From contig NZ_LZGM01000118.1 of assembly GCF_001690195.1 (NCBI RefSeq), positions 62,001 through 126,000 of the forward strand: a stretch of DNA of 64,000 nucleotides. The letters are read 5' to 3'. Source of the DNA: Gilliamella sp. wkB108 (GTDB lineage Bacteria; Pseudomonadota; Gammaproteobacteria; Enterobacterales; Orbaceae). Under the pieces are notes generated by a model. It was not told where the DNA came from and searched no databases. It was given only the letters and a program-made list of their open reading frames with translations. This document shows, piece by piece, positions 1 to 64,000 of this stretch; the first letter of the stretch is position 1, and every line of letters starts with the position of its first letter. Both the position numbers and the translations under genes were made by a program.

Positions 1-21
1 AGGATTATTTACCTGATAATA

Positions 22-1395
22 TTAATGTTGAGAAAACCAATTTAACTTTTCTCGTAGTGCTACAACCGGCCCAATAATGATTAAACTTGGACTACAAGCT
101 TGTATAGAGAGTTGGGCTAGATTACTCAATACGCCAGAGATGACTTTCTGTTTAGTTGTAGTACCCTCTTCAACAATGGCTACAGGTGTATTGATATCCA
201 TACCATGTTTAATTAATTGTTTTCCAATATTTTCTGCTTGTGATAGCCCCATGTAAAATACCAACGTCTGTTTTTCAGCAGCTAAACTTTGCCAATCAAG
301 ATGACTGCCATCTTTCAAATGACCGGTGACTAAACGAACACTATGGGCATAATTCCGATGTGTTAACGGTATTCCACTATAGGCCGAACATCCGGAAGCA
401 GCGGTGATCCCCGGTACAACAGAAAAAGGAATATCTGCATTAAACAGGGTTTCAAGCTCTTCGCCTCCACGACCAAAAATAAAAGGGTCACCTCCTTTTA
501 AACGCACCACACGCTTACCTTTTTGAGCCTGCTCTAACAGTATTTGATTAATTTGTTCTTGTGGCACACAGTGAAATCCCGGACGTTTCCCAACAAATAT
601 TCGTTGAGCGTCACGACGTGCAAGATCCATAATTTCATCAGAGACTAACCTATCGTAAACAATAATATCAGCTTGTTGGATCTGTTGTAGACCTTTTAAG
701 GTTAATAATCCTGCATCACCCGGTCCCGCACCGACTAAAACGACTTCACCTCGATAATCAAGCGAGGTATCAAACAATTCATTTGTTATTTTCTCGACAT
801 GTTCGAAATCTTTATTTGCCAGCGCTTGAGCTAATCTATCATGAGCGAACAATTTTTCCCAAAATCGACGGCGCTCAGCTATTGTTTGGTAAGTGGTTTT
901 TACTTTATTACGCAGATAACCTGCATATTTAGCTAATTGCCCTAAATGTTGCGGTAAAATTGATTCTAATTTTTCACGTAATAGACGTGCTAAAACAGGC
1001 GCATGACCTTCTGATGATACAGCAACCATAATGGGAGAACGATCAATAATTGAGGGCATAATGAAACTCGCATCTTTCGGAGAATCAACCACATTACAAA
1101 AAATACAACGATTTTCAGCTTCAATACTCACTTTTTGGTTAGTTTCTTGACTATCAGTAGCTGCGATAACTAACCATTTCTTATTAAGTAATTCGGCACT
1201 AAATTCACCTTGAACCAAAACTAATTTTTTCTGAGCATTCCAACACATGAATTGTTCGTTAAATGTTTGCGCATTAACCGTAAGTTTGGCACCAGCTTCA
1301 AGTAATAATCGAGCTTTTCGTTCAGCAATTTCACCGCCACCAACTAATAGGCATTCACGATTTTCTAACTTACAAAATAGGGGTAAATAATCCAT
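22..1395 (-). CDS. cysG: Sirohaem synthase CysG (trifunctional)
   Basis: CysG makes sirohaem from uroporphyrinogen III. The C-terminal half (from about residue 217) is the SAM-dependent uroporphyrinogen methyltransferase, with the VGAGPGD motif and a [13 protein letters not shown] segment. The N-terminal half is the NAD-dependent precorrin-2 dehydrogenase/ferrochelatase, with the VGGG nucleotide-binding loop near residue 18. The length of 457 residues equals that of the enteric enzyme. It is the last gene of the nirBDC-cysG cluster, which makes sense because NirB needs sirohaem. A 251-bp gap separates it from nirC, so it may have its own promoter. A GAGG lies just upstream of the ATG. Identification is secure. 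Confidence 0.96.
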
Positions 1396-1646
1396 AGTAC
1401 CTCAAAATAGAAAATTATCTGTTAAATGTTCAGTGCCAACTCTGTTTTAAATATACAACCTTATTGATTATTCTATTTTTTGTACCACGTCATTTGGAGG
1501 AACATTAACTTCACTAAAACAAAAGTTGTCATAGGTAATTTATATTTTATATTTTTATAAGCGGTTGATTGTTATCTACAATGTATTAACAACCACCGCT
1601 ATTTGTTATTCTTAGGATCGCGATAAGGTATCTTTATCGGATAAAT

Positions 1647-2414
1647 TTAGGGTCTTTCGGATTTGGGCGTACTATACCAATAGCCTAGCCCCATAAATGC
1701 TACCCCCGATACAATATTACCCAATGATACCCATAGCAGGTTGTGACCAATACCGAGTAATGTGTAAGCTTCGCTGTGGTGACCAAACCAAGACAAAGCA
1801 AATAAAGTCATATTAGCAACCGAGTGTTCATAACCGCAGGCGATAAAGGCAAGTAAACACCACCAGATAGCAATAAATTTCGCACTTCCCTCTACCCGAT
1901 TGGCCATCCAAATTGCTAAACAGACTAACCAGTTACATAAGATCCCTCTAAAAAATAGTGCAGATGCTGAAGCCGATGTTTTAGCTAACGCGGCAGTATG
2001 AACTAAACTGGTATCTGTTGAAAGTAAAGGGGTCGCAGCATAAAAGTACAATGCAGCAACTAAAATTGAACCTAATAAGTTACCTAACCAAGTTTGCGGT
2101 AGTATTAACCACATCTGAAGATGTGTGATTTTTTTACATTTCACACCAAAGGTTAAAAACATGGTATGTCCGGTAAATAATTCAGATCCAGCAATAACCA
2201 CTAATGTTAATGCAATACCAAAGGTCGCACCCATAACTAAAGGTCTAATAGAAGGATCAAGAAGATTTCCTAAAGTGAAAATTAAGATAATACCTAATCC
2301 CACATATGCTCCAGCCATAGCGGAACTTAGCCAAAATCCACAAGGATTCGTTTTTGCTAAACGAACAATACGCGCTGCATTAGTCGCGCATTTATTAATA
2401 GTTTCAGTATACAT
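1647..2414 (-). CDS. nirC: Nitrite transporter NirC (formate/nitrite transporter family)
   Basis: This is a polytopic inner-membrane channel of the FNT family, which moves nitrite across the membrane for reduction by NirBD. The 255 residues show about six hydrophobic segments, and the N-terminal region (ATNAARIVRLAKTNP, then a first membrane helix) is typical of NirC. It lies 26 bp downstream of nirD in the same direction, giving the enteric order nirB-nirD-nirC-cysG. Substrate is inferred from family and context. A formate channel is much less likely because it is embedded in the nitrite operon. Confidence 0.94.
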   Translation of the reverse strand: MYTETINKCATNAARIVRLAKTNPCGFWLSSAMAGAYVGLGIILIFTLGNLLDPSIRPLVMGATFGIALTLVVIAGSELFTGHTMFLTFGVKCKKITHLQMWLILPQTWLGNLLGSILVAALYFYAATPLLSTDTSLVHTAALAKTSASASALFFRGILCNWLVCLAIWMANRVEGSAKFIAIWWCLLAFIACGYEHSVANMTLFALSWFGHHSEAYTLLGIGHNLLWVSLGNIVSGVAFMGLGYWYSTPKSERP

Positions 2415-2440
2415 AATTAGTTAACCTTTAAAATTTGCTG

Positions 2441-2773
2441 TTAATGTGATTTTACTTGCACAAATCCATCGTCATTAACTTTCACTTCATAATGTGCAAC
2501 CGAGTGTTGTTCATCTTCCAAACAAAAACCGTCTTTTAAACGAAAACGTTGTTTCTTTAAAGGGCTGGCAACCCATAACTGATTTTCATGCTGGCTGATA
2601 ATACCGCGCGATAAAACACTCGCTTTGGCAAACGGATCGATATTACTAATGGCATAAAGTTCACCATTGTTATAAGGACGAAAAATAGCAACATGATCAT
2701 TCCCCACCAGTGCGCAAACACCTGTTTCGGGCAGAATATCATCAAGTTTGCAAACAGTTACCCATTGACTCAT
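2441..2773 (-). CDS. nirD: Nitrite reductase [NAD(P)H] small subunit
   Basis: NirD is the small, Rieske-fold subunit of cytoplasmic NADH-dependent nitrite reductase, which reduces nitrite to ammonium together with NirB. The 110-residue length is normal for the family. As in other NirD proteins, the Cys/His ligands of a true Rieske cluster are not evident. The start codon overlaps the nirB stop in an ATGA arrangement, which indicates translational coupling and equal expression of the two subunits. GGAG lies upstream of the ATG inside the end of nirB. Confidence 0.95.
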   Translation of the reverse strand: MSQWVTVCKLDDILPETGVCALVGNDHVAIFRPYNNGELYAISNIDPFAKASVLSRGIISQHENQLWVASPLKKQRFRLKDGFCLEDEQHSVAHYEVKVNDDGFVQVKSH

Positions 2774-5298
2774 ATTATTCTCCTAACATTTATTTGACGT
2801 TCAGCTTCTGTAGCTGGGCGGTGTTGATCACGTTCTGGAACAAATTGAACATTTTCATCGCGTTTATCACTGTTAATGAAATGTGCGAATCGTCGTTGAT
2901 TTTCAGAATGTTCAACAGTCTCTGTCCATTCACATACCATTAATTTACGCAAGCGAGCCATTTCACTTTCGAGTTCTGCATTAATACCTAACTTATTATC
3001 AATAATTACGCTACGTAAATAATCCATTCCACCTTCTAAATTTTCAAGCCAGACGGAGGTTCGTTGTAATTTATCTGCGGTGCGAATATAGAAAATAATA
3101 AAACGATCTATGTATTGAATTAAGGTGTTTTTATCCAAATCTGCTGCCAATAAGTCTGCATGACGTGGTTTCATACCACCATTACCACATACATAAAGAT
3201 TCCAACCTTTTTCTGTCGCAATAATACCAATATCTTTACCTTGAGCTTCTGCACATTCACGAGTACAACCTGAGACACCCAATTTGAATTTATGTGGTGC
3301 GCGAATACCTTTATAGCGGTTTTCCAGTTCAATACCCAAGCCGACACTATCACCCACACCATATCGACACCAAGTACTACCTACACAGGTTTTAGCCATT
3401 CTTAAGGCTTTGGCATAAGCGTGACCACTTTCAAAACCGGCCGCGATAAGTTCTTTCCAAATAGCTGGAAGATCATCTTTTTGCGCACCAAATAGACCAA
3501 TACGTTGTGATCCAGTAATTTTAGAATAGAGGTGATATTTTTTGGCGATGTTACCAATAGCAATTAATCCTTCTGGTGTGATTTCGCCACCAGCACTTCT
3601 TGGGATGACCGAATATGTACCGTTTTTTTGAATATTACCTAAGAAAATATCATTGCTATCTTGTAGAGGAATTAAATCTTGTTTAAGCACATACTCATTC
3701 CAACACGATGCTAATAAAGAAGCGACTATCGGCTTACAAATTTCACAACCATAGCCATTACCATGTTTTTTAATGACTTCATCAAATGACCTTAAACCTT
3801 CAAAACGAATTAGATGATACAACTCCTGACGGGAATATTTAAAATGTTCACATAATGCATGACTTACTTCAATACCTTGTTTTTTTAATTCTAAATTAAG
3901 AATTTGTGTCACTAATGGGATACAACCACCACACCCTGTCCCCGCTTTTGTTTCTGCTTTAATTGCAGCTACAGTATGGCATCCGGCTTTTATCGCATTA
4001 ATAATCTTCTCTTTACTTACATCAAAACAAGAACAGATTTGCGCCGAGTCAGGAAGCGCTTCAACCCCCATTGCCGGTTTAGCGCCAGCATGGGACGGGA
4101 GTATTAATGTATCTGGATGCTCAGGTAACTCCATATTATTCAGCATTAATTGTAATAAGTTACTATAATCTGCTGTATCGCCAACTAACACTGCGCCCAA
4201 TAATTGTTTATTATCATTAGACACAACTAATTTTTTATAAACAGGGACATTTTCATCTAAATAAATGTAACTCCGACTTCCGGTCGTTTTAGCTTTAGCA
4301 TCACCGATACTACCTACATCCACCCCCATAAGTTTCAATTTGGCGCTCATATCTGCGCCCGCAAATTGGATTGTTTCACCCATTAAGTGGCCTAATGCAA
4401 CTTGAGCCATTTTATAACCAGGCGCAACTAAACCAAAAACCTTACCTTGCCAACAAGCACATTCACCAATAGCATAAATATCTGGATCAGATGTTTGGCA
4501 AAAATCATTAATGACTATGCCACCTCGAGTACCCATTTCGAGTTCACACTCTTTGGCTAATTTATCATTGGGCCTGATACCTGTTGAAAACACGATAAAA
4601 TCGATTTCGAGTGAAGAACCATCTGCAAATTGCATGACTTTACCGTTAGGCGTATGAATGATTTCTTGGGTATTTTTACTGGTATGAACTTTAACACCCA
4701 TCTCTTCGATTTTTCGGCGTAACTGTTCACCACCCATAACATCAAGTTGTTCTGCCATTAAGACTGGCGCAAATTCAACTACATGAGTTTCCATGCCTAA
4801 ATTTTTCATCGCACCTGCGGCTTCAAGTCCTAATAAACCACCACCAACAACAACGCCTGTTTTACAATGGCTAGCACACTCTTTTATAGCATTAAGATCT
4901 TCGATGGTACGATAAACAAAACAGTCTGGGCCATTAGCACCTTTGATAGGTGGAACCCAAGGATGAGAGCCTGTAGCAATAATCAATTTATCATAGGCAA
5001 CAATTCTACCTGTCTGCGAATGTACCTCTTTACGTTGGCGATTGATTAAGATCGCGCGTTCACTCAATAAAATATTGATATTGTTTTCTTCGTATAATCC
5101 TTCACGTACCAAAGAAAGCGCTTCAGCAGTATGATCGGAAAAATAAGAAGAGAGGTGTACTCTGTCGTAGGCAAGACGAGGTTCTTCGCAAAAGATAGTA
5201 ATGTTAAACTGATCGGACTGCATTTTATCAATTAACTCTTCAATAAAACGATGTCCGACCATCCCATTACCGATAATAACGAGATTGGTTTTACTCAT
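2770..5298 (-). CDS. nirB: Nitrite reductase [NAD(P)H] large subunit
   Basis: NirB is the catalytic subunit of the assimilatory/detoxifying cytoplasmic nitrite reductase. From the N-terminus there is an FAD/NADH oxidoreductase domain (VIIGNGMVGHRF, later VVVGGGLLGLEAAG), a BFD-like [2Fe-2S] domain (CSCF, then GTGCGGC) and a C-terminal sirohaem/[4Fe-4S] domain with two paired cysteine motifs (CVGSTWC and CTRECAEAQ). The start chosen is the ATG at 5298, giving 842 residues. It has GGAG at good spacing and begins MSKTNLVIIGNG like family members. A longer frame opening at 5325 adds nine residues with no homology. It is the first gene of nirBDC-cysG. Confidence 0.96.
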   Translation of the reverse strand: MSKTNLVIIGNGMVGHRFIEELIDKMQSDQFNITIFCEEPRLAYDRVHLSSYFSDHTAEALSLVREGLYEENNINILLSERAILINRQRKEVHSQTGRIVAYDKLIIATGSHPWVPPIKGANGPDCFVYRTIEDLNAIKECASHCKTGVVVGGGLLGLEAAGAMKNLGMETHVVEFAPVLMAEQLDVMGGEQLRRKIEEMGVKVHTSKNTQEIIHTPNGKVMQFADGSSLEIDFIVFSTGIRPNDKLAKECELEMGTRGGIVINDFCQTSDPDIYAIGECACWQGKVFGLVAPGYKMAQVALGHLMGETIQFAGADMSAKLKLMGVDVGSIGDAKAKTTGSRSYIYLDENVPVYKKLVVSNDNKQLLGAVLVGDTADYSNLLQLMLNNMELPEHPDTLILPSHAGAKPAMGVEALPDSAQICSCFDVSKEKIINAIKAGCHTVAAIKAETKAGTGCGGCIPLVTQILNLELKKQGIEVSHALCEHFKYSRQELYHLIRFEGLRSFDEVIKKHGNGYGCEICKPIVASLLASCWNEYVLKQDLIPLQDSNDIFLGNIQKNGTYSVIPRSAGGEITPEGLIAIGNIAKKYHLYSKITGSQRIGLFGAQKDDLPAIWKELIAAGFESGHAYAKALRMAKTCVGSTWCRYGVGDSVGLGIELENRYKGIRAPHKFKLGVSGCTRECAEAQGKDIGIIATEKGWNLYVCGNGGMKPRHADLLAADLDKNTLIQYIDRFIIFYIRTADKLQRTSVWLENLEGGMDYLRSVIIDNKLGINAELESEMARLRKLMVCEWTETVEHSENQRRFAHFINSDKRDENVQFVPERDQHRPATEAERQINVRRII

Positions 5299-5391
5299 AA
5301 CAAACTCCAATTCTATTTTATTCAATTATTTAATTTTTATTCTCTCCACATTGTATGAAACTTTGTACAGAATATAATTACCCTCAAGGAT

Positions 5392-5407
5392 TACCACTTT
5401 AGTAGTA
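5392..5407. promoter_or_regulatory. NarL/NarP-like 7-2-7 palindrome upstream of nirB
   Basis: TACCACT-TT-AGTAGTA is an inverted pair of heptamers spaced by 2 bp. Each heptamer matches six of seven positions of the NarL/NarP consensus TACYYMT. It lies about 95 bp upstream of the nirB start, and enteric nirB promoters carry a NarL/NarP site. The AT-rich stretch just downstream on the minus strand could hold the -10 element. I found no full FNR palindrome, only TTGAT half-sites. The site is inferred from the sequence alone. Confidence 0.4.
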
Positions 5408-5910
5408 ATCGAATTAAGATACATAAAATCAATTTGTTATGAATATTGACTTGTTAATTTAATCAACAGTGATCAACAAAGGTTAACTTACCTACGTTTT
5501 TTTACTGAGAGAGGATGATTTTATCAATCATGGTGTTAATAACATTATAGGCTATTAATCTTTTACAATTATTTATCTTATCTATGATAAGCTTGCCGAT
5601 TAATATTGAAGATAGATGAATGACTAAGCAAAAGTTAAGATTTATAAAAATTAATTGACCATTCCTTGACTCACAAATTCATTCATTAAATATGAGTAAG
5701 ATGCAGGGCAATTAAGAGATTATTAATGTGTGCAATTTACAAAATTTTATTAACTTTATCGTAGGTTATTTGTAGCTGATAATGATGATAAAGAAGTATA
5801 AAAAACCCAATTAATGAATAAGTAAGCGAATAAAAATATCTATTAAAAATGATTGCAAATTAAAATTAAAACATTATAATTAGCCGACTAAATAAATTGG
5901 GTGATAATAA
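5408..5910. other. AT-rich intergenic region between nirB and the MarR gene
   Basis: About 500 bp separate the divergent nirB and MarR genes. I see no coding frame with a ribosome-binding site, no tRNA and no strong terminator. The sequence is very AT-rich, with scattered TTGAT/ATCAA half-sites near 5449-5476. A TATAAT hexamer at about 5874-5879 lies immediately before the MarR gene leader. Confidence 0.5.
5881..5897 (+). promoter_or_regulatory. Shared leader motif, copy 1 (MarR gene)
   Basis: TAGCCGACTAAATAAAT sits between a TATAAT and the start of the MarR gene. It recurs with one mismatch at 6456-6472 before the HlyD gene. The duplication in front of both genes of this locus makes it a candidate operator for the MarR-type regulator, covering the transcription start. 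This is inference. Confidence 0.35.
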
Positions 5911-6411
5911 TTGAATTACAATTCAAGGATACTTCCTTCTCGTGAAACATTAGCACGAGCGCAAAGATTTAATAATGAAGACATCGTCGATGTTTCTGGC
6001 GTTGATTTAGTTTTAAGTTTGATTACAACTGCCGATTTAATTCGTTCAAACATTTACGCTCAATTAGCTAAAGATTACGATGTATCTGAAGGGAAATTTG
6101 CCTTATTAATGTCATTGTTTTCAGAAGGTGAAACTTGTGCTGGTGATCTGGCATTACGAATAGGTGTAACAGCTGCGACCGTATCAGTAATGGTTAAACG
6201 CATGCTGGTTGCACCAGAGCCTTTAATCTCAATGACAAAAAACGGTGAAGACGGTCGTTCACGTTTAATAGCATTAACTCCTGCAGGTGTGAATCTTATT
6301 CAAAATGCATTACCCAATCACCTTAAATCGATTCGTGCTTTTGCTCAGGTTCTAAATCCTCAAGAACAAGAATCCTTAATATTAATGTTACGTAAATTGT
6401 TACGAAAATAA
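5911..6411 (+). CDS. MarR family transcriptional regulator
   Basis: A 166-residue winged-helix regulator of the MarR family. The HTH spans roughly residues 60-110 (CAGDLALRIGVTAATVSVMVKRM), followed by the wing with DGRSRLIALTPAG, a near-universal MarR signature. Flanking helices would form the dimer interface. The assigned start is a TTG preceded by GGGTGA, and I see no better ATG nearby. It lies 78 bp upstream of a HlyD-type fusion protein and an ABC-2 permease in the same direction. It therefore probably controls that exporter in response to a small ligand; the ligand cannot be told from sequence. Confidence 0.85.
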   Translation: MNYNSRILPSRETLARAQRFNNEDIVDVSGVDLVLSLITTADLIRSNIYAQLAKDYDVSEGKFALLMSLFSEGETCAGDLALRIGVTAATVSVMVKRMLVAPEPLISMTKNGEDGRSRLIALTPAGVNLIQNALPNHLKSIRAFAQVLNPQEQESLILMLRKLLRK

Positions 6412-6455
6412 TTAACTTTAAAAGATTTAAAGTGACCTTATTTTACTTAAATACT

Positions 6456-6472
6456 TAGCTGACTAAATAAAT
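6456..6472 (+). promoter_or_regulatory. Shared leader motif, copy 2 (HlyD gene)
   Basis: TAGCTGACTAAATAAAT lies 18 bp before the HlyD-type gene and matches 16 of 17 bases of the element at 5881-5897 in the MarR gene leader. A second promoter for the exporter genes, under the same control as the regulator, is the simplest reading. Confidence 0.35.
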
Positions 6473-6489
6473 GGAAAATAAGCTAGATT

Positions 6490-7614
6490 ATGAAAAAAAA
6501 TATCAAAATTCCTGTTATATTTTTACTATTACTTACGTTTGGATCATGTTTAATTTACTTTGGTTCAAGAAATGATGCGGTTACTGTAGCTAAAAGCATT
6601 AAATCCGGGGTATTAACCGCTGATGAAGTCAATGTTGCTTTCGAAAATGTGGGAGGTAAAGTCATCAAACGTTTTGTACAAGAATCACAACTTGTAAAAA
6701 AGGGTGATGCTTTAATGCAGTTAGATGATATTGATACCAAAATAGCTATTGAGCGCCTTACTGCACTTGTTGATAGCCAACAAGCCTCTGTGAATCAAGA
6801 GCAAGCAGCGATCGAAATAGCGGTGAATGATACAAATCTTACTGAATTATCTACTTGGCGTAAAATTGAAGAGGTTCAAGCCAATTTAGAGGCTGCGCAA
6901 TCGGCTCGTGATTTAGCTAACACTGAATATGCTCGACATACACAACTACGTAAGACGGGAGGTACATCACAGTCGCAACTAGATAGTACCCGTAACACTT
7001 ATGTTGCAACCAAAATGCAAGTAGTACAAATTGAGAGTCAATTAGCCACATTGATGATCGGTGCTACACCTGAACAAATTCGTCAGTTCGAACAAACCAA
7101 AAGTGCGACAGGTATGACGTTACAATCTATCACGATTGCAAGACAAAAAATCGAAAATCGTCAAAATCAATTAGCACAACTCAAAGCACAATTAATGCAA
7201 GCGGAAGCAGAGTTGAAACAACTACAGGTAAATTATCAACGACTTACTTTAGTTGCACCTGAAAATGGTAAAGTACTAAAAATTATGTATGAAGATGGTG
7301 AAGTCGTGCCAAACGGCGCTCCGGCAGTATTATTAGAAACTGATCGCAAATATGTTGATATTTATGTCAACGAAAAAATGGTCAATGATTATCAACCCGG
7401 AACATCTGTCACCGCCAACGTCATCGCATTAAATAAAGAGGTGAAAGGCGTTATCCGTTTTGCGACAGCAGCACCTTCTTTTGCTGACTTACGAATGACA
7501 CGAGAAAGAGGACAAGCCGATTTAACCTCTTATCAAGTCAGAATTTATATCGAACCGATTCCACAACTACTAACCGGAATGACACTTGAGGTCGATGATG
7601 CAAAACATCATTAA
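6490..7614 (+). CDS. HlyD family periplasmic adaptor (membrane fusion protein)
   Basis: A 374-residue membrane fusion protein. One N-terminal membrane anchor (about residues 7-24) is followed by the first half of a lipoyl-like domain (NVAFENVGGKVIKRFVQE). A long Gln/Ala-rich alpha-hairpin spans roughly residues 80-245. The second lipoyl half and a beta-barrel follow (LVAPENGKVLKIMYEDGEVV). Such adaptors link an inner-membrane exporter to an outer-membrane channel. It resembles the YhiI/YbhG group that partners ABC-2 exporters. Its end overlaps the downstream permease gene, so the two are translationally coupled. The exported substrate is unknown. Confidence 0.88.
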   Translation: MKKNIKIPVIFLLLLTFGSCLIYFGSRNDAVTVAKSIKSGVLTADEVNVAFENVGGKVIKRFVQESQLVKKGDALMQLDDIDTKIAIERLTALVDSQQASVNQEQAAIEIAVNDTNLTELSTWRKIEEVQANLEAAQSARDLANTEYARHTQLRKTGGTSQSQLDSTRNTYVATKMQVVQIESQLATLMIGATPEQIRQFEQTKSATGMTLQSITIARQKIENRQNQLAQLKAQLMQAEAELKQLQVNYQRLTLVAPENGKVLKIMYEDGEVVPNGAPAVLLETDRKYVDIYVNEKMVNDYQPGTSVTANVIALNKEVKGVIRFATAAPSFADLRMTRERGQADLTSYQVRIYIEPIPQLLTGMTLEVDDAKHH

Positions 7615-8755
7615 ATCTATTTTAGAAGAGCTTGATGCAATGTTATCAGGCCATTTTATACCTTACTATAAAGTTTCGCTTGGATTAGCGGCTATTATTG
7701 CGCTAATCTTTTCCTTAGTATTAAGTCATGGTGCAGTTTTTGAAGGAAAAATTGCCGTTATTGATCTGGATGCTTCTAATTATTCAACTGAATTAATTAG
7801 CAAAATTAATACTTCGCCTTATATTGAAGTATCTGAAGTGATCAGATCTCCGGTAAATCCAATACCACTTGTTTCACATGATCGTAATTTAGGTGTGTTA
7901 TATATTCCTAAAGGTTTGGAGAAAAGTTTAAAAAAAGGTGATCAAACCGTTCGTTTAGGCTATTTTGCCGATGATACTAATGATGCCCAAAATGCTAAAG
8001 TACTTCAAAGTCTCAATGAATATATTCCTGAATTAGGTGCTGAATTAAGTGTTAATCAGGTTGCCGCGCTAGGATTAGGGCGAGATGGTACTGAAGCGGT
8101 ATTATCGCCTATGCAACTTAAAACACGATATATGTTTAATCCAGCTAGCGCTTCAACAATATCAACGATTATTTATTTTGTTTATTTCTTCTCCTCTTTA
8201 ACCTACGGCCTAACCTCGTTAATGATAATTGGTCGTTTAAAAGTAACCGGAATGTGGAATATCGCCTTAGAAAGAGGGCCATTAGCTCTATTAGCCAGAA
8301 CAATTCCTTACGCATTATTCTACACTACCGCATTAACCCTCATTACGGCTCTGTTAGTCAATTTTGGACAACTGCGTTTTGACGGTAATTATTTTGCTTA
8401 TTTACCGAGTGTATTTATGACAGGATTGGCCTTTGGCTGGTTAGGTCTTTTACTTTCTTGGACCACCAATAATCCTGGCGAAGGGGCTAGTCGAATGATT
8501 TTTTTAATTCCGCCTGGATTTATAATGGGCGGATCAACTATGGCTGTAGGTATTATGCCTCTATGGACATATTATCTTAGTCATGCTTTCCCATTAGTTT
8601 GGTTATTCCGTTTTTTCCGAGATTTTGCTATGCGAGGGCGGTCATTAATCGATATGTTAGCAACTTATGGCGCATATATTATCTATTTAAGTATTATTGC
8701 TTTTGTGGTCGTGATGTTTGTTAATCGTGTAACTAAATCGGCTGTAGCATCTTAA
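7595..8755 (+). CDS. ABC-2 type transporter permease (YhhJ/YbhR-like)
   Basis: An inner-membrane ABC-2 family permease of about 386 residues. A first membrane helix lies near residues 25-45, then a large periplasmic domain to about residue 185, then five more hydrophobic segments, which is the usual layout. The ATG at 7595 (or the adjacent one at 7598) follows GAGG within the end of the HlyD gene; a TTG nine bases earlier is less likely. No ATP-binding subunit is encoded next to it, which is unusual. The ATPase may be elsewhere or supplied by another transporter. Function as part of an efflux system is inferred from context. Confidence 0.82.
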   Translation: MMQNIIKSILEELDAMLSGHFIPYYKVSLGLAAIIALIFSLVLSHGAVFEGKIAVIDLDASNYSTELISKINTSPYIEVSEVIRSPVNPIPLVSHDRNLGVLYIPKGLEKSLKKGDQTVRLGYFADDTNDAQNAKVLQSLNEYIPELGAELSVNQVAALGLGRDGTEAVLSPMQLKTRYMFNPASASTISTIIYFVYFFSSLTYGLTSLMIIGRLKVTGMWNIALERGPLALLARTIPYALFYTTALTLITALLVNFGQLRFDGNYFAYLPSVFMTGLAFGWLGLLLSWTTNNPGEGASRMIFLIPPGFIMGGSTMAVGIMPLWTYYLSHAFPLVWLFRFFRDFAMRGRSLIDMLATYGAYIIYLSIIAFVVVMFVNRVTKSAVAS

Positions 8756-8857
8756 TTTTCAAACAGATTAAGATTGTTGTTTCTTAACTCCCTTTTAGTC
8801 AACTTTTAGTCCAGTGGTAAGAAGGGATCACCAACAATAGTGTGACTAAAAACATAA

Positions 8858-8897
8858 AAAGCAGACAATTTATTAATGAAATAAATCGGTCTGCTTT
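8858..8897. terminator. Long bipartite hairpin between convergent genes
   Basis: AAAGCAGAC pairs with GTCTGCTTT, and inside it ATTTATT pairs with AATAAAT around an AATGA loop, giving 16 base pairs in two blocks. It lies between convergent genes, consistent with a transcription end for either. No strong T-run follows, so terminator activity is uncertain. Confidence 0.45.
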
Positions 8898-9065
8898 GAC
8901 TTAATAATTTAACGGATATTTGCATGAAAATGGATTTTTTGAAAAAACTATTTTATCAACGATCGGTCAAAAATAGAGGTTTAGTAGCCTAGTATTATTT
9001 CGTGTAATCATCTTAACAGCATAATATATAAGTCAAACTTGTTGATTTTGTTAATTTTTACTATC

Positions 9066-9101
9066 AAGATGTTTCAGGAAAAGGCTACGTTTTAATATAA
9101 A
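9066..9101. repeat. Dispersed 36-bp element, copy 1
   Basis: The stretch begins AAGATGTTTCAGGAAA and ends ATATAAA. By eye it matches a second site at 54483-54518 at about 28 of 36 positions, without gaps. Both copies are intergenic. It may be a short interspersed repeat or a shared binding site. Confidence 0.4.
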
Positions 9102-9114
9102 CCACTTGTCACAC

Positions 9115-9765
9115 TTATTTTTTCTCAATTATTACTTCATTTGTTGCTGTTTTTGCTAAAGTCAGATCATTAAAACAATGGACTGATAATCCTACTTTAT
9201 GATTAACTGATTGAGGTGAGTCAATACCAACAATTTGACAATTAGCATTATAAGCAGATTCAATACCTGCAACTGAATCTTCAAAAACGATACATTGCTC
9301 AGCCTCTAACCCAAGTGCCTTAACTCCCTGCAAATAACCGTCTGGCGCTGGTTTTGTTTTTGCAACCATTTCACCAGTAATAAATATGGGTGGTTTAGGT
9401 AAGTTAAGTTTGCTATATCGCGCTTGTGCTACCGGTTTGGTTCCCGAAGTGACAATACCCCAAGGAATATTAAGCGCAGATAATTGTTGTAAAAAGTTTG
9501 ATGCACCAGATATTTCATCTACTTCGGCAATGTCTTTGGCTTCTAATTGTTCCAACCACAAAAACTCTTGCTCAATATACTCATCGGGTTTATTAGGTAA
9601 AAAAAACTTGATGTTATCTATCGCTTTCCTACCATGAATATTATTTAGTAAATAGGTATGATCGAGTTGATGCCGATCAGCAAATTTTAAATAACAGCGC
9701 TCCACTGAAGAAAGTGAATTAACTAAAGTCCCATCTAAATCAAAAAGAATTCCTTTGGCTTTCAT
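9115..9765 (-). CDS. hxpA: Hexitol/sugar phosphatase, HAD superfamily (YfbT type)
   Basis: A 216-residue HAD phosphatase. Motif I is FDLDGTLVNS at the N-terminus, IVTSGTKPVAQAR is motif II, and KTKPAPDGY with VFEDSVAGIESA are motifs III and IV. The IHGRKAI segment in the cap and the overall length match E. coli HxpA (YfbT), which dephosphorylates hexitol phosphates and related sugar phosphates. It lies about 490 bp from the galactitol genes, so a role in relieving sugar-phosphate stress fits the neighbourhood. In E. coli hxpA adjoins yfbS; here the yfbS-like gene is about 12 kb away. Confidence 0.85.
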   Translation of the reverse strand: MKAKGILFDLDGTLVNSLSSVERCYLKFADRHQLDHTYLLNNIHGRKAIDNIKFFLPNKPDEYIEQEFLWLEQLEAKDIAEVDEISGASNFLQQLSALNIPWGIVTSGTKPVAQARYSKLNLPKPPIFITGEMVAKTKPAPDGYLQGVKALGLEAEQCIVFEDSVAGIESAYNANCQIVGIDSPQSVNHKVGLSVHCFNDLTLAKTATNEVIIEKK

Positions 9766-10252
9766 TTATAACGTCCCTACCCTACCGCTTATACGGATCT
9801 AACATTGAATAAAAAATTTTAAGGCTAAAATAACCTTTTTTATCAATAATATCAATGCTTTCTTTAAATACAAAATAGTGAAAAATCAACAACAATTCAA
9901 TAAATTGGTACTGCAATTTTAGATAACATTTCACAAAAATTTTTAAGATTTAATTTCGCTGAATTCAACATCTAAGTTTTAAATAAATGACAAAGAAAGG
10001 TTAAATTTCAGTGATTGTGTTAGTCATATACACTTTAACGGATTGGTTTTAGCTCGCTAACCAACAGACATGATGAATAATGCCTGCCAAGAGATGTTAT
10101 GACTCTTTTTTAGATCATAATAAACATAAGTTGATCCGTTTCTATGTTAGTGACGTTAAACCTTACAATGAAATAACCGCTATGTCTGATAGTGTTTAGT
10201 CCTATCATGATAAAAATAAACACTATAATTATGTTTAACTTACCGGTTATGC
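9766..10252. other. Intergenic region between hxpA and lacC
   Basis: This 487-bp stretch shows no convincing frame. It contains a hairpin near 10041-10065 (TTGG/CCAA with inner TTAGC/GCTAA). It also contains an inverted repeat at 10191-10224, AGTGTTTA pairing with TAAACACT, enclosing the palindrome TATCATGATA. The latter may end lacC transcription, though no T-run follows. Otherwise I see nothing. Confidence 0.45.
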
Positions 10253-11191
10253 TTACATCATCGCGGTAACGGTCACTTTTTGAAAATACTTGTCAAAATG
10301 ATTCATATTAACAAATCCGGTTTGTGATTCCATTGCATTAAGCATTCCCATTGTCATGGCTCGCTTAAGCATAACTTCTATATTTTCATTTTCATGAATA
10401 CTAACGGCAAGGCCTGCCAAAGTCACATCACCAGAGCCAACTGGGTTAACTACATTTATGTTGGGGATACTGATTTGATAACAACGATTATGACATCGAG
10501 CAAATGCACCGTTTTTACCTAATGACATGATGACATAGGTAATATTATCAAGTAGTGGGTGACTAACCGCTTTCATCAAAGAGTGGGGATCATTTGCATC
10601 AATATCCATTTGAATAATTTGCTGTAACTCATCTTTATTTGGTTTAATTAAAAAAGGTTTATCTTTTAATCTCAGCGTTTGCAGTAAGACTTTTCCAGAT
10701 GAATCAAGTAATACTGGGATTTGATGTTTATTGGCTTGTGCAATTAATCTTGCATAAAAATCATTCGGAAAACCTTGTGGCAACGATCCTGAAATGGTAA
10801 TCACCTTTGATTGACTGAGTAAAGATTGATAGTGCTGAAAAAATACACTGACATCTTGATCATCTAAAACCGGACCTGATTCAAGAATTTCGGTTTGATT
10901 TCCTTCGTGTAAAATCGCAATACAATTTCTGGATTCTTGTTGAGTCACATAAAAATTATAAGCAATTTTATCGTTATCTAACTCTTTTTGAATATATTGA
11001 CCGGTTGTGCCTCCAATAATACCGGTAGCCAAAACGGGAATGCCTGAGTATTTGATCCCTCTGGTCACATTCAGACCTTTTCCTCCGGCTGTTTTTTTTA
11101 CATTAGTTACACGGTTAATGTCGTTAATAACTAATTTATTTAATGGATACGATATATCCACTGAAGGATTCATCGTAATTGTTAATATCAT
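10253..11191 (-). CDS. lacC: Tagatose-6-phosphate kinase (LacC type)
   Basis: A 312-residue PfkB-family sugar kinase. The N-terminal MNPSVDISYPL and KTAGGKGLNV segments, the NCIAILHEGNQTEI stretch and the C-terminal catalytic motif NPVGSGD match LacC of Gram-positive lactose operons more closely than enteric FruK or PfkB. It would convert tagatose-6-phosphate, the GatD product, to tagatose-1,6-bisphosphate. It lies 186 bp downstream of gatR with its own promoter-like sequence. Enteric gat operons lack this gene, so it may have been acquired. A 1-phosphofructokinase role is the main alternative. The matching aldolase is not in the window. Confidence 0.83.
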   Translation of the reverse strand: MILTITMNPSVDISYPLNKLVINDINRVTNVKKTAGGKGLNVTRGIKYSGIPVLATGIIGGTTGQYIQKELDNDKIAYNFYVTQQESRNCIAILHEGNQTEILESGPVLDDQDVSVFFQHYQSLLSQSKVITISGSLPQGFPNDFYARLIAQANKHQIPVLLDSSGKVLLQTLRLKDKPFLIKPNKDELQQIIQMDIDANDPHSLMKAVSHPLLDNITYVIMSLGKNGAFARCHNRCYQISIPNINVVNPVGSGDVTLAGLAVSIHENENIEVMLKRAMTMGMLNAMESQTGFVNMNHFDKYFQKVTVTAMM

Positions 11192-11245
11192 ATTCTCACC
11201 TACGTTTTAATACTGTTGCGAGAAATAACAACCCAATATTACTAA

Positions 11246-11298
11246 ATAAAGTACAATCATCTGAATTTTGTCAATACCAATTTGTGATCTTGTACTCA
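11246..11298 (-). promoter_or_regulatory. Putative lacC promoter with CRP-like site
   Basis: On the minus strand, TTGACA (11269-11274) is followed after 17 bp by CTTTAT (11246-11251), a plausible sigma-70 promoter reading into lacC. Just upstream, 11283-11298 has one perfect CRP half-site (TGTGA on the plus strand) with a degenerate partner. lacC is therefore probably transcribed separately from the gat genes. Confidence 0.4.
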
Positions 11299-11377
11299 AT
11301 CGCAAAAAAATCAATTTGCTTTATATTTAGAGTCAATACAGTATTTTTACCCGTTTAAACTATCAGTAATTGCAAAA

Positions 11378-12151
11378 TTAAACAGTGATAAAACCTATTC
11401 CTTTTGCTTCAAACTCTTGTTGGCATTTACTGTCCACACCAGTATCAGTAATAATGGTATTTAATTTATTAAGTGGTAATACGACATTAAATCCATTACG
11501 TCCAAACTTTGATGAATCTAAAACTGCTATGACATTTTTTGCTGCATTTGCCATAACACTACTGATAGTATAACCTTCATTAAAAGTTGTTATTCCCCTG
11601 TTAGCATCGATTCCATCTGCACCTACAAATAAAACATCAGCAGAAATGCCATCTAATGACTGCTCGGCGATTTTTCCATGAAAAGAACGTGTTTTTTGCC
11701 TAAGCGTACCACCACACATAAACAACATAATGTCACTGTTATCGGAAAGGATAAAAGCAGAAGTTAAGCTATTGGTGATAACGGTAATATTTTTTAATTT
11801 AACCAACTCTTCAGCTATCAACATGGTGGTACTACCACTGTCTAAAATAATAGTATCACCCTCTTTTACATGTTTAACCGCTTCAATTGCAATACGTTTT
11901 TTAGCTTCAATAAATCGCTGATAACGCTCTTCTAATTGCAATTCTTTAAATGATTTTGTTTCGTCATTAATCATGATTTTGGTTGCCCCACCATGAAATC
12001 GAGTCAGAACACCCTGTTTTTCTAACAATCTTAGGTCGGTTCGAATTGTCACTTCTGAAACTTCATACTGTCCTGCTAAGTCACTGACCAACACCGTACC
12101 TTTCAGGTTAAGAAGTTCTACTATTTGCTGACGTCTTTCACTTGCATTCAT
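11378..12151 (-). CDS. gatR: Galactitol operon repressor, DeoR family
   Basis: A 257-residue DeoR-family repressor. The N-terminal HTH (about residues 1-60, with VSEVTIRTDLRLLEKQGVLTRFHGGA) is followed by the sugar-phosphate-binding domain (DSGSTTMLIAEEL, VGADGID, FNEGY). It follows E. coli GatR along its whole length. It sits directly downstream of gatD, as in the enteric gatYZABCDR operon. Likely operators are the CGAAA repeats upstream of gatA. AAGGA precedes the ATG. Confidence 0.92.
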   Translation of the reverse strand: MNASERRQQIVELLNLKGTVLVSDLAGQYEVSEVTIRTDLRLLEKQGVLTRFHGGATKIMINDETKSFKELQLEERYQRFIEAKKRIAIEAVKHVKEGDTIILDSGSTTMLIAEELVKLKNITVITNSLTSAFILSDNSDIMLFMCGGTLRQKTRSFHGKIAEQSLDGISADVLFVGADGIDANRGITTFNEGYTISSVMANAAKNVIAVLDSSKFGRNGFNVVLPLNKLNTIITDTGVDSKCQQEFEAKGIGFITV

Positions 12152-12242
12152 AATATTTCCTTTTTCGAAAACTTTTCAGCAGTGTATAACAAACAAAATC
12201 AAAAGATAAGCTTTCTTTTAATGACGGGTGCAAATCAAATAA

Positions 12243-13286
12243 CTACCTACAATTTAATAATATCTTGCCATTCATCGGTTTACCATTTAAGGAACTCACT
12301 TGCTTAATAAACCAATTGAAATCGCCGACACCGGCAATAAGTGGATCTAGTTTGATTTTTCCGTCCATAAAAAATTGACTCACTAATTGCCACTCTTTAC
12401 CCGGCCATGGGGCGGAATAATTCATCCAACTTCCCAGAATTTCTAGTTCTTTTCTTAAAATCAATCCAAACACTTGTTCCGGTAGTGTTATATCGGTATG
12501 TAAGGTGCCTATTAAGCCGATTTTTGCTCTCGGGCCTGCAATTTCAATAGCTAATCGAACCGTAGCAGGCGAACCTGCGGTTTCTAAAACAATTTGCTCA
12601 AAACGGCAAGGTAATAAGGCATGGTTAATATCTGACGCGGCAAGATCTTTAGAATTATAAACTTGATCGGCACCTAATTGTTTGGCTAGGTTAAGACGTT
12701 CTTGATTGATATCAACCACGGTAATGGATTTTGCCCCCATCGCTTTCGCACATTGCATTGCAAGTAATCCAATGGTACCTCCTCCCACAATAATCACATG
12801 CTTATCTTGGCAACCACCAGCTAATAAGAGTGTATGCATACCAACTGTCATAGGCTCAAAAAAAGCTCCTTCCATCGCACTTACGCCCTTTGGTAATTTA
12901 AAAGCATTTTTTTTGTCTAATACAATATATTCTGCAAGGCCTCCGGTAACTCTTGATCCAACAAATACATAATTTTTACAAAGTGAATAATAATGCTTCT
13001 GACACTCATCACATTTAAAACATGGTAATAAGGGAACACAAGATATTAAATCGCCAATTTCAAATTCAGGAACATCACTTCCTTTTTCAATAACTTCACC
13101 ACTAAATTCATGACCTAACGTGATAGGATAAAAATGCGCCCCATGATGAAATATGCGAGGAATATCCGAACCACATAATCCAGAATAAGCAACTTTTACA
13201 AGTATCTGCTGTGAAGATTTTATTTTGGGTATTGCAATATCTTCAATAGATAGAGATCCGCCTTCATTAACAACGACCGCTTTCAT
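12243..13286 (-). CDS. gatD: Galactitol-1-phosphate 5-dehydrogenase
   Basis: A 347-residue zinc-dependent medium-chain dehydrogenase that oxidises galactitol-1-phosphate to tagatose-6-phosphate with NAD. GLCGSDIPRI and GHEFSGEV carry catalytic-zinc ligands. The cysteine cluster CFKCDECQ...C is the structural zinc site. The Rossmann motif is VGGGTIGLLA near residue 170. Length and sequence follow E. coli GatD closely. It lies 110 bp downstream of gatC, and AAGGA precedes the start. Confidence 0.93.
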   Translation of the reverse strand: MKAVVVNEGGSLSIEDIAIPKIKSSQQILVKVAYSGLCGSDIPRIFHHGAHFYPITLGHEFSGEVIEKGSDVPEFEIGDLISCVPLLPCFKCDECQKHYYSLCKNYVFVGSRVTGGLAEYIVLDKKNAFKLPKGVSAMEGAFFEPMTVGMHTLLLAGGCQDKHVIIVGGGTIGLLAMQCAKAMGAKSITVVDINQERLNLAKQLGADQVYNSKDLAASDINHALLPCRFEQIVLETAGSPATVRLAIEIAGPRAKIGLIGTLHTDITLPEQVFGLILRKELEILGSWMNYSAPWPGKEWQLVSQFFMDGKIKLDPLIAGVGDFNWFIKQVSSLNGKPMNGKILLNCR

Positions 13287-13395
13287 GTTCTTTTCCTTTA
13301 TTGGTAATTAAATTACGTTAATGTATAGCTTTCACTGATTGCTCAGTGAAAGATTTAAATTAATTAGGTGGTATGTTATTTATCGATTAGTTATT

Positions 13396-14769
13396 TTATT
13401 TATCGACTTGATTTATTTGCTGTTCTTTCAACAATAATTTATATTTTTGCGCACGTTTCCAGGTCAAAAATAGACAGAAGAGATAAAACAATCCAATAAG
13501 CGCAAAACCAATAGGTTGTTTTAAATTAACAAGTTGAACCATAATATAGGTAATTGGTGAGCCACCTTGATCCATTGCACCAACTGAAATCCCACTACCT
13601 GCAGTAACAGTTCCGGCATTAACAGCTAACTGGGTTGTTAGAGGAACCATCTGGGTTGCAATCCATAAAGTAATCGCAATAATAATTGCCCCAGAAATAA
13701 TAATTCTAAACAAATTACCCTGATGAATTGCGACTCCCATAGCGATGAAAAAACCAATAGTAGCTAAATCACCAAACGGTAGCACTTCATTACCCGGAAG
13801 AATGACTGCAATAAATATACTTAAAGGAATAAAAATCAAACTAGCAGAGACAACGGTAGAATGACCTAATAATAGTGCGGGATCTAATCCGATAAGGAAA
13901 TCTTGTCCACCAAATTTAGATTGTAAATGCTTACGAGCTTGTTTAGATATTGGGGTTAAACCATCCATGATTGGTTTAATAACTCGAGGCATTAATAACA
14001 TTACCGCTGCTGTTTGAATAGCTAATTGTAATGTTTGTTTTAATCCATATCCGGCTAATAAACCTAATATAATCCCCATGAATAAACCAACTGTCACAGG
14101 CTCACCAAAAGCACCAAATCGTTTTTGCATATCTACAGCATTAAAATTGATCTTATTAATACCTGGAATCTTTTCTATTACCATATCGACAAACACAGCA
14201 ATTGGACCGCAGTATGCTGAAGTTCCATGAGGAACAGCGATGCCGTCTAATTCAAAAAATTCTTTAGTATCTTTTGCAAACCAATCACCCAATTTATAAG
14301 CAATAACAGCATGCACAATTACGCCAACAATACCTAACCAATACGAACCTGTTGCGATATAAACCAGCGCACCAGTAAATGTCATATGCCAGATATTCCA
14401 AATATCGACGTTAACAACGCGAGTTAGCCTTAAAACTAGCATTAAGATATTTACGGCTATGGCAATTGGAATAGCAACTAAGGCAATTTGTGAAGCCCAC
14501 GTCATTGGCGCGGCGCCCGGCCAACCAACATCAACAACATTTAAACTAATGTCAAATCTTTCCGCCATTGCTTGGGCTGCGGGTCCAACAGAGCTGGTTA
14601 ATAATCCGACCACTAAACCAATACCGACAAATCCGATCCCAATATGAATACCTGCTTTTAACGCATCACCAATTTTCATTCTTAACACTAATGAAAAAAG
14701 AATAATGACAATAGGTAGCATCACAGATGGACCTAGATCCAAAATATACTGCATAATTTCAGTAAACAT
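13396..14769 (-). CDS. gatC: PTS galactitol transporter EIIC
   Basis: The membrane channel subunit of the galactitol phosphotransferase system; 457 residues with many hydrophobic segments. Long stretches are essentially those of E. coli GatC, for example VVDVGWPGAAPMTWASQIAL, NIWHMTFTGAL and GLDPALLLGH. It imports galactitol, which GatB phosphorylates to galactitol-1-phosphate. The start is 4 bp after the gatB stop with AAGGA inside gatB, so coupling is likely. Confidence 0.95.
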   Translation of the reverse strand: MFTEIMQYILDLGPSVMLPIVIILFSLVLRMKIGDALKAGIHIGIGFVGIGLVVGLLTSSVGPAAQAMAERFDISLNVVDVGWPGAAPMTWASQIALVAIPIAIAVNILMLVLRLTRVVNVDIWNIWHMTFTGALVYIATGSYWLGIVGVIVHAVIAYKLGDWFAKDTKEFFELDGIAVPHGTSAYCGPIAVFVDMVIEKIPGINKINFNAVDMQKRFGAFGEPVTVGLFMGIILGLLAGYGLKQTLQLAIQTAAVMLLMPRVIKPIMDGLTPISKQARKHLQSKFGGQDFLIGLDPALLLGHSTVVSASLIFIPLSIFIAVILPGNEVLPFGDLATIGFFIAMGVAIHQGNLFRIIISGAIIIAITLWIATQMVPLTTQLAVNAGTVTAGSGISVGAMDQGGSPITYIMVQLVNLKQPIGFALIGLFYLFCLFLTWKRAQKYKLLLKEQQINQVDK

Positions 14770-14773
14770 AGAT

Positions 14774-15058
14774 TTATCCTTTTAAAATAGCTAATATTTT
14801 TTCTTTAAGTTGGTCAATGCCAACGCCTGAAACAAAAGGCATTCCATGTACAATAGGAATATCTCCAAAAGTTTGATCCATCTTGGCGGTGGTACAGATC
14901 AAGTCCACATCATCAATAAAAGAACTAATTTCATTAATACGACACTGCACAAGGTCTAATTGAATATTATTGTCATTGCACAGATCCTTAATCTCCTCTG
15001 CTGCTAATGTTGAGGTTGCTACAGCACCACCACATGCAACGATTATCTTTTTTTTCAT
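14774..15058 (-). CDS. gatB: PTS galactitol EIIB
   Basis: A 94-residue cytoplasmic phosphocarrier, the same length as E. coli GatB. The phosphorylated cysteine is in [17 protein letters not shown] near the N-terminus (Cys9). It receives phosphate from GatA and passes it to galactitol bound by GatC. A strong AGGAGG lies just before the ATG. It is the second gene of gatABCDR. Confidence 0.95.
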
Positions 15059-15073
15059 AATGCCTCCTGAAAC

Positions 15074-15526
15074 TTATTGATTAAATATCACACGGTTAAA
15101 ACGCACAGCTATTTCATTTGGCGATGCATTTAACAAGAATTGATAGAATTCTTTATTCTGTAGATTTGTAAAAAGGGCTTTTAACAGTTCGAGTTGATCT
15201 TTAGGTGAAGTAACGACCAATGAAATAATCAGTGAAACATCGACAGTACCTGTATCATCAGCGCGATTAAAAGTAACTGGCGATTGGGTTCGAATGATAA
15301 AGATAGCTGGACTGTTTGCATGTTCTGCCTCACAGTGAGGAATAGCGACTGCATAACCATCAAGTGCGATACCAGTAGGAAATAAAGCTTCTCGTTTAAT
15401 CAAAGCGTTTAAATGGCTCTCTTTGACAATCTCTTTTTGTTGTAATTGCTTACTTATATAAGTTAATGCTTCTGTCTCGTTATTAAAAACTAGATTATCT
15501 TCGAAAAGAAGCTGACATTTATTCAT
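15074..15526 (-). CDS. gatA: PTS galactitol EIIA
   Basis: A 150-residue EIIA protein of the fructose/mannitol-galactitol family. The phospho-accepting histidine is in AVAIPHCEAEH. The start chosen is the ATG at 15526, preceded by GGAG. An upstream ATG at 15541 overlaps that ribosome-binding site and adds five non-homologous residues. It is the first gene of the gat operon and faces the divergent gntK across a 294-bp regulatory region. Confidence 0.93.
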   Translation of the reverse strand: MNKCQLLFEDNLVFNNETEALTYISKQLQQKEIVKESHLNALIKREALFPTGIALDGYAVAIPHCEAEHANSPAIFIIRTQSPVTFNRADDTGTVDVSLIISLVVTSPKDQLELLKALFTNLQNKEFYQFLLNASPNEIAVRFNRVIFNQ

Positions 15527-15570
15527 ACTTGATCTCCACATTGGTTATTCATTTAGATTCTTATTATTAA

Positions 15571-15654
15571 TTTCGAAATCAAAAGGTATATCGAAAGATT
15601 ATTTACTTTCGAAATAAAAAGCAAACAGAAAAGTGTTTTTTTGTGATCGAAATC
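15571..15654 (-). promoter_or_regulatory. Cluster of CGAAA repeats upstream of gatA (likely GatR operators)
   Basis: Within 84 bp there are four related elements: TTTCGAAATC (15571-15580), TCGAAAG (from 15591), TTTCGAAAT (from 15607) and ATCGAAATC (from about 15647). Repeated CGAAA/TTTCG elements are typical operators of DeoR-family sugar repressors, and gatR is the DeoR gene of this operon. The assignment is inference from position and repeat structure. Confidence 0.6.
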
Positions 15655-15716
15655 TATTTTTCAAAAATTAAGCTGAAATTTAAGATTTTGCTCCCATGTC
15701 ACCCTCGTAAATAAAA

Positions 15717-15732
15717 CATGATCCAGATCACA
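15717..15732. promoter_or_regulatory. CRP-like site in the gatA-gntK intergenic region
   Basis: CATGATCCAGATCACA has a perfect TCACA half-site and a CATGA partner (consensus TGTGA) at six-base spacing, with the GATC...GATC context of strong CRP sites. Lying between two divergent sugar-catabolic transcripts, it could serve either or both. Confidence 0.55.
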
Positions 15733-15776
15733 AAAAGAAATTTTTTATATTGCAAAATAAGATTAAAATGACAAAA

Positions 15777-15790
15777 TGTTACCCGTAACA
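15777..15790 (+). promoter_or_regulatory. GntR-type operator upstream of gntK
   Basis: TGTTACCCGTAACA has perfect six-base arms (TGTTAC/GTAACA) around CC and matches the known E. coli GntR operator. It lies 31 bp before the gntK start, so gntK and probably edd should be repressed by GntR and induced by gluconate. No gntR gene is in the window. Confidence 0.72.
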
Positions 15791-15820
15791 AAGCGTAATT
15801 AAGAAAAATAAGGATTTAAA

Positions 15821-16348
15821 GTGACTAAAAAAAGTAAACAAGTTTTTGTACTAATGGGTGTATCAGGAAGTGGTAAATCAGCTGTAGCTAAACAAGTAGC
15901 ATATGACCTTGATGCTGCATTTTTAGACGGTGATTTTTTACATCCTAAAGCCAATATTTTAAAAATGCGTAGTGGGACACCATTAAATGATGAAGATCGT
16001 ATGCCTTGGCTCCATTTAATTAGTAATGCAGCTTTTGCAATGAGTAACGTCAATGATATTTCAATTATTATCTGTTCATCATTAAAACGACAATATCGGG
16101 ACATTATTCGGGGTGAAAATGAAAACGTTCATTTTATCTATTTAAAAGGAAGCTTCGATGTTATCGCCGATCGCTTAGCTAAACGTAAAGGACATTATCA
16201 AAAAACTGGCATGTTACAATCACAATTTGATACGCTAGAAGAACCAACTTCCGATGAAAAAGATGTTTATACTGTTAACATCGAACAATCGCTAGATGGT
16301 GTTGTACATGATACTAAAGAAGCAATCCGTGCCATATGTGATTGTTAG
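15821..16348 (+). CDS. gntK: Gluconokinase
   Basis: A 175-residue thermoresistant-type gluconokinase. The P-loop is GVSGSGKS at residues 13-20. The DGDFLHPKANILKM segment and the LKGSFDVIADRLAKRKGHY stretch are family hallmarks. It phosphorylates gluconate to 6-phosphogluconate. The start is a GTG preceded by AAGGA. It lies 48 bp upstream of edd in the same direction, so GntK and Edd form the entry to the Entner-Doudoroff pathway. A GntR-type operator precedes it. Confidence 0.94.
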   Translation: MTKKSKQVFVLMGVSGSGKSAVAKQVAYDLDAAFLDGDFLHPKANILKMRSGTPLNDEDRMPWLHLISNAAFAMSNVNDISIIICSSLKRQYRDIIRGENENVHFIYLKGSFDVIADRLAKRKGHYQKTGMLQSQFDTLEEPTSDEKDVYTVNIEQSLDGVVHDTKEAIRAICDC

Positions 16349-16396
16349 TAATATAAATGGAATGAAAAAATAAAAAAGATAGTCTAAGAGGTTAAT

Positions 16397-18202
16397 GTGA
16401 ATCCAATTGTTCAAGCTGTCACTCAGCGTATTATTGAGCGTTCTAAAGCTTCCCGTGAAGTTTATTTGCAAAAAATAGAACGCGCTATGTTTCAAAAAGT
16501 AACCAGAGCCACTTTGCCGTGTAGTAATCTGGCACATGGCTTTGCTGCCTGTTGTATCGATGAAAAAAATGATTTAAAAAATATCTTGAAAAGTAATATC
16601 GGCATTATTAGTTCTTACAATGATATGCTTTCAGCTCATAAGCCTTATGAATTTTATCCGGAACAGATTCGTAAAGTATTACATGAGGTAGGCGCGGTCG
16701 GACAAATGGCCGGTGGCGTGCCGGCTATGTGTGATGGTGTTACTCAAGGTGAACCCGGAATGGAATTATCATTGATGAGTCGGGATGTGATTGCCATGTC
16801 TGTTGCAGTGGCTCTCTCCCATAATATGTTTGATGGCGCTTTATATTTAGGAATATGTGATAAAATCGTACCGGGACTTTTTGTTGGTGCATTAACCTTT
16901 GGACATTTACCAGCAATTTTTATACCCGCCGGTCCAATGCCTTCCGGACTCCCTAATAAAGAAAAAGTCCGTATTCGTCAACTTTATTCAGAAGGTAAAG
17001 CCACGCGTGAAGATTTGTTAGAATCAGAGTCAGCATCTTACCATACCAGTGGGACGTGTACTTTTTACGGTACAGCCAATAGTAACCAAATGGTCATTGA
17101 ATTGATGGGGTTACATCTACCCGGCGCGGCTTTTGTTCATCCTGAAACGGCATTACGTTTTGAATTAACTAATGCCGCTGCCAAGCAAATTACTCGTCTA
17201 ACCAACCAGTCAGGAAATTATATGCCGGTTGGTAAAATGGTTGACGAAAAAGTGATTGTAAATGGTTTAGTTGCATTACTTGCTACTGGTGGTTCTACCA
17301 ACCTAACGATGCATATTGTTGCCATGGCCAAAGCAGCAGGTATTATTATTAATTGGGATGATATCTCTGATTTATCCACTGTTGTTCCTTTACTTTGTAG
17401 AATCTATCCAAATGGACCTGCGGATATTAATTACTTCCAAGCGGCGGGAGGCACTCCATTGTTAGTGAGAGAACTCTTAAATGGTGGTTTATTACATGAA
17501 GATGTAGAAACCGTTGCTGGACATGGTCTAAGTCGTTATACCAAAGAGCCTATTTTAGAAAATGGTCAATTGATCTACCGCGACGGACCAACAAAATCAT
17601 TAGATGAAAATGTCATTGCATCAATGAAAAAGCCTTTTAATTCCCATGGTGGACTAAAAGTCATGTCAGGTAATCTTGGTCGCGCTGTAATGAAAACATC
17701 GGCTATCGCACCTGAACATCAGATTATTGAAGCTCCTGCAGTGGTTTTTAACAGTCAATATGATTTAGATGCTGAATATAAAGCTGGAAAACTTGATAAA
17801 GATTGTATCGTTGTTGTTCGCTACCAAGGGCCAAAAGCGATTGGCATGCCTGAACTACATAAACTGATTACTCCATTGGGAGTACTGCAAGATCGTGGTT
17901 ACAAAGTGGCATTATTAACCGATGGACGCCTCTCTGGAGCATCGGGTAAAGTACCGGCTGCTATTCATGTGACACCGGAAGCCTATGACGGTGGGTTATT
18001 AAGTAAGGTAAAAAATGGTGATATGATTCGCGTCAATGGTCAAAGCGGTGAGATGACATTATTAGTTGATCAAGCAGAATTAGCTAAACGTGAACCTTAT
18101 CCATTTGATTTAACCGATTCCCATCATGGTTTTGGTCGTGAACTTTTCACAGTTATTCGTGAAAATCTTACTTCAGCGGAAGAAGGTGCTGTCAGTTTTT
18201 AA
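16397..18202 (+). CDS. edd: Phosphogluconate dehydratase
   Basis: A 601-residue Fe-S dehydratase of the IlvD/Edd family that converts 6-phosphogluconate to 2-keto-3-deoxy-6-phosphogluconate. Recognisable blocks are [38 protein letters not shown] and [13 protein letters not shown]. Cysteines for the cluster are present. The start is a GTG with AAGAGG upstream. The partner aldolase eda does not follow; instead the gene is followed by a hairpin and a tandem repeat array. Its last codons recur, decayed, about 1.07 kb downstream. Confidence 0.95.
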
Positions 18203-18235
18203 ACTAAGCTTTCTGCCACAAAACGTGGCAGAAAC
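18165..18235 (+). repeat. Direct repeat, left copy: edd 3' end plus hairpin
   Basis: The last codons of edd, its stop and the hairpin TTCTGCCAC/GTGGCAGAA (18211-18233, loop AAAAC) are duplicated at 19231-19301, offset 1066 bp. The hairpin is strong but lacks a T-run, so it may be a processing or protective structure as much as a terminator. The copies bracket the 109-bp array. Confidence 0.75.
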
Positions 18236-19141
18236 GGCATAGACTCCTGAATATTTTTTACAAAATATACGTCAAGTTATATACAAATCAACCCTGTTAG
18301 AACCCATTTAGCAACTATATTCAGCATCAAAAGAGAAATGAAGCGGCATAGACTCCTGAATATTTTTTACAAAATATGCATCAAATTATATACAAATCGA
18401 CCCCGTTATAACTCACTTAATTGCTATTTGTTGCATCAAAAGAGAAATGAAGCGGTATAGACTCCTGAATATTTTTTACAAAATATATAGCAAATTCTAT
18501 ACAAACCGACCTTGTTAGAACTCACTTAGTTGCTATTTGTTGCATCAAAAGAAAAATAAAACGGCATAGACTCCTGAATAATTTTTACAAAATATGTAGC
18601 AAATTCTATACAAACCAACCCTGTTAGAACTCACTTAGTTGCTATTTGTTGCGTCGAAAGAGAAATAAAACGGTATAGATCCCTGAATATTTTTTACAAA
18701 TAATGTGTCAAATTATATACAAACCAACCTCGCTATAACTCAATTAGCTGCTACATGTAGCTATAAGAGAAAAATGAAGCGGTATAGACTCCTGAATAAT
18801 TTTTACAAAAAATGCGTCAAGTTATTTACAAACCTACCCTGTTAGAACCCACTTAGTTACTATTTGTTGCGTTGAAAGAGAAATGAAACGGTATAGATCC
18901 CTGAATATTTTTTACAAAACAAAATATACATCAAATTCTATACAAGCCAACCCTGTTAGAACTCACTTAATTGCTATTTGTTGCGTCGAAAGAAAATGAA
19001 GCGGTATAGACTCCTGAATAATTTTTACAAAAAATGCGTCAAGTTATTTACAAACCTACCCTGTTAGAATCCACTTAGTTACTATTTGTTGCGTTGAAAG
19101 AGAAATGAAATGGTACAGATCCCTGAATATTTTTTACAAAA
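18236..19141. repeat. Tandem array of a 109-bp unit (eight units and a partial ninth)
   Basis: The landmark AGACTCCTGAATA (or AGATCCCTGAATA) recurs at 18241, 18350, 18459, 18568, 18677, 18786, 18895, 19008 and 19117. Spacing is exactly 109 bp except 113 bp for the seventh unit. Units continue with a T-run, TTACAAA, CTGTTAGAACTCACTTAG, TGCTATTTGTTGC and an A-rich end. Units 6 and 8 differ at only about three positions, showing a recent two-unit duplication. There are no unique spacers, so it is not CRISPR. I see no conserved coding frame. Function unknown. Confidence 0.93.
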
Positions 19142-19230
19142 TTAAAAATCTATAAATGAATCTCAATCCTTGTTTTACTTAAAAGGATTATAGCTTTATA
19201 AAAAGCCCTTTCTTTTGGGGAATTTGTAAA

Positions 19231-19301
19231 ATCTGAATTGAACGTAAGAAGATATTGTCAGTTTTTAATCTGAGCCTTCTGCCACAATACGTGGCAGAAA
19301 C
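19231..19301 (+). repeat. Direct repeat, right copy: decayed edd tail plus hairpin
   Basis: This repeats the edd 3' end. GAAGATATTGTCAGTTTTTAA aligns in frame with the edd terminal codons, and the stop (19266-19268) is kept. A TAA just upstream and several substitutions show it is not translated as edd. The hairpin TTCTGCCAC/GTGGCAGAA (19277-19299) is preserved in both arms while its loop differs (AATAC). The stretch beyond it (CCTGAAACTTTTTCACGAAAATA near 19322) resembles a degenerate start of a 109-bp unit. Confidence 0.7.
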
Positions 19302-19379
19302 GCCCAATAAACCTATAGCTAACCTGAAACTTTTTCACGAAAATAGTAATTTTATTTAGATGAAATTGTTTCTGTTAAC

Positions 19380-21101
19380 TTACTTTTTAACAAAGTTATC
19401 GACCAATAAATGAACTACATCTCCCATTTTTCCACTTAAAGAAGCTTTCACGCCATAAAGTGCCATTCCCATTACTTGAGATGCTTTAATTTCTGGAGGC
19501 ATAACCAGTTCGTTAGGACTGGTCTTTACGTCTAATAAAGCCGGACCTGAATGAGCTAAAAATGATTGCACCGCTGCTTCCAGTAAATCTGAATCTTCTA
19601 CTCTTATGGAAAATAATCCTATGGATTCAGCCACTTTTGCAAAATCAGGATTTTGTAAATCAGTATAGTGATCGACTAATCCTTCTACTTTTTGCTCTAA
19701 TTCTACAAAATTGAGTGAACCATTATTCAGTACAATTATTTTTATAGGTAATTTCTCTTGAATGGTGGTTAATAAATCGCCTAACAGCATACTTAATCCA
19801 CCGTCACCTGAGAGTGTAATAACTTGACGATTAGGAAAGGCTTTTTGTACACCTAATGCTTGAGGCATGGCATTGGCCATTGTGCCATGTTTAAGACTTA
19901 TTACTGTTCGTCGTTTACCATTGGTATTGAAATGGCGACAAGCCCACACCATTGCCGAACCGACATCAGCACAAAGAACAGCATCATCAGAGGCATACTT
20001 ATCAATCAGTTCAGTTAAATATTGAGGATGAATAGTAGAATGTGAAGGCAATGCTTTTTTATTCAATTTATTCATTGATTTTATATACAATTGACGACAC
20101 ATTTCTAAAAATTTAGCGTCTATCTTCTGATCGACTAAAGGAATTAATGCCGATAAAGTTGGTTTACTACTACCAACAACGCCTATATCTACTGGATGAC
20201 GACGACCAAGATGAGTTGCATCTATATCAACTTGAATAATAGTGGCTTTATCTGGGTAGAACTGTGACCATGCAAAATCAGCACCTAACATTAAAAGCAC
20301 ATCACACTCTTTAATCGCTGTCGCACCTGATTCCATTCCAAACATACCAGTCATGCCAACATTATAAGGGTTGTCGTACTCTACAAAGTCTTTCGCTCTA
20401 GAAGTGTGTACAATCGGTGATTTTAACTTATCCGCCAGTGCAATTAATTCATCGTGGGCTTCATACACACCTTGCCCTGCAAAGATAGCTACTTTGCTAT
20501 TTTTATTCAATATATTGGCTATTTGCGAAAGTTCTTTATCGGAAGGACGAATAATTGGGTTAGGATGATAAATTTTATGACCACTGTTATCTTCTACATG
20601 TACCACGCTAATATTATAAGGTATGACCAACACTGCAACACCACGTTGATTTATCGCCGCTTGAATCGCTGCCGTAGTAATTTCCCGCACCTGAGTAGGA
20701 TCGTTAATTTGTCGGCAGAACACTGAACAGTTTTTATAAAGGGATTCAAAATCAACTTCTTGTGGAAAATCGGTTCCCTGTTGAGAAGTAACTAATTGGC
20801 TAGCTAATAAAATAACCGGAACTTTATTTCGTTGAGCTTCATAAATACCATTAATAAAATGTAAACTCCCCGGACCACAAGAGCCTGCGCAAGCTGTAAT
20901 TTGGTTGGTAAGATAAGCGTCAGCACCGGCAGCAAAAGCCCCGACTTCTTCATGACGAACATGTATCCATTCAATATCACTTTTTTCGATTGCAGCAGTT
21001 ATATGGTTTAATGTATCACCTACAATTCCATAACAATGTTTAACACCTGCTTCTGCTAAAATATCTACTATAATTTGTGCCACAGTCTTTTTTGATGACA
21101 T
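19380..21101 (-). CDS. poxB: Pyruvate dehydrogenase (quinone) / pyruvate oxidase
   Basis: A 573-residue thiamine-diphosphate enzyme. The N-terminal domain has HEEVGAFAAGADA. The central FAD domain includes EYDNPYNVGMTGM. The C-terminal ThDP motif is GDGGLSMLLGD...LNN. The last 25 residues resemble the amphipathic membrane-binding tail of E. coli PoxB (GVKASLSGKMGDVVHL), so electrons probably go to ubiquinone with acetate and CO2 as products. AGGAGAG precedes the ATG. It is monocistronic and converges on edd. Acetolactate synthase is excluded by the overall match. Confidence 0.9.
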   Translation of the reverse strand: MSSKKTVAQIIVDILAEAGVKHCYGIVGDTLNHITAAIEKSDIEWIHVRHEEVGAFAAGADAYLTNQITACAGSCGPGSLHFINGIYEAQRNKVPVILLASQLVTSQQGTDFPQEVDFESLYKNCSVFCRQINDPTQVREITTAAIQAAINQRGVAVLVIPYNISVVHVEDNSGHKIYHPNPIIRPSDKELSQIANILNKNSKVAIFAGQGVYEAHDELIALADKLKSPIVHTSRAKDFVEYDNPYNVGMTGMFGMESGATAIKECDVLLMLGADFAWSQFYPDKATIIQVDIDATHLGRRHPVDIGVVGSSKPTLSALIPLVDQKIDAKFLEMCRQLYIKSMNKLNKKALPSHSTIHPQYLTELIDKYASDDAVLCADVGSAMVWACRHFNTNGKRRTVISLKHGTMANAMPQALGVQKAFPNRQVITLSGDGGLSMLLGDLLTTIQEKLPIKIIVLNNGSLNFVELEQKVEGLVDHYTDLQNPDFAKVAESIGLFSIRVEDSDLLEAAVQSFLAHSGPALLDVKTSPNELVMPPEIKASQVMGMALYGVKASLSGKMGDVVHLLVDNFVKK

Positions 21102-21294
21102 ACTCTCTCCTAATAGATTTAATGATTAAATAGAACAACCTGTTTAAATTACACCCAACTTTTAATAATGCGAATAGGCTAGATAACAAAAAGCAATAAA
21201 TGTTAAAAACTGCAAAAATGTTATATTTTTGTACAGCAAACTTTAATTAAACATATTCCCTATTGCAATAAATCAAGGTATTATGTCGAAAATC

Positions 21295-21310
21295 TAGCCG
21301 ACTTAATAGA
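21295..21310 (+). promoter_or_regulatory. Leader motif resembling the MarR-locus repeats
   Basis: TAGCCGACTTAATAGA lies 11 bp before the yfbS-like gene and matches the leader elements at 5881 and 6456 at about 14 of 17 positions. It may be a shared operator or a common initial transcribed sequence. With AT-rich background, chance cannot be excluded. Confidence 0.25.
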
Positions 21311-21320
21311 GTTACTTTCT

Positions 21321-23228
21321 GTGAAACAATTGTCATCAGGGCATGGGTTAATGTCATGGTTTACTTCAATTTTGCCTAATTATTTTATTGAGTATTACCC
21401 ACTCATTATTGTTTGCCTATTACTGTTTATTGCTATTTTACTCTTCTCATTCAGTAAATTAAGATTAGATATTATTGCGTTATTAACAATTACCGCTATT
21501 ACCATTACGGGTGTATTAACGCCAGCGGAAGCACTAGCAGGATTTAGCGATCCTAATATTATTTTAATTGCGTTACTGTTCGTTATTGGTGAAAGTCTGG
21601 TCAGAACCGGTATTTCCTATAAGATGAGTGAGTATATCTTAAGAATAGCCGGTAAAAATGATATTCGTATTATTACCTGTATTATGTTAGGCGTTGCTTT
21701 ACTCGGTTCAATTATGAGTTCAACAGGGGTTGTTGCTATCTTTATTCCTGTTGCTATTAGTATTGCTAATCATACTGGTATTCATGTCAAAAAACTGATG
21801 ATGCCTCTTTGTATTGCTGCATTAATTAGCGGCATGATGACATTAGTTGCCACCGCACCAAATTTAGTTGTAAACAGTGAACTTGATCGCTCATCATTAA
21901 CCGAATTTAAGTTCTTCTCTATTACCCCTATTGGTTTAGGTGTATTAATTGTTGGGATTATTTACTGTATATTAACACGTAACTGGTTACTCACCGCTGA
22001 GCAAGTGACCTCAAATAATTCACAACCTAATAGACGAAAAATCACCGATTTAATCAGAGACTATAAATTAATTGGTCGAGCGCATCGCGCTCAAATACTC
22101 GCTGGTTCGCCTTTTGTGGGAAGAACTATAGATAGTTTACATTTACGTAGCGAACAAGGTGTTAATGTTATCGGTATTGAACGTTGGCGTAAATTCCGAA
22201 AAGTATTAATTCCGGTTAATGGTACTACCGAATTTCGTGAAAATGATATTCTATTACTTGATATGTCTCACTCGGAAGCTGATTACCGTACTTTTTTAAA
22301 TACTAATAACCTTGAACCAAAGGTTTTGCGTGGTGAATATTTTTCCGAACAAGTTAAAGAAGTCGGTATGGCCGAAGTGGCTCTACTCCCAGAATCAACA
22401 CTATGTGGTAAAACTTTAAATGAACTCGATTTCCGAGCCAAATATTTTTTAACTGTAATTGGAATTTGGCGTAACCACGCCCCCGTCGAAACGAATAACT
22501 TATTCCAAGAACGTTTAGAAATGAGTGATACATTATTAGTTTGTGGCGGTTGGGGATCAATTCAAAAATTACAAACCCGTACTAATGATTTTGTGGTATT
22601 AGACTTTCCAGCAGATATTGATGATGTAGCACCCGCTAGTTCACAAGCTTATCTGGCTATTATCAATCTCGCTATTATGATTATATTAATGGTAACAGGA
22701 ATTGTACCTAATGTCGTCGCTGCACTAATCGCCTGTTTATTAATGGGCGCTACACGTTGTATTGATATGAATGATGCATATAAATCGATACATTGGCCAA
22801 CTTTAATTTTAATTATCGGTATGATGCCTTTTGCTTTAGCATTAAATAAAACGGGTGGGATTTCTCTCATCTCTGATTTGCTCGAAATACACTTAAAATC
22901 ATACGGTCCGTATGTGGTATTGACCTTTATTTTTTTACTTTGTTCAACCGTTGGATTGTTCATATCAAATACTGCAACAGCTATTTTAATTGCGCCTATT
23001 GCTATTGATTTAGCCATAAAATTTGGTTACTCACCTTATCCTTTTGCTATGACGGTTGCTATTGCTACCTCTGCTTCATTTATCACGCCGGTATCATCTC
23101 CAGTTAAAACAATGATTGTTGCTCCGGGTGGGTATAGTTTTGGTGATTTTGTAAAAATTGGTGTGCCGTTAACTTTTTTAGTTATGGCAGTAAATATTGT
23201 TTTAGTACCTATATTCTTCCCATTTTAA
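21321..23228 (+). CDS. SLC13/YfbS-like transporter with two RCK_C domains
   Basis: A 635-residue membrane transporter. The N-terminal membrane block (about residues 20-230) carries AGFSDPNIILIALLFVIGE and SSTGVVAIFIPVA. A cytoplasmic insert (about 250-425) looks like two TrkA-C/RCK_C regulatory domains. A second membrane block ends with TSASFITPVSSPVKTMIVAPGGY. This layout is that of E. coli YfbS, a family of divalent-anion:Na+ symporter-like proteins whose substrate I cannot assign. The GTG start at 21321 has AGAG upstream; an ATG at 21351 is an alternative. It is divergent from poxB. Confidence 0.85.
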   Translation: MKQLSSGHGLMSWFTSILPNYFIEYYPLIIVCLLLFIAILLFSFSKLRLDIIALLTITAITITGVLTPAEALAGFSDPNIILIALLFVIGESLVRTGISYKMSEYILRIAGKNDIRIITCIMLGVALLGSIMSSTGVVAIFIPVAISIANHTGIHVKKLMMPLCIAALISGMMTLVATAPNLVVNSELDRSSLTEFKFFSITPIGLGVLIVGIIYCILTRNWLLTAEQVTSNNSQPNRRKITDLIRDYKLIGRAHRAQILAGSPFVGRTIDSLHLRSEQGVNVIGIERWRKFRKVLIPVNGTTEFRENDILLLDMSHSEADYRTFLNTNNLEPKVLRGEYFSEQVKEVGMAEVALLPESTLCGKTLNELDFRAKYFLTVIGIWRNHAPVETNNLFQERLEMSDTLLVCGGWGSIQKLQTRTNDFVVLDFPADIDDVAPASSQAYLAIINLAIMIILMVTGIVPNVVAALIACLLMGATRCIDMNDAYKSIHWPTLILIIGMMPFALALNKTGGISLISDLLEIHLKSYGPYVVLTFIFLLCSTVGLFISNTATAILIAPIAIDLAIKFGYSPYPFAMTVAIATSASFITPVSSPVKTMIVAPGGYSFGDFVKIGVPLTFLVMAVNIVLVPIFFPF

Positions 23229-23376
23229 ATCGGAAACATCTTTTTGTTGTTTATAGATAAATCATTTGTTAACCTAATTAAGGTTAGTAATCGAAGTAAT
23301 ATTATCGGTGTAATGTACAAGATAACTAACTAATAACGTTTTTATAAGAAATAAAGGATAGAAAAGAAAACTCAAA

Positions 23377-23679
23377 ATGAATGGATTAATACAAATTGTC
23401 ATGGCACTTGCCATTGTCTTAATATTATTACTATTTTTAGAATTATTGGTCATTTTAGTCGCTTCACTCAAAAGCAAAGCTATTATTCGTCAAATTAATG
23501 CTGGAAAAATAAGTGATCATAAGTTAACACATCAATATAATAATTTTAAAAAATGGAAAGATAATAAATTAGTAGCAATACTTATGGCTGGTATTGCATA
23601 CAAATTTTATATCAAGATGCAAAATATATTATTTGAAGCTTATAAACAAGGTATGATAAAACGCAACCTTCCTTTATAG
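23377..23679 (+). CDS. Small membrane protein of unknown function
   Basis: A 100-residue protein with one strongly hydrophobic N-terminal helix (about residues 6-32), then a basic, Asn/Lys-rich cytoplasmic-like segment (LTHQYNNFKKWKDNK). A second weakly hydrophobic stretch lies near residues 66-85. I do not recognise it. An AAAGGA lies about 18 bp upstream, too far to be ideal, so the start is uncertain. It is followed by an AAAAAGG.../CCTTTTT hairpin (about 23703-23738) and then fmt. It is probably real but lineage-specific. Confidence 0.55.
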   Translation: MNGLIQIVMALAIVLILLLFLELLVILVASLKSKAIIRQINAGKISDHKLTHQYNNFKKWKDNKLVAILMAGIAYKFYIKMQNILFEAYKQGMIKRNLPL

Positions 23680-23807
23680 CGTTTCTAGCTCGCCAAATAG
23701 TGAAAAAAGGGGTTATTAATCATAGATGACTCCTTTTTGATTAAAGATCCTAACCCAAATATCGTATATAATGCCTCTAATTTTTTCAATTACGGATAAC
23801 AATACTG

Positions 23808-24764
23808 ATGTTACATTCAACCCAGCCTTTAAATATTATCTTTGCAGGTACTCCAGATTTTGCAGCCACCCATTTAAAGGCATTAATTAATGCTAACCAT
23901 AATGTGATCGCAGTGTTTACTCAACCTGATCGCCCTGCTGGTCGTGGTAATAAATTAACCGCAAGTCCAGTAAAACAATTAGCACTAGAAAATAATCTGC
24001 CAGTTTATCAGCCTGATACGTTGAAAAAAGAAGAGAATCAAAAAGTCATCGCTGAGTTAAATGCTGACATTATGATCGTCGTTGCATATGGTTTAATTTT
24101 GCCACAGGCAGTACTTGATATGCCTAAATTAGGTTGTTTGAATGTACATGGTTCATTATTACCACGTTGGCGTGGTGCAGCACCTATTCAACGAGCATGT
24201 TGGGCGGGTGATACACAAACTGGCATCACAATTATGCAAATGGATGCAGGGCTAGACACAGGCGATATGCTATACAAACTGACATGCCCTATAGAGCCAA
24301 CGGATACAAGCGCATCATTGTATGAGAAATTAGCCCAATTAGGACCACAAGGTTTACTGCAAACACTGGCTTTAATAAAAGAAGGAAAAATTAAGCCTGA
24401 AAAACAAGATGCAACACAGGCCACTTATGCCGAAAAACTTTCGAAACAAGAAGCCAAATTAGATTGGCATTTACCTGCTGTACAACTTGAACGCTGTGTT
24501 CGCGCTTTTAATCCATGGCCGGTCAGTTATTTTGAAGTTAACGGAGAGATGATTAAAGTATGGCAAGCTCAAGTGACAGCAATTGAACATAACCAACCTG
24601 CAGGCACCATTCTCAAAGCAGATAAACTAGGGATTTGTATTGCTACAAGTGACGGGGCGTTCAATATGACTCTTCTACAACCTGCTGGAAAAAAACCAAT
24701 GTCAGCACAAGATTTATTAAACTCTCGTAAAGCTTGGTTTATTGTTGGTGAAAAACTAAATTAA
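23808..24764 (+). CDS. fmt: Methionyl-tRNA formyltransferase
   Basis: A 318-residue enzyme that formylates initiator Met-tRNA using 10-formyl-tetrahydrofolate. The N-terminal domain begins [12 protein letters not shown] and carries the folate-site signature [19 protein letters not shown]. The C-terminal tRNA-binding domain starts near residue 210. In most proteobacteria def lies directly upstream; here the upstream neighbour is an unknown small membrane gene, so fmt is unlinked from def in this window. Confidence 0.96.
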
Positions 24765-24785
24765 CCAATAATATTAAAACCTAAT

Positions 24786-24810
24786 AATTACAGGGTATCA
24801 CCCTGTAATT
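24786..24810. terminator. Bidirectional hairpin between fmt and tehB
   Basis: AATTACAGGG pairs with CCCTGTAATT around a TATCA loop, between convergent genes. The stem touches the tehB stop codon. The flanks are A/T-rich, so it can act on both strands. Confidence 0.65.
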
Positions 24811-25675
24811 ATTTGCTCTTCTTGGCTAACAAAGTGGCAAATCTAAGTTTAATTCGATTACCATGAATATCGGTTTTATGTAATTCACCAATATCTTCAT
24901 TATATTTTAAAATTTCCCAATCTTGATAGTAGTTGAGTAGTTCTTGTTCTTTAAACGTAAATGAAAATGCAACAGGGCAAGGATAATCTGTGGTAGACAT
25001 AGCACTAACAATTAAATTATATCCGCCGGATTTAGTCATTGCTTGCATATTATGAATAATATCTGGAATTCGTTCTGGCTGTAAAAACATCATTACCACA
25101 GTGGAAATAATCAGATCGTATTCACCTTGCCAACAAGCTTGATTAATATCATAAACAGAAGCTTTAATATTGGGTATATGTTCATTAGTAATGATCTGTT
25201 GTAAATTATCAATACTCAGTTCAGATTTATCAACGGCATCAACATCAAAACCAATTAGTTGTAGATACAATGAATTTCGCCCAGAACCACATCCAAGATC
25301 TAAAGCCCTACCCGTAGTTGGTATTAATTGGCAAGTTTCATAGACATCAGAATGTGTTTTGGTCATCTGATACTTTTTATTAGTATAATCTTCAGGTAAA
25401 CAATAAAAAGATAATTGGCATACTAGATCATCTGAAACCGATGCTATCCGATGCCATTGTTGAGGCGCTATAAATGGAGGCTGATGTTGAGTATTAAAAT
25501 GATGCCGATCAACAATTTCACCTTCTGGTGTTAATATGTCAAAATCTAAACTACCCGCCATAATTTGTAATTTCGCCCATGTACCTACTTGGGTATTATG
25601 TTTTTCACGAAATGGTTGAGGTAGTGTCTTTGCATCCCAAATGGCTAACGTTTTATAACAAACTAATTTTTCCAT
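24809..25675 (-). CDS. tehB: SAM-dependent methyltransferase TehB (tellurite resistance)
   Basis: A 288-residue, two-domain TehB like the Haemophilus protein. The N-terminal cupin-like domain (about residues 1-85, WDAKTLPQPFREKHNT and PPFIAPQQWHRIASVSDDL) precedes a class I methyltransferase with motif I LDLGCGSGRNSLYL and STVVMMFLQPERIP. The family methylates tellurite or selenite and protects against oxyanion stress. The ATG at 25675 is chosen because homology begins there; a TTG-started extension of 22 residues shows none. E. coli TehB lacks the N-terminal domain, so this is the long form. No tehA is nearby. Confidence 0.87.
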   Translation of the reverse strand: MEKLVCYKTLAIWDAKTLPQPFREKHNTQVGTWAKLQIMAGSLDFDILTPEGEIVDRHHFNTQHQPPFIAPQQWHRIASVSDDLVCQLSFYCLPEDYTNKKYQMTKTHSDVYETCQLIPTTGRALDLGCGSGRNSLYLQLIGFDVDAVDKSELSIDNLQQIITNEHIPNIKASVYDINQACWQGEYDLIISTVVMMFLQPERIPDIIHNMQAMTKSGGYNLIVSAMSTTDYPCPVAFSFTFKEQELLNYYQDWEILKYNEDIGELHKTDIHGNRIKLRFATLLAKKSK

Positions 25676-25869
25676 GATTGTATCACTGTCAATAGCGGTT
25701 AATAGTTGACTATTATAGTAAACTATTTGGGATATAAACAACTTTTTTTGCTAAAAAATAGACAGCAACATGTCAACTAAAAATAAATTTATGGTGGCGA
25801 AGTTGGCTTTATCAACATATAATCGTCACTATCCTAGTCGATAGAGTAAAAACATTAGAGGAAAAATTT

Positions 25870-26658
25870 ATGGGATTTTTAACAGGCAAACGTATACTCG
25901 TTACAGGTGTTGCAAGTAATCGTTCTATTGCTTACGGTATCGCGCAATCAATGCATCGTGAAGGTGCTGAACTAGCCTTCACTTATCAAAGCGATAAATT
26001 AAAAGCACGTGTCGAAGAGTTTGCAGCTGATTTTGGTTCTAAAATCGTCCTACCTTGTGATGTTGCACATGATGAAAGTATCACAGACTTGTTTACCGAG
26101 CTTGCAAAAGTATGGGATAAATTTGACGGATTTGTACATGCTATAGCTTTTGCTCCTGGCGATCAATTAGACGGTGATTATGTTAATGCGGTTACACGTG
26201 AAGGATTTTCAATTGCACATAATATTAGCTCTTACAGTTTTGTTGCCCTAGCTAAAGCATGTCGTGCAATGTTAAACCCTAACTCTGCATTATTAACGCT
26301 TTCTTATCTTGGAGCTGAACGCGCTATTCCTAATTATAATGTTATGGGGCTTGCTAAAGCATCATTAGAAGCAAATGTGCGTTATATGGCAAATGCAATG
26401 GGACCTGAAGGTATTCGTGTTAATGCTATTTCAGCTGGACCAATTCGTACCCTAGCTGCATCAGGTATAAAAGACTTCAAAAAAATGCTATCTCACTGTG
26501 AATCAGTCACACCAATTCGTCGTACAGTAACAACAGAAGATGTTGGTAATAGTGCAGCGTTTTTATGTTCAAACTTAGCCTCAGGCATTACCGGTGAAGT
26601 GGTGCATGTTGATGGTGGATTTAGCATCGCTGCAATGAACGAATTAGAACTTAAATAA
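25870..26658 (+). CDS. fabI: Enoyl-[acyl-carrier-protein] reductase (NADH) FabI
   Basis: FabI performs the last reduction of each fatty-acid elongation cycle. The 262-residue length equals E. coli Fab[14 protein letters not shown] is the nucleotide-binding loop. The [12 protein letters not shown] segment holds the catalytic Tyr...Lys pair (Y-X6-K), and [14 protein letters not shown] is the substrate loop. AGAGGAAAAATTT precedes the ATG. The gene is single, with a strong terminator downstream. Confidence 0.96.
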
Positions 26659-26675
26659 CATGTATTATTAAAAAT

Positions 26676-26712
26676 AAAAAAGGCATCAATGATTATCTTG
26701 ATGCCTTTTTTA
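26676..26712 (+). terminator. Rho-independent terminator after fabI
   Basis: AAAAAGGCATCAA pairs with TTGATGCCTTTTTT around an eight-base loop and ends in a T-run. Being A-flanked on the other side, it could also act on minus-strand transcripts. Confidence 0.88.
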
Positions 26713-26819
26713 TTCGTCTATTTTCTGTTTTTTTATGATAAAAAGTCAGTAATCACATTAATCAGTAGCTGTTACGCATATTTAAATTTATGAATTCAGT
26801 GTCACAGCTTTAATTTAGC

Positions 26820-27191
26820 TTAATTATCAACTTTGACTTCTGCATTTGATTTTTGAATCAATTCAGGTAAATCAAAAGTTCCGCATCTTTCTTGTAAGAA
26901 CTCATTATCGACTGTTTTTATCTTGTTCACTCTAACAATATTCATACATACATCATATTGACCAACTAAATGATTAATATAAAAAACTGGAATATTAATA
27001 ATGACAAAGAGAAATATTGCAGGTAGCATAAAAATAAAACACATCCCTAGAAGTGATCCACCTTTTTCATTCCAACGTTTTAACACTTTTTTCCCGACTC
27101 GATAACTAAGGTAACAAAAAACGATAGTACATAAAGGGAGCCACAAATATAATGCCAGTGGCGCTAAGATTTGTATTGTTTTATATGACAT
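26820..27191 (-). CDS. Two-helix membrane protein of unknown function
   Basis: A 123-residue protein with hydrophobic segments at about residues 8-30 and 45-72, separated by a basic loop (YRVGKKVLKRWNEKGG). The polar C-terminus contains two cysteines (DVCMN, ERCGTF), which could form a disulfide if periplasmic. The ATG at 27191 is preceded by AGGA at good spacing; an upstream in-frame start at 27221 lacks a ribosome-binding site. I do not recognise the family. It stands alone between fabI and slyD. Confidence 0.6.
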   Translation of the reverse strand: MSYKTIQILAPLALYLWLPLCTIVFCYLSYRVGKKVLKRWNEKGGSLLGMCFIFMLPAIFLFVIINIPVFYINHLVGQYDVCMNIVRVNKIKTVDNEFLQERCGTFDLPELIQKSNAEVKVDN

Positions 27192-27442
27192 AATAATCCT
27201 TAATAAATAATCTACAGGCAAAATAGCTTAATAGCTGATTGAATTAAACAAATTTTGATAATTGATGTGAAACCGTGTTATAGCGTTACAATATATTAAA
27301 TCAGTAAAATTAACAAGTTAACATTGATTATATCTAAATTATTTTTTTCGGTTTTATATAAAATAAAAATTATGAATACTTATGCCTCATTTTCCGTTAA
27401 AATCTATTACAATTTGCTTGGTAATAGTCTGTCGGAGAAAAA

Positions 27443-28018
27443 ATGAAAATAGCAAAAAATACAGTAGTTAGTTTGGCATATCAAGTTCGAACTAAAGATG
27501 GTGTTCTGGTTGATGAGGCTACAACTGTCGCCCCTCTAGAGTATTTACATGGTGCAGGAAACTTATTGCAAGATCTTGAAACAGCATTAGAAGGTCATCA
27601 GGTTGGTGATAAATTTGATGTTGAATTAATTAATGCCTATGGTGATTTCAATGATGCACTTGTTCAAAATGTTCCTCGTGATGTATTTGTAGGTATTGAT
27701 GAACTTGAAGTCGGTATGCGTTTTTTTGCTGATACTGAACATGGTTCATTACCAGTTGAGATCACCGCTATCGATGGTGATAGTATTACAATCGATGGTA
27801 ATCATATGTTAGCAGGACAAGATCTGCTGTTTAATGTTGAAGTGCTTGGTATTCGTGAAGCCACTGAGGAAGAAATTGCTCATGGACATATTCATGGCGC
27901 ACATGGTCACGATCATAGTCATGGTGGTTGCGGTTGTGGTGGTCATGATCATGATGATGAAGAGGATGAAAACAGCGGTTGCTGTGGCGGTGGTCATGGT
28001 GGCTGTGGTTGCCATTAA
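27443..28018 (+). CDS. slyD: FKBP-type peptidyl-prolyl isomerase SlyD
   Basis: A 191-residue SlyD. The FKBP domain (residues 1-69 and 130-145) has the inserted chaperone flap between. The C-terminal tail, from about residue 150, is rich in His, Cys, Gly and Asp/Glu (HGHDHSHGGCGCGGHDHDD), a metal-binding region that supplies nickel to hydrogenase and binds other metals. SlyD folds proline-limited proteins in the cytoplasm. GGAG lies close before the ATG. A terminator follows directly. Confidence 0.95.
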   Translation: MKIAKNTVVSLAYQVRTKDGVLVDEATTVAPLEYLHGAGNLLQDLETALEGHQVGDKFDVELINAYGDFNDALVQNVPRDVFVGIDELEVGMRFFADTEHGSLPVEITAIDGDSITIDGNHMLAGQDLLFNVEVLGIREATEEEIAHGHIHGAHGHDHSHGGCGCGGHDHDDEEDENSGCCGGGHGGCGCH

Positions 28019-28042
28019 TGAATACAAAATTCATAATTTAAT

Positions 28043-28065
28043 AAAGCGCTATATAGCGCTTTTTT
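28043..28065 (+). terminator. Rho-independent terminator after slyD
   Basis: AAAGCGCTATATAGCGCTTTTTT is a short perfect palindromic stem with a T-run, 25 bp after the slyD stop. Confidence 0.85.
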
Positions 28066-28186
28066 CATAACTGTAAAATAATAAATATTTTTGTGACAAA
28101 ATTCCCAACATTTTAGTATTAAGTTTTATCTTTTGACTCATTTTATTAATAATCTACTTTTTATCGATTATGGAAATCGCATTACT

Positions 28187-28858
28187 ATGTCTTTACAAGC
28201 GACAAAATTAATGCCACGAGAAAAACTGTTACTTTTTGGTGTTGAAGCATTAAGTGATGCCGAACTACTTGCTCTTTTTTTACGTACCGGTACTCGTCAA
28301 TTATCCGTTTTAGAATTATCGCAAAAATTATTAAATGAATTTGGATCTTTCTATCATTTAATCAATGCAAGCCATAATGATTTTTGTCAAAAACACGGGC
28401 TTGGTACCGCTAAATATACTCAACTCAAAGCGGTTGTCGAACTTTCACATCGTTATTTAAAAGTAAAAATGACCAATGAAAATTCACTCTCTTCACCATC
28501 TTTAACACATCACTATTTAGCCAGTCGATTAGCAAATAAAGATCGGGAGATTTTTATGGTGATTTTTTTAGATAACCAAAATCATGTTATTACTTCTGAG
28601 GAGATGTTTATTGGTACTTATAATTGTGTTGAAGTGCATCCCCGTGAAGTAGCCAGACGAGCATTACAATATAATGCAGCCTTTTTGATTTTGGCTCATA
28701 ATCATCCATCAGGAATGGCTGAGCCTAGTCAAGCAGATCGCAATTTAACCCAAAAAATTGAACAAGTTTGTCAATTAATTGATGTACGAATAATAGATCA
28801 TATTGTGATTGGTAAAGGTGAATATGTCTCTTTTGCTGAGCGAGGATGGATTTCATAA
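28187..28858 (+). CDS. radC: RadC/YicR family JAMM-domain protein
   Basis: A 223-residue RadC-family protein. An N-terminal helix-hairpin-helix-like part (LMPREKLLLFG, LSDAELLALFLRTGT) precedes a JAB/MPN-like domain with EVHPREVARRA and the metal motif AHNHPSGMAEPSQAD. It was once thought a DNA repair factor; its true role is unclear. The ATG at 28187 fits the family N-terminus; an upstream TTG-started frame adds 18 non-homologous residues. In many relatives it adjoins rpmB-rpmG, but here it lies between slyD and slyX. Confidence 0.88.
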   Translation: MSLQATKLMPREKLLLFGVEALSDAELLALFLRTGTRQLSVLELSQKLLNEFGSFYHLINASHNDFCQKHGLGTAKYTQLKAVVELSHRYLKVKMTNENSLSSPSLTHHYLASRLANKDREIFMVIFLDNQNHVITSEEMFIGTYNCVEVHPREVARRALQYNAAFLILAHNHPSGMAEPSQADRNLTQKIEQVCQLIDVRIIDHIVIGKGEYVSFAERGWIS

Positions 28859-28917
28859 CTATTTTTACTTACAATACGTAATTTATAGCAAATTAACTCA
28901 TTGAAAAAGGTATTTTT

Positions 28918-29121
28918 ATGAACCAACAGCTAGAGCTTTTAGAAACTAAACTAGCCTTTCAAGAAATAACAATTGAAGAACTAAATCAAATGGTCACTAA
29001 TCTTCAAGCAGACGTAAGCAAATTAAAAGAGCAGCTAATTTTATTATCACAAAAATTACAAGCCAGCCAACCTTCTAATATTGCGAACCTTTCTGAAGAA
29101 ACCCCTCCACCACATTATTAA
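28918..29121 (+). CDS. slyX: SlyX protein
   Basis: A 67-residue coiled-coil protein. Leucine heptads run through residues 4-50, and the C-terminus ends PPPHY, the SlyX signature. Function is unknown; in E. coli it neighbours slyD. Here radC separates the two, but all three share a strand. AAAAGG precedes the ATG. Confidence 0.9.
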
Positions 29122-29195
29122 TGTAACAGTTTTGTATATTATTAATATATCACTAATATGCCAGATTAATTAAACATACTAAATTGTCGTTACGA

Positions 29196-30113
29196 TTAAT
29201 TTTGAATATTTTCACTGGATTGATCTACTTTAAATAAAATCGATCGCCGTGTTCGAATAAAAACATAACCGCGATAAGTTAATAAAGAAATTAATATTAA
29301 TGAACAACCAATCCACTTCATCCAAGGCATAGGTTCAGAATAAATAATGACACCAGCGATAGTGGTAAAAATAGGCTCTAATATCATAATAATCGCTGCA
29401 TTGCCTACTGGCACATATTTCTGTCCTACCAATTGCAATGCATAACGTAAAATTGTCGCAATAAGTACACTTGCGACAAACCAACCAAGAGTCACCCAGC
29501 TAACAGTAGAAGGCCAAGTTTCAAAAAATAGAGATAAGATTAAGCAACAAGAACCCGTACAAAAGAGCTGTATCACAATAAGCGGTAAAATTGCAATTTT
29601 CTGCACAAATCGGCTATTAAAAATAAAAAATATGGCTTGTGCTAAAGCGGATGTAAAAAACCAAACCTGATTAATATTTGCATGCCAACCATTAGACAAT
29701 GTTAAAAAAGCAAGACCAACAACCGCTATGGGTAACGAGATCCAAAAAATCAATAACGGTTTTTCCTTAAAAAAAATCAAGCCGACTAATGGTGCCATTA
29801 ATACCGATAGACTCATAATAAATGACCCTTCGCCAAGTTCACCACCAAGACTAATTGCTAAAATCCAAAATATGATATTGATTGCTTGTAAGCAACCCGC
29901 AAATATTGCTTTCGGTAAATTTGGTAGTTCAATGCGTTGGTGAGCGCCAATACAAACTGGAAATAATATAACCGAAGCTGAGAGGAAGCGAAGAGCCATA
30001 AATCCTAACGGGGGCATACCTAAAATCGACTCTTTAGAAAATACCCAACCTAATGCCGCTAATATAGTAACAAAAACTAAAATCCATTCACCGTTACGTT
30101 TGAGATCTATCAT
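29196..30113 (-). CDS. EamA/DMT superfamily transporter
   Basis: A 305-residue inner-membrane protein with about ten hydrophobic segments in two EamA repeats. Typical features are the GWVFSKE start of the first repeat, FFKEKPLLIFWISLPIAVVG at its end and ILEPIFTTIAGVIIYSEPMPWMKWIG in the second. Members export or import amino acids and other metabolites. The substrate cannot be predicted here. It is monocistronic, facing away from slyX and lying downstream of rplQ. Confidence 0.85.
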   Translation of the reverse strand: MIDLKRNGEWILVFVTILAALGWVFSKESILGMPPLGFMALRFLSASVILFPVCIGAHQRIELPNLPKAIFAGCLQAINIIFWILAISLGGELGEGSFIMSLSVLMAPLVGLIFFKEKPLLIFWISLPIAVVGLAFLTLSNGWHANINQVWFFTSALAQAIFFIFNSRFVQKIAILPLIVIQLFCTGSCCLILSLFFETWPSTVSWVTLGWFVASVLIATILRYALQLVGQKYVPVGNAAIIMILEPIFTTIAGVIIYSEPMPWMKWIGCSLILISLLTYRGYVFIRTRRSILFKVDQSSENIQN

Positions 30114-30286
30114 ACAAAAATAATGTTGGAAAATATTGTAGCTGCAAATCTTAAATCCTTTATTTCATTGAGTAAAGTTATTTACCTACAAATATCGTGT
30201 GAAGAGAAAATATATAATAAATAAAGAAAGGTAATAACCGAAAAGTAGTTTAGAAAAGAGTGGTTATTTAAAATAAGTAGAAAAAT

Positions 30287-30310
30287 AAAAACCGGCATAA
30301 TGCCGGTTTT
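30287..30310 (-). terminator. Terminator of the alpha (rpsM-rplQ) operon
   Basis: AAAACCGGCA pairs with TGCCGGTTTT around a three-base loop, 20 bp after the rplQ stop. On the minus strand it is followed by TATTTTTC. Confidence 0.88.
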
Positions 30311-30330
30311 AATATACACTAATTGAATAA

Positions 30331-30717
30331 TTATTCAGCTGTAGCTTCTGCTTCTACTGCAGGGCGATCAACTAATTCAATATAAGCCATTGGAGCATTA
30401 TCTCCGTCACGGAAACCACATTTTAAAATACGTACATAACCACCTGGGCGTGTAGCAAAACGTGGACCTAAATCTGAAAATAATTTTTTAACTGTATCTT
30501 TATCACGGATACGAGCAAAAGCCAGACGGCGATTAGCTACGCTATCGCTTTTGGCTAGCGTAATTAACGGTTCAACGACACGACGCAACTCTTTTGCTTT
30601 AGGCAATGTAGTTTTGATGATTTCATGTTCAACAAGTGAACTTGTCATGTTACGAAACATTGCTTGACGGTGGCTGCTATTTCGGTTCAGTTGACGACCA
30701 CTTTTACGATGGCGCAT
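30331..30717 (-). CDS. rplQ: 50S ribosomal protein L17
   Basis: A 128-residue L17, recognised by the start [20 protein letters not shown] and the central [17 protein letters not shown]. It binds the 50S subunit near the exit tunnel. It is the last gene of the alpha operon, 29 bp after rpoA, and has the usual acidic/alanine tail. A terminator follows. Confidence 0.97.
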
Positions 30718-30746
30718 AACTTTATCCTTCTTATATAAATTTTATT

Positions 30747-31736
30747 TTAGTCTTCAACAATACTTGCTGGTGGCCAATTCTCAAGGCGCATGCCTAATGA
30801 TAAACCACGTGATGCGAGTACATCCTTAATTTCAGTAAGTGATTTTTTACCAAGATTAGGAGTTTTAAGTAGCTCAACTTCGGTACGCTGGACTAAATCA
30901 CCAATATAATGAACTGCTTCTGCTTTTAAGCAATTAGCAGACCGAACAGTTAATTCCAAATCATCCACTGGACGTAGAAGAATTGGATCAAATTCCGGTT
31001 TATCTTCTTTAACTTCAGGTTGACGTACATCACGTAAATCAACGAAAGCTTCAAGTTGTTCAGCCAAAATTGTTGACGCACGACGGATAGATTCTTCAGG
31101 ATCGATAGTACCATTAGTTTCCATATCAATAACTAATTTATCTAGATCCGTACGTTGTTCCACACGAGCTGCATCGACAGAATAAGCGATACGCTCAACA
31201 GGACTATAACATGCATCAACCAATAAACGACCAATTGGTCGCTCTTCATCTTCTGACTTAACGCGAGCAGAAGCAGGGACATAACCACGTCCTCGTTGTA
31301 CACGAATACGCATACTTATTGAAGCATTTGCATCAGTAAGATGACAAATTACTAAATCAGGATTAACAATTTCAACATCGCCATCGTGTGTGATATCCGA
31401 TGCAGTTACTGCGCCAATACCTGATTTATTTAAAGTCAGCATAACATCATCTTTAGTATGTACACGAACTGCTAGTTTTTTTAGATTAAGCAATATATCA
31501 AGTACATCTTCCTGAACGCCTTCTTTAGTACTGTACTCATGCAGAACACCGTCAATTTCTACTTCGGTTACTGCATATCCAGGCATTGATGATAATAAAA
31601 TGCGGCGTAGTGCATTACCTAAAGTATGACCAAAACCACGCTCAAGTGGCTCTAAAGTCACTTTAGCATGAGTTTGACTGTATTGAACAACATCAACTAG
31701 GTGAGGTTTTAAAAACTCTGTTACAGAACCCTGCAT
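30747..31736 (-). CDS. rpoA: DNA-directed RNA polymerase alpha subunit
   Basis: A 329-residue alpha subunit, the same length as E. coli. The N-terminal domain (1-235) has the assembly motif [20 protein letters not shown]. The flexible linker is near 236-248. The C-terminal domain (about 250-329) has [19 protein letters not shown] and [13 protein letters not shown], the surface for UP elements and activators. It follows rpsD by 25 bp within the alpha operon. Confidence 0.98.
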
Positions 31737-31761
31737 TATGTCCTCTCTTAAGTGCTAAACT

Positions 31762-32400
<639 letters not shown>

Positions 32401-32425
32401 CTAAACATTCATTGTTTAATTAAAA

Positions 32426-32815
<390 letters not shown>

Positions 32816-32831
32816 TTATTTATCACCTCAA

Positions 32832-33188
32832 TTATTTCTTGATTGGCTTACGCGGTCCCTTACGGGTACGAGCGTTAGTCTTAGTGCGTTGACCACGGAC
32901 AGGAAGTCCACGACGGTGACGCATGCCACGATAACAACCAAGGTCTAATAAACGCTTGATACTCATTGTTACTTCACGACGTAAATCACCTTCAACGGTA
33001 AATTTAGCGACTTGTTCACGTAACTTTTCAATCTGATCTTCAGATAGTTCTCTGATCTTAACATGTTCAGGAATACCCGCTTCAGCACAAATTGTCTTAG
33101 CGCGAGTATTACCGATACCATAAATTGCTTGTAAAGCAATTACAGCATGTTGCTGATCAGGAATGTTAATGCCTGCTATACGGGCCAC
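32832..33188 (-). CDS. rpsM: 30S ribosomal protein S13
   Basis: A 118-residue S13 of the 30S head. The start is the GTG at 33188 ([19 protein letters not shown]), with AAGGAG at good spacing. An in-frame ATG upstream would add 12 unrelated residues and lies within the regulatory leader. The C-terminal [18 protein letters not shown] tail contacts P-site tRNA. It is the first gene of the alpha operon; the GTG start is also used in E. coli. Confidence 0.97.
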
Positions 33189-33262
33189 TATGCACTCCTT
33201 TTTGTTAATGTTCAGCAAACCCACTATACTGAAAAGCCCGTTTTCAGGATACTCAAACAGTG
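33189..33262 (-). promoter_or_regulatory. Alpha operon leader, S4-binding pseudoknot
   Basis: The minus-strand leader contains CTGAAAA-CGGGC-TTTTCAG, preceded by TTTGAGTATC, and then the rpsM ribosome-binding site. From memory this matches the E. coli alpha-operon leader, in which S4 stabilises a nested pseudoknot that traps the 30S subunit. A nearby extra CTGAA can also pair with TTCAG, fitting alternative folds. Confidence 0.75.
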
Positions 33263-33267
33263 GATTT

Positions 33268-33302
33268 ACAAAAAAATTTTAGGCTGGCTATTCTAGCCAG
33301 CT
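33268..33302 (-). terminator. Terminator of the spc operon after rpmJ
   Basis: On the minus strand GCTGGCTA pairs with TAGCCAGC around a three-base loop, followed by CTAAAATTTTTTTG. It separates rpmJ from the alpha-operon leader. Confidence 0.85.
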
Positions 33303-33357
33303 TTACTATACTTTGGCAAGTAAAATATGCAAAAGTCCAACTTTACAGTTAAATTAA

Positions 33358-33471
33358 TTAACCTTGACGTTGTTTATGTTTACCTTCAATGCAAATAACA
33401 CGAACGATGCCATTGCGTTTGATGATTTTACAATTTCTGCATAATTTCTTGACTGAAGCACGAACTTTCAT
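33358..33471 (-). CDS. rpmJ: 50S ribosomal protein L36
   Basis: A 37-residue L36 read directly from the minus strand: [19 protein letters not shown]..., ending KHKQRQG. The zinc ligands (CRNC, then C and H further on) are present, so this is the zinc-binding form. It lies 26 bp after secY, with GGAG before the ATG, and closes the spc operon. It is one residue shorter than the E. coli protein. Confidence 0.97.
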
Positions 33472-33497
33472 TTTTCTCTCCGTAACTTCTTGCTAAC

Positions 33498-34838
33498 TTA
33501 TCGGCCGTAGCCTTTAAGATTCGCTTTCTTTAACACTGACTCATAACGATTCGGCATCATTAAAGTCTGTACTTGTGCCATAAAATCCATGATTACCACA
33601 ACCACAATTAATAAAGAAGTTCCACCAAATTGAACTGGAACTTTCATTGCACTTGTCATAAACATTGGTACCAAACATACAAAAGTGATATATATTGCGC
33701 CAACAAGTGTTAGACGCGTCATCACCTTGTCAATATACTTAGATGTTTGTTCACCTGGACGGATACCTGGAATAAATGCACCAGATTTCTTAAGTTGATC
33801 TGCTGTTTCTCTTGGGTTGAAAACCAATGCTGTATAAAAGAAACAAAAGAAAACAATCGCTACCGCAAAAAAGATTATGTATAACGGCTGATCATGTGAG
33901 AAATATTGTCCGATAAGAACAATAATATATCGCCAACCTTCACCATCTCCTTGGAACCAAGAAGCCATCATAGATGGTAACATAACAATTGTTGAGGCAA
34001 ATATTGCAGGAATAACACCAGCCATATTTATTTTAAATGGTAAGTGAGTAGTTTGTGCCGCATAAACACGACGACCTTGTTGTCTTTGTGCGTAGTTAAC
34101 CACAATACGGCGCTGACCACGTTCTACAAATACAACAAAGTAAGTAACTCCAACCACTAATGCTGCGACAACTAACAATAAAATCGGATGCAATGAACCA
34201 GAACGAGCTTGTTCAATTGTTTCATATATTGCATGAGGAAGGCCTGCCACAATACCAGCAAAGATAATGATAGAAATACCATTACCTACACCGCGTTCTG
34301 TGATTTGCTCACCTAACCACATAAGAAACATAGTGCCAGTAACTAAGCTAACCGATGCGATAAAATAGAAAGAAAATCCTGGATTAATCACAACATGACC
34401 ATAACCAGGAATGTTTGGTAAACCAGTCGCAATACCAAAAGCCTGAACAACAGCTATAGCCAATGTGCCATAACGTGTGTACTGACTGATTTTTTTACGA
34501 CCAGATTCACCTTCTTTCTTCAATTCTGCTAATTTTGGACTGATTGCTGTTAATAACTGCACAATGATTGATGCAGAAATATAAGGCATTATCCCCAAAG
34601 CAAAAATTGAAGCACGGCTTAAAGCACCACCAGAGAACATATTGAACATACCCACAATACCATTAGTTGAAGCTTGTGTTAGTAAGTCCGATAACGCTTT
34701 AGTATCAATACCAGGAACGGGAACGTAAGAACCAAGACGAAAAACAATGAGTGCTAACAGCACAAATATTAAACGTTTTTTAAGTTCACCACTACCGCCA
34801 CGTGTACTTTGAAAATCTAATCCTGGTTGCTTTGCCAT
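33498..34838 (-). CDS. secY: Preprotein translocase subunit SecY
   Basis: SecY is the central pore of the Sec translocon. It has 446 residues and ten hydrophobic helices. Recognised segments are [13 protein letters not shown] near the N-terminus, [19 protein letters not shown] in the ribosome/SecA-binding cytoplasmic loop, and the C-terminal [15 protein letters not shown]. It follows rplO by 8 bp within the spc operon, as is universal in proteobacteria. Confidence 0.98.
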
Positions 34839-34846
34839 CTTTCTAC

Positions 34847-35281
34847 TTATTCCTCAATTTTTCCGCCAGCAGCTTCAATTGCAGCTTTAGCACCTTTAGT
34901 TACACGAATACCTCGAACTGTAACTGGTTTAGTTACTTCACCAGATAACATGATTTTGGCATATTCGATTTGTGAATTAATCACATTTGCAACTTTTAAG
35001 CTATTTAGGTCAACAATATCACCTTCGACTTTCATAAGATCTGAAAGACGAATTTGAGCTGTAACTAGAGCTTTACGTGAGGTAAAACCAAATTTTGGTA
35101 AACGACGATATAAAGGCATTTGACCACCTTCAAAGCCGCGACGAACGCCGCCACCTGAACGAGATTTTTGACCTTTAATACCACGTGTACCTGTTTTACC
35201 TAATCCAGAGCCTATTCCTCGACCTACACGTTTTGGTGCATGCTTTGAACCTTCAGCAGGAGATAAAGTATTTAAACGCAT
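34847..35281 (-). CDS. rplO: 50S ribosomal protein L15
   Basis: A 144-residue L15 with [22 protein letters not shown] at the start and the glycine-rich [20 protein letters not shown] segment that threads into 23S rRNA. It is located between rpmD and secY in the spc operon, 5 bp downstream of rpmD. Confidence 0.98.
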
Positions 35282-35286
35282 TACTA

Positions 35287-35466
35287 TTACTCCTCTACTT
35301 TAACCATGTAATAAACTTGGTTTACCATACCACGAATCGCAGGAGTATCCTCACGTTCTACAGTATGACCAATACGACGTAATCCTAAACCGACTAACGT
35401 TGCTTTATGCTTCGGAAGACGACCGATAGAACTACGGGTTTGTGTAATTTTAATTGTCTTTGCCAT
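35287..35466 (-). CDS. rpmD: 50S ribosomal protein L30
   Basis: A 59-residue L30 read from the minus strand: [20 protein letters not shown]..., ending YYMVKVEE. The E. coli protein is the same size. The [18 protein letters not shown] segment is conserved. The start lies 6 bp after the rpsE stop. It is the usual neighbour of rplO in the spc operon. Confidence 0.97.
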
Positions 35467-35472
35467 GGCTAA

Positions 35473-35982
<510 letters not shown>

Positions 35983-35987
35983 CTACC

Positions 35988-36341
35988 TTAGAACTGTAGG
36001 CCAGCTTCGCGAGCAGCATCTGCTAGCGCCTGAACTCGACCATGATATTGGAAACCTGAACGATCAAATGAAACTTCTTTGATATCTTTCGCCAATGCAC
36101 GTTCTGCGATTGCTTTACCAACTGCAGCTGCTGCATCTTTGTTTCCGGTGTATTTTAAACTTTCACTGATAGCTTTTTCTAATGTAGAAGCGGCTGCCAG
36201 TACTTCTGATCCGTTTGGTGCGATAATCTGCGCATAAATATGACGCGGAGTACGGTGAACTACTAAGCGAGTTGCAAGTAGTTCATGCATCTTGCGACGC
36301 GCTTTAGTTGCACGACGGATACGAGCTGATTTCTTATCCAT
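35988..36341 (-). CDS. rplR: 50S ribosomal protein L18
   Basis: A 117-residue L18, which binds 5S rRNA together with L5. Signature regions are [17 protein letters not shown] at the basic N-terminus and [24 protein letters not shown] at the end. It lies 9 bp after rplF and 14 bp before rpsE. Confidence 0.98.
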
Positions 36342-36350
36342 AGTGTTACC

Positions 36351-36884
36351 TTACTTTTTCTTAGCTTCTTTAGTACGCACAACTTCATCTGCGTAACGAA
36401 CACCTTTACCTTTATAAGGCTCAGGACGACGATAAGCACGGATATCTGCTGCTACTTGTCCAATTAACTGTTTATCAGCACTTTTTAGTACGATTTCAGT
36501 TTGAGATGGACATTCAGCTGTTACACCTTTAGGCAATTGATGCTCAATTGGATGTGAATATCCAAGTGATAAACCAATTGTTGTACCCTTAACTTGCGCA
36601 CGATAACCGACACCAACTAGCTGAAGTTTTTTAGTAAAACCTTCAGTAACACCAATTACCATTGAATTAATCAATGCACGAGCAGTACCTGCTTGAGCCC
36701 AAGCATCAGCATGACCGTCGCGAGGAGCAAATTTAATATTGCCTTCTTCATTATTAATAACAACAGCATCATTAATTGAACGAGTTAACTCGCCATTTTT
36801 ACCTTTAATCGTAATTACCTGACCATTGAGTTTAACCTCTACGCCAGCAGGAATAACGACATGTGCTTTTGCAACACGAGACAT
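36351..36884 (-). CDS. rplF: 50S ribosomal protein L6
   Basis: A 177-residue L6 with two repeated RNA-binding folds. The C-terminal signature [24 protein letters not shown] is diagnostic. It contacts 23S rRNA near the factor-binding site. It follows rpsH by 11 bp. Confidence 0.98.
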
Positions 36885-36895
36885 TCTTTTCTCCC

Positions 36896-37288
<393 letters not shown>

Positions 37289-37305
37289 CTATAACACTCC
37301 CCTGA

Positions 37306-37611
37306 TTACCAACTTGCCTTTTTAAGACCAGGAATCTCACCACGCATGGCTGATTCACGAACCTTAATACGGCTTAAACCAAACTTACGAAGGACGCCAT
37401 GTGGACGACCAGTTTGACGACAACGACGACGTTGACGTGATGGACTAGAATCACGAGGAAGCGTTTGCAATTTAAGCACTGCATTCCAACGATCTTCATC
37501 TGATGCATTAAGATCAGAGATAATCGCTTTTAATTCTTGACGCTTTGCAAAATATTTTTCTGCTAGCTTTACGCGTTTCTTATCGCGTTCAATCATTGAT
37601 TGTTTAGCCAT
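37306..37611 (-). CDS. rpsN: 30S ribosomal protein S14
   Basis: A 101-residue S14 of the long, zinc-free type: the zinc-ribbon CxxC motifs of the short form are absent. The C-terminal [21 protein letters not shown]-like region ends with PGLKKASW. It belongs to the 30S head and lies between rplE and rpsH. Confidence 0.97.
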
Positions 37612-37622
37612 TATGCCCTACC

Positions 37623-38162
37623 TTACTTACGAAATGGGAAGTTAAAGGCAGATAATAAAGCTCGGCCTTCTTCATCTGATTGTGCAGAAGTGGTGATAGT
37701 AATATCTAAACCACGAACACGATCAACTTTATCATAATCGATTTCAGGGAAAACGATTTGCTCACGAACACCCATGCTATAGTTACCACGACCATCGAAA
37801 GATTTTGCGCTTAAACCACGAAAATCTCGAGTACGAGGAAGAGCAATATAAACTAGACGTTCAAAAAATTCCCACATACGTTCGCCACGTAAAGTCACTT
37901 TACAACCAATAGGATACCCTTGACGGATTTTAAAACCAGCAACTGACTTGCGTGCTTTAGTGACTAGTGGTTTTTGACCACTGATTGCTGCTAAATCTGC
38001 AACCGCATTATCTAATAATTTCTTATCAGTAATTGCTTCACCCACACCCATATTCAAGGTGATCTTTTCGATCCGAGGGACTTGCATGACAGATTTGTAG
38101 CCAAACTGTTCTTGCAGTTTATTTACTACCTGTGCTTTGTAGTAATCATGCAGTTTCGCCAT
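37623..38162 (-). CDS. rplE: 50S ribosomal protein L5
   Basis: A 179-residue L5, which joins 5S rRNA to the 50S subunit and contacts P-site tRNA. It begins [13 protein letters not shown] and contains [11 protein letters not shown] and [18 protein letters not shown]. The ATG at 38162 has GGAG upstream and gives the standard length; a start four codons earlier lies over the ribosome-binding site. It follows rplX by 17 bp. Confidence 0.97.
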
Positions 38163-38179
38163 CGTACACTCCAAATTAC

Positions 38180-38494
38180 TTAATTGATTAATTCATTAGT
38201 AGACTTATAAAAACGGACTTTTTTGCCGTCTTCAAAACGAAAGCCTACACGATCTGCTTTGCCTGTATTAGGATTGAAAATTGCTACGTTAGAAACATTA
38301 ATAGCTGCTTCTTTTTCAACAATTCCACCATCTTGATTTAATGCAGGTACTGGTTTTTGATGTTTTTTCACCAAATTAATACCTTCAACAATCACTTTGC
38401 CTGTAGACAAAACACTTTTAACTTTACCGCGTTTACCTTTATCTTTACCAGATAACACGATAACTTCATCTTCTCGACGGATCTTCGCTGCCAT
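38180..38494 (-). CDS. rplX: 50S ribosomal protein L24
   Basis: A 104-residue L24 with the N-terminal KOW motif ([19 protein letters not shown]). It is an early assembly initiator at the exit-tunnel side. It lies 10 bp downstream of rplN. Confidence 0.98.
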
Positions 38495-38504
38495 TACCCG
38501 CTCC

Positions 38505-38993
<489 letters not shown>

Positions 38994-39011
38994 TCAAATA
39001 AAATGGATAGC

Positions 39012-39041
39012 ATAAAATAAACGGCTAAATAAAGCCGTTTA
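39012..39041 (-). terminator. Terminator of the S10 operon after rpsQ
   Basis: TAAACGGCT pairs with AGCCGTTTA around a six-base loop, followed on the minus strand by TTTTATG. It separates the S10 and spc operons. Confidence 0.78.
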
Positions 39042-39072
39042 TTATATTATGTACAGTTTTTAACCAAATAGA

Positions 39073-39333
39073 TTAAATAACTGCTTTTTCAACGATTCGA
39101 ACAAGAGTCCAAGATTTGGTCTTTGATAATGGTCGACACTCTTTAATTTCAACAGTATCGCCAATACCACACTCATTGTTTTCATCATGTACATGCAATT
39201 TAGTCGTACGTTTAATGAACTTACCATATAACGGATGCTTCACTTTACGTTCAATAGCTACAGTAATAGATTTATCCATTTTGTCGCTAATAACACGACC
39301 TTGCTGAGTACGAATTTTTACTTCAGTAGTCAT
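39073..39333 (-). CDS. rpsQ: 30S ribosomal protein S17
   Basis: An 86-residue S17, a primary 16S rRNA-binding protein. The core [23 protein letters not shown] and the end [17 protein letters not shown] are typical. The ATG at 39333 begins just after the rpmC stop; a GTG three codons upstream lies inside rpmC and is less likely. It is the last gene of the S10 operon. Confidence 0.95.
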
Positions 39334-39334
39334 A

Positions 39335-39526
39335 TTACGCACCCGCCTTCTCAGTTAATAACGTTTTAACACGTGCAATATTACGACGCACTTGTTTTAA
39401 CATATGAGTTTGTGTCAACTGACCTCCAGCTAATTGCATACGTAAGTTAAATTGCTCACGTAATAAATTAAGAAGTTCAGTATTTAACTCTTCAACGCTT
39501 TTTTCGCGTAGCTCTTTTGCTTTCAT
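39335..39526 (-). CDS. rpmC: 50S ribosomal protein L29
   Basis: A 63-residue L29 at the exit tunnel, part of the docking site for trigger factor and SRP. Typical segments are [18 protein letters not shown] and RVKTLLTEK. It starts directly after the rplP stop. Confidence 0.97.
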
Positions 39527-39949
<423 letters not shown>

Positions 39950-40687
39950 TTATTGTTTTCGGCCTTTGCGCTGCTTTTTAGGTTGAGCAGCAGGTTGTTT
40001 TTCTGCTTGTTCAACGGCAGCCATACCACCAAGGATCTCACCTTTGAAGATCCACACTTTAACACCAATAATACCATAGGTAGTTAATGCTTCAGATAAT
40101 CCATAGTCGATATCAGCTCGTAATGTATGTAAAGGAACACGACCTTCACGATACCATTCGCTACGAGCGATTTCAGCGCCGCCTAAACGACCACTTACTT
40201 CAACTTTGATACCTTTAGCTCCCGCTTTCATTGCGTTTTGCACCGCACGTTTCATAGCACGACGGAACATAACTCGGCGTTCTAACTGAGAAGTGATACT
40301 ATCAGCAACTAATTTTGCATCAAGTTCAGGTTTACGAACTTCGGCAATATTAATTTGTACTGCAACATCACGTTTTTCTCTTTTGTCTTTATACTTATTG
40401 ACAATAGAAGCTACGGCATTACGTAATTTTTCAACGTCCTCGCCTTTCTTACCAATCACAATACCCGGACGAGCAGTGTGAATAGTAATGCGAACGTTAG
40501 TTTCTGCTGAACGGTCGATTACAATCTTAGAGATTGATGCTTGTGCTAATTCTTTATTTAAGAATTCACGCACTCTAAAATCACTTTCTAAATTATCAGC
40601 GAATGTCTTTGTACCCGAATACCATGTAGATGTCCAAGGCTTGACAATGCCTAAACGGATACCATTTGGATTTACTTTTTGACCCAT
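39950..40687 (-). CDS. rpsC: 30S ribosomal protein S3
   Basis: A 245-residue S3, about 12 residues longer than the E. coli protein, with a basic Gln/Pro/Lys tail ([13 protein letters not shown]). The KH domain motif [14 protein letters not shown] and [14 protein letters not shown] start are clear. It forms part of the mRNA entry channel. It lies 14 bp after rplV. Confidence 0.98.
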
Positions 40688-40701
40688 TGCTATTCTCCAG
40701 C

Positions 40702-41043
<342 letters not shown>

Positions 41044-41047
41044 CTAC

Positions 41048-41341
<294 letters not shown>

Positions 41342-41345
41342 TTAA

Positions 41346-42173
<828 letters not shown>

Positions 42174-42188
42174 TCATACTCCTCCGAA

Positions 42189-42491
42189 TTACTCAGCGAC
42201 GCCAGCAAGGTCTAAATTTTGACCTTCTGCTAAAGTAACGTAAGCTTTTTTCCAGTCGCTACGGCGACCGATTTGTTGACCACGACGTTTAACTTTACCT
42301 TTAACGATAAGCGTATTAACGTCATCTACTTTAACTTCAAATAGTTGTTCAACTGCGGCTTTAATCTCTCTCTTAGTAGCATCTTTAGCAACTTTCAATA
42401 CTAATGTATTTGTTTTTTCCATTGAAATAGATGCTTTTTCAGAAACATGTGGTGCTCGCAGGACTTTAAGCAGACGCTCTTCACGAATCAT
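42189..42491 (-). CDS. rplW: 50S ribosomal protein L23
   Basis: A 100-residue L23 at the exit tunnel, the trigger-factor docking protein (conserved [15 protein letters not shown] region). It begins [19 protein letters not shown]. Its start overlaps the rplD stop by four bases, so coupling is expected. Confidence 0.98.
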
Positions 42492-43090
42492 GCTAACATC
42501 TCCTCTACTTGTTTAACAGCATCAACAGTGATAACCACTTTGTCAAATGCAATCAAACTAACTGGATCAATACCTGCCACATCACGCACATCAACTTTGT
42601 ATAAGTTACGTGCTGCTAAGAAAAGATTTTCATCAACTTCAGAAGTGATAATAAGAACATCGTTAAGTTCCATATCATTTAATTTCTGAGTTAATAATTT
42701 AGTCTTAGGTGCTTCAACAGTAAATTTTTCAACCACAATTAAACGTTCTTGACGCACTAATTCAGAGAAAATACTCTTTAATGCACCACGATACATTTTA
42801 CGGTTAACTTTTTGGCTATGATCTTGTGGTTTTGCTGCAAATGTTACACCACCGCTACGCCATATTGGGCTCTTAATAGAACCTGAACGAGCGCGACCTG
42901 TGCCTTTTTGGCGCCATGGTTTTTTGCCTGAACCAGCGATTTCTGCACGAGTTTTTTGTGCGCGAGAGCCTTGACGAGCAGCAGATGCATAAGCAACAAC
43001 TACTTGATGAACTAACGCTTCATTAAACTCACGTCCGAAGGTAGTTTCGGAAACAGAAAGCGCTTGCGCGTCTTTAACTACTAATTCCAT
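42488..43090 (-). CDS. rplD: 50S ribosomal protein L4
   Basis: A 200-residue L4, which lines the exit tunnel and in E. coli also represses the S10 operon through its leader. [19 protein letters not shown] is the tunnel loop. The ATG at 43090 ([19 protein letters not shown]) has GGAG upstream; a longer frame adds 14 unrelated residues that overlap the end of rplC. Confidence 0.97.
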
Positions 43091-43106
43091 CTCTATCTCC
43101 TTGACG

Positions 43107-43733
43107 TTAAGCCTTGATTGCCGGTTTAACAATTACGTCACTATTGATTGCACCAGGAACAGCACCTTTAATTAATAAAAGATTACGTTCTGCATCAACA
43201 CGTACAATATCTAAGTTTTGAACAGTTACACGTTCATTACCTAAGTGACCTGCCATTTTACGACCTTTAAACACTTTACCCGGAGTTTGGTTTTGACCGA
43301 TAGAGCCATGACCACGGTGTGCTAAAGAGTTACCATGTGTTGCATCTTGGGTACGGAAGTTCCAACGTTTAGTTACGCCAGCAAAACCTTTACCTTTAGA
43401 TGTACCAGTAACATCAACTTTTTTAACGTCTATAAAAATATCAACGTTAATGCTTTGACCTACAGCAAATTCGCCTTCTTCAAAACGGAATTCCCATAGA
43501 CCACGACCAGCTTCAACGCCAGCCTTAGCGAAATGACCTGCTTCAGGTTTGTTTATACGGCTTGCTTTTTTGCTACCTGTAGTAACCTGAATTGCTTGAT
43601 AACCATCATTCTCAAGTGTTTTTACTTGAGTAACGCGGTTGCTTTGAACTTCAACTACGGTGACAGGAATAGAAACACCCTCTTCGGTAAAGATTCGTGT
43701 CATTCCTACTTTACGACCGATTAAACCAATCAT
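43107..43733 (-). CDS. rplC: 50S ribosomal protein L3
   Basis: A 208-residue L3, an early assembly protein reaching the peptidyl-transferase centre. It starts [35 protein letters not shown] and [21 protein letters not shown] are diagnostic, including the glutamine that PrmB methylates. It lies 31 bp after rpsJ. Confidence 0.98.
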
Positions 43734-43764
43734 TGTTTAGACCTCTCAATCATTCAGCTCAGGA

Positions 43765-44091
<327 letters not shown>

Positions 44092-44113
44092 CTATTTAAA
44101 AGTTATAACAAAA

Positions 44114-44157
44114 GATTACTCCTCTTACCCTGTTTCGATTGACAGGAGAGTGTAATC
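44114..44157 (-). promoter_or_regulatory. S10 leader attenuator hairpin
   Basis: On the minus strand, about 40 nt before rpsJ, GATTACACTCTCCTGT pairs with ACAGG...AGAGGAGTAATC with small bulges, followed by TTTTGTT. This is a terminator-like stem in the position of the E. coli S10 attenuator, where L4 promotes early termination with NusA. The function here is inferred from position and shape. Confidence 0.65.
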
Positions 44158-44273
44158 CGTTCTTTTCGTAACCCCCAGATCGGGAGTATTGTTGATATAA
44201 TACAATATGTTATTTATTGCTTATATCTTCATACGCATTTGCTCAAAGGAAACCAATAAGCAAAGTGGTGGTA

Positions 44274-44301
44274 ATTATACGGAAATTATCAACTAATGCA
44301 A
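44274..44301 (-). promoter_or_regulatory. S10 operon promoter
   Basis: Reading the minus strand, TTGCAT (44296-44301) is followed after 16 bp by TATAAT (44274-44279). The start would give a leader of about 190 nt before rpsJ, fitting the attenuated S10 leader. Confidence 0.65.
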
Positions 44302-44417
44302 GGAGTAATTAATAATTAGCATCCTTGTAGATAAATAAATGTGTTTTGATAATGTTTAATAAAACATCGTTGTATTTTAAAATCAAATCAATTTGTTATT
44401 ATCAATTAATTATGGTC

Positions 44418-44436
44418 AGTCGCCATAAAGGCGACT
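44418..44436 (-). terminator. Hairpin after fdx (end of isc operon)
   Basis: AGTCGCC pairs with GGCGACT around a five-base loop, 3 bp beyond the fdx stop. The T-run on the minus strand is weak. It separates the isc operon from the S10 promoter region. Confidence 0.5.
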
Positions 44437-44438
44437 TA

Positions 44439-44777
44439 CTAGTGATCTTCTTTAGCGTGATTTAAGCTATATCTTGGAATCTCAACTTCCAAATCTTCAT
44501 CTGTAACACGAGCTTGACAACTTAATCGGCTCTGAGGCTCTACACCCCAAGCTTTATCAAGCATATCATCTTCTTGTTCGTCACTTTCTTCCAGTGAGTT
44601 AAATCCTTTTCGGACAATACAGTGACAAGTTGAACAGGCACAAGACATTTCACATGCATGTTCAATTTCAATATCATTACGTAATGCGACCTCTAAAATA
44701 GATTCCCCTTCCTCTGCTTCAACGGTTTTTCCTTCAGGGCAGAGATCGGCATTAGGTAAAAAAGTAATTTTTGGCAT
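44439..44777 (-). CDS. fdx: [2Fe-2S] ferredoxin of the ISC system
   Basis: A 112-residue adrenodoxin-type ferredoxin that supplies electrons for Fe-S cluster assembly. Cluster cysteines are in HACEMSCACSTCHC and SRLSCQ. The acidic central region (SLEESDEQEDDMLD) is typical. It is the last gene of iscRSUA-hscBA-fdx, 14 bp after hscA. The usual next gene, iscX, is not found before rpsJ. Confidence 0.95.
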   Translation of the reverse strand: MPKITFLPNADLCPEGKTVEAEEGESILEVALRNDIEIEHACEMSCACSTCHCIVRKGFNSLEESDEQEDDMLDKAWGVEPQSRLSCQARVTDEDLEVEIPRYSLNHAKEDH

Positions 44778-44791
44778 AATAATCTCGTTAG

Positions 44792-46651
44792 TTAGATATC
44801 ATCAACATTATGACCTGTTAATGCATGGCGAATAGAGCGATCCATACGTTTAGCAGCAAATTCCTGAGTTACGTTATCAACAATTTTAATCTGTTTTTCA
44901 ATTTCGTAACTATCGTTAGCTTGGCTAGCAGCTTGTAGCTGATGCTTAGCGGTTAAAATTTGGTTAAGTTGATGTTCATTTAATAAATCCATGTCTTTAT
45001 CTAAAGCACTTTGTAAACTTTCAAGCACTCTGGCCGCTTCAACTTTTTGCTCTGCCAACATTCTTGCTTGTTTATCCTGTTCAGCATAACTTATTGAATC
45101 TTGAATCATACTTGCAATTTCGTTATCGCTAAGCCCATAAGATGGTTTTACCTGAATAGCGGCTTCAACACCAGTTGACTTTTCCATAGCAGTAACACTT
45201 AATAAACCGTCAGCATCAACCTGGAAAGTAACTCGAATATGAGCGCCACCAGCAGGCATGGGTGGTATGCCTTGTAAAGTAAACTTGGCTAACGATCGAC
45301 AATCAGTAACCTTTTCTCGTTCACCTTGTAAAACATGGATCATCATTGCCGTTTGACCATCTTTAAATGTTGTAAACTCCTGAGCGCGAGCGCAAGGAAT
45401 GGTACTATTACGAGGAATAATCTTTTCAACTAATTCACCCATAGTTTCAATACCTAAAGATAATGGAATTACATCCAACAATAGCATATCCGAATCAGGC
45501 TTATTACCGACTAAAATGTCCGCTTGTATAGCTGCACCAATTGCAACAACCTTATCTGGATCAATAGATGTAAGAGGATTTAGTTTAAAATAATTACCCA
45601 CGAACTGGCGAACTAATGGTACGCGGGTAGAACCACCGACCATAACAACTTCTGCCACTTCATCAAGCTCGATTTTGGCATCTTTTAATGCTCTACGACA
45701 TACAGCTAAAGTTCGTTTAACTAATGGTTCAATTAATGTTTCAAACTGCGTACGAGTAATGGTCAATGACTGATTATTGAAAGTAAACAGAACCGAATCT
45801 TGCTGGCTTAATGCTATTTTCAACGCCACAGCTTGATTCATAATTTTTTGGTTAATATGAGGATCAGTATTGTTGGTCAGTCCTAGTTCTTGTTTTATAT
45901 AATCAGCAAGTAAGCGATCGAAATCATCACCACCAAGTGCCGAATCGCCACTGGTCGCTAAGACCTCAAATACACCTTTATGTAAACGCAAAATAGAAAT
46001 ATCAAAAGTTCCACCACCTAAGTCATAAACTGCGATCACACCCTCTTTACCAGAATCAAGACCATAAGCAATAGCGGCTGCTGTTGGTTCGTTCAAAAGG
46101 CGTAATACATGTAATTTGGCTAATTTGGCTGCATCTTTAGTTGCTTGTCTTTGAGCATCATCAAAATAGGCCGGAACGGTAATTACTACACCATCAATTT
46201 CGCTATTTAGTGTCTCTTTTGCTCGATTTGCTAAAGCTGTTAAAATTTCTGCGGAAACTTGAACTGGATTAACTTTGCCATTAGGTAAATTAAGAATCGG
46301 CACACCATTTGCACTTTGCGAGAACGAATAAGGGAAATATGACATATCAAGATCTGATAAACTTCTCCCCATTAATCGTTTAATCGAACTGACGGTATTT
46401 TGTGGATCATTAGCTGAATTTGCTTTGGCATTTTTTCCTACGGTAACAATAAGATTGTCATCGTGATCAAGACCATAATGCACCACCGATGGTAACAAAG
46501 GATCTCCCTCTAAATCGGGTAAAGCTTCGCATTGTCCACTTCGTACAATTGCAACTAATGAATTAGTTGTACCAAGATCAATACCTACTGCTAGGCGACG
46601 CTGATGAGGTGCTGGTGTTTGTCCCGGTTCACTGATCTGTAAAAGTACCAT
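44792..46651 (-). CDS. hscA: Fe-S protein assembly chaperone HscA (Hsp70)
   Basis: A 619-residue specialised Hsp70 that with HscB releases clusters from IscU. The ATPase domain shows [25 protein letters not shown] and [10 protein letters not shown]. The substrate domain follows from about residue 390. [19 protein letters not shown] at the N-terminus is specific to HscA rather than DnaK. It follows hscB by 36 bp. Confidence 0.96.
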
Positions 46652-46687
46652 GTAATATATCTCTAATTGATGTTTGCTTGTCTAAAA

Positions 46688-47206
46688 TTATAAAACAAAT
46701 TGTTTTTCTTGTAATTTTTCGATTTGTTCAAGCAATCTAGTGAGGTAACGGATTTTATAGATGAGATTAAGTGCAGTTTGCCAATCTTGCTCATGAATAT
46801 AGTGCAATAACTGGTTATAAACGCTATTTTTACGTTTAATCATTTCTTTATGAAAATCATCTAATAATTCAGGATTATCCTGACTTTCAATATCATCAAG
46901 CTGTTCACGCAAAGTGAATTGCTCCATTAAAAAGTCAGGATCATGAATAATATTTTGTTCAGTCGCAACATCAAAACCTTGCAGCGATAAAAAATATTCG
47001 GCTGCACTAATCGAATTTTTTAATGTCTGGTAGCCATCATTAATCATGGCTGATTTTTGCATGATTGAGACTTTTTCATTATCCTTCGCAGAAGCAAAAT
47101 TATCTGGGTGGAACTGTTTTTGCAGCTGTTGATAATGGGTTGTTAGCATCGCCATATCAACAGGCAATTGAACAGGTAACTGAAATAACTCAAAGTAATT
47201 AACCAC
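46688..47206 (-). CDS. hscB: Co-chaperone HscB (J-protein)
   Basis: A 172-residue HscB. The J-domain (residues 1-75) contains the HPD motif in QKQFHPDNFAS, and the C-terminal three-helix domain binds IscU. It stimulates the HscA ATPase and delivers IscU. It lies 14 bp downstream of iscA. Confidence 0.95.
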   Translation of the reverse strand: MVNYFELFQLPVQLPVDMAMLTTHYQQLQKQFHPDNFASAKDNEKVSIMQKSAMINDGYQTLKNSISAAEYFLSLQGFDVATEQNIIHDPDFLMEQFTLREQLDDIESQDNPELLDDFHKEMIKRKNSVYNQLLHYIHEQDWQTALNLIYKIRYLTRLLEQIEKLQEKQFVL

Positions 47207-47220
47207 AGTAATTGCTCCAA

Positions 47221-47544
47221 TTAAACGTTAAAGCTTTCACCACAACCACATTCATTTTGTGCATTGGGATTATTAAATTTAAAGCCTTCGTTTAATCCTT
47301 CTTTAACAAAATCAAGTTCAGTCCCATCAATATAGACTAAACTTTTTTTATCTACGATAACTTTGACATTTTTGTCTTCAAACACACTGTCATCATCATT
47401 AATCACGTCGGCAAATTCCAGAACATAAGCCATACCAGAGCAACCTGATGTTTTTACACCTAATCTAAGTCCTACACCTTTACCCCGATTGGCTAAAAAG
47501 GATTGAACGCGATTAGCTGCATTATTGGTTAATGTAATAGCCAT
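47221..47544 (-). CDS. iscA: Iron-sulfur assembly protein IscA
   Basis: A 107-residue A-type carrier with the three conserved cysteines in TSGCSGMAY and ECGCGESF. It delivers iron or clusters, chiefly for [4Fe-4S] targets. Its start overlaps the iscU stop by one base. Confidence 0.96.
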
Positions 47545-47930
47545 TAACTTTGCCCTTTTTTAGTTTTGTAATCTTCAATTGCAGCCTTAATGGCATCTTC
47601 AGCTAGAATTGAACAGTGAATTTTTACTGGTGGTAAAGCTAGCTCTTTGGCGATATCTGTATTTTTAATTGCCTCGGCCTCATCTAATGATTTACCTTTT
47701 ATCCATTCAGTAACCAATGAACTTGATGCAATTGCACTTCCACAACCATAAGTTTTGAATTTAGCGTCTTCAATAATACCGTCATCATTAACTTTGATTT
47801 GAAGACGCATTACATCACCACATGCTGGTGCGCCAACCATGCCACTACCGACATTAGGATCATTTTGATCAAAAGAACCAACATTACGAGGGTTTTCATA
47901 ATGATCAACTACTTTTTCGCTATATGCCAT
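47544..47930 (-). CDS. iscU: Fe-S cluster scaffold IscU
   Basis: A 128-residue scaffold on which new clusters are built. The three cysteine ligands are in [16 protein letters not shown] and [10 protein letters not shown]. The LPPVKIHC segment contains the HscA recognition motif. It lies 15 bp after iscS. Confidence 0.97.
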
Positions 47931-47945
47931 AATTTACTCCTAATT

Positions 47946-49160
47946 TTAATGTGCTGACCATTTAATTTTAGTTAGATCAACGCCATCTTTAAACATTTCC
48001 CAAAGTGGAGATAAATCCCTTAATTTACCAATAGATTCTCTAATCAACTTAATAACATAATCAACTTCTTCTTCAGTACTAAATCGACCAAATGAAAAGC
48101 GAATTGAACTATGTGCAAGTTCATCATTCAAACCTAACGCGCGTAAAACATATGAAGGTTCCAAACTCGCGGATGTACAAGCTGAACCCGAAGATACTGC
48201 TAAGTCTTTTAATGCCATCATCAACGATTCACCTTCAATATAAGCAAAGCTTACATTTAAAATGTTTGGCGCGCTGTGTTCTAATGAACCATTAAGATAT
48301 ACTTCTTCAATATCTTTTAGACCATTCCACAAACGATTTTTTAAGGCTAATAAACGAGGCATTTCAGTTGCCATTTCCTGTTTAGCAATATGATATGCTT
48401 CACCCATACCAACAATTTGATGAACAGGTAAAGTACCTGAACGCATACCTCTTTCATGACCACCGCCATGCATTTGTGCTTCTATTCGTACTCGCGGTTT
48501 ACGTCTTACATAAAGTCCACCGATACCTTTGGGTCCATAAATTTTATGCCCTGAAAAAGACATTAAATCCACTTTTAATTTAGTGAGATCAATTGGTAAT
48601 TTACCAACGCTTTGTGTTGCATCGACATGGAAGACAATCCCCCTTTCCCGACACATTTCACCAATTTTTTCGATATCTTGTACCACGCCTGTTTCATTAT
48701 TTACATGCATAATTGATACAACTGTTGTATCTGGACGCATTACAGCAGCTAGCTTATTAAGATCAATGATACCATCGGATTCGGGTGCTAAATAAGTCAC
48801 TTCGTATCCTTCACGCTCAAGTTGACGGCAAGTATCAAGTACTGCTTTATGTTCCGTTTTACAGGTAATAATATGTTTACCTTTGGCTTGGTTAAAATGT
48901 GCAGATCCTTTGATAGCAAGATTATCTGCTTCTGTTGCACCTGAGGTAAAAACTATTTCGCGAGAGTCTGCACCTATAAGATCAGCGATTTGATTTCGTG
49001 CAATATCAACTGCTTCTTCAGCTTGCCAGCCAAATCGGTGTGAACGTGATGCGGGATTACCAAAGATACCATCTGGAGTTAAATAGTGCATCATTTTTTC
49101 GGCAACTCTAGGATCTACAGGTGTTGTCGCTGCATAATCCATATAAATAGGTAATCTCAT
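47946..49160 (-). CDS. iscS: Cysteine desulfurase IscS
   Basis: A 404-residue pyridoxal-phosphate enzyme that takes sulfur from cysteine for Fe-S clusters and tRNA thiolation. The PLP lysine is in [12 protein letters not shown] and the active cysteine in [17 protein letters not shown]. Length equals that of E. coli IscS. It lies 36 bp after iscR. Confidence 0.97.
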
Positions 49161-49196
49161 TTACTACTCCCAATTATAAATTTTATATTCTTTTTT

Positions 49197-49652
49197 TTAA
49201 TTAACTCTGACGTGCTGTATATTACTTTGTCGGTCAGCTACAGCTCTAACGTCTTTATTTTTGACTAATTCACTTAAAGTGATACTCGTTAAAAAATCAT
49301 CAATGCGTTCACTTAGATCGTTCCATAGTGTATGGGTGAGACATTTAACACCCCGTTGGCAACCCGCTTCACCATGACATTTTGTGGCATGAACTGTCTC
49401 ATCAACAGCTTTAACAATAGAACTAATCGCAATTTCATCCATACCACGACTAAGTATATAGCCACCACCAGGACCTCTAACGCTCATGACTAAGCCGTTT
49501 TTCCGTAACCGAGCAAACAATTGTTCAAGATAAGATAGTGAGATTTCCTGACGTTCTGAAATATCAGCCAGTGATACCGGTCCTGAGCCAGAATGTAATG
49601 CAACATCTAACATTGCAGTTACCGCATATCGCCCTTTTGATGTCAATTTCAT
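49197..49652 (-). CDS. iscR: Fe-S cluster-sensing regulator IscR
   Basis: A 151-residue Rrf2-family regulator. The N-terminal winged helix ([38 protein letters not shown]) is followed by the cluster ligands C-x5-C-x5-C in [14 protein letters not shown]. With its [2Fe-2S] cluster bound it represses its own operon. A matching type 1 site overlaps the promoter just upstream. It is divergent from slt. Confidence 0.96.
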
Positions 49653-49681
49653 TAATCATTCCCCCCTGTATATTACTAAGT

Positions 49682-49713
49682 ATTGTATATATCCTCTTAA
49701 TTTAGTCAAGTAT
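49682..49713 (-). promoter_or_regulatory. iscR promoter with IscR type 1 site
   Basis: On the minus strand TTGACT (49704-49709) and TACAAT (49682-49687) are 16 bp apart. The -35 lies inside a 25-bp IscR type 1-like site (49689-49713). Its left half ATACTTGACTAAATT fits the consensus at every position and its right half at about six of ten. Holo-IscR would block this promoter. Confidence 0.72.
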
Positions 49714-49814
49714 TTAGTTGAGTGTTTTAGTGGGAATTATCCATAAGTTCTTCATCGACGAATCATAGACTTGTATGCTAATCTAATAAACTGATTTAAT
49801 ACAGGAGTTAATGG

Positions 49815-51755
49815 ATGAAGCTAGTTTTACATTTTTTGACAATAATTGGTCTATTTTTTTTAAATAGTGCTTTTGCAGATAATACAAAAGACAGTTTTCG
49901 AACTAATTTTCAAAAATGGGTAACCTATAATCAAGTTATTAGTTTTGAAGAACAAAAAGCGCTAGTTAAATCTTTACAGGATTATTCATTATATCCTTAT
50001 GTTGCGACACAATTTTTTCAAAATAATATTAAAACCGTTTCACCGGAAGAAGTCAGTGAATTTGTCGCCAAATATAATGATTTACCTGTAACTTCTTCAC
50101 TTACTCAATCTTTTTTAGCTGAGTTAACCTCTCGTCAAGATTGGAATGCAATAGTTTCCTTTCCACGCGATAACTCGACTGCTACAAATTGTCGATATCA
50201 ATATGCACTATTCCAACAAGGTAATAATCAATCGCTGTTTACCACGGTTGAAGATTTATGGAAAACAGGGAAAGAATTACCTTCCGCATGTGATCCAATA
50301 CTTGATGTGTGGGTGCAAGCAGGTAAACGAACGTCTAATTTAATACTATTACGTATTGGACTTGCGGTTGAGGCAAATAATATAAAATTTGCGCGATACC
50401 TTACTAATTTATTAAATAACGATTACAAAACCACTAAGGACAATTTATTAGCACTACTGGATAATCCACAAAAATTGGCTGATTTTTCCAAAAACATCAA
50501 AGCTAGTTCATTTACCAAACAGATTGTGTTAGCTACTTTTCCACGTTTAGTCAGAGTCAATAATAATTTAGCTCAAACTTTGTTACCTCAATTAGCGAAA
50601 CAACAAACACTAAGCGAAACAGAAGTAGATGCATTGCAAAAAAGTCTAGCAAATAGTTACTTTAATAATAATACCACTGATGAACAAATAAAATGGCGCG
50701 ATGAATATATAACCCAAAGTCATGATACGGCATTGATTGAAAAGCGCATTCGTCTGGCGATAGATGAATATAATTATACTGACATTGCTTATTGGTTAAC
50801 ACAACTCTCTCCAGAAGCCAAATCAAAAGAAGATTGGCAATATTGGCAAGCGCGTGTATTACTGAATAACAATCAAAAGAAAGAAGCAGAAGCAATTTTA
50901 AAAGCACTGTCATCCAAACGAGGTTTTTATGGCATGATAAGCGCTCAAACGCTTAATCAAACCTATTCACTTAAAAATTTATCTCGTCCAATTTCTAAAA
51001 CTGAAATCAAAGAGTTAGAAGCAAAATATAATCATCAATCCTTTGTAAAACGAATTGAAGAATTACGTTATTGGGGAATGTTATCAGAATCAAACCGCGA
51101 ATGGCGATATATGCTAAACAATAATGCAACTAATAATGAATATTTAGATTTAGCTAAATTTGCCTTTATCAGAGATTGGGGAGATTTATGTATTCAAGCC
51201 ACTATTGCTGGTAAATTATGGGATAATTGGAACGAACGTTTACCTATCATGTATCAAAAATTCTATAAAGATGCATTGAAAGATAAAGCCATTCCTTTAT
51301 CTTATACTTTAGCTATTTCTCGTCAAGAAAGTGCGCTTGATACTACTGTACAATCGCCAGTTGGTGCTAGTGGATTAATGCAATTAATGCCAAATACGGC
51401 CAAAGAGACAGCTAAAAAAGTTAGCTCAGTCATTTACTATTCACCAACTCAACTGTTTGAACCACAAACCAATATAGAGTTAGGAACTTATTTTTTAAAT
51501 AATATGTATTTAACCAATAATAATAATCGTATTTTATCCTCCGCAGCTTATAATGCAGGGCCAAATCGTGTAAAGCTTTGGCTTAATAATAGTGGTGGCA
51601 AACTTGATGCAGTAGCGTTTATAGATAGTATTCCGTTTACAGAAACACGTAATTATGTGAAAAATGTCTTAGTTTACGACTATATTTATCAGATAATTTT
51701 AGGCAAACCGAATAACAATATTCTTACTGAAAATGAAATTAACAGACAATATTAA
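49815..51755 (+). CDS. slt: Soluble lytic murein transglycosylase Slt70
   Basis: A 646-residue periplasmic lytic transglycosylase that cleaves peptidoglycan with formation of anhydromuropeptides. A signal peptide (about residues 1-21, cleaved after FA) precedes the long superhelical domain. The C-terminal lysozyme-like domain has the catalytic glutamate E505 in ISRQESAL, then SPVGASGLMQLMPNTA and AAYNAGPNRV. It overlaps trpR by one base, as part of the conserved slt-trpR pair. Confidence 0.95.
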   Translation: MKLVLHFLTIIGLFFLNSAFADNTKDSFRTNFQKWVTYNQVISFEEQKALVKSLQDYSLYPYVATQFFQNNIKTVSPEEVSEFVAKYNDLPVTSSLTQSFLAELTSRQDWNAIVSFPRDNSTATNCRYQYALFQQGNNQSLFTTVEDLWKTGKELPSACDPILDVWVQAGKRTSNLILLRIGLAVEANNIKFARYLTNLLNNDYKTTKDNLLALLDNPQKLADFSKNIKASSFTKQIVLATFPRLVRVNNNLAQTLLPQLAKQQTLSETEVDALQKSLANSYFNNNTTDEQIKWRDEYITQSHDTALIEKRIRLAIDEYNYTDIAYWLTQLSPEAKSKEDWQYWQARVLLNNNQKKEAEAILKALSSKRGFYGMISAQTLNQTYSLKNLSRPISKTEIKELEAKYNHQSFVKRIEELRYWGMLSESNREWRYMLNNNATNNEYLDLAKFAFIRDWGDLCIQATIAGKLWDNWNERLPIMYQKFYKDALKDKAIPLSYTLAISRQESALDTTVQSPVGASGLMQLMPNTAKETAKKVSSVIYYSPTQLFEPQTNIELGTYFLNNMYLTNNNNRILSSAAYNAGPNRVKLWLNNSGGKLDAVAFIDSIPFTETRNYVKNVLVYDYIYQIILGKPNNNILTENEINRQY

Positions 51756-52057
51756 TGGTATTTACAATGAAAGCTGAACAATGGCAACAAACTGTTGAAA
51801 TATTACATCAAGCCTTTAATGAAGGATATTCAATTGATATATTAAAATTACTTTTGACCGCTGACGAACGAGATGCCTTAATTACACGAGTAAAAATCAT
51901 TCACTCATTACTTGATGGCTCAATTAATCAACGTCAGCTCAAAGAACAATTAGGTATAGGCATTGCAACGGTAACACGTGGTTCAAATAGCCTAAAAGAA
52001 GCAACACCAGAATTTAAGACATGGTTAGAAAAAAACTTATTGAAGTCAGATGTATAA
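51755..52057 (+). CDS. trpR: Trp operon repressor TrpR
   Basis: A 100-residue tryptophan-dependent repressor. The HTH is in QRQLKEQLGIGIATVTRGSNSLKEA, very close to E. coli TrpR, and LLTADERDALITRVKI matches the core helices. It is about eight residues shorter at the N-terminus. The start at 51755 overlaps the slt stop; an ATG at 51767 is possible. The trp operon itself is not in the window. Confidence 0.93.
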   Translation: MVFTMKAEQWQQTVEILHQAFNEGYSIDILKLLLTADERDALITRVKIIHSLLDGSINQRQLKEQLGIGIATVTRGSNSLKEATPEFKTWLEKNLLKSDV

Positions 52058-52111
52058 TTACCAAGATCTCTTAAAATTATAAATAATTAAACCATCATTT
52101 TGCCTGTGTAA

Positions 52112-53026
52112 TCAAAGCTCTTGTTGGATATCAACTTCATTTTTGGTCACCACAGGTACACAATAATCGCACTCCATATTTTTAATATCTTTAACCGATT
52201 CGACAGTTTCGTTTAGGCGATTATGATGGATTTCAATTAAGCATCCTGAACGTAAACAGACTTGTAAAGCAGGCATTGCAGCTAAATGGACTTGTGAAAT
52301 AAAATCTCTGAAATTTTCAGGGGGGCCCATATATTTAAAACAGAGGTAAAGTCCACCTTCACTGACATATTGTTCGATATGTTCAAGGTGATTATTATGA
52401 TCTAAAGCAATAGTATAGAGAAGCTCTTGTTCATTGGCGTTGTCTTTACTTTTTAAAATACGATTAAAAGCATAAATTTTATCAGGAAGGTTTTCACCTT
52501 TATGTGGGTAGCGTGATAAATAGTTTTGAAAAAATTGAGCTCTTAGCTTATTTTCTTCATCAAGTAATTTACCCAAATTACAATTATTCTTATATGAAAT
52601 TCCCCAAAAAGTTTGCCTCGGCATATTAACAAATTTAGGTTCAGGTAGGGTCAGTTGACTTTTATTTAACTCAATTGCGGGTGTTAATCCTGTTGGATCC
52701 CAAAATTCACCTCGACGATAGCTTGCTGGCGTTTCATTAAACTGTTTTTTAAATGAACGTGTAAATGTTTGTTGTGAATCAAAACGATATTGCATTGCTA
52801 TATCTAAAATGGGTTTACTCGTCATTCGTAATGATAGCGCTGCATAGGTTAAACGGCGATGACGTATATAAGTACCGAGTACTTGACCAGTAACTTCTTT
52901 AAACATTCGCTGTAAGTGCCATTTGGAATAACCTGATTTTTGCGCCACATTATCAATAGATAACGGCTGCTCAAGATTTTTTTCAATCCAAGCGATTAGA
53001 GCTGAAATAATGCTAACTTGATTCAT
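52112..53026 (-). CDS. rob: AraC-family regulator, Rob homologue
   Basis: A 304-residue protein. The N-terminal AraC/XylS DNA-binding domain (residues 1-110, SGYSKWHLQRMFKEVTG and YRFDSQQTFTRSFKKQF) is nearly that of E. coli Rob. The C-terminal GyrI-like domain (about 125-290) may bind ligands. Rob activates stress and efflux genes of the mar/sox/rob type. It is located close to slt-trpR, as in E. coli. About 15 residues longer than E. coli Rob. Confidence 0.88.
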   Translation of the reverse strand: MNQVSIISALIAWIEKNLEQPLSIDNVAQKSGYSKWHLQRMFKEVTGQVLGTYIRHRRLTYAALSLRMTSKPILDIAMQYRFDSQQTFTRSFKKQFNETPASYRRGEFWDPTGLTPAIELNKSQLTLPEPKFVNMPRQTFWGISYKNNCNLGKLLDEENKLRAQFFQNYLSRYPHKGENLPDKIYAFNRILKSKDNANEQELLYTIALDHNNHLEHIEQYVSEGGLYLCFKYMGPPENFRDFISQVHLAAMPALQVCLRSGCLIEIHHNRLNETVESVKDIKNMECDYCVPVVTKNEVDIQQEL

Positions 53027-53110
53027 AACACCCCATCATAATATCAACTGACAGATATCGTGCGATTATGACTTAATCTTAGCAATAAGCAAGATTTAAA
53101 TAAAATTATT

Positions 53111-53692
53111 TTAATAATAAGAGTGAGTTCCAGCTTGATGTTCGGTGATATCTTTCACGCCTGCCAACTCTGGGAATTCGGCTAATAATTGCTTTTCTAT
53201 CCCTTCTTTTAAAGTGTAATCAACCATTGAACAACCATTACAACCTCCACCAAATTGTAACACGACATAATTATCTTCCGTCAATTCAACTAAACTGACA
53301 TGCCCACCGTGACTTGCTAGTTGTGGGTTGACTTGTGCTTGAATTGCATAATTAACTCGTTCAATCAATGGCGCATCATCCGCAACCTTTTTCATCTTGG
53401 AGTTTGGCGCTTTTAAAGTTAATTGTGAACCCAATTCGTCGGTAACATAGTCAATTACGGTTTCTTCCAAAAAAGGCGCACTAATTTCATCAATATACAC
53501 TGAAAAACCAGACTGTTTTTCTTCGATATCACTATCCTCAATAGTATCGGCAGGGCAGTATGAAACACCACATTCAGCAGTAGGTGTACCTGGATTAATA
53601 ACAAATACTCGGATTTGAGTTCCTTCAGCTTGATTAGCAAGTAACTTTTTAAAATGTTGTTGCGCTGATTCAGAAATGGTAATAATAGACAT
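53111..53692 (-). CDS. nfuA: Fe-S biogenesis protein NfuA
   Basis: A 193-residue carrier of [4Fe-4S] clusters. The N-terminal degenerate A-type domain ([24 protein letters not shown]) precedes a Nfu domain with the CxxC in [12 protein letters not shown]. It delivers clusters under stress. It ends [11 protein letters not shown] like the E. coli protein. gntX lies upstream on the same strand. Confidence 0.96.
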
Positions 53693-53791
53693 ATTCCCTC
53701 ACTTTGACGCAATTGGCATTAATAACAACTGACATCATTGATTATAATAGTTGACTGTATCTCTTGGTTATTATAGGGTCTGTTTGGGATT

Positions 53792-54463
53792 TTACAATAC
53801 TGTACGACACAAACAAAGAACTTGTACATTGGTCGCACCGCATCTTTTTAGCTGTTGGCTAATAGCATTAATTGTATTACCGGTTGTGACTATATCATCA
53901 ATAAGTAAAATCGATCTATTTGAAAGATGATGATAGCAACTGAATAGTTTTTCAACATTCTGCACACGCTTTTCAAGTGACAAACTTTTCTGGTCTGAAG
54001 CTATTTGTTTACGTTGTAATAAATGGGGATAAAACATCCGGTTTAACCATTTAGCAATCGGTTTAGCTAACTGTTCCGCTTGATTAAAACCTCGTGACCA
54101 ATAACGAATATGATGCAATGGAACACAAGTAATCAAATCTGGTTTACTAATACCATTAGTTACTCTCCTTTTGTACCATGCTAACAACATTAATCTTGCT
54201 AGTGCATGGGTTAATTCAATCTTATGATAGAACTTAAGATGATGAATCAATTTTTTTAATGGATGAATATAATTAGAAACAGCAATAAGTTCATCCCAAG
54301 ATGGTTTTTGTTCACGGCATCGATAACAGATAGGCGTTGATAATGAATGAGGTAAACCACACTGAGGACAGACTTTATTTTGCGTTGGCAAATTTTTTAT
54401 GCACTGGCTACAAATCCCATGATGAGATAAAAATAGTGGCATATTACATAAAATACAGCGCAT
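53792..54463 (-). CDS. gntX: ComF/GntX family phosphoribosyltransferase-like protein
   Basis: A 223-residue ComF-family protein. An N-terminal zinc-ribbon region carries four CxxC pairs (CILC, CSQC, CPQC, CYRC). The phosphoribosyltransferase fold has the PRPP loop ILLIDDIVTTGNT near the C-terminus. Relatives are needed for use of external DNA or for competence. Position next to nfuA is as in E. coli. The ATG at 54463 is preferred; a GTG three codons earlier is possible. No clear ribosome-binding site is visible. Confidence 0.83.
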   Translation of the reverse strand: MRCILCNMPLFLSHHGICSQCIKNLPTQNKVCPQCGLPHSLSTPICYRCREQKPSWDELIAVSNYIHPLKKLIHHLKFYHKIELTHALARLMLLAWYKRRVTNGISKPDLITCVPLHHIRYWSRGFNQAEQLAKPIAKWLNRMFYPHLLQRKQIASDQKSLSLEKRVQNVEKLFSCYHHLSNRSILLIDDIVTTGNTINAISQQLKRCGATNVQVLCLCRTVL

Positions 54464-54482
54464 TTTAAGCACACGAAATGTA

Positions 54483-54518
54483 AAGATATTTCAGGAAAGC
54501 ATAACGTTTCGATATAAA
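54483..54518. repeat. Dispersed 36-bp element, copy 2
   Basis: AAGATATTTCAGGAAA...ATATAAA matches the site at 9066-9101. It lies just upstream of gntX in the gntX-ppiA divergent gap. Confidence 0.4.
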
Positions 54519-54719
54519 TTTATCTAATTTTTGCATATTGAATGTTGTTATTACTGAATGAATAAGTTCATCATAGTGTATTGAAGAAAAAAATTACTTA
54601 TAAAATAAAAGTCTTATAATCAATCTCACAAAAATTTATATAATTTTACATATTTTTTATTTAATTAAATTTGATATTCGGTATAATCAGCCCATCAAAA
54701 TTGACTAAGGATTTTATAT

Positions 54720-55289
54720 ATGAAAAAAATCAAAATGTTATTTATTTCTGTGTTTTTAACATTACTTTCTACTATCGCTTTAGCTGATACCAAAGTTTTA
54801 TTACAAACTAGCATGGGTGATATCGAAATTGAACTTGATAGTCAACATGCCCCAATTACGACTAAAAACTTTATTGATTATGTCAATAGTGGTTTTTATG
54901 AAAATCTTATTTTCCATCGTGTCATTCCTGGATTTATGATTCAAGGTGGTGGTGCTGATGATCAGTTAAAATTTAAAGATAATAATGCGCCAATCAAAAA
55001 TGAAGCCAACAATGGTTTGAAAAATGATCGCGGAACGATTGCTATGGCAAGAACGAGTGCTGTTGATAGTGCTACCAGTCAATTTTTTATCAATGTTGTC
55101 AACAACGATTCACTTAACTACCAATCTCCAGAAAACTATGGTTATGCTGTTTTTGGTAAAGTGATTAAAGGTATGGATGTGGCAGATAAAATTGTTAATG
55201 TACCAACTAAACGAGTCGGTCCTCATCAAAATGTACCTGTTGAACCTATTTATATCAAAAAAGCTATTATCGTTACTGAAGATAAATAG
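54720..55289 (+). CDS. ppiA: Periplasmic peptidyl-prolyl cis-trans isomerase A (cyclophilin)
   Basis: A 189-residue cyclophilin. A signal peptide spans about residues 1-22 (cleavage after LA). The catalytic fold contains [27 protein letters not shown] and [15 protein letters not shown]. It speeds proline isomerisation of exported proteins. AAGGA lies before the ATG. It is followed by a hairpin terminator. Confidence 0.94.
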
Positions 55290-55310
55290 TCGATTTCTTT
55301 GCTTGTTCAA

Positions 55311-55340
55311 TAAACTGTCTTAACCTACTAAGGCAGTTTA
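55311..55340 (+). terminator. Hairpin terminator after ppiA
   Basis: TAAACTGTCTTA pairs with TAAGGCAGTTTA, with one mismatch, around a six-base loop. TTGTTTATCT follows. Confidence 0.72.
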
Positions 55341-55344
55341 TTGT

Positions 55345-55814
55345 TTATCTGTTATAAACGTTAATTTTTGACTTAATCGTATCTTCATTAATTTTTTTTA
55401 GATTATTATAATTATCACAACCTGCTTTAAAATTTTTATCACAAACTTGCTTAAAATATTGTCTTGCTAAAGGTAGATCTCGTTTACCCCTGTTCCATAA
55501 TAGTAAAGAAGACCTAATTTATTGATAGTTTCTAACTAATCATGATTTGTTTCTTGTAAATGCCATTTACCTTGGGTTGCTACCTTTTGATACCAATAAA
55601 AAACCGGTTTATAATCAACTCCAACACCATTACCTAAACTATACATTGCAGCTAAATTAAATTGTGATTTTGCATCTCCTTGTTCAGCTTACTCTTTACA
55701 TACAACGAATGCTTTTTCATAATTTTTCTTTTTTATATAAGAATCACATTGGTCAGCAAAAATAAAACCAGAAAAACTAATCAATAACATAACTAACGAT
55801 AATGATTTTTTCAT
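55345..55814 (-). pseudogene. Decayed Sel1-repeat secreted protein gene
   Basis: Read on the minus strand from the ATG at 55814, the frame encodes a signal peptide (MKKSLSLVMLLISFSGFIFA) and then Sel1-like repeats (AEQGDAKSQFNLAAMYSLGNG, LGLLYYYGTGV). It is interrupted by TAA at codon 42 (55689-55691) and TAG at codon 93 (55536-55538). A frameshift near 55487 continues as DLPLARQYFKQVCDKNFKAGC. Three lesions make sequencing error unlikely. It was probably a small exported or periplasmic Sel1 protein. Confidence 0.8.
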
Positions 55815-55827
55815 TATCTCTAAAATA

Positions 55828-55865
55828 AAATGTTATAAATCAATAAATTGAAATTTATAACATTT
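55828..55865. repeat. Perfect 13-bp inverted repeat
   Basis: AAATGTTATAAAT pairs exactly with ATTTATAACATTT across a 12-base spacer. It lies just upstream of the Sel1 pseudogene start and downstream of pepB. It could be the pepB transcription end or an old operator. Confidence 0.45.
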
Positions 55866-55969
55866 ATGTACTAACCGCTATTGATGAACATCAATTTGTG
55901 CCAACACTTATTTCACTACATTTGTAAAAAACAACAATTAAATAAGTCATTCGCTGTAATAATGATATT

Positions 55970-57250
55970 TTATTTTAGTTTACTTAATAAATTCGCTATA
56001 GTTCTTACACCTATTCCGGTTGCACCGGTTGCCCACAAGGCCGTTGCACTTTTACGAAATGTTGCTGAACAATCAATATGTAACCAATTTTGTTTATAAT
56101 TTTTAACAAAATAAGACAAAAATGCGGCTGCTGTGCTAGCACCAGCTGTATTAGGCAATCCAGAATTGGCTATATCGGCAAATGATGATGGAAACTGGCT
56201 TCGATGAAATTCGGCCAACGGTAATCGCCAAAAAGCTTCATGTTCAATTTCACTTGTAGCTAATAATTGATTAGCAAATTTATCGTCAAATGAGAGTAAT
56301 GATTGATAATCATTGCCAACGGCAATTTTCGCTGCACCTGTTAGTGTTGCACAGTCAATAATGTAATGAGGTTTGTCATTATCGGCACAAATTAAGCCAT
56401 CCGCTAACACTAAACGCCCTTCAGCATCCGTATTATCCACTTCTACGGTTTTACCATTACGATAGGAGATAATATCCCCTAATTTAAATGCGTTGCCGCT
56501 GACTAAATTATCAGCACAACATAGATAGAGTTTTACACGATGATTCAATCCTCTAGCAATCGCTAAAGCTAATGCACCAGTTACCAATGCTGCCCCACCC
56601 ATATCAGCACGCATTGATTCCATAAAACTACTCGGTTTTAAACTATAGCCACCAGAATCGAAGGTAATACCTTTTCCAACTAGACAAGCAGTAATTGGCG
56701 TTTTAGGATTTTTAGTTGGATTATAATCAAGCTCAAGTAAAGCGGCTGGCCGATCCGACCCTTTCCCTACCGTATAAATCCCCATGTAGTCATGTTCTTT
56801 TAATGCCTCACCTGAGATAATGTTATAACTCACTTCTGATGTAAATGAGCCAATCAATTTGGCACTTTGTGTCGCAAGCTCTAGTGGAGATAAGGTTTCG
56901 GCTTGTTGATTTACAATATCACGACACCAATCAATAATCGTTAAACGATTTTTAAGTTCTTCTTTATCTTTGCTATTGAGTTTAGCAAAGGTAATTTTAT
57001 TCGTATTTTTGGCATTTCGGTATCCTAGCCAAAAATGCCAACACGCTTCGAGATCCCAATTATCACCACTTAATTTAAGCGAATTAATCCCTTGATTATC
57101 AAATTTACGTCCTGCGCGTTGTATCGCACCCAAACGATGTTCTGGTTTGTAATGAATTGTAACCGTATCATCTGAAAAACTAAGTAGTGCATCTTTTCCC
57201 CATTTGGCTGGAGCGGGTTTATCAGAAAGTAAAATAGATAATATTGACAT
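55970..57250 (-). CDS. pepB: Peptidase B (M17 leucyl aminopeptidase family)
   Basis: A 426-residue cytoplasmic metallo-aminopeptidase. [15 protein letters not shown] carries the catalytic lysine and metal ligands, [14 protein letters not shown] is the family signature, and the short N-terminal domain is typical of PepB rather than PepA. In enteric genomes pepB follows iscX at the end of the isc cluster. Here it lies some 6 kb beyond iscR, detached from the operon. Confidence 0.93.
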
Positions 57251-57351
57251 AAGAAGAACCTCAAAATTGATAAAGCAGAAAAGAATGAATTAATTCTAAT
57301 CAGAAACATGTTAATATAGCAAGCGGAGTTAAAAATAAATAAGGGATAGCA

Positions 57352-58137
57352 ATGACATCTGTTGTACCAATAAAAAATGGCGTTAATTTTCGTGATTTGG
57401 GTGGGATTAAGACAGTAGACGGTCGCCAAATACGTTCCGGCATGTTATACCGATCAGGATCATTTGCACATATTACACCTAGCGAGGGTGAATTTTTAGC
57501 TAATCAATTAAAACTACATTATGTGATCGATTATCGAGATCAAAAAGAAATTGAACACTTTCCAGATAGGCTATGGCATAACGCCAATTATATTAATGTT
57601 CCAGCCAACCCTTTGAATAATGAGGTTACCGCTAGTTTAACCAGTGATTTGGAAGATGATAATAAAATTCTAAAAACACGTTCCCCGTTCGATTTTATGA
57701 TAAAACTGTATCAAAAGTTACCATTTAATAATCTCGCTTATCAAAAACTCACCTCTATTTTACTTAATGCTGATGGTAAACCTTTAGTACAACATTGTGC
57801 CGTGGGTAAAGATCGTACCGGAGTTGGCGTGGCGTTAGTCCTATTTGCATTAGGTGTGAGTGAAGATAATGTCATGCAAGATTACTTACTCACTGAACAA
57901 CTGTTAACAAATTATCGTGAATGGTTATTAAACCAATATAAAGAAAAAGAAAAATATAAATTAAATCCTGATAAACTGGAAAATCGTAGACTAATTTTTG
58001 CCGCCAAAAAAGAGTATTTATCAGCGGCTATTACTGCAATAAAAGAGCAGTATGACACAATTGATAATTGGTTAGCTAAAGAATATCAGTTAGATGAAAA
58101 GAACAAAAAAATTCTACAACAAATATATCTCATTTAA
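57352..58137 (+). CDS. Tyrosine/dual-specificity phosphatase family protein
   Basis: A 261-residue protein of the bacterial tyrosine/serine phosphatase family (PF13350 type). The N-terminal NFRDLGGIKTVDGRQIRSGMLYRS and the catalytic P-loop HCAVGKDRTG (Cys and Arg present) are clear. The aspartate in VIDYRDQKEIE follows family pattern. Substrates may be phosphotyrosine or phosphoinositides. AAGGGATAGCA precedes the ATG. It is divergent from pepB and monocistronic. Confidence 0.85.
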   Translation: MTSVVPIKNGVNFRDLGGIKTVDGRQIRSGMLYRSGSFAHITPSEGEFLANQLKLHYVIDYRDQKEIEHFPDRLWHNANYINVPANPLNNEVTASLTSDLEDDNKILKTRSPFDFMIKLYQKLPFNNLAYQKLTSILLNADGKPLVQHCAVGKDRTGVGVALVLFALGVSEDNVMQDYLLTEQLLTNYREWLLNQYKEKEKYKLNPDKLENRRLIFAAKKEYLSAAITAIKEQYDTIDNWLAKEYQLDEKNKKILQQIYLI

Positions 58138-58171
58138 TTACTTGAACAATATTAAAATGCTCGTATCCAGC

Positions 58172-58191
58172 GTACCTATGTAAATAGGTAC
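58172..58191. terminator. Small hairpin between convergent genes
   Basis: GTACCTA pairs with TAGGTAC around six bases, between the phosphatase and the phosphopantetheinyl transferase. A/T-rich flanks could let it act weakly on either strand. Confidence 0.4.
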
Positions 58192-58244
58192 AAATAATAA
58201 TTTCTAGTAATTCAAGTGTTTAAAAAATAATGAATTACTTTCAA

Positions 58245-58862
58245 TTATACCCGCAATTCACATTTACTTATTGGAATACTACTGTTAAGCGCAAGATGGA
58301 CATTTTTAATTTGCTTATATTGATAAAAAAAATGTTCGCCAAAAGGCGCACTAATTATGCCGTTATCTATATCAACACTAACTGACTTAATTTGCCATAC
58401 CCCTTTTGCATATAATTTTAGAGCTGACTCTTTTAAGGTCCATAATTGCCAAAACGCAGCTAATGTATCGGTTTGCTTAATCATCCATTGATATTCATTC
58501 TCAGCAAAAAAATTTTTTGCTACATTAAGATAATTTTTCCTTTCACGATCCACTTCGATATCTACACCAACTTTTCCCTCTAACGAAATCGCCACCGCTA
58601 TACTATTATTACTATGACTGATATTAAAATCGGGTAAATTTCGATCGACAAAACACGGACGACTATTATCACCAATAGTCATAAGTGGTAAGGTAGGAAT
58701 CGCACAATACTGTTTGAGTAAACTTGCCAATATAGATCGACAAACTAAAAACTGTTTTTTGCGCGCTACACTTAATTTATCGGCGTGTTCAACAATTTGC
58801 GGAGATAAAAGAGAAAAATCCACCGTTGCTTGATTTAGATCAGCAATTTGTACAATTAACAT
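58245..58862 (-). CDS. 4'-phosphopantetheinyl transferase superfamily protein
   Basis: A 205-residue protein with the superfamily motifs: NISHSNN, GVDIEVDRERKNY (magnesium site) and FWQLWTLKESALKLYAKG. It would attach phosphopantetheine to a carrier protein. Its size suits the AcpT/HetI-type group. No polyketide or peptide synthetase is near, so the target is unknown. It is convergent with the phosphatase and divergent from metC. Confidence 0.82.
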   Translation of the reverse strand: MLIVQIADLNQATVDFSLLSPQIVEHADKLSVARKKQFLVCRSILASLLKQYCAIPTLPLMTIGDNSRPCFVDRNLPDFNISHSNNSIAVAISLEGKVGVDIEVDRERKNYLNVAKNFFAENEYQWMIKQTDTLAAFWQLWTLKESALKLYAKGVWQIKSVSVDIDNGIISAPFGEHFFYQYKQIKNVHLALNSSIPISKCELRV

Positions 58863-58961
58863 TATCGGTAAACCAGTATTAATAAAAATTATTTTTTACT
58901 ATTTTAACAGCATGCTATGCTAACTGTTATTAAAATTTATTAAGTAGCCGAAGGACACATC

Positions 58962-60179
58962 ATGTCATTACAAACCAAATTAGTTAATGCTGGTCGCAAA
59001 AAACGTTATACTCAAGGCGCTGTTAACGCTGTCATTCAGCGGGCATCTTCATTAGTTTTTGATACGATTGATGCCAAAAAAGAAGCGACAGAAAATCGTA
59101 CCAAAGGCGCTTTATTTTATGGTCGCCGAGGCACATTAACTCATTTTGCTTTACAAGATGCGATGGTTGAAATTGAAGGAGGTGCTGGATGTTATCTCTA
59201 TCCATGTGGCGCTGCTGCTATTGCTAATGCTATTTTGGCATTCGTTAAATCAGGTGACCATATTCTTGTATCTGAAGCAGCTTATGAACCGACTCAGGAA
59301 TTTTGTCAGCATATTTTAAAAGATTTAGGTATTGAAACCGATTATTTCTCACCTCTCATTGGGCGTTATATAAACAAACATATTAAACCGAATACTAAAG
59401 TCGTATTTTTAGAATCGCCAAGTTCTATTACTATGGAAGTTCATGATGTTCCAGCAATTGTTAAAGCTATTCGCAAGGTTAATCCTGAAATAATCATTAT
59501 GATGGATAACACTTGGGGAGCTGGAGTACTATTTAAAGCTCTCGAACATGATATTGATATATCCATTCAAGCTGGCACGAAATACCTTATTGGACACTCC
59601 GATGCGATGATAGGTACTGCTGTCGCTAACCAACGTTGTTGGGATACACTACGTGAACGCTCTTATTTAATGGGACAAATGTGTGATGCTGATACCGCCT
59701 ATATGGCTGCTCGCGGTTTACGTACCTTAGCTATAAGGTTGAAACAACATCATGGCAGCGGCATAAAAGTAGCGAAATGGTTAGCGAATCATCCTAAAGT
59801 CGCAAACGTCAATCACCCAGCCTTAGAGAGTTGTAAAGGACATGAGTTCTTTAAACGTGACTTTTCTGGGGCAAGTGGACTATTTTCGTTTGTACTTAAA
59901 GATCATCTAACTGATATACAGTTATCCGATTTTTTAGACGGGCTGACTTACTTCTCAATGGCTTATTCTTGGGGTGGATTTGAATCATTAATTTTAGCCA
60001 ATCAACCGGAAGAGCTGGCTAAAATCAGACCTGTGTCTGGTGTGGATTTTACAGGGACATTAATCCGACTACATATTGGACTTGAAGATCCAGATGATTT
60101 AATCGCCGATCTGTCAGCAGGTTTAGATCGCATCCGATTACATAAAAATAAAACCAATGCACTACAAACATTAGTATAA
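58962..60179 (+). CDS. metC: Cystathionine beta-lyase
   Basis: A 405-residue PLP enzyme of methionine synthesis that splits cystathionine into homocysteine, pyruvate and ammonia. TRYGRRG-like [26 protein letters not shown] and the PLP lysine in [18 protein letters not shown] identify it. The match to E. coli MetC runs from end to end. AAGGA lies before the ATG. tilS follows after 12 bp. Confidence 0.95.
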
Positions 60180-60191
60180 ATCGGTTGCAAG

Positions 60192-61499
60192 ATGAAAAAC
60201 CAACTCACCTCTACTTTGGATAACACCATTGAGCATGCCCTTTTGCAGAGCCTTAAACATAGACGGAAATTACTCATCGCCTTTAGCGGAGGGGTGGACT
60301 CGTCAGTACTTTTGCAAGGACTTGTTGAGCTAAAACAGCACATTTTATCAGACTTACAACTACGAGCTATTTATATTCATCATGGTTTAAGTCAAAATGC
60401 CGATCACTGGGCTGAACATTGTCAATGTCAGTGTCAAAAATGGCAGGTACCATTAATCATTGAAAAAGTTAAACTAAATATCAACGCTGGGAACATTGAA
60501 GAACAAGCCAGAAATGCTCGTTATCAAACTATTTTTAAACATCTTAGTGATGATGAGACTTTATGCACAGCTCAGCATTTAGATGACCAATGTGAAACTT
60601 TTTTTCTCGCACTTAAGCGAGGTAGTGGACCAACTGGCTTAGCGTCAATGCCACAAGAAAGTAAGCGGCATCTTCGACCATTATTAACCGTCACTCGCCA
60701 ACAAATTGAAAATTATGCCAACAAACATCAATTGACCTGGATCGAAGATGAAAGTAATCGAGACGACCATTATGATCGTAACTTTTTACGTTTACACATA
60801 CTGCCTATTATTAATAGGCGCTGGCCACATTTTTCACAAATGGTTGCGCGTAGTGCTGAACTTTGTCAGCAACAACAAGAACTTATAGAAGAATTGTTAA
60901 TGACTGATTTTAATCAAATAATTGGTGAATCTGGTCAATTATCAATTGAGCCTTTAATCTGTTATTCTGAATATAAACGTAATGCTATTTTACGCATGTG
61001 GTTCAAATCTCAGCAAATTAATATGCCAACACGGCAACAAATTGCCCTAATTTGGCAAACCGTTGCTTTAGCCAAAGAAGATGCTAATCCCAAATTTTTA
61101 CTACATAATCGGCAAATACGCCGCTACCAAAACCAGCTTTATTTATTGCCAATCTATCAAGAAATCGAACATGATATACTTAATTGGGATTTAATTTCGC
61201 CTCTAATATTGCCGGATAATTTAGGTCAATTACAGGCAAATTATCAAACGAATTTAAAGTGCCGTTTACCTAATTGTGATGAACAAGTCACGGTGCGATT
61301 TCATGCACAAGGTCAATTTGATATTGTTAATCGGCAAGGATCGCGTTCGATAAAAAAACTCTGGCAAGAACATCATGTTGCACCTTGGATGCGTACCCGC
61401 ATCCCCTTAATTTATTACAATGAACAGCTAATATCGGCCGTAGGTGTATTTATCACTAAATCAGGACAAGGTACTGAAATTAACTTTACGATGATTTAA
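60192..61499 (+). CDS. tilS: tRNA(Ile)-lysidine synthase
   Basis: A 435-residue enzyme that changes C34 of the minor tRNA-Ile to lysidine so it reads AUA, an important codon in an AT-rich genome. The PP-loop is SGGVDSS at residues 32-38. The N-terminal ligase domain extends to about residue 220, followed by the TilS substrate-binding and C-terminal domains (SRSIKKLWQEHHVAPWMR). It is probably co-transcribed with metC, an uncommon pairing. Confidence 0.94.
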   Translation: MKNQLTSTLDNTIEHALLQSLKHRRKLLIAFSGGVDSSVLLQGLVELKQHILSDLQLRAIYIHHGLSQNADHWAEHCQCQCQKWQVPLIIEKVKLNINAGNIEEQARNARYQTIFKHLSDDETLCTAQHLDDQCETFFLALKRGSGPTGLASMPQESKRHLRPLLTVTRQQIENYANKHQLTWIEDESNRDDHYDRNFLRLHILPIINRRWPHFSQMVARSAELCQQQQELIEELLMTDFNQIIGESGQLSIEPLICYSEYKRNAILRMWFKSQQINMPTRQQIALIWQTVALAKEDANPKFLLHNRQIRRYQNQLYLLPIYQEIEHDILNWDLISPLILPDNLGQLQANYQTNLKCRLPNCDEQVTVRFHAQGQFDIVNRQGSRSIKKLWQEHHVAPWMRTRIPLIYYNEQLISAVGVFITKSGQGTEINFTMI

Positions 61500-61552
61500 T
61501 CCAACATAAATATAGCGTTATAAATGGATTGGAAATCAAAAGATTTAAAATA

Positions 61553-61573
61553 GAGGAGGTATTTTACCTCCTC
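61553..61573. terminator. Hairpin between tilS and copA
   Basis: GAGGAGGTA pairs with TACCTCCTC around TTT, between convergent genes. On the minus strand it is followed by TATTTTAAATC, so it best suits copA. Confidence 0.65.
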
Positions 61574-61608
61574 CTAAAAACGAAAAATCAACTTTAGTAG
61601 ATTTAATA

Positions 61609-63789
61609 TTAAGATCTTGCTTTCCAACGTTTAAGTAATAAGGCATTTGTTACTACACTGACACTACTTAAAGCCATTGCAGCACCTGCAATCATTGGAT
61701 TTAAAAATCCTAATGCGGCTAAAGGAATACCGATTAAATTATAGAAAAAGGCCCAAAATAGATTTTGTTTAATTTTATTATATGTCCTACGTGAGATATC
61801 AATTGCATCGGCAATTAAAAATAGATTACCTCTCATCAAAGTAATACTTGATGCATGCATAGCAACATCAGTCCCGGTTCCCATTGCAATGCCAATATCC
61901 GCTGCGGCCAAGGCTGGTGCATCATTAATTCCATCACCAACCATTGCAACTTTATAATGATGCACTTGCTTATCACCTTGTTGTAATTGATAAATATGAT
62001 CCGCTTTATCTTGTGGCAACACTTCAGCAACGACTTTATCCAAAGCTAACTGCTGACCAACATAATTGGCCGCATTTTGATTATCACCGGTAAGCATGAC
62101 TGTTTTTACATTGAGTTGATGTAACGCTTCAATAGCGGTTTTAGCTTCTTCTTTAATTACATCAGAGAATCCAAATAGTGCTAATATAACAACCTTATCT
62201 TCTGATTGTTGTTTAGCCAAAAACGAAACAGTATAACCTTTATGATTAAATTCTGAAATTTTATCCTGCATATCGACAAAATAGGCATTTAATGATTTCA
62301 TCCAACGTTCACTACCTAAATAGTAGTCTATATTATCTATAGTTGCCATTACGCCCGAACCAGATACCGACGTTATATTTTGCCCATAACTGAACTGTTT
62401 AGCTTTTGCTAAAATGGCTTTAGCCAAAGGGTGTTCGCTACCTGCCTGCATTGAAGCTGCAATTGATAAAATTTGTTCAGGTGTTTCCGTTCCCATAATA
62501 TCCATTTCAACTAATTCAGGTTTACCTACCGTTAACGTTCCTGTTTTATCAAAAGCGACAATATTAATATTGTGCAATGTTTCTAATGCTTCAGCATCTT
62601 TAATTAAAATACCATGCCGAGCAGCCACCCCTGTTCCCACCATGATTGCGGTTGGTGTTGCTAATCCTAAAGCACACGGGCAAGCAATGACTAATACTGC
62701 CACCGCATGTAATAAAGCTTGTTGCCAATCTTGAGTGATAAAACCCCAAATCAGTAAAGTAATAAGTGCAATCAATAAAATGACCGGTACAAAAATGGCA
62801 CTAATACGATCGACAATTCTTTGGATTGGCGCTTTTTTAGCTTGCGCTGACTCAACCATTTCAATAATTTTTGATAATGTTGAATCTGCCAAAATGGCAG
62901 TGGTTTTAACAATAATTAAGCCTTCGCCATTTATCGCCCCACCTGTAACTTTATCATTCACTGTTTTATTAACAGGAAAACTCTCACCGGTAAGCATGGA
63001 TTCATCACTGCTCGATGAACCTTCAATAATCACACCGTCAACAGGAATTCGCTCACCGGGTTTAATCACAACAATATCATTAATTTGTACTTGACTAACA
63101 GGTAGCGTTACCTCTTGTTCATTGCGTCTGACTAAAGCCACTTGTGGTCTTAATGCAGAAAGCGCTTTAATCGCTTGCGTCGTTTGGTGTTTAGCTCTGG
63201 ATTCTAACCATTTACCAATTAAAATTAGCGTAATAATAACAACTGATGACTCAAAATAAAGATGATCATCATGTCCGTTTATAAGTTGATAGACAGATAA
63301 TCCATAAGCGGCACTTGTTCCAATTGCTACAAGTAAATCCATATTACCTGATAGTGCGATTGCAGATTTAAAACCACTTCGATAAAATTTTGCACCTAAT
63401 CCAAATTGGACTATTGATGCAAGAATGAGTTGCAACCAAGCAGGCATCATCAAATGCCAACCAAACGGTTCAAATAGCATCGGTAATACAAAAGGGATAG
63501 CAAATAATACAGCAATGACAATCGGCCAGATAGATGCTTGTTGGTTGATTTCTTCACCGCTAGCATTTTGCTCAGTAATTTTAACCGCGTGATAACCGGC
63601 TTTGTCTACAGCAGCCATTAATGTTTCTAACTCAACATTGGCGTTAGCTGCTACCGTTGCTTTCTCTGTAGCAAGATTAACACTGACGTCAATCACACCA
63701 TCAATCTTTTTTAATGCCTTTTCAACACGACTAACGCATGATGCGCAGCTCATCTCTTTAACAAAAAAATTATATTCGACTGTTTTCAT
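61609..63789 (-). CDS. copA: Copper-exporting P-type ATPase
   Basis: A 726-residue P1B-type ATPase exporting Cu(I). One N-terminal metal-binding domain (EMSCASC) is present, where E. coli CopA has two. The membrane CPC is in VIACPCALGLATP. Catalytic motifs are DKTGTLT, SEHPLA and MVGDGINDAPALAAAD. The ATG at 63789 has AAGGGA upstream; an in-frame ATG three codons earlier overlaps it. The upstream region to the window end shows no obvious CueR palindrome. Confidence 0.95.
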   Translation of the reverse strand: MKTVEYNFFVKEMSCASCVSRVEKALKKIDGVIDVSVNLATEKATVAANANVELETLMAAVDKAGYHAVKITEQNASGEEINQQASIWPIVIAVLFAIPFVLPMLFEPFGWHLMMPAWLQLILASIVQFGLGAKFYRSGFKSAIALSGNMDLLVAIGTSAAYGLSVYQLINGHDDHLYFESSVVIITLILIGKWLESRAKHQTTQAIKALSALRPQVALVRRNEQEVTLPVSQVQINDIVVIKPGERIPVDGVIIEGSSSSDESMLTGESFPVNKTVNDKVTGGAINGEGLIIVKTTAILADSTLSKIIEMVESAQAKKAPIQRIVDRISAIFVPVILLIALITLLIWGFITQDWQQALLHAVAVLVIACPCALGLATPTAIMVGTGVAARHGILIKDAEALETLHNINIVAFDKTGTLTVGKPELVEMDIMGTETPEQILSIAASMQAGSEHPLAKAILAKAKQFSYGQNITSVSGSGVMATIDNIDYYLGSERWMKSLNAYFVDMQDKISEFNHKGYTVSFLAKQQSEDKVVILALFGFSDVIKEEAKTAIEALHQLNVKTVMLTGDNQNAANYVGQQLALDKVVAEVLPQDKADHIYQLQQGDKQVHHYKVAMVGDGINDAPALAAADIGIAMGTGTDVAMHASSITLMRGNLFLIADAIDISRRTYNKIKQNLFWAFFYNLIGIPLAALGFLNPMIAGAAMALSSVSVVTNALLLKRWKARS

Positions 63790-64000
63790 TTGACGCATCC
63801 CTTAATTATTGGTGTTGTTTGGACTGAGTATATACTAACTGATAAGCAATCATTTTCCATGCAAACTACACTATTGTTTTAATAGCTAGCCTGTTTATAA
63901 ACAAGCTATTTATTCTCTTATCAATTGTAGTAATCAAATTAACGGTTACATAATTGTAGTAATAGCAAAAAGGTATGATTAACATTTTTTTTCAATCATA

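Follow-up and report, generated by a model that had tools for sequence, protein, structure and literature searches.

The array and its surroundings

The window, by which is meant the whole 64,000-nucleotide stretch of Gilliamella sp. wkB108 DNA that was analysed, contains a tandem array between edd, the gene for phosphogluconate dehydratase (16397–18202, forward strand), and a convergent right-hand neighbour (19380–21101, reverse strand) that is taken, following a first-pass annotation, to be poxB-like. TRF calls the array at 18231–19142 with a period of 109, 8.3 copies, 82% matches and a score of 1112. It is made up of nine copies of a 29-bp sequence, here termed the A core, and the eight spacers that separate them, which belong to a class designated I; all nine cores are direct repeats on the forward strand and together they span 18236–19140. 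Core 1 (GGCATAGACTCCTGAATATTTTTTACAAA) occupies 18236–18264 and is followed by core 2 (18345–18373), core 3 (18454–18482), core 4 (18563–18591), core 5 (18672–18700), core 6 (18781–18809), core 7 (18890–18918), core 8 (19003–19031) and core 9 (19112–19140). The consensus of the core, which is the recurrent part of the family described below, is GGTATAGACTCCTGAATAWTTTTTACA; cores 3, 6 and 8 have 0 mismatches to it and core 9, the last of the array, has 3. Successive cores start 109 bp apart in seven instances and 113 bp apart in one, immediately after core 7, and the nine landmarks with one irregular interval that the first-pass annotation had described are therefore borne out by the core positions as well as by TRF. 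The copy number is that of a draft assembly in 129 contigs.

When the units of the window are aligned with one another, mean column identity is 0.96 in the first 29 columns versus 0.87 in the remaining 80, in keeping with the earlier remark that the unit is most constant at its beginning. The units are tandem and imperfect, being 75–98% alike: units 6 and 8 share 98% identity, and unit 7, which lies between them, stands at 78–80%. It had been suggested that recombination keeps the array uniform; from these figures it is plausible that recombination maintains the array or makes it grow. The spacers are alike, as copies of each other rather than unique sequences, and a CRISPR array is thus ruled out, as had already been argued from the letters. 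The array contains no ORF of at least 60 aa.

The array is bracketed by an imperfect duplication of 82 bp, delimited by pairwise alignment, that comprises the end of edd and a hairpin. Its left copy lies at 18155–18236 and its right copy, which adjoins poxB, at 19222–19302. Relatives carry a single copy, the place of which is occupied in the window by the right copy, and it is likely that the duplication is of recombinational origin. In the 21 relatives in which edd adjoins poxB the interval between the two genes is 46–140 bp, and the A core is absent from all 21 loci, where the best match has 6 mismatches (L067) and the others have 7–9, as compared with 8–10 for shuffled loci. Such poor matches indicate that the window array is particular to this lineage.

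A single core of a second family, the B core, lies on the forward strand at 19314–19338, just beyond the 3′ end of the poxB-like gene. In several relatives a B-like sequence, read by eye, occupies the corresponding position near poxB, and L070, L071, L075, L077, L078 and L081 have in common a B-like variant, ahead of the end of poxB, around ACCCCNTTC(C/T)T(C/A)AA. Elsewhere in the window there are an alpha operon ribosome binding site (33156–33271, reverse strand; Rfam RF00140, 98.9 bits) and a 24-bp short tandem repeat of 1.9 copies (55412–55457). A plasmid search with a query of 1801 bases matched 25 records, and the 20 that were listed cover only its first 274 bases, that is edd, and not the array; viral contigs searched with the exact core pattern gave 0 matches.

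A dispersed family of intergenic cores

The A core recurs many times in the genome to which the window belongs (G000; 3.08 Mb, 129 contigs). The pattern GGTATAGACTCCTGAATAWTTTTTACAAA, with at most 3 mismatches, has 87 matches in this genome and its reversed control has 0, while a single array unit used as the query has 89 matches, many of them limited to its first 31–39 bases. In the 28 stretches that were retrieved to cover the core matches, allowing up to 6 mismatches, there are 88 cores in 34 groups; 17 of the groups are arrays of two to nine cores, which account for 71 of the total, and the other 17 hold one core each. The A arrays share the plan core-(spacer-core)n and fall into several period classes, of 107–113 bp in nine arrays (L030, L032, L034, L035, L036, L038, L039, L040 and L044), to which class the window array belongs, 164–167 bp in four (L042, L043 and twice in L047), 218–246 bp in three (L037 and twice in L046) and 124 bp in one (L049). 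In 11 of the 34 groups the core is followed by the class I spacer (at least 70% identity, exceeding the best of 50 shuffles), and in the 164–167 bp class and at most single sites the common core is followed by unrelated sequence. The proposal that the 109-bp length is under constraint does not therefore hold generally, since the core recurs across the genome with other spacers and other periods: the element proper is the core of about 29 bp and not the 109-bp unit. In L047 the two arrays, of 165–166 bp period (5126–5651 and 8810–9170), are inverted relative to one another and lie about 3.2 kb apart.

Judged against ORFs of at least 90 aa, the groups of A cores are intergenic, the exceptions among the 34 being a 35-bp overlap with the end of an ORF (L047) and a doubtful ORF of 104 aa (L048). 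The neighbours of 24 groups, counted by eye, are convergent in 6, divergent in 3 and tandem in 15; this count omits the groups bordered by cdiA-like genes or transposases (L048, L051, four times L052, L054, L055 and L056) and L036, for which one neighbour is lacking. As far as they can be named, the genes next to A sites are functionally mixed, which argues against a coherent regulon. In L052, L055 and L056 (contigs C79, C116 and C128 of G000) an A core precedes orphan cdiA-CT/cdiI-like modules, named by eye, which have a common start of more than 100 bp.

The search of related genomes that the first-pass annotation had recommended places the family within the genus. Among the relatives of edd that were listed, the twelve best (L086–L097) all bear the name Gilliamella. 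Used as a query, 327 bp of the array found matches in 29 of 60 genomes, namely 29 of the 35 from Gilliamella and none of the 25 from other genera, and the core pattern is found in 30 of the 35 Gilliamella genomes with a control of 0 in each. In a comparison of homologous places, which gave 102 pairs of cores, the core has an identity of 0.93 and the 66-bp flanks one of 0.65, the core being the higher in 101 of them. These pairs are not independent, as many lie at the gene locus described below, some loci enter twice and a few may be paralogous places, and, the sites having been selected by their match to the pattern, part of the excess of core over flank is to be expected from the outset; the figures therefore set no precise bound. 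At several dispersed places the core is nevertheless retained with a flank identity of about 50%.

A gene between two cores

Outside the window, the A core also encloses a gene. This A gene (G000:C89:4186-4881) lies between two direct cores, and near-full-length relatives with 67–90% identity occur in 18 more genomes, giving a total of 19 of the 35 Gilliamella genomes. The upstream core starts 43–47 bp before the start codon in 18 of the 19 at up to 7 mismatches (15 of 19 at up to 5) and is absent in G012, and the downstream core lies 735–765 bp after the start in 16 of the 19 at up to 4 mismatches, being degenerate in G026 and absent in G007 and G025. The two flanking cores are direct with respect to each other and opposite in orientation to the gene. 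In the 19-genome alignment the upstream core stands out as a footprint, and it sits between a TATAnT-like −10 box and a Shine-Dalgarno sequence, both named by eye, a position that looks operator-like.

Possession of the gene goes with an abundance of sites. The 19 genomes that bear it have a median of 30 sites and the 16 without a whole gene a median of 3.5 (Mann-Whitney p 4e-4, with genomes taken as independent of kinship). After deduction of the gene's own two sites p is 0.003, and among the 30 genomes that are at least 90% complete the medians are 28 and 1 (p 0.0012). All of these counts used a pattern with G at core position 14, against which a core with C costs one mismatch, so that genomes with C14 cores are slightly undercounted. 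The exceptions run in both directions: G028 has 42 sites and no A gene, G018, with 34 sites, has no more of the gene than its first 38 residues at a contig edge, and G023 and G020 bear the gene yet have few sites.

Two variations on the locus were encountered. In L202, L204 and L205 (G009, G019 and G016) a third core lies 1.2–1.35 kb beyond the stop codon of the A gene, with a remnant of the C-terminal part of the gene nearby, as if the unit of gene and core had been partly duplicated. In G007 (L208) the A gene, which groups with those of G031 and G026, has a different C-terminus and lacks the downstream core, and the dispersed sites are of other variants; it is possibly a horizontal replacement.

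The A protein

The family encoded by the A gene is of about 231 residues, and the A protein itself, of 231 aa, has four cysteines at 122–144 and a helix-turn-helix (HTH) at 162–205. It matches the NCBIfam IS1/IS1595 zinc domain at 1.3e-5 (NF050000, 25.6 bits, below the cut-off of 28) and positions 1–75 of the IS1 transposase model NF033558 at 4.6e-5 (23.4 bits, below the cut-off of 100), and it scores 14.7 bits against the Pfam IS1595 zinc ribbon (cut-off 25.4). Pfam contains no tyrosine (Y1) transposase match to it at E up to 5. The predicted structure has a mean pLDDT of 87.6, and the helices and strands of the model may be read as HTH, zinc ribbon and HTH in succession. There is no catalytic domain; the protein ends after the second HTH, as does the paralogous B protein introduced below. 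A fold search of the PDB with the model gave no match at E up to 0.001, and a profile search of solved structures was uninformative (best E 0.057). Plasmid sequences gave no match to the A protein.

Profile A2 at a threshold of 0.001 matches 56 of 295 genomes of the order, the matches outside the family covering part of the profile. The sole outside match that was checked, in G273 (1.9e-18), is an IS1595-type transposase (DDE_Tnp_IS1595 at 3.7e-17). Taken as sequence relationships, these likenesses suggest that the A protein descends from the zinc-ribbon/HTH part of a transposase of IS1/IS1595 type. No candidate partner with the DDE domain of IS1 (PF03400) was found in any of the 35 Gilliamella genomes, the positive control giving matches in E. 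coli and Methanosarcina. The median Ka/Ks of the A gene is 0.14, calculated for 153 of 171 pairs with the 18 saturated pairs omitted.

A paralogous second system

The B core, TATACTNAAACGTATAGCTAACCTGAAA, is related to the A core and has 128 copies in G000 by one pattern and 158 by another, with tens of copies in some other genomes. The two kinds of core alternate in the A arrays with periods of 218–246 bp. There is a corresponding paralogous B gene (G000:C78:83873-84655), the product of which is about 257 aa long with two ribbon-HTH modules and passes the Pfam IS1595 zinc-ribbon cut-off of 25.4 bits in two of three forms (28.2 bits in G029 and 26.3 in G135, as against 15.9 in G011). A B-like site, in opposite orientation, is found upstream of the B gene in 11 of 12 loci at up to 9 mismatches in 28, a loose threshold given that the A pattern, too, has 6 stray matches with exactly 9 mismatches in the same 12 loci. 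For this reason it is the constant place of the site and its footprint in a 16-genome alignment that carry weight. A third gene was considered as the partner of the B site and rejected, profile A2 in 15 genomes returning only A and B genes together with remnants and weak matches.

Possible parallel variation in residue 190 and core base 14

Genomes differ in base 14 of the A core, which is either G or one of C and T. In the gene-flanking cores, as compared by eye, 18 of 19 genomes show agreement between this base and residue 190 of the A protein: 10 combine Asp with G, and 8 combine C or T with Asn or Ala; the remaining genome, G020 (Asn), has one gene-flanking core of each kind. In the predicted model residue 190 lies at the start of the recognition helix. 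The dispersed cores follow the same trend with more exceptions. In the ten Asp genomes 271 of 273 dispersed cores have G (among them 42 cores in G012, 28 in G017, 27 of these with G, and 58 in G033), a figure to be read in the knowledge that these sites were found partly with queries that hold G14, although the same pattern did find C14 cores in other genomes. In G006, G030, G026, G023, G020 and G025, 53 of 54 are not G. Discordant sets occur in G007 (Asn), with 4 G, 3 A and 1 C among 8 dispersed cores, and in G015 (Asn), with 10 G among 11; none are listed for G031. At three loci with homologous surroundings (L031/L174, L029/L025 and L039/L027) the difference between genomes at the dispersed core parallels that at the gene-flanking cores.

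Residue 190 had been spotted by eye before the columns of the protein alignment were scanned, and its standing in that scan depends on how the genomes are grouped. With the genomes grouped by their gene-flanking cores and G020 placed with the C genomes, as its dispersed cores indicate, column 190 is the sole exception-free column of 224; if G020 is placed with the G genomes, column 190 has 1 exception and ties with column 126; and if all genomes are grouped by their dispersed cores, it has 2 exceptions and ties with columns 49, 116, 142 and 209. On the tree, the residue requires 3 changes, the flanking base 3 (with G020 set to C) and the dispersed base 5, and with about three changes independent pairs cannot reach significance. 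Given this dependence on grouping and the small number of changes, the apparent parallel change of residue 190 and core base 14 is suggestive and not proof.

A model for the array and its alternatives

The first-pass annotation had listed a multi-site binding region among several possible readings, and this is the one that the evidence favours, through the cognate gene with its flanking cores, the co-distribution of gene and sites, the promoter footprint and the partial covariation of residue and base. We consider it fairly probable that the cores are operators, in direct repeat, for a DNA-binding protein that was exapted from a transposase and regulates its own gene, and that they work in the manner of REP/RAYT. 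The array in the window would then present nine direct predicted binding sites for a stand-alone A protein, which would bind the core upstream of its own gene and repress it there. The dispersed and arrayed cores would be further predicted binding sites that load many copies of the A protein and so may act as a sink for the autorepressor, and an array placed between the convergent edd and poxB could in addition block read-through. The likeliest way for arrays to lengthen would be slippage, or unequal exchange, from one direct core to another. The computational results on which this model is built are the site family, the gene, the anatomy of its product, the co-occurrence of gene and sites, the footprints and the persistence of cores in diverged flanks; by these data the array is neither an artefact nor an ordinary minisatellite, and it is most likely part of a REP/RAYT-type partnership in which a zinc-ribbon/HTH protein takes the place of the tyrosine transposase.

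An alternative is that the cores are selfish, non-autonomous repeats resembling REP/BIMEs or MITEs, spread by a transposase acting in trans, with the A protein as the DNA-binding remnant of the element and the arrays without a role in the cell. The mosaic A-B arrays, the recurrence of the class I spacer after the core in about a third of the groups of one genome (11 of 34), the intergenic placement beside named genes without a functional theme and the bounding of the A gene by two cores, as in a small element, are all what such repeats would leave behind. Yet the cores are direct and not inverted, all nine in the window lying on one strand, and the imperfect 82-bp flanking duplication is unlike the inverted repeats and short target duplication of a MITE. 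PF03400, the sole transposase domain sought, was absent from the 35 genomes, the gene is intact in 19 species under a median Ka/Ks of 0.14, and cores persist where their flanks have diverged to about 50% identity. On balance we regard purely selfish repeats as unlikely, with the proviso that a selfish origin and a present role can both be true.

The remaining explanations are much less probable. Recombination sites like integron attC or Xer sites, at which a site-specific recombinase would cut direct cores flanking modules, are called to mind by the direct cores around the A gene, the array spacers and the orphan cdiA-CT/cdiI-like modules; but the spacers within an array are mutual copies and not different cassettes, and by eye no palindrome is kept through the cores, a partial one (ATATTTT/AAAATAT) being missing from many of them; this explanation is very improbable. 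Marginally less credible again is a passive, functionless minisatellite, expanded by slippage from a chance duplication: tandem, imperfect units and the lack of the A core at the edd–poxB loci of the 21 relatives are as such a process would produce, but this core stands in 34 groups, in many of which the spacers are unrelated, and it is accompanied by a cognate gene. The first-pass annotation had also thought of a hypervariable minisatellite for strain typing; the analysis covered a single genome per species. Least credible of all, and close to negligible, is a repeated small or structured RNA, also raised by the first-pass annotation, which has repetition alone in its favour: in the three of eight units that were folded, on both strands, z-scores ranged from −0.17 to +1.88 with no signal of structure, and an Rfam search gave zero matches in the array.

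The model of operators for an exapted DNA-binding protein can be widened to embrace the second family. In this broader form, which we advance tentatively and would not yet call probable, A and B would be two paralogous, non-HUH counterparts of REP/RAYT, each an exapted insertion sequence (IS) DNA-binding domain, autoregulated and acting genome-wide, with sites that multiply, form arrays and change along with the recognition helix. If this is true, it would represent a second solution, on a different transposase fold and without catalysis, and imply that partnerships of gene and repeat arise repeatedly. It would also offer a switch of residue-to-base specificity that can be tested in the laboratory, raise the question of how sites without a known transposase spread, and give bee-gut microbiology an identity for a frequent class of Gilliamella intergenic repeats.

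Comparison with known systems

A literature search, conducted largely without subscription papers, found no description of the A repeat family. The closest parallel is with REP/BIME and RAYT, which share with the A system a large number of short extragenic repeats in single copies and mosaic arrays, a transposase-related gene bounded by two copies of the repeat, and a gene presence that tracks repeat abundance (here medians of 30 versus 3.5, p 4e-4, with G028 and G018 as exceptions). In one account the RAYT gene and the REP repeat are said to coevolve; RAYTs are described there as tyrosine transposases with a relationship to IS200/IS605, and their REPs as palindromes that flank the gene in inverted orientation (PMC2817692). 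In contrast, the A core is non-palindromic, the two repeats at the gene are direct (16 of 19), and the A protein is a zinc-ribbon/HTH protein without a catalytic domain and not a Y1 transposase.

IS1 provides a second point of reference. Its InsA protein is portrayed as a zinc-finger/HTH repressor of the IS1 promoter that binds both ends of the element (PMC12428005). Compared with the right end of IS1A from E. coli K-12, the A core agrees at 10 of the initial 12 bases and, without gaps, at 15 of 27; this ungapped likeness was reached by 3 of 2000 shuffles in one of eight comparisons and the gapped score by 60 of 2000. The resemblance is only a hint of ancestry. The A system differs from IS1 in that the 35 Gilliamella genomes hold no IS1 DDE partner (InsAB′), in that the A protein has an extra N-terminal HTH region compared with InsA, and in that A sites are solitary or tandem and direct, not inverted IS ends.

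With IS1595 the A and B proteins share a zinc ribbon and HTH, but they stop after the second HTH, and the end of the multi-copy element in G036 (GGCTCTGTTCCC) bears only a faint likeness to the A core. As an exapted IS protein the A protein may also be set beside TldR, presented as a phage-encoded family of transcription factors that regulates flagellin. TldR descends from the IS protein TnpB. It is RNA-guided, whereas recognition of the core by the A protein would take place through its HTH.
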